40,201 nucleotides of DNA from Clostridia bacterium (GTDB lineage: Bacteria; Bacillota; Clostridia; Christensenellales; Borkfalkiaceae). Positions 1-40,201 of the stretch are shown here, in pieces. The first letter of the stretch is position 1. Every line of letters begins with the position of its first letter. The DNA is taken from contig JAFURP010000006.1 of the NCBI GenBank assembly GCA_017471785.1, positions 1 through 40,201 of the forward strand, written 5' to 3'. The notes under the pieces were generated by a model. That model searched no databases, had not been told where the DNA came from, and saw only the letters and a list, made by a program, of their open reading frames with translations. The translations under genes were made by a program, and so were the position numbers.

Positions 1-598
1 AAACCGAGCAAAGTGGCGAATTTTTAGAGTTTTTCAATGGTTTTGCTATAAAAATCGCCGTTTTCGCCACCTTGAACGAATTTTGAAAAGAAATTTTGAT
101 TTTGCGCTTTGATTTTTGATTACGCGAAAATTTGCGTGTGACTGTGCGCCCGCTTATAGGTCGATTTGCGTAGAGATTTGACCTCCCCCTGGGGGGGTAC
201 AAAACACAAATCTAATAAAATGGTTGTTTCATAAATGTTCTCCTTTGCCGATATGACGGCTTGTATGTAGTGCGTTATAGTTTCTTTTTTACAAAACGAA
301 AAAAGCAGAGAACTCAATCGCTGCTTTTAGCGGTTATAATACACTATTTAATTTTAAATAGTGGTATTGCTTGTAAAAATGTATTTCGGGGATTAAAAAG
401 GTTAAGAATGCATCTTCTCAGCGTCATTATACCACGGAATGCGTATGGTATCGTATGGAATTCATGCTTATGTAAGTAGGTTATTGTCAATTTTATTATA
501 ACATGGGTTATGGTTACTTTCGTATACTTTTGTATAACCAATGTCTACTTTTGATTAATTTTTACTCCTATAATTATTATATCACGGGTATCGTTCAA

Positions 599-628
599 TT
601 TTGTCTAGTTTCGTCTAGTTTTGTCTAG
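599..628. repeat. Three tandem 10-bp direct repeats (TTTYGTCTAG)
   Basis: Three consecutive copies of TTTTGTCTAG, the middle one reading TTTCGTCTAG. A 10-bp period puts all copies on the same face of the helix, as expected for a protein-binding iteron or operator, or for an arm-type integrase site. The bound factor is unknown. Confidence 0.55.
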
Positions 629-684
629 CGTTTTATAGATTTTTCATATAGTTTTGAAAATTTTCGTTTTCAGGGGCTATTTCC

Positions 685-818
685 TTATACACACTAACTG
701 TCCAACATGCCCATCCGTCCAAAAAAGACACATTATATAAAGGACATATACCCCCATTTTATGTATAAGGGTATTTGTTGTTGGGCGGATGGACACTTTG
801 GACGGGTTGTGTATATAA
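685..818. repeat. 134-bp long imperfect inverted repeat; candidate structured RNA upstream of the RT
   Basis: The 36-base arm at 685-720 is complementary to the arm at 783-818. By eye 28 positions are Watson-Crick pairs and 2 are G-U, with no gaps. The loop (721-782) holds a nested 6-bp stem, ATACCC with GGGTAT. The hairpin ends about 165 bp before the RT promoter. Several defense reverse transcriptases (for example DRT2 and DRT9) use a structured RNA encoded next to the RT gene, so this is a candidate partner RNA. It could also be a miniature inverted-repeat element. Confidence 0.45.
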
Positions 819-879
819 GAGAAGAATTTTTATTAGCTTTTTCTAAAACCTGCTCCCTTATTTATTATACACCAGATAT

Positions 880-919
880 CGTCTTAATTTGGCTTAAATC
901 GTCTTAAAACGGCTTAATT
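880..919. repeat. Two tandem 20-bp direct repeats
   Basis: Two adjacent 20-bp units, each starting CGTCTTAA and containing GGCTTAA, match at 16 of 20 positions. They lie between the long hairpin and the RT promoter. They could be a binding site for a regulator or recombinase; nothing identifies the protein. Confidence 0.45.
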
Positions 920-984
920 TATTGCCAAAGTTTTCCTTTCACAATTGATTAGTGTGTAATATTTTTGTGTATATATTATATAAC

Positions 985-1013
985 TTGCTTTTTTCCGCGA
1001 AAAACATTATAAT
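985..1013 (+). promoter_or_regulatory. Sigma-A-type promoter for the reverse transcriptase
   Basis: TTGCTT (985-990), a 17-bp spacer and TATAAT (1008-1013). Transcription would start near 1020, giving a leader of about 30 nt with GAAGGA ahead of the ATG at 1051. The long hairpin at 685-818 would therefore not be on this transcript and would need its own promoter. Confidence 0.6.
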
Positions 1014-1050
1014 ATATATCAAGCATTAAAAATTCACGAAGGAAAATGAT

Positions 1051-2619
1051 ATGGGACAAACAAATCCGTTAAAATTATCATCAACGAATTTAATTTCAAA
1101 AATTTTGGAACACGAGGGGTTATTTTGCGAACATATTCCGTATTGTTTTTCAACAAAAATTTTCGCCGATAAATACCCTATAATAAAGGAAGATTTAAGT
1201 AAAATTACGACGGAACCGTCATTCCCTTTATCTTTTACGATGAGTAAAAATTCTTTATTAAGAAGAACTATAAGCGTACCAAATTTAGTTAGTTATATAC
1301 AATTACTATCTGTGTATGAACAGAATTGGATTGCTTTAGCGGATAAAGCTGTTTCCGACAATAGTGAATCAAAATTTAATTTAGTAGTGCCATTTTCTTA
1401 TAACACAAATTTTAAAAGCTCTATTCGAAAGCGTAATAACAAATTTGTTGGTTATAAAGTAAAATTGAATATTGATATCGCTAATTGTTTTGACTCAATA
1501 TACACACATTCAGCATCGTGGGCATTAGTCGGAAAGGAAAATGCAAAAAAGATTTTTAATAAATCTCATGATATGGATCCATCATTAATTCCGTTATACG
1601 AAATTGGTGATAAAATTGATAGGGCTACAAGGAAATTAAACGGCGATCAAACAAATGGAATCATGACTGGTCCATATAGCTCCTATTTATTTGCCGAAAT
1701 TGTTTTATCGGAGATTGATAGAAAATTAACGGAATTAGAATTTGCGTTTACTCGTTATGTTGATGATTACGGATTTTATTTTTATTCTAAAGCTGATGCC
1801 GAAGCAAAAATAGAAGTAATAGCTAGTATATTCAGAGAATATAATCTTTCTATAAATTCGAGCAAAATTAAAATTGAAACCTATCCCTATGATTTGTTGG
1901 ACGATTTTGGATCAGCTTTTGAAAATGACATAAAAAACAATAATTTATACGCAGTTTTACATAAAGCCCTTAGTTTATATAAGCAAGAGAAAAAAGGGGC
2001 AATTAAATATGCGTTTAAAATGTTATTAGCTAAAGGTGATATTGATAGTTTAGACCAAACGGTGCTTAATATGATTTTAGGTATTGTAATAAATATACCT
2101 GAAGTATCTAGTTTAGGAATACAACTTTTAGAAAAACCAACAGATAAACGTTTTTTAATTAAAAATGAAAAACGAATAAATCAATTATTAAGCCGTGAAT
2201 TACAAGAAAGGCATGACCATGAAAGTCTGTGGTTATTGTATCTTTTGACAAAAATGGGATTACCTATTGACGTGGACAATTTGAAACGTGCAATAAAAAC
2301 AGAAAATGACCTGTTGATAATTATGTGCTTGGATTCAATTCAAACGAATCCATATAATATTTACCAATATACAGGCAAAAGCAAAAATTATTTTAAAAAA
2401 ATTAAAGATCTTATTTCCTGTTTTACTGAAGAAATTGCAATAATATCAAATTTAATAAAAAATGAGGATTATACAGGGACACATTGGCTACTAGCATACG
2501 AAGTTGCGTTTAATGATTTAAGGCTTGGGAAGAAGGTAAAAATTTACGAATCCAAAAAGCGTAATTTTTATAAAATTTTATCGGAAAATGACGTGTCATT
2601 TTACAATAAAATCAAGTAA
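1051..2619 (+). CDS. Defense-type reverse transcriptase (UG/Abi/DRT-like)
   Basis: A 522-residue RNA-directed DNA polymerase. The finger/palm motifs are visible: motif A with D142 in LNIDIANCFDSIYTHS, motif B around TGPYSSYLFAE, and motif C with Y236-V237-D238-D239. The CFDSIYTHS and GPYSSxLxAE versions of motifs A and B are typical of the UG/Abi group of phage-defense reverse transcriptases, not of group II intron or retron enzymes. There is no maturase (X), En or HNH domain. The C-terminal half (about 270-522) is helix-rich, with a WLLAYE-like stretch near the end as in DRT proteins. The start is supported by GAAGGA 7 nt upstream. The gene stands alone, is far more AT-rich than its right-hand neighbours, and sits at the end of a probable island. 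The exact DRT class, and hence the mechanism (protein-primed, template-free or RNA-templated synthesis), cannot be fixed by eye. Confidence 0.85.
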   Translation: MGQTNPLKLSSTNLISKILEHEGLFCEHIPYCFSTKIFADKYPIIKEDLSKITTEPSFPLSFTMSKNSLLRRTISVPNLVSYIQLLSVYEQNWIALADKAVSDNSESKFNLVVPFSYNTNFKSSIRKRNNKFVGYKVKLNIDIANCFDSIYTHSASWALVGKENAKKIFNKSHDMDPSLIPLYEIGDKIDRATRKLNGDQTNGIMTGPYSSYLFAEIVLSEIDRKLTELEFAFTRYVDDYGFYFYSKADAEAKIEVIASIFREYNLSINSSKIKIETYPYDLLDDFGSAFENDIKNNNLYAVLHKALSLYKQEKKGAIKYAFKMLLAKGDIDSLDQTVLNMILGIVINIPEVSSLGIQLLEKPTDKRFLIKNEKRINQLLSRELQERHDHESLWLLYLLTKMGLPIDVDNLKRAIKTENDLLIIMCLDSIQTNPYNIYQYTGKSKNYFKKIKDLISCFTEEIAIISNLIKNEDYTGTHWLLAYEVAFNDLRLGKKVKIYESKKRNFYKILSENDVSFYNKIK

Positions 2620-2629
2620 ATGTTAAATC

Positions 2630-2656
2630 AAGGTCACCAAATTTGGTGACCTTTTT
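2630..2656 (+). terminator. Terminator of the reverse transcriptase gene
   Basis: A perfect 24-bp palindrome (arms AAGGTCACC and GGTGACCTT) ends in a T run, 11 bp after the stop codon. Confidence 0.8.
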
Positions 2657-2796
2657 GGTTGCCTTGGTTTTTTGAACGCTATAAAAGTTATTAAACGGCG
2701 TAAAAATTACGCAAAATACGGCGAGTAAACGGCGAAAATGGTGTAAAATATGCATTTTAGGTATTTTGCAAACCCTACATTAGGGTCAGATATATC

Positions 2797-2840
2797 CTCC
2801 TAAGGGACAATTATGAGTTCGATTCTCGTCGGGAGTACCA
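2797..2840 (+). other. 3' half of a tRNA-Arg(CCU): probable attachment site (attR)
   Basis: Reading from 2797 the sequence follows tRNA positions 32-76. There is an anticodon loop CTCCTAA (anticodon CCU), a 3' anticodon strand GGGAC, a 4-nt variable region, a T arm ATGAG-TTCGATT-CTCGT with five pairs, an acceptor strand CGGGAGT, discriminator A and an encoded CCA. Upstream there is no ACTCCCG acceptor strand, no D arm, and no GTCCC to pair with GGGAC, so the 5' half is absent. tRNA-Arg(CCU) is a common integration site in Firmicutes. The element-side sequence starts immediately left of the anticodon loop. Confidence 0.7.
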
Positions 2841-2869
2841 AAAAACGACCGATTTTTTCGGTCGTTTTT
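2841..2869 (+). terminator. Terminator behind the tRNA-Arg 3' half
   Basis: ACGACCGA and TCGGTCGT form a stem followed by TTTTT, placed directly after the CCA. It is probably the native terminator of the tRNA gene, retained on the chromosome side of the insertion. Confidence 0.75.
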
Positions 2870-3009
2870 GCTTGTTGAACTTTTTGCGATAATACTTACT
2901 ATTTATAGTTTTCTTTTTTATTGCTATGCTGATGGTTAGTTTGGACGGTAAAAACGTAAAAAATCATAACTTTTGAGTAAAATAGGCTATGTAAACGCGT
3001 GGGCTGGAA

Positions 3010-3018
3010 TGGTATAAT
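3010..3018 (+). promoter_or_regulatory. Extended -10 promoter of fucI
   Basis: TGG-TATAAT (3010-3018) is a TGN-extended -10 box. The -35 region (TGTAAA, 2990-2995) is weak. AGGAG lies just ahead of the ATG. No catabolite-repression (cre) or regulator site was recognised. Confidence 0.55.
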
Positions 3019-3049
3019 TACGAATAAATAAGGGTATAGGAGAAAAATT

Positions 3050-4852
3050 ATGGCGAAAAGTAGACTTATAGGAAGCTATCCCGTGATCGGGATTAGACCG
3101 ACGATCGACGGCAGGCGCGGACCGTTAAAGGTGCGCGAAAGCTTGGAAACGCAAACGATGAATATGGCGAAGAACGCGGCGAAGCTCATTAGCGAAAACG
3201 TGTTCTATAGCAACGGCGAGCCGGTGAAAGTGGTGATCGCGGATACGACGATAGGTCGCGTGGCGGAAGCGGCGGCTTGCGCGGATAAATTCAAAAAAGA
3301 GGGCGTGGATACCACGATCACGGTAACCCCTTGCTGGTGCTACGGTAGTGAAACGATGGATATGGATCCTATGACGATCAAGGCGGTTTGGGGCTTTAAC
3401 GGAACGGAGCGCCCTGGGGCGGTATACCTTGCGGCGGTATTGGCAGGACACGCGCAAAAAGGACTTCCTGCATTCGGGATTTACGGACACGACGTGCAGG
3501 ATCTCGACGACGCGAATATTCCCGAGGACGTGGCGGAAAAGCTCTTGCGGTTTGCACGCGCGGCGGTGGCGGTAGCGACGATGCGCGGTAAATCGTATTT
3601 GCAGATCGGGTCGATTTGTATGGGTATCGCAGGTTCTATCGTAGACGTAGATTTCTTTGAAGAATACCTCGGTATGCGCGTAGAGAGCGTGGACGAGGTG
3701 GAAATTATCCGCCGAATGAGCGAGGGTATCTACGACGAAAAGGAATATCAAAAAGCGCTTGCGTGGGTGAAAGCGAAGTGTAATTCCGACTTCGACAAAA
3801 ACCCCGAAAGCTTGCAAAGAACGGCGGAAGAAAAGGCGAAGGATTGGGAGTTCACGGCGAAAATGGCGTGTATTATCAAAGACCTGATGAACGGCAATTC
3901 CAACCTACCCAAAGGCGCGGAGGAAGAGATGGTCGGTCATAACGCGATTGCGGCGGGCTTCCAAGGACAAAGACAATGGACGGATTTCTATCCCAACTGC
4001 GATTTCCCCGAAAGCATCTTGAATTCCACGTTCGATTGGAACGGCGCGCGAGAGCCGTATATCCTCGCCACCGAAAACGACAGCCTGAACGGCGTTTGTA
4101 TGTTGTTCGGTAAGCTGTTAACGGGTAGAGCGCAAATGTTCGCGGACGTGCGTACTTATTGGAGCGGCGAGGCGGTCAAGCGCGTGACGGGGTACGAGAT
4201 CGAGGGCAAGGCGAAAGAGGCGGACGGATTTATTCATTTGATCAATTCGGGCGCGTGCTGCGTGGACGCTTGCGGTGTGGTCAAGGACGAAAACGGTAAC
4301 GCTATTATGAAAAAATGGTGGGAAATGACGGGCAAGGATATCGACGCGTGCATGCAAGCGACGACGTGGCCGTACGCCGATCTTGGGTATTTCCGCGGTG
4401 GAGGCTATTCCTCCCGTTTCGTAACGAGAGCGGAAATGCCGTGCACGATGATCAGGCTGAATATGGTAAAAGGGCTCGGTCCCGTAATGCAAATAGCGGA
4501 GGGTTGGACGGTGAACGTGCCCGACGAGGTGACGCATAAGCTTTGGGAAAGAACGGATTATACGTGGCCCTGCACTTGGTTTACGCCGCGCGTGACGGGT
4601 AAAGGTGCGTTCAAGAGCGCGTACGAGGTGATGAATAATTGGGGGGCAAATCACGGCGCAATATCTTATGGGCATATCGGCGCGGACTTAATTACGATGT
4701 GTTCTATGCTCCGTATCCCCGTATGTATGCACAACGTGGACGAGAAGGATATTTACCGTCCCGCGTGCTGGAATGCGTTCGGAATGGATAAAGAGGGTCA
4801 GGATTACCGCGCTTGTGGGGCGTACGGTCCTATGTATAAGAATATAAAATAA
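3050..4852 (+). CDS. fucI: L-fucose isomerase
   Basis: This 600-residue cytoplasmic enzyme interconverts L-fucose and L-fuculose, and usually also D-arabinose and D-ribulose. It needs Mn2+. The sequence aligns along its whole length with E. coli FucI (591 aa), including IGIRPx[16 protein letters not shown] and [14 protein letters not shown]. The metal and catalytic residues are conserved: E342 (ATENDSLNG), D366 (FADVRTYW) and H535 (NWGANHG). The start follows AGGAG. The gene is monocistronic, between its own promoter and a strong terminator. No fuculokinase, aldolase, permease or fucosidase is near it, so the rest of the fucose pathway must be elsewhere. It points to use of host or plant glycans. 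Confidence 0.96.
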
Positions 4853-4872
4853 TAGAAAGCTGTGGCTTGATA

Positions 4873-4904
4873 AAAAACCGACGGAAAGCAAGCCGTCGGT
4901 TTTT
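4873..4904 (+). terminator. fucI terminator
   Basis: AAAACCGACGG and CCGTCGGTTTT form a stem with an 8-nt loop and a T tail. The preceding A run makes it potentially bidirectional. Confidence 0.85.
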
Positions 4905-4928
4905 CGTATACAAAAATTCGCTTTTGGG

Positions 4929-4937
4929 CATACTCTA
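4929..4937 (+). promoter_or_regulatory. Possible mother-cell sigma (sigE/sigK-like) -10 element
   Basis: CATACTCTA fits the sigma-K -10 pattern CATAnnnTA and partly the sigma-E pattern CATACAnT. An ATAC lies about 15-17 bp upstream as a possible -35. No sigma-A TATAAT is present in the short gap before the ferritin-like gene. The motifs are short, so this is a weak call. Confidence 0.25.
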
Positions 4938-4969
4938 AGTAGTGAAAATCAATGAAAAGGAGTAACCCA

Positions 4970-6250
4970 ATGAATCCGTTTAACGAAAAACCGATCTCGA
5001 TCGAGAGCGCCTTGCAAAATTGGCAGCAAATGTATCCCAAGCCTTACGATAAGCGCGAGGTGGATCCGTATACCAAAACTCGCATTATCTTAATGAACGG
5101 TACGGAATTCGAGGCGAACTGGTTTTCGCATCAATTCGCCCGTCATACCGACGATAACGACCTGCGCCGCGATCTTGCGCTTACGCGCGCCGTGGAAAAG
5201 CAGCAGCAATTAAAGATATCCTTGCTCAAGCCTATGAACGAAACGGTTTTGGAGCATACGATCGGTTACGAACAGCTCGCCGTCGATCTCACCGCCGAGC
5301 TTGCCAAGCGCGAGCTGGATTGCAACGTAAAAACGGCGTTGGATTTCGCGCTTTTGGAGGATTTCGATCACCTTTACCGTTACGCGAATCTTTTGGAAAT
5401 GGAACAAGGTATCTACGCGGAATGGTTGGTGGGTAGATATACGGAGATCATGCCCGGCCGTCCGACGATCGCGCATCATAGATATCCTATGGATAACGTA
5501 AAGCGTGCCGTCAACGCAAAATGCTCGGACACGCAAACGGTGCTTTCGACTATGATCATCACCGCGGCTGAACAGCAAACGATGAATTATTATATGAACG
5601 TCACTAATTTTGCCTGCTCGGATATCGGGCGGAGGCTGTATCAGGAGATCGCGCTCGTTGAAGAGGAGCACGTAACGCAATACGAAGCGCTTATGGACCC
5701 CAACGCCACTTGGTTTGAAATGTTGTTGTGGCACGAATATTGCGAATGTTATCTTTATTGGTCGTGCTATAAAACGGAAACGGATCCACGCATTAAAGTT
5801 TTTTGGGAGGAAAATCTCGCGATCGAGATCTCCCATTTGCACAAAGCGGCAGAGCTTCTTAAAAAATACGAAAAGAAAGAATGGAACGAGGTCATCAAAG
5901 ACGGCGAATTCCCCGCACCCATTTCCTTGCACGAGAATATAGACTACGTGCGTAAGATCTTGGGTGAAACGGTGCAGTATACCTCGCTGAAGGAGGATTA
6001 CGTCAAGCTCAAGGATTTGCCCGCTGACGCCGATTTCTTCCGCTATCAAAATATCATCAATCCAACGGTGCAAATGGTGCCTTCGCATTGCGTGATCGAA
6101 ACGTTTATCCGTCGCCGCGGCGCCGATTACCGTTATCAAGTCGCGCCTAGCCCCGTGCCCGAGCTCCGCAACCGTCGGCAGGACAATACTTCCGTCGGTA
6201 GGAAACCGAATGCGGCGGAATCCACACAATTTTATTGTAATAAAGACTAA
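4970..6250 (+). CDS. Ferritin-like (rubrerythrin-type fold) protein, function unknown
   Basis: This soluble protein of 426 residues has the repeated Glu/ExxH pattern of a four-helix di-iron fold. An E-rich helix (LEHTIGYEQLAVDL) is followed by EDFDH (E130, H134), AAEQQTMNYY, and VEEEH with E231 and H234 forming ExxH. A further Cys/Trp-rich segment, WHEYCECYLYWSC, follows and is unusual. No signal peptide or membrane segment is visible. I start it at ATG 4970 because AAAGGAG lies just upstream; an in-frame ATG at 4952 overlaps that ribosome binding site and has none of its own. It is monocistronic with its own terminator. A role in iron, oxidative stress or spore formation is possible, but none is shown. 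The family is familiar as a conserved hypothetical of Firmicutes. Confidence 0.6.
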   Translation: MNPFNEKPISIESALQNWQQMYPKPYDKREVDPYTKTRIILMNGTEFEANWFSHQFARHTDDNDLRRDLALTRAVEKQQQLKISLLKPMNETVLEHTIGYEQLAVDLTAELAKRELDCNVKTALDFALLEDFDHLYRYANLLEMEQGIYAEWLVGRYTEIMPGRPTIAHHRYPMDNVKRAVNAKCSDTQTVLSTMIITAAEQQTMNYYMNVTNFACSDIGRRLYQEIALVEEEHVTQYEALMDPNATWFEMLLWHEYCECYLYWSCYKTETDPRIKVFWEENLAIEISHLHKAAELLKKYEKKEWNEVIKDGEFPAPISLHENIDYVRKILGETVQYTSLKEDYVKLKDLPADADFFRYQNIINPTVQMVPSHCVIETFIRRRGADYRYQVAPSPVPELRNRRQDNTSVGRKPNAAESTQFYCNKD

Positions 6251-6255
6251 TAGAT

Positions 6256-6286
6256 AGCCCGAACGGTTTACCGTTCGGGCTTTTTT
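6256..6286 (+). terminator. Terminator of the ferritin-like gene
   Basis: AGCCCGAACGG-TTTA-CCGTTCGGGCT followed by a T run, 6 bp after the stop codon. Confidence 0.9.
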
Positions 6287-6326
6287 GAAATTTTGGTGAA
6301 AATAAGGTTTGTTTTTCGTTGCGAAC

Positions 6327-6355
6327 TTTACAATATGGAAAAATTATACTATAAT
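6327..6355 (+). promoter_or_regulatory. Sigma-A promoter of the plsC operon
   Basis: TTTACA (6327-6332), a 17-bp spacer and TATAAT (6350-6355). AGAGG precedes the ATG at 6385. Confidence 0.7.
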
Positions 6356-6384
6356 TATATCAAACGAAGGTTAAAAGAGGTCTT

Positions 6385-7602
6385 ATGCCGAATAAAAAGA
6401 AGAAAAAGAAACAATGGGTGAAACGCCGCCACGCGGTGATCAGAAATCTCGCCTCTTTTCTATTGAGCCCTTACATAAAATGGAAATACGGTATAGCGGT
6501 CGAACGGTATAAGGGAGCGAAAAGGCAATATTTGATCGTTGCCAACCACCAAACGGCGTTCGATCAATTTTTTATCGGTATGGCGGTGAAGGGTCCAATC
6601 TATTACGTGGCGAGCGAGGATATCTTCACCAACGGTTTATCCTCTAAGCTGTTGAAGTGGGCGGTCGCGCCTATTCCCATTAAAAAACAAGCGACGGACG
6701 TGCAAGCGGTGTTGACCTGCAAGCGCGTCGTGCGCGAGGGTGGTACGATCGCGCTGATGCCCGAGGGCAACAGGACGTATAGCGGTAAGACCGAATATTT
6801 CAAATCGGCGGTGGTGGGGCTTGCGAAGATCCTCCGCTTACCGCTTGCTTTTTTGCGGATCGAGGGCGGCTACGGCGTGCATCCGAGATGGAGCGACGTG
6901 GTGCGTAAGGGTAAAATGCGCGCGTATATTTCCAAGGTAATGGAGCCGGAAGAATATCTTGCGCTTTCCGACGACGAGCTTTACGCGGTGATGAAAAAGG
7001 AGCTTTTCGTGGATGAAAATACTACGGGCGGCGAGTTTTTTCATCAAAAAAGCGCCGAATATCTCGAACGCGCCGTCTATTATTGCCCCGACTGCGGTTT
7101 CTCTACCTTTGAAAGCCGTAACGATACGATAGCGTGTAAAAAATGCGGTAAAGCGGCGCGGTATTTGCCCGATAAGACGTTTGAGGGGATCGACGGCGAA
7201 TTTCCCTTTAAGCATATGGGCGAGTGGTACGAGGCGCAAGCCCGTTTTATCCGTTCCTTTGATCCATCGAGCGCGACGGAGGTGCCGTTGTACGAGGATA
7301 CTGTGAATATCTTCGACGTTTTTCCGTACAAGAAAAAGGTCTTACGTGCAAAAAACGCAAAGCTTGCGTTGTACGGAAACCGCGTTGTCGTGCAAACGGC
7401 GGCGGGGGTTATGGAAATGCCTTTTGACCGCGTGAGCGTGGCGACTGTTTTGGGGAGAAATAAACTGAATATTTATTTTGAAGACAAAGTGTATCAATTC
7501 AAGGGCGAAAAGCGCTTTAACGCGCTGAAATACGTAAACGTGTGTTACCGTTATAAAAGCGTAACGAAAGGAGAAGAAGATGGCGAATTTTTGGGACTTT
7601 AG
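6385..7602 (+). CDS. plsC: 1-acyl-sn-glycerol-3-phosphate acyltransferase (PlsC-like) with C-terminal zinc ribbon
   Basis: This 405-residue protein transfers an acyl chain to lysophosphatidate at the inner face of the membrane, a step in phospholipid synthesis. The N-terminal 210 residues carry the acyltransferase motifs: H55-x4-D60 in NHQTAFD, and PEGNR at 126-130, where most members have PEGTR. Residues 234-254 form a rubredoxin-like zinc ribbon, with CPDC at 234-237 and CKKC at 251-254. About 150 further residues follow, with WYEAQARFI and a final PH-like or beta-rich part. Ordinary PlsC proteins are about 200-250 aa, so the ribbon and tail are extra. The 3' end overlaps the next gene by 23 nt, so the two are co-transcribed and probably translationally coupled. 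Confidence 0.82.
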   Translation: MPNKKKKKKQWVKRRHAVIRNLASFLLSPYIKWKYGIAVERYKGAKRQYLIVANHQTAFDQFFIGMAVKGPIYYVASEDIFTNGLSSKLLKWAVAPIPIKKQATDVQAVLTCKRVVREGGTIALMPEGNRTYSGKTEYFKSAVVGLAKILRLPLAFLRIEGGYGVHPRWSDVVRKGKMRAYISKVMEPEEYLALSDDELYAVMKKELFVDENTTGGEFFHQKSAEYLERAVYYCPDCGFSTFESRNDTIACKKCGKAARYLPDKTFEGIDGEFPFKHMGEWYEAQARFIRSFDPSSATEVPLYEDTVNIFDVFPYKKKVLRAKNAKLALYGNRVVVQTAAGVMEMPFDRVSVATVLGRNKLNIYFEDKVYQFKGEKRFNALKYVNVCYRYKSVTKGEEDGEFLGL

Positions 7603-9019
7603 CGTTTGGGGCACGTTCAATTTGATAGCCGTACTGCTCATCAGCTTGTTGGTGGCGAATATTTTGAAGAAAACGGTCAAATTCTTGCGCGTTTCCTTGA
7701 TTCCGACCTCCGTATTGGGCGGCTTGCTTTTGCTCGCCGTAGCGGCGGTTTACGGCGCGATCACGGACGAGAATATGTTCGATACCGCGTTCTTCGGCGG
7801 CGACGGGGCTTCGGGACTGGAGATCATTACCTACCACGCGTTAGCGCTCGGGTTTATCGCGACGGGGTTGAAGATATCCGATAAGAAAATCACCAAAGAG
7901 CGTAGCGTGGAGATATTCAATACGGGCGTGACCACCGTTTCCACCTATCTCGTACAAGGCGTCGTGGGGCTTGGTATCACGCTGATCGCTTCGCTGATCA
8001 TGACCGATTTCTTTGCGGCGGCGGGCGTTTTACTTCCCTTCGGCTACGGACAGGGCACGGGACAGGCGCTCAATTACGGTAGTATCTATGAAAGCGATTA
8101 CGGCTTCGTCGGCGGTAAAAGCTTCGGGTTGACGATCGCTGCGCTTGGATTTTTGAGCGCGAGCATCGGCGGCGTTATCCATTTGAACATACTAAAGAAA
8201 AAGGGAAAGATCAAGCTCGAGCCGTTGATGGATGAAAAGCTTTCCTCCGAAAGCGTGCAGGAGGACGGGGATATCCCTATGAACGGCAGTATGGATAAGC
8301 TTACCGTGCAGATCGCTTTGATTGCGCTCACCTACTTGGTTTCGTATTTGATTATGTGGGGGCTTGGCTTGCTTTTACCCGGTATGCGTTCAGTCGTTTA
8401 CGGCTTCAACTTCTTGATCGGCGTTTTGGTTGCCGCGCTCGTTAAAGCGGTTTTGAAAGGGCTTCGCAAGAAAAAAATACTGAAAAAGAAATACGTCAAT
8501 AATTTCTTAATGACGCGCGTGAGCAACGCTTGCTTCGACGTTATGGTGGTCGCCGGTATCGCAGCGATCCGCTTGGACGTTTTGAAAAGCTATTGGCTGG
8601 TCATTATAATCCTCGGCGTCGTGGGTGCGTTTATTACCTATTATTATAACCTTTTCGTGGCAAGAAAACTGTTCAAAAATTATTCGGAGGAGCAGTTTTT
8701 GATGATGTACGGTATGCTGACGGGGACGGCGAGTACGGGCGTGATCTTGCTTCGTGAGCTCGACGGCGATTTCAAAACGCCCGTTGCCGACAACCTCGTC
8801 TATCAAAATTTCCCCGCTATCGTGTTCGGCTTTCCGATGATGTTGCTTGCCACGCTTGCGCCTAAAAGACCCGTGCTGACGCTGATCATTCTTGCGGTGT
8901 TCCTTTTGGCGATGAACATATTGCTGTTTAGGAAGCAAATCTTTTCGAGAAAAAAGGACGTAGAACAAATTTCCGAAACGGCGGCGATCGAAGCCTCGAC
9001 GGAGGAAACGAACGAATAA
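7580..9019 (+). CDS. GltS-family sodium/glutamate symporter-like membrane protein
   Basis: This polytopic membrane protein of 479 residues has about ten or more hydrophobic segments. It resembles the GltS (ESS) family of Na+:glutamate symporters: a long N-terminal membrane half ends in the glycine-rich LLPFGYGQGTGQAL, and a second copy in the C-terminal half contains GMLTGTASTGVILLRE. These are the paired re-entrant loops of the family. The polar linker around residues 205-240 is cytoplasmic, and the tail is acidic. The substrate may be glutamate or another dicarboxylate; the sequence does not settle it. AAAGGAG precedes the ATG, inside the end of plsC. Coupling to an acyltransferase gene has no obvious metabolic logic. 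Confidence 0.72.
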   Translation: MANFWDFSVWGTFNLIAVLLISLLVANILKKTVKFLRVSLIPTSVLGGLLLLAVAAVYGAITDENMFDTAFFGGDGASGLEIITYHALALGFIATGLKISDKKITKERSVEIFNTGVTTVSTYLVQGVVGLGITLIASLIMTDFFAAAGVLLPFGYGQGTGQALNYGSIYESDYGFVGGKSFGLTIAALGFLSASIGGVIHLNILKKKGKIKLEPLMDEKLSSESVQEDGDIPMNGSMDKLTVQIALIALTYLVSYLIMWGLGLLLPGMRSVVYGFNFLIGVLVAALVKAVLKGLRKKKILKKKYVNNFLMTRVSNACFDVMVVAGIAAIRLDVLKSYWLVIIILGVVGAFITYYYNLFVARKLFKNYSEEQFLMMYGMLTGTASTGVILLRELDGDFKTPVADNLVYQNFPAIVFGFPMMLLATLAPKRPVLTLIILAVFLLAMNILLFRKQIFSRKKDVEQISETAAIEASTEETNE

Positions 9020-9024
9020 AAACG

Positions 9025-9060
9025 AAAGCTCCCTGCAACCGTTCGTTGCAGGGAGCTTTC
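9025..9060. terminator. Bidirectional terminator between gltS-like gene and pyk
   Basis: AAAGCTCCCTGCAAC and GTTGCAGGGAGCTTT form a perfect 15-bp stem with a 5-nt loop. It serves the plus-strand symporter gene and, read in reverse, the convergent pyk gene. Confidence 0.85.
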
Positions 9061-9076
9061 TATAACGAGGGGGAAT

Positions 9077-10483
9077 TCAGATCGTTTCTACGTTGATGAG
9101 ATTGGAATTGCCGCTCTTGCCGTTGGGGGTGCCGCCCGTAATGACGATAATATCTCCCTTTTTTACGAGCTTGCTCTTGATTGCGGCTTGCTTGGCGAAA
9201 TAGAACAGGATGTCGATGGAGGAATATTCGTCCGCCATAACGGGTAAAACGCCCCAAGAAAGCGCAAGCTTGCGATAGGCGTACGGATCGGTGGTAAGAC
9301 CGATAATGTTGATATTCGGACGGAAACGGGACACCATACGCGCCGTGCCGCCCGTACGGGTGCAAACGACGATCGCCTTTGCTTTCAGATCCTTGGCAAG
9401 CGTTGCCGCGGAGTGCGACAGGGCTTCGGAGGTGTTTTGAATGGCGAAGTTTTCGATCGTTTGAATGTATTCGGTGTGGTTTTCCGCGTGTTCTACGATC
9501 TTTGCCATAGCCGAAACCGATTGCACGGGATATTCGCCTGCGGCGGTTTCGCCCGAAAGCATTACGGCGGAAGTACCGTCGTAAACGGCGTTGGCTACGT
9601 CGGAGATTTCCGCACGCGTGGGACGGGGATTATGGATCATAGACTCCAGCATTTCCGTCGCCGTGATGACCCGCTTGCCGTGTATGCGGCATTGATTGAT
9701 AATATATTTTTGGATATCGGGTAATTCCTCGTAGGGAATTTCCACGCCAAGGTCGCCGCGCGCTACCATGATACCGTCCGAAACGCTCATAATATCAAGA
9801 AGATTATTTACGCCTGCGCGGTTTTCGATCTTTGCGATCACGTCGATATGCTCGCCGCCGTGCGCTGCTAAGAATTTTTTCGCGTCGATAACGTCTTGCG
9901 CCTTGGAAACGAAGGATAACGCTACGAAGTCTACCTGTTGCTCGATGCCGAATAACAGATCGGCTTTATCCTGCTCCGATAAAAACTCCATATGCAATTC
10001 CTTGTCGGGGAAAAACATAGACTTGCGGTTGGACAGTACGCCGCCGATCTCCACGATACAATGCACCTCGGGGGCTTGTACCTTGACCACGCGGAATACG
10101 ATAAGCCCGTTGTTCAACAGGATCTTATCACCTGCGCTCAAATCCCCGCAAATTCCCGCGTAAGAAACGGCTACGCGCTCTTGATTACCGACGATATCCT
10201 CCGTCGTAAAAATGAAAGGATCGCCCTCGTTTAAGAGGATCTTATCGTTTTCAAAGGTTTTGATGCGGAATTCCGGCCCCTTCGTATCCAACAATATGGG
10301 CAGGGGGATACGCTTTTCTTCACGTACCCGTTTGATGATCTCGATTTTTTTAGCGTAATCCTGGTGCGTACCGTGTGAAAAATTCAAACGGACGACGTCC
10401 ATTCCGACTTCCGTCATCGCGGCGATCGTCTTTTCGGTATCGCTTGCAGGACCGATGGTGCAAATAATTTTGGTTTTTTTCAT
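9077..10483 (-). CDS. pyk: Pyruvate kinase
   Basis: This 468-residue glycolytic enzyme converts phosphoenolpyruvate and ADP to pyruvate and ATP. The N-terminus TKIICTIGPAS and the catalytic signature IAKIENRAGVNN with the adjoining MVARGDLGVEIP are intact. HGKRVITATEMLESM and the C-terminal allosteric domain follow. The length is that of a standard bacterial enzyme. It lacks the extra PEP-utilizer-like C-terminal domain that many Bacillus pyruvate kinases carry. GGAGAG precedes the ATG. It is a single-gene unit, divergent from rnpB and convergent with the symporter gene. Confidence 0.97.
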   Translation of the reverse strand: MKKTKIICTIGPASDTEKTIAAMTEVGMDVVRLNFSHGTHQDYAKKIEIIKRVREEKRIPLPILLDTKGPEFRIKTFENDKILLNEGDPFIFTTEDIVGNQERVAVSYAGICGDLSAGDKILLNNGLIVFRVVKVQAPEVHCIVEIGGVLSNRKSMFFPDKELHMEFLSEQDKADLLFGIEQQVDFVALSFVSKAQDVIDAKKFLAAHGGEHIDVIAKIENRAGVNNLLDIMSVSDGIMVARGDLGVEIPYEELPDIQKYIINQCRIHGKRVITATEMLESMIHNPRPTRAEISDVANAVYDGTSAVMLSGETAAGEYPVQSVSAMAKIVEHAENHTEYIQTIENFAIQNTSEALSHSAATLAKDLKAKAIVVCTRTGGTARMVSRFRPNINIIGLTTDPYAYRKLALSWGVLPVMADEYSSIDILFYFAKQAAIKSKLVKKGDIIVITGGTPNGKSGNSNLINVETI

Positions 10484-10610
10484 ACTCTCTCCATAAGCAA
10501 AAGCTCTTATAAATGATAGATTTTTTTCAAAACGAAAAAAATCAATACAATTCTACTATTTTTTTCAAAAAAAAGCAAGCAAATCGAGTGATTTTTTTCA
10601 AACAAAGTGG
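10484..10610. other. Divergent pyk/rnpB intergenic region with repeated T tracts
   Basis: Three copies of ATTTTTTTCAAA-like sequence occur here (near 10520, 10556 and 10591). The first is part of a perfect inverted repeat, GATTTTTTTC/GAAAAAAATC (10519-10528 with 10534-10543), in the presumed pyk leader. No clear pyk promoter was found. Confidence 0.4.
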
Positions 10611-10616
10611 TATAAT
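10608..10616 (+). promoter_or_regulatory. Extended -10 promoter of rnpB
   Basis: TGG-TATAAT at 10608-10616 places the start close to 10623, within two bases of the first pairing position of RNase P helix P1. Confidence 0.65.
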
Positions 10617-10624
10617 ATATAAAG

Positions 10625-10973
10625 ATTTGAGTTTGTTATACGGTCGCGGTGTCTTTTAAGACAATGAGGAAAGTCCGAGCAGCATAGAACAGGGTGCCTG
10701 ATAACGTCAGGTGAAGGCGACTTTAAGGAAAGTGCAACAGAAATAAACCGCAAGACTTTCGTCTTGTAAGGATGGAAAGGCGAGGTAAGAGCTCACCGAT
10801 AGTTTGGTAACAAGCTATGCCATGTAAACCCCACCCGCTGCAAGATTGGGTGTTCGTCATATAGGGCTGTTCGTCCGACGAATTACCGTGAATATCGCTT
10901 GAGCTTGTCGGCGACGGCAAGCCTAGATAAATGACCGTACACGACAGAACTCGGCTTACAGACAAACTCAAAT
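10625..10973 (+). ncRNA. rnpB: RNase P RNA (class A)
   Basis: The catalytic RNA of RNase P, which trims tRNA 5' ends. The conserved blocks are in order: GAGGAAAGTCCGAGC (CR-I), AGTGCAACAGAAA, GAGGTAAGAGCTCACC (CR-IV) and ACAGAACTCGGCTTACAGAC (CR-V). The ends pair as helix P1 (ATTTGAGTTTGT 10625-10636 with ACAAACTCAAAT 10962-10973). The size of about 349 nt and the layout are those of the ancestral class A type found in most Clostridia, not the Bacillus class B type. It has its own promoter and terminator. Confidence 0.96.
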
Positions 10974-10991
10974 CCCTTTATAAAGCGTAGG

Positions 10992-11021
10992 GGACGGGCG
11001 AGCCTTGCCCGTCCTTTTTTT
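10992..11021 (+). terminator. rnpB terminator
   Basis: GGACGGGC and GCCCGTCC form an 8-bp GC-rich stem with a 7-nt loop, followed by seven T. Confidence 0.9.
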
Positions 11022-11037
11022 GCGCCAAAGCTACGGC

Positions 11038-11074
11038 TATTATGTCAGACATAGGTATTACGACACGCATAATA
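11038..11074 (-). repeat. 37-bp quasi-palindromic repeat, copy 1
   Basis: The reverse complement starts TATTATGCGTGTCGTAATAC and matches the copy at 36939-36975 at 31 of 37 positions. The unit is a quasi-palindrome (TATTATG...CATAATA) and contains the sub-palindrome TATGTC-A-GACATA. It is followed by a small hairpin, ACCCTT/AAGGGT (11085-11103). Confidence 0.75.
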
Positions 11075-11102
11075 CTGCCTGCAAACCCTTTATTTATAAG
11101 GG

Positions 11103-11139
11103 TATTATGCGACGCACAATAATTACGTCGAGCATAGTA
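11103..11139 (+). repeat. 37-bp quasi-palindromic repeat, copy 2
   Basis: A second, more diverged unit in the opposite orientation to copy 1, matching it at about 25 of 37 positions. Its ends pair as an imperfect stem (TATTATGCGACG with CGTCGAGCATAGTA). A further partial end, GACATAGTAC, occurs at 11162-11171. Confidence 0.6.
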
Positions 11140-11162
11140 CGTAAAAATCAAAAAGAAATTTG

Positions 11163-11192
11163 ACATAGTACAAACTCTCCCTTTCATACGAT
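11163..11192 (+). promoter_or_regulatory. Possible sigma-E-type promoter of sigK
   Basis: CATACGAT (11185-11192) is one mismatch from the sigma-E -10 CATACAnT, with ACATAGT 15 bp upstream as a poor -35. A perfect TTGACA (11160-11165) also exists but has no good sigma-A -10 at the right distance. The upstream element overlaps repeat-derived sequence. In B. subtilis sigK is transcribed by sigma-E. Confidence 0.25.
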
Positions 11193-11216
11193 AAACAGCG
11201 TAAGGAGGCGAGAGCT

Positions 11217-11918
11217 ATGTTTTTGGATTTTTTATGGTCGCTCATTGGACGGATCGTATTTTTCACGGGTACGATAGGCACGAAGAACTCATTTCCCAAA
11301 CCGCTTTCCAAGGAGGATGAGGAGAAGTATTTGGCGTTGGCGGCAAAGGGAGATAAGGAGGCGAAGGATATTTTGGTAAAGCACAATATGCGTTTGGTAG
11401 CGCATATCGTGAAAAAATATACGGGCGCAGCGGAAACGGACGATCTGATCTCGGTGGGGAGTATCGGGCTGATCAAGGCGATAGGGACGTATCAAGCGGG
11501 GCACGGAACGGCGCTTGCCACCTATACGGCAAGATGTATCGAAAACGAGATTTTGATGCTGATTAGATCGAATAAGAAGCACAAAAACACGCTTTCTTTG
11601 TCCGATCCCGTCGGTATCGATAAGGACGGCAACGAGCTTACTTTGATGGATCTGCTCTTTGAAAAAGAGGATTGCGTGTTCGAGGAGGTGGAACGCTCCG
11701 TTCGCAGGGAAAAGCTTTTGGAGCAAATCAAGGATATCTTGAGCGAAAGGGAGTATACCATACTTTGCCTTAGATACGCCTTGAAAGGGGGGATCCCGTT
11801 GCCGCAAAGGGAGGTTGCGAACGTTTTGAAGATATCCCGTTCGTATATTTCCCGTATCGAAAAGCACGCGGTGGAAAAATTGCGCGCAAAGCTTAAGGCG
11901 GAGGATTTCCTTGATTGA
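11217..11918 (+). CDS. sigK: Sporulation RNA polymerase sigma factor sigma-K
   Basis: This 233-residue sigma-70 family factor acts late in the mother cell during sporulation and drives coat and maturation genes. It matches Bacillus SigK along its length. There is a hydrophobic pro-sequence (residues 1-20, MFLDFLWSLIGRIVFF) and then FPKPLS. Region 2 is HNMRLVAHIVKKY with DDLISVGSIGLIKAI, followed by ATYTARCIENEI; region 4 ends with REVANVLKISRSYISRIEK. The pro-sequence suggests membrane-linked activation by proteolysis, although many clostridia lack the SpoIVFB protease. The gene is not split by a skin-type element. AAGGAGG lies 8 nt before the ATG. It shows that the organism, or its recent ancestor, can sporulate. 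Confidence 0.93.
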   Translation: MFLDFLWSLIGRIVFFTGTIGTKNSFPKPLSKEDEEKYLALAAKGDKEAKDILVKHNMRLVAHIVKKYTGAAETDDLISVGSIGLIKAIGTYQAGHGTALATYTARCIENEILMLIRSNKKHKNTLSLSDPVGIDKDGNELTLMDLLFEKEDCVFEEVERSVRREKLLEQIKDILSEREYTILCLRYALKGGIPLPQREVANVLKISRSYISRIEKHAVEKLRAKLKAEDFLD

Positions 11919-11987
11919 CCTTTTGCGACAAAAGCGAAAAAATTCCTTGAAAATCCCAAAAAATAGAAAAAAAATGCCGCTGTGGGC

Positions 11988-12016
11988 TTGAAATTTTTCT
12001 CTAAATATGGTATACT
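11988..12016 (+). promoter_or_regulatory. Sigma-A promoter of the NifU-like/GGGtGRT operon
   Basis: TTGAAA (11988-11993), a 17-bp spacer and TATACT (12011-12016). It implies a leader of about 110 nt. Confidence 0.75.
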
Positions 12017-12041
12017 GTATTTAGTTTAAGCGGAATTTTTG

Positions 12042-12075
12042 CCGAGCGCGACGGGAAAAAGTCGGTTGCGCTCGG
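12042..12075 (+). promoter_or_regulatory. Leader hairpin ahead of the GGGtGRT operon
   Basis: CCGAGCGC and GCGCTCGG form an 8-bp stem in the untranslated leader; the loop contains GACGGGAAAAAGTC, which can form a small inner stem. No T run follows, so it is not a terminator. It may stabilise the mRNA or bind a regulator. I do not recognise a known riboswitch. Confidence 0.45.
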
Positions 12076-12130
12076 TGAAAACCCGTAAAAACGGCGTAAA
12101 AACAGGAAAAAATATTTGGAGGATTTCACA

Positions 12131-12841
12131 ATGACAATATCACAAGATGTTGCACAGATGTACTGCGTTGCAAAAGGCGCAGGCGTTGCTCGTCATGAAA
12201 ACGCTGCCATTCCCGAAGAAGGTAAGTGGATTCACGCGAAAGAGATTAAAGATATCAGCGGTTTCACCCACGGTATCGGCTGGTGTGCGCCGCAGCAGGG
12301 CGCTTGTAAGCTTAGCTTGAATATCAAGAACGGTATCATTCAAGAAGCGCTCGTGGAAACGATCGGTTGCTCGGGTATGACCCATTCCGCGGCTATGGCG
12401 GCTGAAATTTTACCTGGAAAGACCCCTCTTGAAGCGTTGAATACCGACCTCGTTTGCGACGCTATCAATACGGCAATGAGAGAATTGTTCTTGCAAATCG
12501 TTTACGGTCGTTCGCAATCCGCGTTCTCCGACGACGGTCTTTCGATCGGCGCGGGTCTTGAGGATCTCGGTAAAGGACACCGTTCGCAGGTAGGTACGAT
12601 GTACTCCACCCTGCAAAAGGGCGTTAGATACCTTGAAATGGCGGAGGGCTACGTAACCCGCCTTGCGCTCGACGCGAACAACGAGGTTATCGGCTACGAA
12701 TTCGTATCCCTCGGCAAGATGACCGATTTCATCAAAAAGGGTATGGAGCCGAACGAAGCGTACAATAAGGCGATGGGGCACTACGGTAGATTCAGCGAAG
12801 AGCAAGGCGCTGTGAAATTTATCGACCCTCGTAAGGAATAA
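12131..12841 (+). CDS. NifU-like iron-sulfur cluster scaffold protein, partner of GGGtGRT protein
   Basis: A 236-residue cytoplasmic protein. The core GWCAPQQGACKLSLNIKNG...ETIGCSGMTHSAAMAAE is NifU-N/IscU-like, with conserved Cys positioned to bind a cluster, and LxDANNEVIGYEFVSL resembles the C-terminal part of this subfamily. It is a known genomic companion of the GGGtGRT protein in anaerobic Firmicutes and some archaea. I start it at ATG 12131, 8 nt after GGAGG; a TTG at 12116 in the same frame overlaps the ribosome binding site. It lies 14 nt ahead of the GGGtGRT gene, in one operon. The exact client protein is unknown. Confidence 0.8.
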   Translation: MTISQDVAQMYCVAKGAGVARHENAAIPEEGKWIHAKEIKDISGFTHGIGWCAPQQGACKLSLNIKNGIIQEALVETIGCSGMTHSAAMAAEILPGKTPLEALNTDLVCDAINTAMRELFLQIVYGRSQSAFSDDGLSIGAGLEDLGKGHRSQVGTMYSTLQKGVRYLEMAEGYVTRLALDANNEVIGYEFVSLGKMTDFIKKGMEPNEAYNKAMGHYGRFSEEQGAVKFIDPRKE

Positions 12842-12855
12842 GGAGGATAAGCAAA

Positions 12856-13857
12856 ATGTCATTATTTGAAGGTTACGAAAGAAGAATTGATAAAATCAAC
12901 GGCGTTTTGAAGGAATACGGCATTTCTTCCGTGGAGGAATGTAGAGATATTTGCCTTTCCAAAGGCGTAGATTGCGATAAGATCGTTAGAGCAGGACAAC
13001 CTATCTGTTTTGAAAACGCGGTATGGGCGTACACCGTAGGCTCCGCGATCGCCATTAAGAAGGGATGCACGAAAGCGGCGGACGCAGCGGCTGCGATCGG
13101 TATCGGTTTGCAAGCGTTTTGTATTCCCGGGTCGGTTGCACAAAACAGACAAGTAGGTCTTGGTCACGGCAACTTGGGCTCGATGCTTCTTTCCGACGAA
13201 ACGGAATGCTTCTGCTTCCTCGCCGGTCACGAATCGTTCGCGGCGGCGGAGGGCGCTATCTCCATCGCGTTGAACGCAAATAAGGTAAGAAAGAACCCTC
13301 TTCGCGTCGTGTTGAACGGTCTTGGTAAAGACGCAGCTTATATCATTTCGAGAATCAACGGCTTCACGTTCGTCGAAACGGAATTCGACCACGCTACCGA
13401 AACGGTTAATATCGTTTACGAGAAAGCGTTTTCCGACGGCGATAGAGCCAAAGTAAGATGCTACGGCGCCGACTCCGTATCCGAGGGCGTTGCGATCATG
13501 AAGCTCGAACACGTCGGCGTATCCATTACGGGTAACTCCACCAACCCCACGAGATTCCAACACCCCGTTGCGGGCACCTACAAGAAGTGGTGTAACGAAA
13601 ACGGCGTAAAGTACTTCTCCGTTGCTTCCGGCGGCGGTACGGGTAGAACGCTTCACCCCGACAATATGGCGGCAGGTCCCGCTTCCTACGGTATGACGGA
13701 TACGATGGGTAGAATGCACTCCGACGCGCAGTTCGCAGGCTCTTCCTCCGTGCCCGCGCACGTAGAAATGATGGGCTTGATCGGCGCCGGTAACAACCCG
13801 ATGGTCGGTATGACCGTTGCTTGCGCGGTTGCTATCGAAGAAGCTATGAAAGCGTAA
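12856..13857 (+). CDS. GGGtGRT protein (conserved anaerobe protein of unknown function)
   Basis: A 333-residue protein named for its signature, here GGGTGRT at residues 259-265, followed by LHPDNMAAGPASYG. Other conserved glycine-rich stretches are QVGLGHGNLGSMLLSDET and GLIGAGNNPMVGMT near the C-terminus. It occurs almost always next to the NifU-like scaffold, as here, and is usually strongly expressed. The role is not established; a link to iron-sulfur metabolism is inferred from the pairing. AAGGAGG precedes the ATG. No membrane segment or signal peptide is seen. Confidence 0.88.
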   Translation: MSLFEGYERRIDKINGVLKEYGISSVEECRDICLSKGVDCDKIVRAGQPICFENAVWAYTVGSAIAIKKGCTKAADAAAAIGIGLQAFCIPGSVAQNRQVGLGHGNLGSMLLSDETECFCFLAGHESFAAAEGAISIALNANKVRKNPLRVVLNGLGKDAAYIISRINGFTFVETEFDHATETVNIVYEKAFSDGDRAKVRCYGADSVSEGVAIMKLEHVGVSITGNSTNPTRFQHPVAGTYKKWCNENGVKYFSVASGGGTGRTLHPDNMAAGPASYGMTDTMGRMHSDAQFAGSSSVPAHVEMMGLIGAGNNPMVGMTVACAVAIEEAMKA

Positions 13858-13878
13858 GCTAAAAGATAAAAGAAAAAA

Positions 13879-13908
13879 GGGATTTGCAAAAGCGCAAATC
13901 TCTTTTTT
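13879..13908 (+). terminator. Terminator of the GGGtGRT operon
   Basis: GATTTGC and GCAAATC form the stem, followed by TCTTTTTT. Confidence 0.85.
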
Positions 13909-13924
13909 CGTATGTAAAATATAA

Positions 13925-13946
13925 AAACCGCACGATGCCGTGCGGT
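13925..13946 (-). terminator. Terminator hairpin of tRNA-derived unit 1
   Basis: CCGCACG-ATGC-CGTGCGG; read on the minus strand it ends in a T run. It is the counterpart of the terminator behind the intact tRNA-Val, with a changed but still paired stem, so base pairing has been kept. Confidence 0.7.
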
Positions 13947-13950
13947 GTGG

Positions 13951-14021
13951 TGGTGGACGCGAGAGCGTTTTGGCTTGCGCCAAAGCTTCGCATGGCTCGC
14001 GCGAACTCCGACCTCTACCAT
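13951..14021 (-). repeat. tRNA-Val 3'-half remnant, unit 1 of a 108-bp tandem array
   Basis: On the minus strand this reads like tRNA-Val(GAC) from position 37 to the CCA end (ATGGTAGAGGTCGGAG ... CTCTCGCG...CCACCA). The T loop is replaced by about 40 nt carrying the hairpin TTTGGC-GCAA-GCCAAA. The 5' half of the tRNA is missing. It is the outermost of two remnants spaced exactly 108 bp apart. Confidence 0.75.
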
Positions 14022-14033
14022 TAATGAAAAAAA

Positions 14034-14053
14034 CCGCAGGATAATTCCTGCGG
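14034..14053 (-). terminator. Terminator hairpin of tRNA-derived unit 2
   Basis: CCGCAGG and CCTGCGG, identical to the terminator behind the intact tRNA-Val; the minus-strand reading ends in T7. Confidence 0.7.
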
Positions 14054-14058
14054 TGTGG

Positions 14059-14129
14059 TGGTGGACGCGAGAGCGTTTTGGCTTGCGCCAAAGCTTCGCA
14101 TAGCTCGCGCGAACTCCGACCTCTACCAT
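14059..14129 (-). repeat. tRNA-Val 3'-half remnant, unit 2 of a 108-bp tandem array
   Basis: Nearly identical to unit 1, including the inserted hairpin; one base differs in the insert (ATGGCTCG versus ATAGCTCG on the plus strand). It lies directly behind the terminator of the intact tRNA-Val. Confidence 0.75.
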
Positions 14130-14141
14130 TAATGAAAAAAA

Positions 14142-14161
14142 CCGCAGGATAATTCCTGCGG
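14142..14161 (-). terminator. Terminator of tRNA-Val
   Basis: On the minus strand CCGCAGG-AATTAT-CCTGCGG is followed by a T run, a few bases after the encoded CCA. Confidence 0.85.
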
Positions 14162-14166
14162 TGTGG

Positions 14167-14243
<77 letters not shown>

Positions 14244-14271
14244 GATACGATCAACGAATAACTACTTTGAT

Positions 14272-14300
14272 ATTATAGCAAATAAATCATTCTTCGTCAA
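14272..14300 (-). promoter_or_regulatory. Sigma-A promoter of tRNA-Val
   Basis: On the minus strand TTGACG (14300-14295), a 17-bp spacer and TATAAT (14277-14272), about 29 bp before the tRNA 5' end. Confidence 0.75.
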
Positions 14301-14339
14301 TCGTTTTTTAAGGCAAATAGCAATTTCGTTAAAGAAAAA

Positions 14340-14372
14340 TTACCGCTTAAAAAATTTTTTTTCAAGCGGTAA
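14340..14372 (-). terminator. Terminator of the PadR/coiled-coil gene
   Basis: TTACCGCTT and AAGCGGTAA form a 9-bp stem; the minus-strand reading ends in TTTTTC. The loop is long and A/T only. Confidence 0.7.
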
Positions 14373-14381
14373 TCGGTTTGG

Positions 14382-16925
14382 TTATTTGTCGTTTTTCGTG
14401 CGAACGGAGAAAAGATAGAAGAACGCAACGAAGAACAAAATATTCATTAAATAAACGACGGGTATAACGATAAAGCTTAAAAGCTGAGAGGGGACGGAAA
14501 GCTGCGCTTTGCAATATACCGCGATCATGGTAACGAGGATCACGGTGATCACGAATACGACCGCCGCGGTCAAAATATACGAAGCGTGCTTTTTCCGTCT
14601 CGCACGCGGACGGTAGCCCGTCGCGTACAGGATCGCGCAAACGATAAATTGAACGAACCCGACGGCAAAACCGACGGCGGGGTACGCGGCGGAAACGCCG
14701 AGGTAACCGCGCGTAAAGAACACCAACAAGCTTTCAAAGGCGACGATACAAAAGATAATGAACGCCGATTTGAAAAGGGTCAAGCCCATATTAAAGCAAC
14801 CGCTTGCGCTTGCGACTGCGGGCGCTTGGGGTTGAGCGGTCGTCGTTTTCATACCGCCTGCCGTTTGTAAACGGATACCCTCCGCTTGCGCCCGTTCGCG
14901 AAGATCGCCGTAATTAAATTCCGTCGAGGTATAAGCCGTTTGCGCGTTTGCGGTAGGGGCGTATTGCGCGCTTTGCGCTACGCCGTAAGCGAATTCGTTG
15001 TTTTGATACGCCGCGGCGTATTGACGGTTGCGGAAGCTTTGCATAGCGTTGCTCAAGGCGTTTTCACGCTCCGCCAAATTCATCTCGCGTTCCTGTAATT
15101 CCCGCGCCTGTCTTTGCAGGAACGCGGTGTCCTCGGTCGCTTTTTGTTGCGTTTCTTGGAGAACGCGTTCCGCTTCTTCCTTAGAACGGTTAAACGCCGT
15201 CTTTTCCTCCTCCAGCGCGGTTTTCAAAGCGTCCAGCTCTTTAGAGCGTTCTTCTATCTGCGCCTTTTCCGTTTGCAGGGCGGCTTGTTCCGCTTCCATC
15301 TTTTCCAAATTTTCGTTGAAAACCTTTACCTGTGCGTTATACGCGCTCAATTTATCCGCAAAATCGAACTGCTGCGCCGCAAGCGCGTTCTTGCGCGTGA
15401 TGAAATCCAATTGCTGTTGGTTATAAATGGCTTGTCTTGCGGATAATTCCTTTTGCTGTTGCTGTAGCTCGTTGAATTCCTCTTGCAGCTTGGAATTTTC
15501 ACGGGAGAGCTCCGTTTCGCGCGATTGCAGATCGTCCTTTTGTTCTTGACGGATATCCAGCGCCGCTTGTTTTTCTTCGAGCAAATATTCCCTTTGCGTG
15601 ATCTCGTAGTTTTTCTTATCGATCTCCGCGCGTTCCGCTTGCAACGACTCGCGCAACGCGTTTAATTCCTCGCGGCTCGCTTGTAATTTGGCTTTTTCTT
15701 GCTCCAAAGCGTCGTGTTCGCCGCGTAAGGTGTCGCGCTCGACCTCTAAAACGTCCCTTTTGTTTTTCAGCTCTTCGCGCTCCGCTTCCAATTGCGCGAG
15801 GGCGGTGGAGTTTGCTTCTTCCGATTGTTGAGCAAGCGCGCTTTCCCGTTCGATTAAAGCGTTTTCTCTTTCCTCTAATTGCCGTTTATCGCTTTCGATT
15901 TTATCCCTTTGCGCTTCGAGCTGCGCCTGTTGCGCGCGAAGCTCTAAACCGCGATTGTAAAATTCCGTCGATTTGCTCTCGTAATCGTTTTTCAGCACGG
16001 CGATCGTTTCTTCTTGCGTGGAAACGGCGGTGTTGAGGGTGGAGATCAGGGTCTTCTTTTCCTCCAGCTCCGATTTCAAGCCGTCGATCTCCGTCTTGGC
16101 TTGCTCCAGCTCCTCGTTATTAGCTTGCGTAGCCGCGTTTTCCAGCTGCTGCTTTTGTTCCTCCAAAAGGAGCTTTAACGCGCGGATCTCCGCGTTTTGG
16201 CTTTCGAGCTGTGCTTTGGCTTCCTCGATCTCCCGTTCCTTTTCGGCAAGCTCTAACTCTTTTGCCGCGATCACGCCTTCCTTTTCGCTCAAAGCGTTTT
16301 GCTTTTCCTCCAGCTCGCGTGTTTGCGCTTCCACCTTTTCCTTTAATTCTTTCACGTCCGTCTTTTGCTCGGCGAGAGTGGAGGTTTGCGTGGAAAGGAG
16401 CGCGCGTTCGCGTTGCAGCTCGTTTTTCAAAGCGCCGAGCGCCGCTTTTTCTTCCTCCAACGCCTCCTCACGCGCGGTAAGCGCACGCTTCAGTTCGGTC
16501 AATTCCTTTTGCTTTTCGGTGATAAAGGAGAAATCGTAGTGAGCGTTTCCGTCCGAGATCAAGCTGTCGATGATCGTGCGGGAATATTCCCATTCGGACA
16601 GGTTCTTTTCCGTGATCGATTTACCCTCGTCCGTCAAGGAGAAATATTTTCTCCTGCCGCCGTTGGAAAATTCACCGTAATACGATTGTACGTATTTGAG
16701 GGATTCCAAACGCTTCAACGCGCTGTAAAGGGTGGGCTGTTTTAAGGTATACAGCCCGCCGCTTTTCTTTTCGATCTCGTTGATGATGTCGTAACCGTAT
16801 TTATCGCCGTCGTATAAACTGCGTAAAATAATGGTGTTGATGTGCCCGCGGATAAGGTCGGAGCTGATGCCGAAATTTTGTTCCTCGCCGCCCGTTATTG
16901 CGTTGTCGACTTCTATCATATCCAT
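14382..16925 (-). CDS. PadR-type DNA-binding protein with long coiled coil and C-terminal membrane anchor
   Basis: An 847-residue protein in three parts. Residues about 20-120 are a PadR winged helix: LIRGHINTIILRSLYDGDKYGYDI, then GGLYTLKQPTLYSALKRLES and the wing NGGRRKYFSLTDEG. Residues about 135-655 form an unbroken Glu/Gln/Ala/Leu-rich coiled coil. After a Tyr/Ala/Gln-rich linker, the last 140 residues hold four hydrophobic segments with a basic stretch (RPRARRKKH) between the second and third. I start at ATG 16925, 7 nt after GGAG; the upstream extension of 38 residues overlaps the promoter. A consensus promoter and a palindrome lie just upstream, suggesting autoregulation. The architecture implies DNA tethered to the membrane at a distance. 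The function is unknown; the separate parts are well supported. Confidence 0.78.
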   Translation of the reverse strand: MDMIEVDNAITGGEEQNFGISSDLIRGHINTIILRSLYDGDKYGYDIINEIEKKSGGLYTLKQPTLYSALKRLESLKYVQSYYGEFSNGGRRKYFSLTDEGKSITEKNLSEWEYSRTIIDSLISDGNAHYDFSFITEKQKELTELKRALTAREEALEEEKAALGALKNELQRERALLSTQTSTLAEQKTDVKELKEKVEAQTRELEEKQNALSEKEGVIAAKELELAEKEREIEEAKAQLESQNAEIRALKLLLEEQKQQLENAATQANNEELEQAKTEIDGLKSELEEKKTLISTLNTAVSTQEETIAVLKNDYESKSTEFYNRGLELRAQQAQLEAQRDKIESDKRQLEERENALIERESALAQQSEEANSTALAQLEAEREELKNKRDVLEVERDTLRGEHDALEQEKAKLQASREELNALRESLQAERAEIDKKNYEITQREYLLEEKQAALDIRQEQKDDLQSRETELSRENSKLQEEFNELQQQQKELSARQAIYNQQQLDFITRKNALAAQQFDFADKLSAYNAQVKVFNENLEKMEAEQAALQTEKAQIEERSKELDALKTALEEEKTAFNRSKEEAERVLQETQQKATEDTAFLQRQARELQEREMNLAERENALSNAMQSFRNRQYAAAYQNNEFAYGVAQSAQYAPTANAQTAYTSTEFNYGDLRERAQAEGIRLQTAGGMKTTTAQPQAPAVASASGCFNMGLTLFKSAFIIFCIVAFESLLVFFTRGYLGVSAAYPAVGFAVGFVQFIVCAILYATGYRPRARRKKHASYILTAAVVFVITVILVTMIAVYCKAQLSVPSQLLSFIVIPVVYLMNILFFVAFFYLFSVRTKNDK

Positions 16926-16960
16926 AAAACTACTCCGTAACGTTTTATTTTGTCTAATAA

Positions 16961-16980
16961 AATACTCTACGTAAAGTATT
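16961..16980. promoter_or_regulatory. Candidate PadR operator (palindrome)
   Basis: AATACT-CTACGTAA-AGTATT is a 20-bp palindrome with one imperfect pair. It overlaps the -10 box and the start point of the minus-strand promoter. Dyads with an AGTA/TACT core are typical of PadR sites, so it is a likely autoregulatory operator. Confidence 0.5.
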
Positions 16981-17006
16981 ATATCACAAATAGAAATAAA
17001 TGTCAA
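16978..17006 (-). promoter_or_regulatory. Consensus sigma-A promoter of the PadR/coiled-coil gene
   Basis: On the minus strand TTGACA (17006-17001), a 17-bp spacer and TATAAT (16983-16978): a perfect consensus in both boxes. Strong promoters of this kind are often held down by a repressor. Confidence 0.85.
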
Positions 17007-17078
17007 TATTATGACTGACAAAAAACCGAAAAAGGACAAATTTCACGCGATTTTTTCTGAAAATTCCAACTTTCGTCA

Positions 17079-17107
17079 TTGACTTTTTCGCCTGTAAAGA
17101 TTATAAT
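17079..17107 (+). promoter_or_regulatory. Sigma-A promoter of the thioesterase gene, apparently leaderless
   Basis: TTGACT (17079-17084), a 17-bp spacer and TATAAT (17102-17107). The expected start near 17114 is about 3 nt before the ATG at 17117, leaving no room for a ribosome binding site. Confidence 0.75.
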
Positions 17108-17116
17108 AGATATATT

Positions 17117-17863
17117 ATGAAAGCATACGAGCATATTCAAAAATTTCAAGTGAAATACTGCGACGTGGATTTCAAGGACGAATTAAAGCCCTCCGTCGCG
17201 CTCTCTTTAATGGAGGAGGTGGCTTGTTCGAGCGCGGACGAGCTCGGTTTTGGTTACGCTTACGTCAAACCGAAAGGCTACGCGTTTATGGTTACGAACG
17301 TGTGCTGTTCGTTTTTGAGACCTATCGGCATCGGCGAGCTTATCACCGTGAAAACTTGGCCTTTGCCTCCGTCCTACGTCGTGTTCGGCAGAGAATATAA
17401 ATTTCTTTCCCAAGCGGGTGAAGCGCTTATAAACGCGTCCTCCCGCTGGTGTTTGGTGGATATGAAAACGGGTAGATTATTGCAATCCAAGGTGATCGAA
17501 AATCAAGACTATTCCACCTATAACACGGCGAAAGCGCTCGAGGAGGTACGATGGAAGATCCCCGCCTTTAAGCCGGAGGAGGGATCGCTCCGTTTTACCA
17601 TCACGATCGCCAACTCCGAATACGACCACAATATGCACGTGAACAATACGCGCTACGCCGATTATTGCTTTAACTGCTTTACGGTTGCGGAGCTTGCGGA
17701 AAGGAAGCTCAAGCGTTTTTCCATTTCTTACGTCAAACAATGCAAGGAGAACGATACCTTACGCTTCTACTTAAAAAAGGCGGAGGACGGAAGCTATCTC
17801 GCGCACGGCTTTAACGAAAAGGACGAGATCGTCGTGCAATCACAGATCGCGTTCGACGAATAA
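17117..17863 (+). CDS. Acyl-ACP thioesterase
   Basis: A 248-residue cytoplasmic enzyme of the FatA/FatB-like family (tandem hot-dog domains) that releases fatty acids from acyl-ACP. The first hot dog begins QVKYCDVDFKDELKPSVALSLMEEV. The second carries the catalytic-type motif NSEYDHNMHVNNTRYADYC, with the Asn and His expected in this family. The length matches bacterial members. The ATG is placed by family alignment; it sits about 3 nt from the predicted transcription start with no Shine-Dalgarno sequence. argJ follows after 17 nt, so the two are probably one transcript. It is divergent from the PadR gene, which might control it, though no operator was seen next to this promoter. Confidence 0.85.
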   Translation: MKAYEHIQKFQVKYCDVDFKDELKPSVALSLMEEVACSSADELGFGYAYVKPKGYAFMVTNVCCSFLRPIGIGELITVKTWPLPPSYVVFGREYKFLSQAGEALINASSRWCLVDMKTGRLLQSKVIENQDYSTYNTAKALEEVRWKIPAFKPEEGSLRFTITIANSEYDHNMHVNNTRYADYCFNCFTVAELAERKLKRFSISYVKQCKENDTLRFYLKKAEDGSYLAHGFNEKDEIVVQSQIAFDE

Positions 17864-17880
17864 ATATACGGAGAGAAAAA

Positions 17881-19113
17881 GTGAGAAAGAACGGCGTAAA
17901 CAGGACGCTTACGGCTATCGAGGGCGGCGTTTGTGCCCCGAGCGGCTTTCGGGCGAACGGCGTGCATTGCGGTATCGCGCAAAACGTGAAATTTGTTTCA
18001 CGTGAAACGAAAGCTTCTTCGCGCGAGGATTTATCGTTGATCTTAGCCGACGGGCGGTATCCGACGACTTGCGTTTTTGCGAGCGAGCGTTGCGGTGCGT
18101 CTGCTCGAATTTCCAAGAAGCATATACAAACGGGATACGCGAGGGCGGTGATCGCAAACAGCGGGATCGCCAACGCGTTCGGCGAGGGGGCGGAGGGCGC
18201 GGCGCGCGCGATTTGTCGTGCGCTGGCAAAATCAGCGAAAATATCCGAGGACGAGATCGTGATCGCTTCGACGGGGAGGCTCGGCGTGCCCTTTTGCGAA
18301 GCGCCGATTTTGGAAAAGACGGACGAGCTGGTGAACGGCGCGGCTTCCGCGCATAATAACAGTCTTGCCGCGGCGCGCGCGCTTATGACGACGGATATGA
18401 TCGTAAAACAGCTTGCGTTTTCCTTTGAGATCGGAGATATAACCTGTAAGATAGGTGCGATTTGCAAAGGGAACGCGCGCGTAAGCCCGAATATGGCAAC
18501 CACTCTTTGTTTTGTAACGACGGACGTCAATATTTCCCCCAAAGCGCTCTCCAAGGCGTTTTCGTCGGCGGTAAACGATACGTTGAATATGCTTACCGTA
18601 GACGGTATCTTTTCGCCCAACGATTGCGCTTGCATTATGGCGAGCGGTCGGGCGGGCAATTATATCATAGACCGCGCCGACAGCGAATACGAGAAATTTA
18701 CGTATGCCTTGAAGGAAACGCTGTTTTCCGTTTGCCGTATGATCGTAACGGATAATCCCGAGCGGAAATCGCTCGTTTGTAAGGCGTCGGGCGCAAGGTC
18801 CGTTCGCGCGGCGCGAACGATGGCTAAGGCGGTCGTAAGTGCAAACGGGGTCAAGCATAAGCTTTCCAAGGGGGTAATGGAGGTAGACGACCTGCTTTGC
18901 GCCTTGTGCGGTACGGGGGAGGCGTTCGATTTATCCAAAACGGAAATTGCGGTCGGCTCGAGAAGGGGCGCGCTCGTGCTGTTCGAGGAGGGAAAGCGCT
19001 TGCCTACGTCGCTTGCGGAGCTGGAAAATATTCTCGGGGATAGAGAGATAGAGGTGGATATCCGCTTGAACGAGGGAAATTACCAAGCGAAGGCGATCGG
19101 CAACGACGGGTAA
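17881..19113 (+). CDS. argJ: Glutamate N-acetyltransferase / ornithine acetyltransferase (ArgJ)
   Basis: This 410-residue enzyme transfers the acetyl group from N-acetylornithine to glutamate, recycling acetyl in arginine synthesis; many members also use acetyl-CoA. The protein self-cleaves before a Thr, here T207 in SPNMATTL, whose amino group then acts as nucleophile. Supporting motifs are GGVCAPSGFRANGVHCGI, ANSGIANAF, the ASTG oxyanion motif, MTTD, and TVDGIFSPND (usually TVDGDTSTND). The start is GTG with GGAG upstream. No other acetyl-cycle gene (argC, argB, argD) is nearby. The next transcription unit makes carbamoyl phosphate, the other precursor of citrulline. Confidence 0.9.
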   Translation: MRKNGVNRTLTAIEGGVCAPSGFRANGVHCGIAQNVKFVSRETKASSREDLSLILADGRYPTTCVFASERCGASARISKKHIQTGYARAVIANSGIANAFGEGAEGAARAICRALAKSAKISEDEIVIASTGRLGVPFCEAPILEKTDELVNGAASAHNNSLAAARALMTTDMIVKQLAFSFEIGDITCKIGAICKGNARVSPNMATTLCFVTTDVNISPKALSKAFSSAVNDTLNMLTVDGIFSPNDCACIMASGRAGNYIIDRADSEYEKFTYALKETLFSVCRMIVTDNPERKSLVCKASGARSVRAARTMAKAVVSANGVKHKLSKGVMEVDDLLCALCGTGEAFDLSKTEIAVGSRRGALVLFEEGKRLPTSLAELENILGDREIEVDIRLNEGNYQAKAIGNDG

Positions 19114-19152
19114 AAACTTTTTTAATTTTTACCCAAAAACGGCTTGGAAAGG

Positions 19153-19181
19153 TTGACAAACGAAATCGGTTGTGCTATAAT
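19153..19181 (+). promoter_or_regulatory. Consensus sigma-A promoter of the carAB leader
   Basis: TTGACA (19153-19158), a 17-bp spacer and TATAAT (19176-19181). Transcription should start near 19188, about 19 nt before the leader ORF. Confidence 0.88.
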
Positions 19182-19206
19182 AGAAAAAATTTGGCAGGTT
19201 GCAAAA

Positions 19207-19335
19207 ATGATTTACGAAAACAGCGGTTTGAAAACGGAAAACACGGCGGCGAGCGCCGCAGTAGCACAGGGCGTTATCGACGGTCCCCGTCTTTCCTTTT
19301 TTCAACCGTATTCACCGTTAACCGTAGGGGACTGA
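19207..19335 (+). CDS. Leader peptide of the carAB operon (pyrBI-leader-like)
   Basis: A 42-codon ORF begins 19 nt after the predicted transcription start; its Shine-Dalgarno (AGGTTG) is weak. The C-terminal part GPRLSFFQPYSPLTVGD resembles in layout the LPFFFPLITHSQPLNRG region of the E. coli pyrBI leader. The stop codon (19333-19335) lies inside the 5' arm of the terminator, so a ribosome close behind RNA polymerase would block the hairpin. The mRNA from 19289 to 19305 is pyrimidine- and U-rich (CTTTCCTTTTTT), a possible UTP-sensitive pause. Regulation by UTP-dependent transcription-translation coupling is inferred. The peptide itself may have no function. Confidence 0.5.
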   Translation: MIYENSGLKTENTAASAAVAQGVIDGPRLSFFQPYSPLTVGD

Positions 19336-19359
19336 TTTTTGAGAATCAGTCTTTTTTTT
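19282..19359 (+). promoter_or_regulatory. Transcription attenuator ahead of carA with alternative antiterminator pairing
   Basis: The terminator is GACTGATT-TTTGAG-AATCAGTC followed by eight T (19330-19359). Upstream, GGTCCCC (19282-19288) can pair with GGGGACT (19327-19333), which would use up the 5' arm and prevent termination. The two structures are mutually exclusive. ACCGT is also repeated three times between them. No PyrR-binding loop or T-box was recognised. Confidence 0.7.
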
Positions 19360-19425
19360 GGAAAAAATCAGGTGCGATCAAAAACGCGAAAAATCAAACA
19401 AGGATAAATATAGAGGGTATTGCTT

Positions 19426-20505
19426 ATGAAGAAGAAAGTGTATTTAACGTTACAAAACGGCGATTCGTTCCAAGGCTACCGCTTTGGCGCAGAGGGCGAA
19501 ATTACGGGCGAACTCGTCTTTTCGACGGGTATGGTCGGTTATATGGAAACGCTGACCGATCCTGCTAATTACGGACAGATCGTCGTACAAACGTTTCCCC
19601 TGATCGGTAATTACGGCGCGATCCGCAAGGACGCGGAAAGCGAAAGGGCTTGGGCTTCGGCGTATGTCGTTCGCGAAATTTGCGAGGAGCCCTCCAATTT
19701 CCGTAGCGAGGGCAAGCTGGAGGATTATCTTAAAGAACAAGGCGTGATCGGCGTATACGGCGTGGATACGCGCGAGTTGACCAAGATACTCCGCGAAAAG
19801 GGCGCTATGAACGCGCGCGTCAGCAGCAAACCCTTAACGGAGGAAGAGATCGAAAAATTGTCCGCTTGCTCCACCGAGCACGCCGTTCAAACGGTCGCGC
19901 CCAAAGCGCAAAAAACGCACGGCGAGCGATCGGCGGCGTATACGGTAGCGCTTTGGAATTTCGGCGTTAAGAACAGTACGGTAAACAACTTGGTCGCGCA
20001 AGGCTTGTACGTGATCGATATGCCGGCAAGCTCGACGGCGGAGGATATCCTTGCCACGGGCGCGGACGGCGTCGTGCTGGCGGGCGGCGCAGGCGATCCC
20101 GCGGAAAACGGCGCGATCGTTGCGGAAGTGAAAAAGCTGCTCGGTAAAAAACCGGTGTTCGGTATGGAATACGGGCACGCGTTCGTCGCGCTTGCGCTCG
20201 GCGCAAAGACGGCGAAGCAAAAATACGGACACCGCGGCGGCAACCAGCCCGTCAAATGCTTGGATTGCGGTAGGGTGTATATCACCTCGCAAAACCACGG
20301 CTACGAGGTAGTGAAAGAAACGGTAAAAGAGGGCACGGTCAACTTCGTCAACGTGAACGACGGCTCGTGCGAGGGGATCGATTATCCCGAACGGAACGCG
20401 TTTACGGTGCAGTTCGCGCCCGAAGCGTGCGATTTGGGCAACGTGGAAAATCCCCTGTATAAAAAATTCTTTGCGCTGATGAAAAAGGAGAAAGAAAATG
20501 CCTAA
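19426..20505 (+). CDS. carA: Carbamoyl-phosphate synthase small subunit (CarA) with a degenerate glutaminase site
   Basis: This 359-residue subunit matches CarA along its length. The N-terminal domain has FSTGMVGYMETLTDP and GVDTRELT, and the C-terminal class I glutamine amidotransferase fold keeps KYGHRGGNQPV and SQNHGYEV. The catalytic residues are gone. The nucleophile elbow GICLGHQ reads GMEYGHA (Cys to E248, Gln to A252), and the catalytic His of QFHPEA reads QFAPEA (A331). The protein therefore should not hydrolyse glutamine. It may be structural, leaving CarB to use free ammonia, as in vertebrate CPS1 where the Cys is also lost. The ORF is intact and overlaps carB by 8 nt, so it is under selection and not decayed. 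The ATG at 19426 is preferred to a TTG two codons upstream. Confidence 0.9.
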   Translation: MKKKVYLTLQNGDSFQGYRFGAEGEITGELVFSTGMVGYMETLTDPANYGQIVVQTFPLIGNYGAIRKDAESERAWASAYVVREICEEPSNFRSEGKLEDYLKEQGVIGVYGVDTRELTKILREKGAMNARVSSKPLTEEEIEKLSACSTEHAVQTVAPKAQKTHGERSAAYTVALWNFGVKNSTVNNLVAQGLYVIDMPASSTAEDILATGADGVVLAGGAGDPAENGAIVAEVKKLLGKKPVFGMEYGHAFVALALGAKTAKQKYGHRGGNQPVKCLDCGRVYITSQNHGYEVVKETVKEGTVNFVNVNDGSCEGIDYPERNAFTVQFAPEACDLGNVENPLYKKFFALMKKEKENA

Positions 20506-23500
20506 GAGAAGTGATATTAAAAAAGTTTTGGTGATCGGCTCCGGTCCTATCGTGATCGGACAAGCCGCCGAATTCGACTATGCCGGCGCGCAAGCCTGCC
20601 GTGTGATGAAAAGCGAGGGGATCAACGTCGTACTTTGCAACTCCAACCCCGCAACGATTATGACGGACAAGGCGCTTGCCGACGAGATCTATCTCGAACC
20701 GCTTACGGAAGAAACCTTAAAGCGTATCATTATTAAAGAAAAACCGGACAGCTTACTTGCCTCCCTCGGCGGACAAACGGGTCTTACGATGGGCTGTAAG
20801 CTTGCAAAATCGGGCTTTTTGGAAAAACACGGCGTAAAGCTTATCGGCACCAAGCTGGACGCGATCGACCGTTCGGAGGATAGAGAGCTTTTCAAAGAAA
20901 CGATGGAAAAGATCCATCAGCCCTGCGTTCCCTCCGATATCGCTTATACGGTGGAGGAATGTGTGGAGATCGCCGATAGATTAGGCTATCCCGTCATTAT
21001 CCGTCCTGCGTACACGCTCGGCGGCGCAGGCGGCGGCGTGGCGTACACGGAGGAAGAGCTTCGCCTTATTTCGCATAACGGCTTGATGCTTTCCCCGATC
21101 ACGCAGGTACTCATTGAAAAATACGTCGCTGGCTGGAAAGAGATCGAATTCGAGGTGCTTCGCGACAGCAAGGGCAACGTACTCACCGTTTGCTCGATGG
21201 AAAACGTCGATCCCGTCGGTATCCATACGGGCGACTCCATCGTCGTTGCGCCTGCCGTGACCCTTTCGACGAAGGAATACAATATGCTCCGCACGGCGGC
21301 ACTTTCGATCATCACCGAGCTTGGTATCGAGGGCGGTTGTAACGTACAATTCGCGCTCAACCCCGATTCCTACGAATATTCGGTGATCGAGGTAAATCCC
21401 CGCGTCAGCCGTTCTTCGGCGCTTGCTTCCAAAGCGACGGGCTTCCCGATCGCCAAGGTCACCTCCAAGATCGCGCTCGGCTATACGCTCGACGAGATCG
21501 TCAACGACGTTACGGGCAATACCTACGCTTGCTTTGAGCCGACGATCGATTACCTCGTCGTAAAAATGCCCAAGTGGCCGTTCGATAAATTCCTGTACGC
21601 AAAGCGCGAGCTCGGTACGAGAATGAAAGCGACGGGCGAGGTCATGTCGATCGGTACCTCCTTTGAAATGGCGATCATGAAAGCCGTTCGCGGTGCGGAG
21701 ATCTCCACGAGCACGATGAACTATAAAAAGTTCGTGAACAGTACGAAAGAGGAGCTGCAAGCAAAATTGTCCGAACAAACGGACGAGCGCATCTTCGTCG
21801 TATACGCCGCGCTCAAAAAGGGCGTTTCGGTGGACGAAGTGTTTAACATCACCAAGATCGACCGTTGGTTCTTGAATAAATTCAAAAACCTGATCGCGTA
21901 CGAGGAAACGATCGCAAACGAAAAGCTTACTCGTGCGCTATACGAAGAGGGCAAACGCCTCGGCTATCTCGATAAGGATATCGCGGCGATCAGCGGTCAA
22001 AAGATCCCGTATCGCAAGAAGGTCGCCTATAAAATGGTAGATACCTGCGCGGCGGAATTCCCTGCGAAAACGCCGTACTTCTATTCGACCTTCGACGACA
22101 ACGCGCACGACGAAGCGAAGCCGTTTATTGCCAAGAGTAATAAGAAACGCATCGTCGTAATCGGCTCGGGTCCTATCCGTATCGGTCAGGGGATCGAATT
22201 CGACTATTCGTCCGTGCATTGCGTATGGACGCTCAAAGAGCTTGGCTACGAAGTGGCGATCATCAACAATAATCCCGAAACCGTTTCCACCGACTTCGAT
22301 ACGGCGGACAGGCTGTATTTCGAGCCGCTCACGCCCGAGGACGTGCAACACGTGCTCGATATCGAAAAGCCTTACGGCGTCATCATCACCTTCGGCGGAC
22401 AAACGGCGATCAATCTTTGCGCGTATTTCGATACGCACGGAATCCGTATCCTCGGTACCTCCGCGGACAGCGTGGACAGGGCGGAGGATAGAGAGCGTTT
22501 CGAAGCGCTTCTCGACAAGTATTCCATTCCCCGTCCGAAAGCGTTGACGGTCATGACCAAGGAAGAGGCGTTGCAGGCGGCGGAAAAACTCGAATATCCC
22601 GTACTGCTCCGTCCCTCGTACGTTATCGGCGGTCAAAATATGACGATCGCGTTTACGCAAGAGGACGTGTGCCGTTATATGGACGTTATCTTGGCGCAGG
22701 GCATTGAAAACCCCGTGCTTTGCGATAAATATTTGATGGGTACGGAGTTGGAGGTAGACGCCATTTCCGACGGTAAAGACGTGCTGATCCCCGGTATTAT
22801 GCAACATATCGAACGCACGGGTATCCACTCGGGCGACTCTATCGCCGTATATCCTCCGTACAACCTCGACGACACGATGCTTGAAAAGATCATCGAGGTT
22901 TCCACGCAGCTTGCGTTGGAGCTCAAGACCAAAGGTCTTATCAATATCCAATATTTGATCTATCGCGGACAGCTGTACGTGATCGAGGTAAATCCCCGTG
23001 CTTCGCGTACCGTTCCGTATATCTCCAAGGTTACGGGCGTACCGATGGTAGAGCTTGCCACGAAGATCATCGTGGGAGCGAAGCTTAAAAAACTCGGCTA
23101 CGGCACGGGCTTATACCCGTCCTCGCCGTACGTTGCGGTCAAGGTGCCCGTATTCAGCTTTGAAAAGCTCAACGACGTAAACTCGCAGCTCGGTCCGCAA
23201 ATGAAATCGACGGGTGAAGTGCTCGGTATCGGTAAGACGATAGAGGAGGCTATGTTCAAGGGGCTCGTTTCCGCCGGCTTCAAGATGTGCCATCCCTCCG
23301 ACCGCCGTCCCGTCGGCGTGTATATGACCGTCAACGACAACGATAAGCTGGATCTGCTTACGATCGCCAAGAAATTCGGGGATTTGGGCTGTACGATGTA
23401 CGCCACCAAGGGTACGGCAAAGGTCATTAACGATCTCGGTATCGATTGTAGCGTAGTGGAAAGGCTTTCCGCGACGGACACCGTCATCAAGCTTATGGAC

Positions 23501-24553
23501 GAGGGTAAGATCGATTATATCGTCTATACGGGTAAGACGGATATGGAATCCATCAACGATTTCATCAAATTGCATCACCACGCGATCCTGCTCGGCATTA
23601 CGGTATTGACCGCGCTCGATACGGCAAACGCGCTTGCGGATATTATCGCAAGTAGGTTTACCGAGGATAACACCGAGCTCGTCGATATCAACGCGCTTCG
23701 AAGCGAGAAGTTAAAGCTCGATTTTACGAAGATGCAGTCTTGCGGTAACGACTATATCGTATTCGACAACCGCGACGGCAAGATCACCTGTCCCGAATCG
23801 ATCGCGGTAAACTACGTGCTTCCGCACTACGGTATCGGCGGCGACGGTATTGCGCTCATTGAAAACTCGGATATCGCGGACGCGAAAATGCGCGTCTTTA
23901 ATAAGGACGGCTCGGAAGCGCCGCAGGGCGGTAACGCGATCCGTTGTATCGGTAAATACCTCTATGAAAAGGGTATCGTTCGCAAAAACGATATGAAGAT
24001 CGAAACGGCGAAGGGCGTTTGCGACGTCAAGGTGTATTCGTTCGGCGGCGCGGTAAATTCCGCGAGCGTAAACCTCGGCAAGGTCGAGCTTGCCGGCGAA
24101 AATATCCCCTGCGTATTCAAAGAGGATAAGATCGTAAACAAGACGATCAAGGTAGGCGGTAACGATTACGCGGTTACGCTCGTCAACGTCGGTAATCCCC
24201 ATTGCGTTATTTACAGCGACAAGGTAGACGCGGTAAACGTGGAGGCGATCGGCGCGGAATTCGAAAGCTGCGAATATTTCCCCGAAGGGATCAATACGGA
24301 ATTTATCCGTATCGTGAACAGGGTAACGATAAAAATGCGCGTTTGGGAACGCGGTAGCGGTGAAACCTGGGCGTGCGGCACGGGCGCTTGCGCGGCGGTC
24401 GTTGCGGCGGTGCTCGGCGGTCATTGCGAAAAGGAAACGAATATCACCGTAAAGCTTCGCGGCGGCGATCTGACGGTAAACTACCACGAAAACGGCGAGG
24501 TCGAGCTGTTGGGTAGCGTAAAGACGGTGTACGAGGGCACGTTGGAGATCTAA
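20498..24553 (+). CDS. carB: Carbamoyl-phosphate synthase large subunit fused to a diaminopimelate epimerase domain (CarB-DapF)
   Basis: A 1351-residue fusion. Residues 1-1068 are CarB: two homologous ATP-grasp synthase halves (each starting with VLVIGSGPIxIGQ-type sequence) that make carboxyphosphate and phosphorylate carbamate, an oligomerisation domain between them, and an MGS-like regulatory domain from about residue 935. Residues from about 1072 to the end are DapF-like: LDFTKMQSCGNDYIVFD, GGDGIALI, GNPHCVIY and ERGSGETWACGTGACA. DapF converts LL- to meso-diaminopimelate with two Cys. The second is present (C1293), but the first, in the usual MCGNG, is replaced (G1144 in QGGNAIRC), so epimerase activity is doubtful. 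There is no stop or frameshift at the junction. The carB start lies inside the carA end with AAGGAG upstream. A regulatory role for the DapF domain is possible. Confidence 0.92.
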   Translation: MPKRSDIKKVLVIGSGPIVIGQAAEFDYAGAQACRVMKSEGINVVLCNSNPATIMTDKALADEIYLEPLTEETLKRIIIKEKPDSLLASLGGQTGLTMGCKLAKSGFLEKHGVKLIGTKLDAIDRSEDRELFKETMEKIHQPCVPSDIAYTVEECVEIADRLGYPVIIRPAYTLGGAGGGVAYTEEELRLISHNGLMLSPITQVLIEKYVAGWKEIEFEVLRDSKGNVLTVCSMENVDPVGIHTGDSIVVAPAVTLSTKEYNMLRTAALSIITELGIEGGCNVQFALNPDSYEYSVIEVNPRVSRSSALASKATGFPIAKVTSKIALGYTLDEIVNDVTGNTYACFEPTIDYLVVKMPKWPFDKFLYAKRELGTRMKATGEVMSIGTSFEMAIMKAVRGAEISTSTMNYKKFVNSTKEELQAKLSEQTDERIFVVYAALKKGVSVDEVFNITKIDRWFLNKFKNLIAYEETIANEKLTRALYEEGKRLGYLDKDIAAISGQKIPYRKKVAYKMVDTCAAEFPAKTPYFYSTFDDNAHDEAKPFIAKSNKKRIVVIGSGPIRIGQGIEFDYSSVHCVWTLKELGYEVAIINNNPETVSTDFDTADRLYFEPLTPEDVQHVLDIEKPYGVIITFGGQTAINLCAYFDTHGIRILGTSADSVDRAEDRERFEALLDKYSIPRPKALTVMTKEEALQAAEKLEYPVLLRPSYVIGGQNMTIAFTQEDVCRYMDVILAQGIENPVLCDKYLMGTELEVDAISDGKDVLIPGIMQHIERTGIHSGDSIAVYPPYNLDDTMLEKIIEVSTQLALELKTKGLINIQYLIYRGQLYVIEVNPRASRTVPYISKVTGVPMVELATKIIVGAKLKKLGYGTGLYPSSPYVAVKVPVFSFEKLNDVNSQLGPQMKSTGEVLGIGKTIEEAMFKGLVSAGFKMCHPSDRRPVGVYMTVNDNDKLDLLTIAKKFGDLGCTMYATKGTAKVINDLGIDCSVVERLSATDTVIKLMDEGKIDYIVYTGKTDMESINDFIKLHHHAILLGITVLTALDTANALADIIASRFTEDNTELVDINALRSEKLKLDFTKMQSCGNDYIVFDNRDGKITCPESIAVNYVLPHYGIGGDGIALIENSDIADAKMRVFNKDGSEAPQGGNAIRCIGKYLYEKGIVRKNDMKIETAKGVCDVKVYSFGGAVNSASVNLGKVELAGENIPCVFKEDKIVNKTIKVGGNDYAVTLVNVGNPHCVIYSDKVDAVNVEAIGAEFESCEYFPEGINTEFIRIVNRVTIKMRVWERGSGETWACGTGACAAVVAAVLGGHCEKETNITVKLRGGDLTVNYHENGEVELLGSVKTVYEGTLEI

Positions 24554-24574
24554 CTGGGCAAAGGAGAGGAAAAG

Positions 24575-25183
24575 ATGGATGCTTTTTACGAAGAAAGCGC
24601 GGTAAACGGCAACGCGAAGAAAGAGAGCAAGCGTTATAGGTTATTTCATATCGTTTCGTATATTTTTATGATCATTGCGGTCATTTTGCTCGTTTCGTGC
24701 GTGATGTATATTCCCGTTGGCGGCGATAACGGAAGCGGGTATGGCTCGATCAGTATCTTTTTGGGTATGCAGGGCGCGTTTTTTCTCGCTTTTTGGTTCC
24801 TATTCTACAAGCTGAAAAGACGTTATAACGTCAGCTACGACTATTGCTTCGTGTCGGGCGAATTGCGTATTTCCAAGGTTTTCAATATTAATAAAAGAAA
24901 GCTGGTCGCGCGGATCGAGTGCGAGGATATGATACAGATCGGCGATATTGACAACGGTTCGTACGACCGTTTCAAAGCCGACCCTATGACCAAAGAGGTG
25001 ATCTGTACGCCTAACGTCGAGCCGGCGGAGGGTAAATTCTTTATGTACGTCCTTGCAAACTACAACGGTAAAAAGCTGTACGTGTTGGAGTGTCGTGAAT
25101 TATTGCTCATGAATATTATGAAGTTTGCCAAGCGCGGCGTTTTGGAAAGCGATTACGTTATGCAGGAGAGAAAGCAAAAATAA
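24575..25183 (+). CDS. Small membrane protein (DUF6106-like)
   Basis: A 202-residue protein with two hydrophobic segments near the N-terminus (about residues 25-50 and 66-86). A soluble, beta-rich C-terminal domain follows, containing YDYCFVSGELRISKVFN and KKLYVLEC. The MDAFYEE start and the layout resemble a clostridial family of unknown function (DUF6106), which I recall as a companion of other conserved genes; that assignment is tentative. AAAGGAGAGG precedes the ATG. It lies 21 nt after carB-dapF and 2 nt before the desulfurase gene, firmly within the operon. Confidence 0.6.
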   Translation: MDAFYEESAVNGNAKKESKRYRLFHIVSYIFMIIAVILLVSCVMYIPVGGDNGSGYGSISIFLGMQGAFFLAFWFLFYKLKRRYNVSYDYCFVSGELRISKVFNINKRKLVARIECEDMIQIGDIDNGSYDRFKADPMTKEVICTPNVEPAEGKFFMYVLANYNGKKLYVLECRELLLMNIMKFAKRGVLESDYVMQERKQK

Positions 25184-25185
25184 CT

Positions 25186-26316
25186 ATGATCTATATGGAC
25201 AACGCCGCAACGACCAAGCCTTGCGAAAAAGCGTTCGAAAAAGCGAGGAAATTCGTTACGGAACAATTTTATAACCCGTCGGCGTTGTACGAGGAGGGGT
25301 ATGCGTTGCAGAGCGAGCTTAAAAAAGCGCGCTCCGCTTTGCTTTCCAAGGTAGCCGACGAAACGGCGTTCGAGTTGGTTTTTACCTCCTGCGGCACGGA
25401 ATCGGACAATCAAGCGATCTTTTCCTTTGCCCGTCGAGGCAACGCGGTCACGACGGCAGGGGAACATTCCGCCGTGTCCGCGCCCTTTATCGAGTTAAAA
25501 AACCGCGGTGTGATCGAAAGCCGTATCGCGCCCTTGCAAAAGGACGGCAGGGTGGATATTGCAAAATTGCTGTCGCTGGTCGATCAAAAGACGAGCTTCG
25601 TTTCCGTGATGCACGTCAATAACGAAATGGGCGCGATCAACGATATCAACGAGATCGCAAGGCTCGTCAAGCAAAAAAATCCGCGCGTGATCTTTCATTC
25701 GGACGGCGTACAAGCGTACGGAAAGCTTCCGTTCCGTTTGAGTAGGGATATAGATCTTTATTCCGTCAGCGCGCATAAGCTCGGCGGCTTGAAGGGAGTG
25801 GGTGCACTCGTTAAGCGCAAGTCGTTAAATCTTCCTCCTTATATTTTGGGCGGAGGACAGGAAACGGGCAAGCGGAGCGGCACGGAAAACGTGTTCGGTA
25901 TCAAGCAATTCGAATACGCCGCCGAAGAAAAATTTCGGCACCTCGTCGAGGACGGTAAGCGGTTGGAGGGGTATCGTGAAAAGCTTTGTTCCCTTTTGGA
26001 TACGGAGGTATATACGCGCCTCTCGCCCGTAGACGGCACGCCGTATATCCTTACGCTTTCCGCGAAAGGGCTTCGCGGCGAGATCTTATTGCATATGGCG
26101 CACGATAAAGGACTTCTTATCGGTACGGGCTCGGCTTGTTCGTCCAACGCCAAGACCCGTTACAATAGGATCGTGCTTGCGTGCGGCTACGACGAAAAGA
26201 CGGCGGACGGCACCCTGCGGTTGAGCTTTTCGACGGATACGACGGAAAAGGAGATAGAGGAAGCGGCGGCAATTTTGAACGAGATCGGGCGCGATTTGAA
26301 GCGCCGAATGGCGTGA
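25186..26316 (+). CDS. Cysteine desulfurase (NifS/IscS-type), ThiI partner
   Basis: This 376-residue PLP enzyme takes sulfur from cysteine as a protein persulfide. Visible features are the N-terminal MDNAATTKP, the PLP-binding lysine K198 in SAHKLGGLKG, GGGQETGKRSGTEN, and the catalytic loop Cys C318 in GTGSACSSN. Its gene lies 12 nt before thiI, the arrangement of the Bacillus nifZ-thiI pair. It therefore most likely supplies sulfur for tRNA 4-thiouridine rather than for general Fe-S assembly. The ribosome binding site, AGGAGA, is inside the end of the preceding gene. Confidence 0.92.
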   Translation: MIYMDNAATTKPCEKAFEKARKFVTEQFYNPSALYEEGYALQSELKKARSALLSKVADETAFELVFTSCGTESDNQAIFSFARRGNAVTTAGEHSAVSAPFIELKNRGVIESRIAPLQKDGRVDIAKLLSLVDQKTSFVSVMHVNNEMGAINDINEIARLVKQKNPRVIFHSDGVQAYGKLPFRLSRDIDLYSVSAHKLGGLKGVGALVKRKSLNLPPYILGGGQETGKRSGTENVFGIKQFEYAAEEKFRHLVEDGKRLEGYREKLCSLLDTEVYTRLSPVDGTPYILTLSAKGLRGEILLHMAHDKGLLIGTGSACSSNAKTRYNRIVLACGYDEKTADGTLRLSFSTDTTEKEIEEAAAILNEIGRDLKRRMA

Positions 26317-26328
26317 GAGGGTAACGGT

Positions 26329-27486
26329 ATGGAAAAGGTAATTATAATCCGATATTCGGAGATTTTCTTAAAGGGCAAAAACAGGGGCTTTTTCGAGCGT
26401 GCTTTGGAAACTAACGTACACCGCGCGTTGAAAGGCTTCGATTATCAATTTATCAAACAAAGCGGACGGTATTTCGTGCGCGATTTCGACCAAACGCAAA
26501 CGGAAACGCTCATTGAAAAGCTGAAAAAGGTATTCGGCGTGCATACGCTCAGCGTAGCGCTGGAAACGGCTTCGGATATGGATTCTCTCTTTGAGGCGGC
26601 GAAGCTGCTTGCACGCGATAGCGGCACCTTCAAGGTGGAATCGCACCGCGGCGATAAAAAATATCCGCTCACTTCTATCGAGGTCAGCCGAGAGCTTGGC
26701 GGTCGCTTGCTCGCCCATTCCAAGGGCGCTTTACGCGTAGACGTACACGAGCCGTCCTTTACCGTTCGCGTGGATATTCGGGAAAACGGGGTTGCGCTTG
26801 TATTCACCGAGTTTATCGAGGGCGCAAACGGTATGCCCGTCGGTACGGCGGGACGCGGATTGTTACTCATTTCGGGCGGTATCGACAGTCCCGTGGCAGG
26901 GCATATGATGGCGAAACGCGGTATGACCGTCGATTGCTTGCATTTCCACAGCTATCCGTACACGAACGCGCAAGCGAAAGAAAAGGTGGTACAGCTTGCC
27001 ACCGTTTTATCCGAATACGCTTGCGGCGTCAATCTTTACAATATCAGCGTAACCCATATTCAGGAAGCGATCCACGAGAAATGTAAGCCCGAACTGATGA
27101 TAACCCTGCTTCGTCGTTTTATGTTCCGTATTGCGGAGCGACACGCGGAGCATATCGGCGCGCAATGCTTGATCACGGGCGAAAGCTTGGGACAAGTAGC
27201 CAGTCAAACGATAGAGGGTATGACCTCCTCCAACTCGGTCGTGAAAAAGCTGCCCGTGCTTCGTCCGCTCGTCGGTTTTGATAAGGACGAGATCATTCAA
27301 CGCTCGGTCAAAATGGGGGCGTACGAGATATCGATACTGCCCTTTGAGGATTGCTGTACGGTATTTTTGCCCGATTTCCCTGCGATCCGTCCTAAGCTGT
27401 GCGATATCTTGCGCGAAGAAAACAAGCTGGACGTGGAGGGCTTGATAGCCGAAGCGTTTACTACGATGGAAAAGTGCAAGCTATAA
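26329..27486 (+). CDS. thiI: tRNA 4-thiouridine synthetase ThiI
   Basis: A 385-residue enzyme that adenylates U8 of tRNA and, with the upstream desulfurase, converts it to s4U; it may also serve thiazole synthesis. An N-terminal ferredoxin-like/THUMP region (residues 1-165) is followed by the PP-loop ISGGIDSPVAGHMM (SGGxDS at 182-187) and the AANH-type domain with LITGESLGQVASQT. There is no C-terminal rhodanese domain, as in the short Firmicute form, so sulfur must pass directly from the desulfurase. It is the last gene of the operon, ending at a strong terminator. Confidence 0.95.
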   Translation: MEKVIIIRYSEIFLKGKNRGFFERALETNVHRALKGFDYQFIKQSGRYFVRDFDQTQTETLIEKLKKVFGVHTLSVALETASDMDSLFEAAKLLARDSGTFKVESHRGDKKYPLTSIEVSRELGGRLLAHSKGALRVDVHEPSFTVRVDIRENGVALVFTEFIEGANGMPVGTAGRGLLLISGGIDSPVAGHMMAKRGMTVDCLHFHSYPYTNAQAKEKVVQLATVLSEYACGVNLYNISVTHIQEAIHEKCKPELMITLLRRFMFRIAERHAEHIGAQCLITGESLGQVASQTIEGMTSSNSVVKKLPVLRPLVGFDKDEIIQRSVKMGAYEISILPFEDCCTVFLPDFPAIRPKLCDILREENKLDVEGLIAEAFTTMEKCKL

Positions 27487-27494
27487 AAAAACGC

Positions 27495-27524
27495 ACGCCC
27501 TCGCTTTATAGCGAGGGCGTTTTC
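27495..27524. terminator. Bidirectional terminator between thiI and the PBP gene
   Basis: ACGCCCTCGC-TTTATA-GCGAGGGCGT with A/T runs on both sides, serving the two convergent genes. Confidence 0.88.
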
Positions 27525-27527
27525 TCT

Positions 27528-29768
27528 TTAATAATCCCACCAATTTTTTTGAATGATCTCCCAATCTTTCGGGTTTGCGATTTCTCCCTCTTTGGTCGTA
27601 ACGGTAGGAAGTACGATCGCCTTTCCCTCCTTTTCGTTGTAAATAGGCGTGACCGTATATAGATAATTTTTACCGTTTATCACCTTTTCGTCTACGAATT
27701 CTTTCGTGTATTCGCCCAAATATACGGTAGTATGCGTCGCATAATCGTAACGGTCGATCTTATACGAATAAAAGCGAGGGGATTTGTCGTCGAAGGTGAT
27801 GATCACTTTACCCGTTTCATAGCGTAAAACGGGCGAAATTATGCTTGGATTGCTGAAAATATCGCATTTTTTCGTAGGGATAGCCGATTGCTTAAATAGT
27901 TCGAAAATGCGGTATTCCATAGGGGAATTGTCGTCGGCGAGGCTTAAGGTATGCGTGTCATAATAGCTCGTTTTATCCAGCGCTACCCGTACGATCGAGG
28001 ACGGCTTTGCAAAGGGTGCGATGCTTTCCCCGCGCTTATCATAAGCGTCGCTCAAATATTCGTTGATTTGTAAAAGAAAGTTACACGGCGTTCCGCCGCC
28101 CGTGCAATCGATATAGGAATTGTCCGCGTTTCCGAGCCATACCCCGACAACGTCGCGCGTAGTGTAGGAAAGCGCGTAGGCGTCCGTGTTGCCGTTATCC
28201 GTACCCATCGTGCCCGTTTTTGCCGCGATCTCAAAGGGTAGATTACGAAGCTTTTTCGCCGTGCCCGATCGCGCCGCCGTTTGAAGCATATCCGTCATTA
28301 AATAGGCGGTATCGTTAGAAAACACCCGTCGGGGCGCGATCTTTCGCGTATACGCCTCGTTGCCGTCTATCTTGATCGTGCGAATAAAGCCGCTTTCGAT
28401 ATATTCGCCGTTATTTTGCAACGCGGAGTAGGCGTTTACGAGCCGTTGCAGCGAAAACCCGTTTTGCATACCGCCGAGCGCCAGAGCAAGGGAGAGATCC
28501 GCTTCGTCTACGGACAGTCCGAGCTTTTCCAAATACGCCGCGCCCTTTTTCACGCCGAGCGTTTCCAATATCCGTACGGCAGGGATATTCAAGCTTTTTG
28601 CCACGCATTCGCGCGTGCTCGTGTATCCGTGGAACCGTCCGTCGTAATTCTCGGGGGTGTAGCCGCCGTAATTGATCTTTTCGTCTAAAACGGGGGTTGC
28701 AGGCGAGAGGATATTTTCCTCTAAGGCAGGCGCGTAGACGAGTAGCGGCTTCAAAATAGAGGCGGGTAAACGCTTGATCTCGCCTACGGTGGAAAGACAC
28801 GCGGAAAAGCCGTGCGTATCGGACGATATAACGCTCATGGTAATATCCGTATCGGTATAATCCGCCGCCAATGCAACCAATTTGTTTTGCAAATCTTCGT
28901 TGAGATAGGTGTAGATCTCGATCTTGCCGCCGACGGTAAAGCCGTATTCCTCGGACAGCGCGGTCAATTCGTCAAAGACGAAATGCGCGTAGCCCACGTC
29001 GCGCGTATTGACGGTAGGCGCTTCGGGTAACGGCTTTTCAAGCGCCGCTTGCATTTCCGCTTCCGCGATACTGCCGTTTTTCAGCATACCCTTTAGTACC
29101 GTTTCCTTGCGTCGTTTGCAGTTTTCCGCGTTCTTGAAAGGGGAATAGTTGTTGGGTGATTTTACGAGCCCTGCCAAGATCGCCGAATCGGCAAGATCGA
29201 GCTGATCGGGCGTTTTCCCGAAATAGAATTCCGAAGCGGAGGTCAAGCCGAAGCAGTTGTGCCCGAAGTAGATAATATTGAGATATTTTTCAAGGATTTC
29301 TTCTTTCGAATATTTCCGTTCGAGCTCTCGGGTCAATTTCCATTCTTTCAGTTTGCGCCGTAAGGTCTTTTCTTGGCTTAAATGCGTGTTTTTGATAAGC
29401 TGTTGCGAAATGGTGGACGCGCCCTGCTTAAAAGAGCCCGAGCGCAAATTCGCCATCGCTGCCTTAACGATCCGACGGAAATCGAATCCGTTATGCGTAA
29501 AAAACCGTTTGTCCTCCGTATCGACGAAAGCAAGCTGCGTCTTTTTGGGAACGTTTTCAATGGCGACCGTTTGGCGCACGCTTCCCGTGGAAACGCTTGC
29601 GATCTCTCCGTTTTCGTCGTAGATCACCACGTTTTTTTCGGATAAAACGAGCTTTTGCGGTTGCAGTTTAACGCCTTTCGTCACGGCGAAATAATAACCG
29701 AATGCCGTCAAAAGCAAAGCGAGAAAAACGAGGGAGGAGATCAAAAGGATTTTACGCAAAACTTTCAT
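27528..29768 (-). CDS. Class A penicillin-binding protein (peptidoglycan glycosyltransferase/transpeptidase)
   Basis: This 746-residue bifunctional wall enzyme polymerises lipid II and cross-links peptides outside the membrane. A signal-anchor helix (residues 7-30) is followed by the GT51 domain, with E85 in EDKRFFTHNGFDF and GASTISQQLIKN. The transpeptidase domain has SILK at 337-340, an SLN (KSLNIPAV) and K517-TG, and a fibronectin-like C-terminal region of about 130 residues follows. I choose ATG 29768 because the anchor then starts normally. No good ribosome binding site precedes it, and a TTG about 15 codons upstream with AGGGG is an alternative. The gene is divergent from miaB. The family is PBP1A/PonA-like; the exact paralogue is unclear. 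Confidence 0.9.
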   Translation of the reverse strand: MKVLRKILLISSLVFLALLLTAFGYYFAVTKGVKLQPQKLVLSEKNVVIYDENGEIASVSTGSVRQTVAIENVPKKTQLAFVDTEDKRFFTHNGFDFRRIVKAAMANLRSGSFKQGASTISQQLIKNTHLSQEKTLRRKLKEWKLTRELERKYSKEEILEKYLNIIYFGHNCFGLTSASEFYFGKTPDQLDLADSAILAGLVKSPNNYSPFKNAENCKRRKETVLKGMLKNGSIAEAEMQAALEKPLPEAPTVNTRDVGYAHFVFDELTALSEEYGFTVGGKIEIYTYLNEDLQNKLVALAADYTDTDITMSVISSDTHGFSACLSTVGEIKRLPASILKPLLVYAPALEENILSPATPVLDEKINYGGYTPENYDGRFHGYTSTRECVAKSLNIPAVRILETLGVKKGAAYLEKLGLSVDEADLSLALALGGMQNGFSLQRLVNAYSALQNNGEYIESGFIRTIKIDGNEAYTRKIAPRRVFSNDTAYLMTDMLQTAARSGTAKKLRNLPFEIAAKTGTMGTDNGNTDAYALSYTTRDVVGVWLGNADNSYIDCTGGGTPCNFLLQINEYLSDAYDKRGESIAPFAKPSSIVRVALDKTSYYDTHTLSLADDNSPMEYRIFELFKQSAIPTKKCDIFSNPSIISPVLRYETGKVIITFDDKSPRFYSYKIDRYDYATHTTVYLGEYTKEFVDEKVINGKNYLYTVTPIYNEKEGKAIVLPTVTTKEGEIANPKDWEIIQKNWWDY

Positions 29769-29832
29769 TGTATCAGTATTCGTCTTTTTTTGGTTTTTAT
29801 TAGCCAATTCGCCTATAAAACCCCTCAAAGAC

Positions 29833-29861
29833 TTGATAAAAATAAAAAAAAAGAGTATAAT
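29833..29861 (+). promoter_or_regulatory. Sigma-A promoter of the miaB-mutS-mutL-miaA operon
   Basis: TTGATA (29833-29838), a 17-bp A-rich spacer and TATAAT (29856-29861), giving a leader of about 21 nt without a recognisable Shine-Dalgarno sequence. Confidence 0.75.
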
Positions 29862-29888
29862 AGAAGAAATCATTTTATACGGTAAACA

Positions 29889-31229
29889 ATGCTTATGTCG
29901 GAAAAATATCATATCGTAACCTACGGCTGTCAAATGAACGTCCACGAATCGGAAAAGATCGCGGGCATTTTACGCCGTATGCACTACGAAGAAAGCGCTA
30001 CGATCGAGGACGCGGATATTATCGTTTTTAACACCTGTTGTATTCGCGAAAACGCGGAAAATCACGCGTTCGGCAATATCGGCGCGCTTAAAAAGCTCAA
30101 AAAACAAAACCCGAATTTACTGATCGCGGTCGGCGGCTGTATGACGCAGGAAAAGGGAAAAACGGAAACGCTGAAAAAGAAATTTCCCTTTATCGATATT
30201 ATGTTCGGCGCCCTCAATTTCGAGGAGCTCGAAACGCTTATCAACCGCAAAAAACGGCAAAAGAAAAAGGTCGTGGAAATTCGCGACGAGGCGGGCGAGA
30301 TCGTCGAAACGATCGAGCCGTATCGGACGAGCTATCCCAACGCTTGGGTGAATATCACCTACGGTTGCGATAACTTTTGCTCGTACTGTATCGTACCCTA
30401 CGTGCGCGGTCGCGAGCGTTCGCGAAAACCCGAACGTATTCTTGCCGAAGTCAAAATGCTCGTCGAGCAAGGATATAAGGAGATCACCCTGTTGGGACAA
30501 AACGTCAATTCCTACGGCAAGGACGGCACTACGGGTATGAATTTCGCGCAGCTTCTCGACGCCGTTGCGAGTATCGAGGGTAAATTCCGCGTCCGCTTTA
30601 TGACGAGCCACCCCAAGGACTTCACGGAAGAGGTCGTCGCGGTCATGGAAAAGCACCCTAAAATATGCAGGCTTGTGCATTTGCCCGTGCAATCGGGTTC
30701 GAACAGGATATTGCAGCTGATGAACCGTCGCTATACCCGTGAAAAGTATCTTGACGAGATCAAAGCGCTGAAAACGCGCTTGCCTGAAGCGGAGGTGACG
30801 ACGGATATTATCGTCGGCTTCCCCACGGAAACGGAGGAGGATTACCTGCAAACGGAGGCGCTCGTAAAGGAGGTGGATTTCGCTTCGGCGTTCACCTTCG
30901 TATATTCTCCCCGTCAGGGCACGAAAGCGGCTACGATGGAGGGACAAATACCCGAAGAGGTACAAAAGGACAGGATCATGCGGCTCGTCGAGCTTGTCAA
31001 CGCGCTCACCCGTAAAAAATCGGAGAGGTACGTGGGGAAAGAGGTAGAGATCCTTTGCGAGGATTACGACGAGAAAAAGGGAACGTATTTGGGTCGCGAC
31101 GAGTTTGGTAGAATGGGATATTTCCACAGCGATACAAATCGCGTGGGTGAGTTCGTGACCTTGAAAATTACGAAAGCCAACGGCATTTCTCTGTTCGGCG
31201 AGCCGACGGAAAACGCGGCGAAATCTTAA
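29889..31229 (+). CDS. miaB: tRNA-2-methylthio-N6-dimethylallyladenosine synthase MiaB
   Basis: A 446-residue radical SAM enzyme that adds the 2-methylthio group to i6A37 of tRNA. The N-terminal UPF0004 domain holds the auxiliary-cluster Cys (YGCQMN, FNTCCIREN, VGGCM). The radical SAM cluster CDNFCSYC (C160, C164, C167) and the C-terminal TRAM domain follow. Two in-frame ATGs (29889 and 29895) are possible starts; neither has a clear ribosome binding site. It is in the same operon as miaA, which makes its i6A substrate. Confidence 0.96.
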   Translation: MLMSEKYHIVTYGCQMNVHESEKIAGILRRMHYEESATIEDADIIVFNTCCIRENAENHAFGNIGALKKLKKQNPNLLIAVGGCMTQEKGKTETLKKKFPFIDIMFGALNFEELETLINRKKRQKKKVVEIRDEAGEIVETIEPYRTSYPNAWVNITYGCDNFCSYCIVPYVRGRERSRKPERILAEVKMLVEQGYKEITLLGQNVNSYGKDGTTGMNFAQLLDAVASIEGKFRVRFMTSHPKDFTEEVVAVMEKHPKICRLVHLPVQSGSNRILQLMNRRYTREKYLDEIKALKTRLPEAEVTTDIIVGFPTETEEDYLQTEALVKEVDFASAFTFVYSPRQGTKAATMEGQIPEEVQKDRIMRLVELVNALTRKKSERYVGKEVEILCEDYDEKKGTYLGRDEFGRMGYFHSDTNRVGEFVTLKITKANGISLFGEPTENAAKS

Positions 31230-31265
31230 AGATCGGAAACTATTAAGGCAGGTTATATATAAAAA

Positions 31266-33863
31266 ATGGCGCTTTCACAAATGATGCAACATTATCTTGC
31301 AATGAAAGACAAATACAAGGACTGCGTTTTGTTCTACCGCTTAGGCGATTTTTACGAGATGTTTTACGACGACGCGGTGGAGGTATCTCGGCTTCTCGGT
31401 TTAACGCTGACGGGCAGGGATTGCGGGCTTGCCGAGCGCGCGCCGATGTGCGGCATACCGCACCACGCCTCGGAGGAATATATCGCGCAGCTGATTTCCA
31501 AAGGAAAAAAGGTAGCGATCTGCGAGCAGGTTTCCGATCCCAAGGAAAGCGGTAGAGGGCTCGTGGAGCGCGACGTCGTGCGTATCGTATCGGCAGGTAC
31601 GGTGATCGAGGAGGAGTATTTGGACGAGGGGCGAAATAATTATATCGCTTGCGCGTTCAAATCGGAAAAAGGCGTCGGGCTAGCTTGGACGGATATCACG
31701 ACGGGCGAATTTCTCGCACAGGAATTTACGGACGAGACCGCCGTGCAAAACGCGATCGAGCAGCTTGTAAAAATTTCCGCGGCGGAGATCATTTGCAACG
31801 AGGATATGCTGTTGGAGAGCAAGGACGCGAAAGAGGTGGAGCGTAAATTGTTGCCGCCTTTCTCGTGCTATATGCCTTGGGCGTTCAACGTAAAGCACGC
31901 CGAGAAAAATTTGCTCGAACAGTTCAAGGCCCTTTCTTTGGCGGCTTACGGTATCGGTGCAAACGACGATTTGATCGCGGCGGCGGGCGCGCTCGTGGAA
32001 TATTTGCGTGAAACGCAAAAACACTCCCTTGCAAACATCAACTCTATAAAGGTCGTGGACACCAAACGATATATGGAGTTGGATAATATCGCGGTACGAA
32101 ATCTTGAGCTTGTCAAAAACAACGCCGAGGGCAAGGAGTTCGGCTCGTTGCTTTGGGTGCTTAACAAGACGAAAACGGGTATGGGCGCGCGGCTTTTAAG
32201 TCGTATGATACTTTCTCCCTTAAAGGATATCGAGGCGATCAACGAGCGTTTGGACGGCGTAGAGGAGCTTGTAAACGCTTCCGTCGTACGCGTGGGTATG
32301 GGTGAAAACTTGCATACCGTCGGGGACGTTGAGCGGCTTACGGGTAAGATATCTAACCGCAATTTCAATCCTCGGAACTGTCTTGCGCTCGCGAATGCGC
32401 TCAGCGCCCTGCCTACGCTTAAATTGCAGCTCAGCGGTTTTAGCTCAAAAATTTTACGGCAAATCAATGCCGATCTTTTGGACCTGAAAGAGCTTGCCGA
32501 TCTTTTGACGGCGGCGATCGATCCCGACGCGCCGTCGCTCGTGAAGGACGGCGGCTATATTCGCGAGGGCTTCAATCAAGAGCTTGACGAGCTTCGCCAT
32601 ATGAACCAAAACGCCCGCCAAGTCATCAAGGATATCGAAGTGCGCGAACGGGAACGCACGGGCATCAAAACGCTCAAAACAGGCTATAACCGCGTGTTCG
32701 GATATTATATCGAGATCACCAATTCCTTCAAGGATCAAGCGCCCGAGGATTATGTCAGAAAGCAAACGCTTTCCACGGGCGAAAGATATATCACGCAAGA
32801 GCTGAAGGAGCTGGAGGAAAAGGTGTTGACGAGCAGCGAAAAGGCGCTCGTGTTAGAGGCGCGTATCTACGACGGGCTGTTGCAAATGCTCGTGGAAAGG
32901 ATCGAGGACCTGCAAAAGATCGCTTCCGCACTCGCTCGGCTCGATTGTCTCGTTTCGTTGGCTACCGTAGCCAAGGAACGCCGCTATACCCGTCCGAAGA
33001 TAATGGAAAGCGGGTTGCCGCTGAAAATCACCGACGGTCGGCACCCCGTCGTCGAGGCGATCTCCAAGGAACGCTTCATACCCAACGACGCTCTTTTGGA
33101 TAACGGAGAAAACCGTTGCGCGATTATTACCGGTCCGAATATGGCGGGTAAGAGTACCTATATGCGGCAGGTCGCGCTCATAACCTTGATGGCGCACCTC
33201 GGCTCGTTCGTGCCGGCAAGGGAGGCGGAGGTTCCGCTGACCGACCGTATCTTCACGCGCGTAGGCGCAAGCGATAATCTCATATTCGACCAAAGTACTT
33301 TTATGGTGGAAATGACGGAGGTGGCTTCCATCTTGCTTCGCGCAACCAAGGACAGCTTGCTCGTTTTGGACGAGGTGGGCAGGGGTACGAGTACCTACGA
33401 CGGGCTTTCCATCGCTTGGTCGGTCATTGAATTCTTGGCGCAAAATATCCGCGCGAAAACGCTGTTTTCCACCCATTATCACGAACTTACCGAGCTGGAA
33501 AACGATTTGGAGGGCGTTAAAAATTACAAGGTGACCGTCCGCGAATTGAACGGCTCGGTCGTATTTCTGCGTAAGATCGCGAGAGGGGGCGCAAACCGAA
33601 GCTTCGGTATAGAGGTCGCCGCGCTTGCGGGCGTGCCTAAAGAGGTAACGGCGCGCGCAAAGAAGATATTGAAAGCGCTTGAAAGGAACGATTTGCTTTC
33701 GGGCAAGAAAAAGATAACCGATTTTGAGGAAGAGGAAACGGTTGAAAAAACGCTGAGCGAGGTGGAGGAGATCTTGATGGATACCGATATCAACACGCTT
33801 TCGCCCATTCAAGCGTTGATGCTTCTCGGGGATTTGAAGGAAAAATTAAAAGCGGAGAATTGA
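31266..33863 (+). CDS. mutS: DNA mismatch repair protein MutS
   Basis: An 865-residue mismatch sensor. The N-terminal mismatch-binding domain contains the Phe-x-Glu wedge (GDFYEMFYDDA). Connector, lever and clamp domains follow, then the ABC-type ATPase with Walker A GPNMAGKST (623-631), the Walker B region LLVLDEVGRGTSTYDG, and a helix-turn-helix end. The length is normal for MutS1. The gene is 36 nt after miaB and 1 nt before mutL. The ribosome binding site is weak. Confidence 0.97.
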   Translation: MALSQMMQHYLAMKDKYKDCVLFYRLGDFYEMFYDDAVEVSRLLGLTLTGRDCGLAERAPMCGIPHHASEEYIAQLISKGKKVAICEQVSDPKESGRGLVERDVVRIVSAGTVIEEEYLDEGRNNYIACAFKSEKGVGLAWTDITTGEFLAQEFTDETAVQNAIEQLVKISAAEIICNEDMLLESKDAKEVERKLLPPFSCYMPWAFNVKHAEKNLLEQFKALSLAAYGIGANDDLIAAAGALVEYLRETQKHSLANINSIKVVDTKRYMELDNIAVRNLELVKNNAEGKEFGSLLWVLNKTKTGMGARLLSRMILSPLKDIEAINERLDGVEELVNASVVRVGMGENLHTVGDVERLTGKISNRNFNPRNCLALANALSALPTLKLQLSGFSSKILRQINADLLDLKELADLLTAAIDPDAPSLVKDGGYIREGFNQELDELRHMNQNARQVIKDIEVRERERTGIKTLKTGYNRVFGYYIEITNSFKDQAPEDYVRKQTLSTGERYITQELKELEEKVLTSSEKALVLEARIYDGLLQMLVERIEDLQKIASALARLDCLVSLATVAKERRYTRPKIMESGLPLKITDGRHPVVEAISKERFIPNDALLDNGENRCAIITGPNMAGKSTYMRQVALITLMAHLGSFVPAREAEVPLTDRIFTRVGASDNLIFDQSTFMVEMTEVASILLRATKDSLLVLDEVGRGTSTYDGLSIAWSVIEFLAQNIRAKTLFSTHYHELTELENDLEGVKNYKVTVRELNGSVVFLRKIARGGANRSFGIEVAALAGVPKEVTARAKKILKALERNDLLSGKKKITDFEEEETVEKTLSEVEEILMDTDINTLSPIQALMLLGDLKEKLKAEN

Positions 33864-33864
33864 T

Positions 33865-36027
33865 ATGTCGAAAATCAATATTCTACCTGCAAAGGTGTAT
33901 AACCGAATAGCGGCGGGCGAGGTAGTAGATCGTCCGTATTCCGTCGTAAAAGAATTGGTCGAAAACGCGATCGACGCAGGGGCTACGGAGATCGAAATAT
34001 ACGTAGAAAAGGGCGGCAAGCAGCTTATTCGCGTGGTGGACAACGGCTCGGGTATCGAGCGCGACGATTTGCACGCGGCGTTTATGCCGCACGCGACGAG
34101 CAAGATTGCTAAGGCGGAGGATCTGGAGAATATCCTTACGCTCGGTTTCCGCGGCGAGGCGGTGGCTTCGATCGCTTCCGTTTCCAAAATGACGATCACC
34201 TCCAAAACGGCGGAGGGCAAATGCTATCGGCTGAGCTCCACGGGCGGCAATTTGGGGGAGATCGCGGAAGCGGCAAGCGGCGCAAGGGGTACGGACGTGA
34301 CCGTAGAAGATCTTTTTTTCAATACCCCCGTACGCTTGGATTTCTTGAAATCGGATAAAGCGGAGGAGGCGGATATCACCACCTTTATCGCGCGGTTTAT
34401 ACTGAACCGTTCGGATATTGCGTTTACCTATCATCTCAACGGTAAAAAGGAGCTGCAATCGTTCGGCGGCGGCGACGAGGAGGCGATGGTTTGCGTTTAC
34501 GGTGCGTCTATTTTGGATAATTGCTATAAGCTCGACGCGGAAAAACACGGCGTTCGTATCCGCGGTTATATCAGCAATCAAAACTTTTTCAAGTCGAATA
34601 AAAGCTATCAATCCGTATTTTTGAACAGTAGATATATTTTGAACGCAACGATCTCCTCGGCGATCACGGGCGCGTATTCGGGATATGCGATGAAACGCCA
34701 ATATCCTTTTTACGTATTGCATATCGAGCTGCCTCCGCAAACGGTTGACGTGAACGTCCATCCCAATAAGACGGACGTGCGTTTTGCGAACAATCAGCTG
34801 GTTTACGGGTGTATCTATTCGGTTATTTCCGCCGTTTTGGACGGTCAATCCAAGGCGCTCGATTACGTCGTGCCAAACGCAAACGAAGTCGCCGCGCCGA
34901 CGGCGGAGAAACGGACGGAAAGGATTTCGGCGGCTTCCTTACGCGAAATGCGCTTGGAGGAAACGGAACGGGAGGATACCGTAGGCAAGACCATTTCCGA
35001 CGGTATCTTGGAAACGGCGAAAGCCGAGCCTGTGAAAACGGCGCCCAAAACCAATTCCGTGTTCGGCTTTGAAACCATCTCCTACGAGGACGCGAAAAGG
35101 GAGATCGAGCTTTGTAAGCCGCGTTTTTCTTTGCGTGATACGGAGCCTGTCGCAAAGCAAGAGAACGTGCCGTCGAAAGGCGTAACGCCCTTGTCCGATA
35201 TCGGTGAATATCGTCCCGAATGGGGCGCGCCCACGCGTAAAAATACCGCGCAAGCCTCGCAAAAGCGCAAAAGCGATCCCGAAAAATTATTGAAGCAATT
35301 TCCCGGTCTTTATTTCGAGCGCACGGTATTAGAGGTGGATGACCCTGCTTTTGAAAAGGCAAAAGCGGAGGGCAAGGAAGAGGATTATTTCGAAGCGAAT
35401 AAACGGTATTTGGAAGAGCTTGACAGGCAGGCGAAGCAAAATAAGATCGAGGTAGCCTCCTGCAAATACGCAGGGAAGCTGTTTAATACCTATTTACTGT
35501 ACGAGCGCGGCGAGGAGGTATATATCATCGACCAGCACGCGGCGCACGAAAGGTTGATCTTCGATCGGTTAAAGGCGCAAATGCAAAACCGTAGCGTTGT
35601 CCGTCAGCCTATGCTGTTGCCGTTTGAATTGCAGGTAAACGCCTTTGAGGCGGCGTTTATCCGCGAGCAGTTGAAAGCGATCGAGGAGATGGGATTTGAC
35701 GTGCAAGACGACGGGAGCAATTGCTTTAAGGTGTATTCCATTCCCGCCGACCTGCAAAATATCGATTTGACGATGTTTTTCAATTCCATTTTAGGCGATT
35801 TGCATAACTATCGGGCGATTAAGTTGGAGGAGATCTTAAAGGACAAATTAGCTTCCGCGGCTTGTAAAGCGGCGGTGAAGGGCGGTATGGACTTAACGCA
35901 AGAGGAAGCGGAGGCGCTTTTGGTGCAAATGGACGGGGATATGGGCTTGAAATGTCCTCACGGTAGACCCGTCGTCGTAAAAATGACGCGTACGCAGCTC
36001 GAAAAAACGTTTAAGAGGATCGTATGA
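33865..36027 (+). CDS. mutL: DNA mismatch repair protein MutL
   Basis: A 720-residue GHKL ATPase and nicking endonuclease. ATP-binding motifs are ELVENAIDAGA, DNGSGI and GFRGEA. A long charged linker (about 335-515) carries no motif. The C-terminal metal-binding motif DQHAAHER starts at D556; it ends in Asp where the family motif DQHAx2Ex4E has Glu. CPHGRP follows at 697-702. An endonuclease-type MutL fits the absence of methyl-directed repair (MutH) in this group. The stop overlaps the miaA start (ATGA). Confidence 0.97.
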   Translation: MSKINILPAKVYNRIAAGEVVDRPYSVVKELVENAIDAGATEIEIYVEKGGKQLIRVVDNGSGIERDDLHAAFMPHATSKIAKAEDLENILTLGFRGEAVASIASVSKMTITSKTAEGKCYRLSSTGGNLGEIAEAASGARGTDVTVEDLFFNTPVRLDFLKSDKAEEADITTFIARFILNRSDIAFTYHLNGKKELQSFGGGDEEAMVCVYGASILDNCYKLDAEKHGVRIRGYISNQNFFKSNKSYQSVFLNSRYILNATISSAITGAYSGYAMKRQYPFYVLHIELPPQTVDVNVHPNKTDVRFANNQLVYGCIYSVISAVLDGQSKALDYVVPNANEVAAPTAEKRTERISAASLREMRLEETEREDTVGKTISDGILETAKAEPVKTAPKTNSVFGFETISYEDAKREIELCKPRFSLRDTEPVAKQENVPSKGVTPLSDIGEYRPEWGAPTRKNTAQASQKRKSDPEKLLKQFPGLYFERTVLEVDDPAFEKAKAEGKEEDYFEANKRYLEELDRQAKQNKIEVASCKYAGKLFNTYLLYERGEEVYIIDQHAAHERLIFDRLKAQMQNRSVVRQPMLLPFELQVNAFEAAFIREQLKAIEEMGFDVQDDGSNCFKVYSIPADLQNIDLTMFFNSILGDLHNYRAIKLEEILKDKLASAACKAAVKGGMDLTQEEAEALLVQMDGDMGLKCPHGRPVVVKMTRTQLEKTFKRIV

Positions 36028-36923
36028 CGCCCAAGGTCTTGGTTATTTGCGGACCGACGGCTTCGGGAAAGACGGCGTTATCCGTTGCGTGCGCTCAAAA
36101 ATTAAATACGGAGATCGTTTCCGCCGATTCGCTACTCGTATATCAAGGCTTGGATATCGGTACGGCGAAGCCGAGCAAAGAGGAACGGGGCGGCGTTAAA
36201 CATCATATGATCGATACCGTTTCGCCCCAAGCGAGCTTTTCCGTCAGCGATTACGAAGCGGCGGCGCTTCCGATCGTGGAAAGCTTGCTTTCGCAGGGAA
36301 AAACGCCCGTTATATGCGGCGGCACGGGCTTTTATATCAACGCTCTATTATATAAAAGTCAATTCGGCGGCGCAGGTGCAAACGCCGAAATTCGCGAGAA
36401 ATACGAGCAAATCCTTACGCAATACGGCAAGGAGCGTTTGCATAAAATTCTTGAAGATAAGGACCCCGAAAGCGCGAAAATATTGCACGAAAACGATACG
36501 AAACGGGTGATTAGGGCGCTTGAGATCTACGATACGACGGGTAGACCCAAATCGGAGCAAAAGGATACGCTTACGCCCCGTTTCGATTTTGCGGCGGTTT
36601 CAATCGATTATCCGCGCGAAGCTCTTTACGAACGGATCAATTTACGCGTAGAGCAAATGTTTTCGGACGGCTTAATGACCGAAGTGCGTGGATTGCTCGC
36701 GAGCGGTGTAGAGCGCGACGCGCAATGTATGCAAGGGATCGGATATAAAGAGATCGTAGAGGGAGTCGAAAAGGGTTTTTCCTTGGAAGAGATCAAAGAG
36801 CTGATCAAAAAGAATACGCGCAATTATGCCAAGCGCCAAATTACTTTCTTCAAGCGTATGCAAAACCATTACGCCCTGTACCCGCAAAAGGCGACGGTGG
36901 AGGAGGTATTAAACCTCCTATAA
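36024..36923 (+). CDS. miaA: tRNA dimethylallyltransferase MiaA
   Basis: A 299-residue enzyme that transfers dimethylallyl to A37 of tRNAs reading UNN codons, the step before MiaB. The P-loop GPTASGKT is at residues 10-17, followed by SADSLLVYQGLDIGTAKPS and GGTGFYINALL. The ATG overlaps the mutL stop by 4 nt, indicating translational coupling. In many Firmicutes hfq follows miaA; here a 37-bp repeat pair lies in that position. Confidence 0.97.
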   Translation: MTPKVLVICGPTASGKTALSVACAQKLNTEIVSADSLLVYQGLDIGTAKPSKEERGGVKHHMIDTVSPQASFSVSDYEAAALPIVESLLSQGKTPVICGGTGFYINALLYKSQFGGAGANAEIREKYEQILTQYGKERLHKILEDKDPESAKILHENDTKRVIRALEIYDTTGRPKSEQKDTLTPRFDFAAVSIDYPREALYERINLRVEQMFSDGLMTEVRGLLASGVERDAQCMQGIGYKEIVEGVEKGFSLEEIKELIKKNTRNYAKRQITFFKRMQNHYALYPQKATVEEVLNLL

Positions 36924-36938
36924 CGCCTTAAAACGACC

Positions 36939-36975
36939 TACTATGCCTGTCATAATACCTATGTGTGGCATAGTA
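36939..36975 (+). repeat. 37-bp quasi-palindromic repeat, copy 3
   Basis: It matches the reverse complement of 11038-11074 at 31 of 37 positions. Its ends TACTATGCC and GGCATAGTA form a perfect 9-bp inverted repeat, so the transcript can fold as a hairpin between miaA and ynbB. Confidence 0.75.
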
Positions 36976-37011
36976 TCAACGTCAGACATAGTAATTATGT
37001 GTGGCGTAATA
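36975..37011 (+). repeat. 37-bp quasi-palindromic repeat, copy 4
   Basis: A second unit in direct tandem with copy 3 at a 36-bp period (25 of 36 matches). The best conserved part is ATGTGTGGCATAGTA against ATGTGTGGCGTAATA. It reaches to 22 nt before the ynbB start. Confidence 0.6.
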
Positions 37012-37033
37012 ATAAAAAACACGGAGAAAACCA

Positions 37034-38260
37034 ATGACGGTAGAAGAGCTTATCAAGGATAGCGAAGAAAAGCTTGTCGGACACTTCAAAAAAGCGGACG
37101 AGATCAGCGAATATAATCAAGAAAAGGTATTGAAGGCCTTTAATAAACGTTCGATCGCGTTGCGGCATTTCAATTCCACGACGGGCTACGGCTACGGCGA
37201 CGACGGAAGATACGCGCTCGGCGAGGTATACGCCGAGGCTTTGGGGGCGGAAACGGGGATCGTTTCGCCTGCACTTCTTAGCGGTACGCACGCGTTGACG
37301 GTGGCGCTGTTCGGCGTGCTTCGTACGGGGGATAGCGTGCTTTGCGTGTCGGGAATGCCTTACGATACCTTACGAGGCGTGATCTACGGCGAGGGAAACG
37401 GGTCGTTAAAGGATTTTGGGATATCCTTCGATTGCGTTGCGTTGACCGAAAGCGGAAAATTCGATACGGAGGCGATAAAAAAAGAATACGCTCGCCTTGA
37501 AAAATCGCTGAAAATGATCTATATACAGCGTTCGCGCGGCTACGAGCTTCGCGACGCGTTCACCGTGCAGGAGATCAAAGAAATATGCGATTTCGTGCGC
37601 GGCTTGGGCTTTACGGGGTGTATTTTCGTCGATAATTGCTACGGAGAGTTCGTGGAAAAGCAAGAGCCTTGCGAGGTAGGCGCGGATATCGCCGTTGGCT
37701 CGTTGATCAAAAACCCCGGCGGTGGCTTAGCGCCGACGGGCGGCTATATCGTGGGAAAGGCGGAATATATCGATAATATCGGCAGGCGGCTCACGGCGCC
37801 GTCCATCGGCAACGAGGTTGGCTCGTACGCGTACGGATATCGGCTTTTCTATCAAGGCTTATTCCTTGCGCCGCACACCGTCAATCAAGCGATAAAGGGG
37901 AGTTTTTTGATCGGCAAATGTATGGAAACGCTCGGCTACGAGAATTTTCCCAAGCTGGATAAAACGCCGTCGGATATCACGCGCGCCATTCGCTTCGATA
38001 CGGCGGAGCAGCTTTGCGCGTTTATCCAATCGGTACAGGAAGCCTCGCCCGTCGATAGCTTCGTAACCTTGGAGCCTTGGGATATGCCGGGGTACGACAG
38101 CAAAGTTATTATGGCGGCAGGCTGTTTCGTCGAGGGCTCGTCGATCGAGCTTTCCGCCGACGCACCCGTAAAAGAGCCGTATACGGCGTATTTTCAAGGT
38201 GGCTTGACCTACGAGCATTGTAAATACGCGCTCAAAAAGATGCTTGCTAAATTGATGTAA
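37034..38260 (+). CDS. ynbB: PLP-dependent methionine gamma-lyase-like protein (YnbB / aluminium-resistance family)
   Basis: A 408-residue PLP-fold protein of the family annotated in Bacillus as YnbB. Conserved parts are RHFNSTTGYGYGDDGR, GTHALTVALFG, VDNCYGEF, and the presumed PLP lysine K226 in GSLIKNPGGG. Substrate and pathway are not established. GGAG precedes the ATG. In Bacillus the order miaA-hfq-hflX-ynbB is typical; here hfq and hflX are missing between miaA and ynbB. It probably belongs to the same transcript as miaA unless the repeat pair interrupts it. Confidence 0.88.
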   Translation: MTVEELIKDSEEKLVGHFKKADEISEYNQEKVLKAFNKRSIALRHFNSTTGYGYGDDGRYALGEVYAEALGAETGIVSPALLSGTHALTVALFGVLRTGDSVLCVSGMPYDTLRGVIYGEGNGSLKDFGISFDCVALTESGKFDTEAIKKEYARLEKSLKMIYIQRSRGYELRDAFTVQEIKEICDFVRGLGFTGCIFVDNCYGEFVEKQEPCEVGADIAVGSLIKNPGGGLAPTGGYIVGKAEYIDNIGRRLTAPSIGNEVGSYAYGYRLFYQGLFLAPHTVNQAIKGSFLIGKCMETLGYENFPKLDKTPSDITRAIRFDTAEQLCAFIQSVQEASPVDSFVTLEPWDMPGYDSKVIMAAGCFVEGSSIELSADAPVKEPYTAYFQGGLTYEHCKYALKKMLAKLM

Positions 38261-38267
38261 AAAATTT

Positions 38268-38310
38268 TTATTATAAAAGCCACGCTTTTTGAGCGTGGCT
38301 TTTATAATAA
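38268..38310. terminator. Bidirectional terminator between ynbB and ung
   Basis: A perfect 19-bp inverted repeat (core AAAAGCCACGCT / AGCGTGGCTTTT) with a 5-nt loop, flanked by A/T runs on both sides. Confidence 0.9.
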
Positions 38311-38318
38311 AATATAAA

Positions 38319-38987
38319 CTATTTCGTTAGATCCCAATCGATAGGCGAAATGCCTTTGGATAAAAGGTATTCGTTCGTTTTAGAGAAATGCTTGCAGCCG
38401 AAAAATCCGTTGTACGCCGAAAGGGGCGAGGGGTGCGCACATTCCAAGATCAAGTGCTTCGACGTATCGACGAGCGGCTTCTTGCTCCGCGCGTTACCGC
38501 CCCAAAGAATAAATACGACGTTTTCTTTTTCGTCTGAGATGAGCTTGATCACGCTGTCCGTAAACCACGCCCAACCGCATTTCGCGTGCGAATTGGCTTG
38601 ATGCGCCCGAACGGTCAAGGCGGTGTTCAAAAGCAATACGCCCTCCTTTGCCCATTTGGTCAAATTACCCGATTTGGGCAAATCGCAACCGATATCCGAC
38701 TTGAGCTCCTTAAAAATATTTTCCAGCGACGGCGGTTTTTGGATACCGTCTTGTACGGAAAAACAAAGCCCGTGCGCCTGACCCTCGTTATGATAGGGGT
38801 CTTGCCCCAAAATAACCGCTTTTACGCCCGAAAAAGGGGTAAAACGGAAACAGTTATATAAATCGTACATATCGGGATATACCACGTGATTGCGGTATTC
38901 CTCGATCAAAAATCGACGGATTTTTTGATATCGCTCGTCCGCAAAAAGCGGCGCAAGTCGTTCGTTCCAATCGCCTAAATCGACCAT
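38319..38987 (-). CDS. ung: Uracil-DNA glycosylase (family 1)
   Basis: A 222-residue repair enzyme that removes uracil from DNA. It carries the water-activating motif GQDPYH (D63), FTPF upstream, the uracil-binding LLLNTALTVR and the intercalation loop HPSPLS. The length is standard. AAGGAGG lies just before the ATG. It is 25 nt downstream of mtnN on the same strand. Confidence 0.97.
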   Translation of the reverse strand: MVDLGDWNERLAPLFADERYQKIRRFLIEEYRNHVVYPDMYDLYNCFRFTPFSGVKAVILGQDPYHNEGQAHGLCFSVQDGIQKPPSLENIFKELKSDIGCDLPKSGNLTKWAKEGVLLLNTALTVRAHQANSHAKCGWAWFTDSVIKLISDEKENVVFILWGGNARSKKPLVDTSKHLILECAHPSPLSAYNGFFGCKHFSKTNEYLLSKGISPIDWDLTK

Positions 38988-39012
38988 ACTTTCCTCCTTG
39001 GTAAAACTTCTC

Positions 39013-39669
39013 TTATAATTGTTCGAAGATAGCGGGTAAAGCCGCTTTCAAATTTTGAAGCGCCTTGTCCTTATTGACCAAAAACTGCTCGGTGGTGCTA
39101 CCGCTGCCGGCGACGTCGGAAATGGCTTTTACGGAATATACGGGCAGCTTTGCCGCGTACGCCGCTTGTACGACCGCCGCGCCCTCCATATCCCGAATAT
39201 CCGCTTTCAGCTCCTCCGTCAACAGCGCGTAATCGGCGGGGGAGTCGTTGAAACGGTCGGAGGTGCCGAGGCTTCTCGTTTCGTAAGGCAGCTTCAATAA
39301 ATTGAGCGCAAGATAGTTTTCCGTGTATTCGTCCAAAGTCCCGATCTTCGTGCCGTTGAGCTGGGTCAGATCGAAATCGAATTGTACCGCAAAGGCGATT
39401 TGATAAACGCCGCAAAGCGCCGTTTTATCGTTCAAACCACCGGCTACGCCGAAATTGAGTAGTTTTTCCGCGTCGAATTTACTCACGAGAAGCTGTGTTC
39501 CGAGCGCGGCGTTTACCTTGCCTACGCCGCATACGCATACGGCGACGTCTTTTCCGTACGCCTTACCTACGCATACCTTTTTTCCGCTCACCGTCAAACA
39601 CCGTTCTACTTTCATTTCGCTAAGGAGAATATCCGCCTCGCTTTGCATAGCTATCACTGCACCGATCAT
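39013..39669 (-). CDS. mtnN: 5'-methylthioadenosine/S-adenosylhomocysteine nucleosidase
   Basis: A 218-residue enzyme that cleaves adenine from MTA and SAH, clearing products of radical SAM and methylation reactions. Features are IGAVIAMQSEAD at the start, a glycine-rich VCGVGKVNAAL, FGVAGGL, RDMEGAAVVQAA, and the catalytic Asp in ISDVAGSGS. ATG 39669 fits the family start and has AGGTGA upstream; an in-frame GTG at 39678 adds three residues. It lies between the phosphopantetheinyl transferase gene and ung on the minus strand. Confidence 0.92.
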   Translation of the reverse strand: MIGAVIAMQSEADILLSEMKVERCLTVSGKKVCVGKAYGKDVAVCVCGVGKVNAALGTQLLVSKFDAEKLLNFGVAGGLNDKTALCGVYQIAFAVQFDFDLTQLNGTKIGTLDEYTENYLALNLLKLPYETRSLGTSDRFNDSPADYALLTEELKADIRDMEGAAVVQAAYAAKLPVYSVKAISDVAGSGSTTEQFLVNKDKALQNLKAALPAIFEQL

Positions 39670-39714
39670 ATTGTTCACCTATACCTTTTTAGTTGTGTTT
39701 ATTTTTGAAATATG

Positions 39715-40201
39715 TTATAATAAAATCGTTTCCGCTCGGGAAAAATCTCTTTCCGAGGTTACGGCGACTACGAACCCGTCGAAAGCGGGGAACGCCGTGT
39801 AAACGGGCAATCGGATTTCTCCGTAAACGATTTTTCCGTCTACGAATTGCAGCTTACGGAAATCACGGGCAAGACTGCCGCCCAGCCACTTCACCGCGCT
39901 TTCCTTAGCGGTAAAATTCCGTAAAAACGCTTGCTTGGAGTTTATCTCCTCGCGTTCGGTATCCGAAAAACGTTTGATTATGGGTAAGTAATCGACTTGC
40001 TTGTCAAGACGTTCCGCGTCGATCCCCACGTTTTCGTCACAAAAGGCGATAAACAGCGCGTCTTTGGTATGCGAAACGGAAAAAAAGAGGGGAATATCTT
40101 TGCCCTTTTCCAAATACGGTTTTCCATTTTCCGTACGCAGTATCGCCGCGTTTTCGACGTCGAAATATTCGGCTAAAATTTTTTGCACCGCGTTTTCCGA
40201 G
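39715..40201 (-). CDS. 4'-phosphopantetheinyl transferase, Sfp type (5' end outside window)
   Basis: At least 162 residues are present; the reading frame stays open to the window edge, so the N-terminus is missing. It transfers phosphopantetheine from CoA to a carrier-protein serine. Sfp-family motifs are FSVSHTKDALFIAF, VGIDAERL (metal-binding D and E) and FTAKESAVKWLGG. The Sfp type (about 200-230 aa) is more likely than AcpS (about 120 aa). It could serve acyl carrier protein or a peptide/polyketide synthase. A GTG at 40188 gives a shorter ORF but has no special support as a start. Confidence 0.85.
   Translation of the reverse strand, partial: SENAVQKILAEYFDVENAAILRTENGKPYLEKGKDIPLFFSVSHTKDALFIAFCDENVGIDAERLDKQVDYLPIIKRFSDTEREEINSKQAFLRNFTAKESAVKWLGGSLARDFRKLQFVDGKIVYGEIRLPVYTAFPAFDGFVVAVTSERDFSRAETILL

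Follow-up and report, generated by a model that had tools for sequence, protein, structure and literature searches.

DapL forms LL-DAP, the compound on which the epimerase DapF acts. The DapL-DapF and Ddh routes are pathway variants, and a PLP-type enzyme, DapF2, is an alternative epimerase, as described in the available part of the source (PMC9026213). The signature of DapF that holds the first catalytic cysteine has the form C-G-N-[GA]-x-R, and replacing either cysteine in a DapF-type racemase leaves less than 0.1% of the activity, according to the accessible text of PMC8225329. For carbamoyl-phosphate synthase (CPS), a precedent is human CPS1, in which the glutaminase domain is kept although inactive (available portion of PMC4655335). 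A fusion of CarB with DapF is described in no title or abstract of the literature found on the topic.

Such a fusion is encoded in the stretch of DNA analysed here (40,201 nucleotides of contig JAFURP010000006.1 from a gut bacterium of the Clostridia), which is called the window throughout. The first catalytic cysteine of its DapF domain is replaced by glycine, so the domain has likely lost the ability to epimerise diaminopimelate (DAP).

The fusion gene and its surroundings

The features of the locus are as follows.

17881..19113, + strand: argJ-like gene upstream of carA, arginine context (NF003802, 230 bits; cut-off 351)
19426..20505, + strand: carA with a broken glutaminase triad (TIGR01368, 353.8 bits, above the cut-off of 307.35)
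20498..24553, + strand: carB-dapF fusion gene, a single open frame of 1351 aa (TIGR01369 and TIGR00652, both above cut-off)
20498..23656, + strand: CarB part, residues 1-1053, with two ATP-grasp halves, oligomerisation and MGS domains (Pfam/NCBIfam)
23354..23611, + strand: MGS-like allosteric domain of CarB, residues 953-1038 (PF02142, 41 bits)
23663..23695, + strand: predicted flexible linker between MGS and DapF, residues 1056-1066 (AlphaFold2 pLDDT below 50)
23720..24544, + strand: pseudo-epimerase (DapF) domain, residues 1075-1349 (TIGR00652)
23927..23929, + strand: Gly1144, codon GGC, at the position of the first catalytic Cys of DapF (alignment column and codon)
24374..24376, + strand: Cys1293, codon TGC, the retained second catalytic Cys, in ACGTG (alignment column and codon)

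The original prediction, made from the letters of the window, held that an uninterrupted frame joins CarB to a complete DapF domain, that one catalytic cysteine of the latter is lost and the other kept, and that the neighbouring CarA is dead. All three statements were confirmed. The profile TIGR01369 (CPSaseII_lrg) matches residues 2-1048 of the frame with 1394 bits (cut-off 1027) and TIGR00652 (DapF) residues 1075-1349 with 252.8 bits (cut-off 114.65), while Pfam detects the domains of CPS, that of MGS and DAP_epimerase in two stretches. The interval first given for the tail, 23699-24553, fits the DapF domain plus the stop codon. In CarA, Glu (20167-20169) stands in place of the Cys and Ala (20416-20418) in place of the His of the glutaminase triad.

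The window CarB has 308 of 321 columns that are near-invariant among 24 unfused or intact-fused CarBs; this part is therefore expected to be active, and the synthase looks functional. Behind it, the tail adds an extra C-terminal domain of about 280 residues with the DapF fold, which is confidently intact, and fails the DapF signature at the first cysteine. The structure model of the MGS and DapF domains has a pTM of 0.68 with a low-confidence linker, so a fixed contact between them is not predicted.

Profile scans in the window covered selected open reading frames. The ArgJ is diverged and lies beside the remodelled CPS; that of the family member L022 scores 459. Downstream of the fusion, 24575-25183 (+) encodes a 202-aa protein with no Pfam match at E 1e-5, whose tblastn matches occur at many of the fused loci where the cysteine desulfurase gene is present too. 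On the other strand, 14382-17039 (-) encodes 885 aa of unusual architecture, with a PadR-type DNA-binding domain (57 bits), an apparent very long coiled coil and hydrophobic segments near the C-terminus. A reverse-transcriptase-like gene at 1051-2619 (+) is nearest to the antiviral Drt4 (203.8 bits, below the cut-off of 450). A SigK-type sporulation sigma factor at 11217-11918 (+) scores 289.7 bits with NF004471 (cut-off 252) and 286.7 bits with TIGR02846, below its cut-off of 298.65.

Intact and dead fusions among relatives

Close relatives were compared as a family set made of the best 80 of 571 relatives, which together with the window gives an alignment of 81 rows. Their records include Candidatus Scatosoma, Coproplasma and Gallimonas, and most are metagenome-assembled genomes. 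One frame of at least 1313 aa is present at 75 of these 80 loci, by which a frameshift or assembly artefact as the source of the fusion is ruled out; at the other five, four frames run into a contig end and one (L025) has a single in-frame stop in its CarB part. The column of the first cysteine holds Ala in 53 rows, Gly in 21, Ser in five and Thr in one, and thus Cys in none of the 80 rows scored (window included, one row gapped). The second cysteine is kept in 74 of the 79 scored rows of the same set and window, with Ser in four and Gly in one. Separate DapF copies from genomes of the same family, fetched from among the matches listed, have both cysteines in 20 of 20 cases. The loss first read in the window thus extends to its close relatives.

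CarA follows another pattern. In the best 80 of 571 relatives plus the window, a carA is absent at seven loci, and among the 74 rows (window included) Cys and His of the triad are both kept in 51 and both lost in 21, the window being one of the latter; of the remaining two, L031 has Asp with the His kept and L012 a gap at the Cys column. Within the best 80 of 571 relatives the triad loss is, apart from L031, restricted to the window's subgroup; altered CarA motifs arise separately at the far loci L103 and L117. The two losses had originally been taken together as parts of one change, and this link did not hold up: epimerase loss is general in the set, whereas CarA loss is confined, and is therefore not tied to it. 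The CPS of the window's subgroup is predicted to take free ammonia instead of glutamine.

The fusion extends far beyond this set. At order level the window domain was matched in 222 of 297 genomes and at class level in 262 of 391, many of the frames being about 1350 aa long. Two protein searches with the domain only (candidates 0.55 to 1.75 times the fusion length, E at most 0.001) matched 6592 of 7993 proteins, where only the candidates with most shared words were scored, and 6515 of 7279. In the first, the entries P0001-P0121 (n = 121) have Gly at the first position in 118, Ser in one, Ala in one and an unread residue in one; in the second, 118 of the 120 matches listed have both cysteines and two have Ser first. 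The fused protein P0308, named for Ruminococcaceae bacterium YRB3002, has both cysteines.

Among the matches listed, 123 fused domains were typed (72 at order level and 51 from outside the order), and they fall under 41 family codes of the class, by which the fusion as a single-lineage oddity is ruled out. Family f1 is represented here by the window and one other row only, and L123, a 371-aa frame at a contig end, was counted as fused by position. Both cysteines are intact in 64 of the 123, in 60 of which no second DapF match was found in the genome and in four of which one was. The other 59 lack at least one cysteine, 57 of them the first and 12 the second; 43 of the 59 come from genomes with a second DapF and 16 from genomes without. 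A second DapF here means at least two matches to the window domain per genome, which a fused gene split over contigs can mimic. Fisher's exact test of cysteine state against second DapF gives p 3e-15 with ancestry ignored; on supported branches there are only five independent pairs (three on another count), too few for a sign test. Family f6 is itself mixed among the matches listed, with 11 intact domains without a second DapF, four Ser-first domains with one, and two that lost the second cysteine and are without one. Both states also occur in families f13, f37, f41 and f49.

On a tree built without the catalytic columns, the cysteine state changes at least nine times, five of them on supported branches, and we read these changes as losses. 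In a CarB tree of 48 rows, the 29 fused CarBs group in a single clade (SH-aLRT 100) with none of the 18 unfused CarBs inside it, by which secondary loss of the domain as the origin of the sampled unfused CarBs is ruled out. Fused and unfused CarB occur together in at least six order-level genomes (G260, G182, G198, G169, G201 and G280). L194, a divergent CarB of 1272 aa without a DapF match that the tree labels fused by length, stands apart. The gene (L194:3941-7756, - strand, genome G172) has about 200 extra residues ahead of its CarB part, and a DapF-like tail is ruled out, as the CarB match spans residues 204-1259 of 1272. A single bifunctional fusion that was silenced several times is the likely history. 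The dead form probably derives from the intact one, because the fusion is found in many families and exists in an intact state too, often as the sole DapF and beside dapL.

Routes to meso-DAP and gene neighbourhoods

The survey of recognised routes to meso-DAP comprised DapF, DapL and meso-DAP dehydrogenase. An absent DAP pathway is ruled out, since DapB is present in all 46 chosen genomes. The window genome also has DapB. A separate active dapF, the search for which went back to the original prediction, was rejected there: the genome (83% complete) holds no DapF match beyond the fused one and, among the matches listed, no DapL above cut-off, and has a meso-DAP dehydrogenase instead, on contig C38.

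The window's genus (57 genomes) shows the same alternation. Separate DapF is found in 15 genomes, one of which also has the dehydrogenase, and 40 of the 42 without it have the dehydrogenase (Fisher p 2e-10, ancestry ignored). Of these 42, 34 show a fused domain (33 with dehydrogenase) and eight no match (seven with dehydrogenase). Two genomes, G020 and G132, were considered as exceptions with neither dehydrogenase nor separate DapF and were rejected as such, their only match being a separate DapF. Among the matches listed, DapL above cut-off was found in nine of nine tested genus members with separate DapF and in zero of nine without. Nearly every genome of the genus therefore has one recognised route to meso-DAP, for which the fused domain is unneeded.

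Of the 16 typed dead fusions whose genomes have no second DapF, 12 are accompanied by the dehydrogenase; the dead-fusion genomes with neither are G324, G823, G558 and G588, the last two being 65% complete. Outside the genus, the dehydrogenase is not a clean switch: of the 26 genomes tested in which an intact fusion stands without a second DapF, 17 have it as well and nine lack it (G163, G211, G257, G241, G178, G210, G584, G466 and G632). Weak dehydrogenase matches were counted as present in G647, G663 and G500, none of which is among the 16 or the 26. In all nine genomes where the intact fusion is the only recognised route, DapL above cut-off is encoded on the contig of the fusion, the distance from DapL to the fused-domain match being below 150 bases in four, below 5 kb in eight and 15 kb in one. 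The intact fusion thus looks like a working epimerase. In G260, a dapL adjoins an unfused carB (L185:2711-7217, - strand), and the intact fusion lies elsewhere in the genome.

The neighbours of the dead form are of another kind. At L022, an argJ-argB-argD-argF run is followed by carA and the fusion, and the window genome has an ornithine carbamoyltransferase above cut-off and a second, weaker carbamoyltransferase match. Of 29 genomes with the ornithine carbamoyltransferase gene above cut-off, 22 have a dead and seven an intact fused domain; gene and domain are less than 6 kb apart in 10 of the former and in none of the latter, and in the window genome they are on different contigs. In G182, which has both kinds of carB, the unfused copy is near dihydroorotate dehydrogenase genes and the fused one near argF. 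Intact fusions lie near purF, glnA or pyrG in the three scanned loci that gave neighbours. Taken together, ornithine carbamoyltransferase, argJ and the purF, glnA or pyrG neighbours suggest that the dead fusion belongs more with arginine synthesis.

The retained domain and its relation to known systems

Purifying selection acts on the dead domain. Median dN/dS values in the window's group are 0.10 from 30 pairs of the domain, 0.039 from 121 pairs of CarB and 0.197 from 26 pairs of CarA, only pairs with dS of 0.1 to 1.5 being used. The domain and CarB pairs are drawn from 210 possible ones among 21 rows, of which the rest were saturated or out of range; median dS in these two sets is about 1.3, near saturation. 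The claim that CPS has been remodelled, with amidotransferase and epimerase folds as regulatory or scaffold parts, stands so far as both folds are kept without their catalytic residues, as seen in this selection, the family-wide loss of the cysteine and the loss of the CarA triad; what it did not foresee is that the fusion spans many families and also exists intact. A role of the dead domain that is related to CPS and is not epimerisation is, in our judgement, highly probable.

The residues N11, N64, N157, N190, E208 and R209 provide the side chains of the DapF pocket. All six are present in the window domain. Among the matches listed, all 64 intact domains have the six unchanged, as do 46 of the 59 dead ones. 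In 35 dead order-level rows, ten pocket sites have a mean retention of 0.94, whereas 59 other sites whose conservation in intact DapFs is comparable reach 0.845 on average (median 0.914) and the first cysteine 0.06. The margin is modest (0.94 against the median of 0.914) and speaks for retention of a binding site. In the best 80 of 571 relatives plus the window, the Asn190 equivalent is altered in 30 of 79 rows, and 21 of the 26 rows with an Ala-Ala-Asn motif have Lys or Gln at the Arg209 equivalent. Binding of a DAP-like ligand can therefore not be the general reason for which the domain is kept, and the altered Asn190 equivalents speak against a single universal DAP sensor. The window domain may nonetheless sense DAP or lysine, as first suggested.

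The reading that we prefer, and in which belief and doubt are about evenly balanced, is that the pseudo-epimerase is kept for regulation, as a tail that binds a ligand and lies next to the allosteric domain of CPS. The fusion would have arisen once, as a bifunctional CPS and DAP epimerase. Where DAP was supplied otherwise, by a separate DapF or by a meso-DAP dehydrogenase as in the window genome, catalysis may have been lost, and the domain would not have been cut off because CarB had by then come to depend on it. The putative ligand of the pocket is an alpha-amino acid from the arginine or the DAP/lysine pathway, which would tune CPS. The retention of the second cysteine in 74 of 79 rows counts against a sensor, as it exceeds what binding alone would require. 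The full scenario is held tentatively, with doubt outweighing belief: one ancient fusion in the Clostridia may have joined CPS to DAP epimerase and thereby linked the supply of arginine and pyrimidines to that of the cell wall, at least five lineages may then have inactivated the epimerase, which became an allosteric tail of CPS that senses an amino acid, and the window's group may have silenced the glutaminase too, so that its synthase would be fed by ammonia and have two pseudoenzymes as regulators. We know of no CPS with the regulatory input of an amino-acid-sensing, epimerase-like tail.

Because the Asn190 equivalent is changed in 30 of 79 rows, the main rival to the sensor is an assembly scaffold, in which the dimer interface of DapF would hold CPS units together with no ligand. 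DapF enzymes are dimers, and the aromatic residue near the C-terminus is kept as Tyr in 53 or Phe in 26 of the 79 rows scored (best 80 of 571 relatives plus the window). The tail sits at the CPS regulatory domains, on which the dimers of Escherichia coli CPS depend according to the available text of PMC6245113. A scaffold also accounts for retention of the domain in rows with altered pockets, but it leaves unexplained the somewhat better retention of pocket residues in dead copies compared with other conserved sites, and we consider it unlikely, if worth pursuing. It is improbable that the domain is a changed enzyme, whose remaining cysteine would drive a one-base reaction on an amino acid (an elimination, or an isomerisation with a different residue as partner): Ala, Gly, Ser and Thr all occur at the first position with no single conserved choice, and the second cysteine is also lost in some lineages, including the 12 of 59 dead domains counted above among the matches listed. 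A decaying relic, kept only as clean removal is rare, would agree with the pocket changes in part of the family and with a dN/dS above that of CarB, but this is the least credible reading, given a dN/dS far below 1, a confident intact fold, and at least five state changes on supported branches with none of the 18 unfused CarBs inside the fused clade.

The system offers a natural experiment in enzyme retirement, since the same fusion is intact in some lineages and repeatedly silenced in others, and most of the genomes checked show what likely replaced it. It allows a dead metabolic domain to be tested as sensor versus scaffold. Annotation is affected too. Among the matches listed, fused records with a source name shown are annotated 'carbamoyl-phosphate synthase large subunit', and cut pieces of the fusion sometimes 'diaminopimelate epimerase, partial'. 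DapF could thus be recorded as absent from genomes with an intact fusion and as present in genomes like that of the window.

Compared with described systems, the tail resembles DapF (TIGR00652, PF01678) in its whole fold, six pocket residues and second catalytic cysteine, and differs in the glycine at the first cysteine and in its place behind CarB; its genome also differs in having the meso-DAP dehydrogenase and, among the matches listed, no DapL above cut-off. The bifunctional DapF/glutamate racemase model NF038284 is a similar case of a DapF-fold protein with an altered task, but the window scores 99 bits, far under the cut-off of 350. The synthase part is like CarB (TIGR01369) in its full domain set through MGS and its near-invariant columns, and unlike it in the added DapF domain. 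Vertebrate CPS1, in the available portion of PMC4655335, likewise keeps its glutaminase domain despite a replaced catalytic Cys and takes its nitrogen from free ammonia, as is predicted for the window. Unlike CPS1, the window system is bacterial, its CarA and CarB are separate, the His of the triad is also lost, and an epimerase-like domain has been added.
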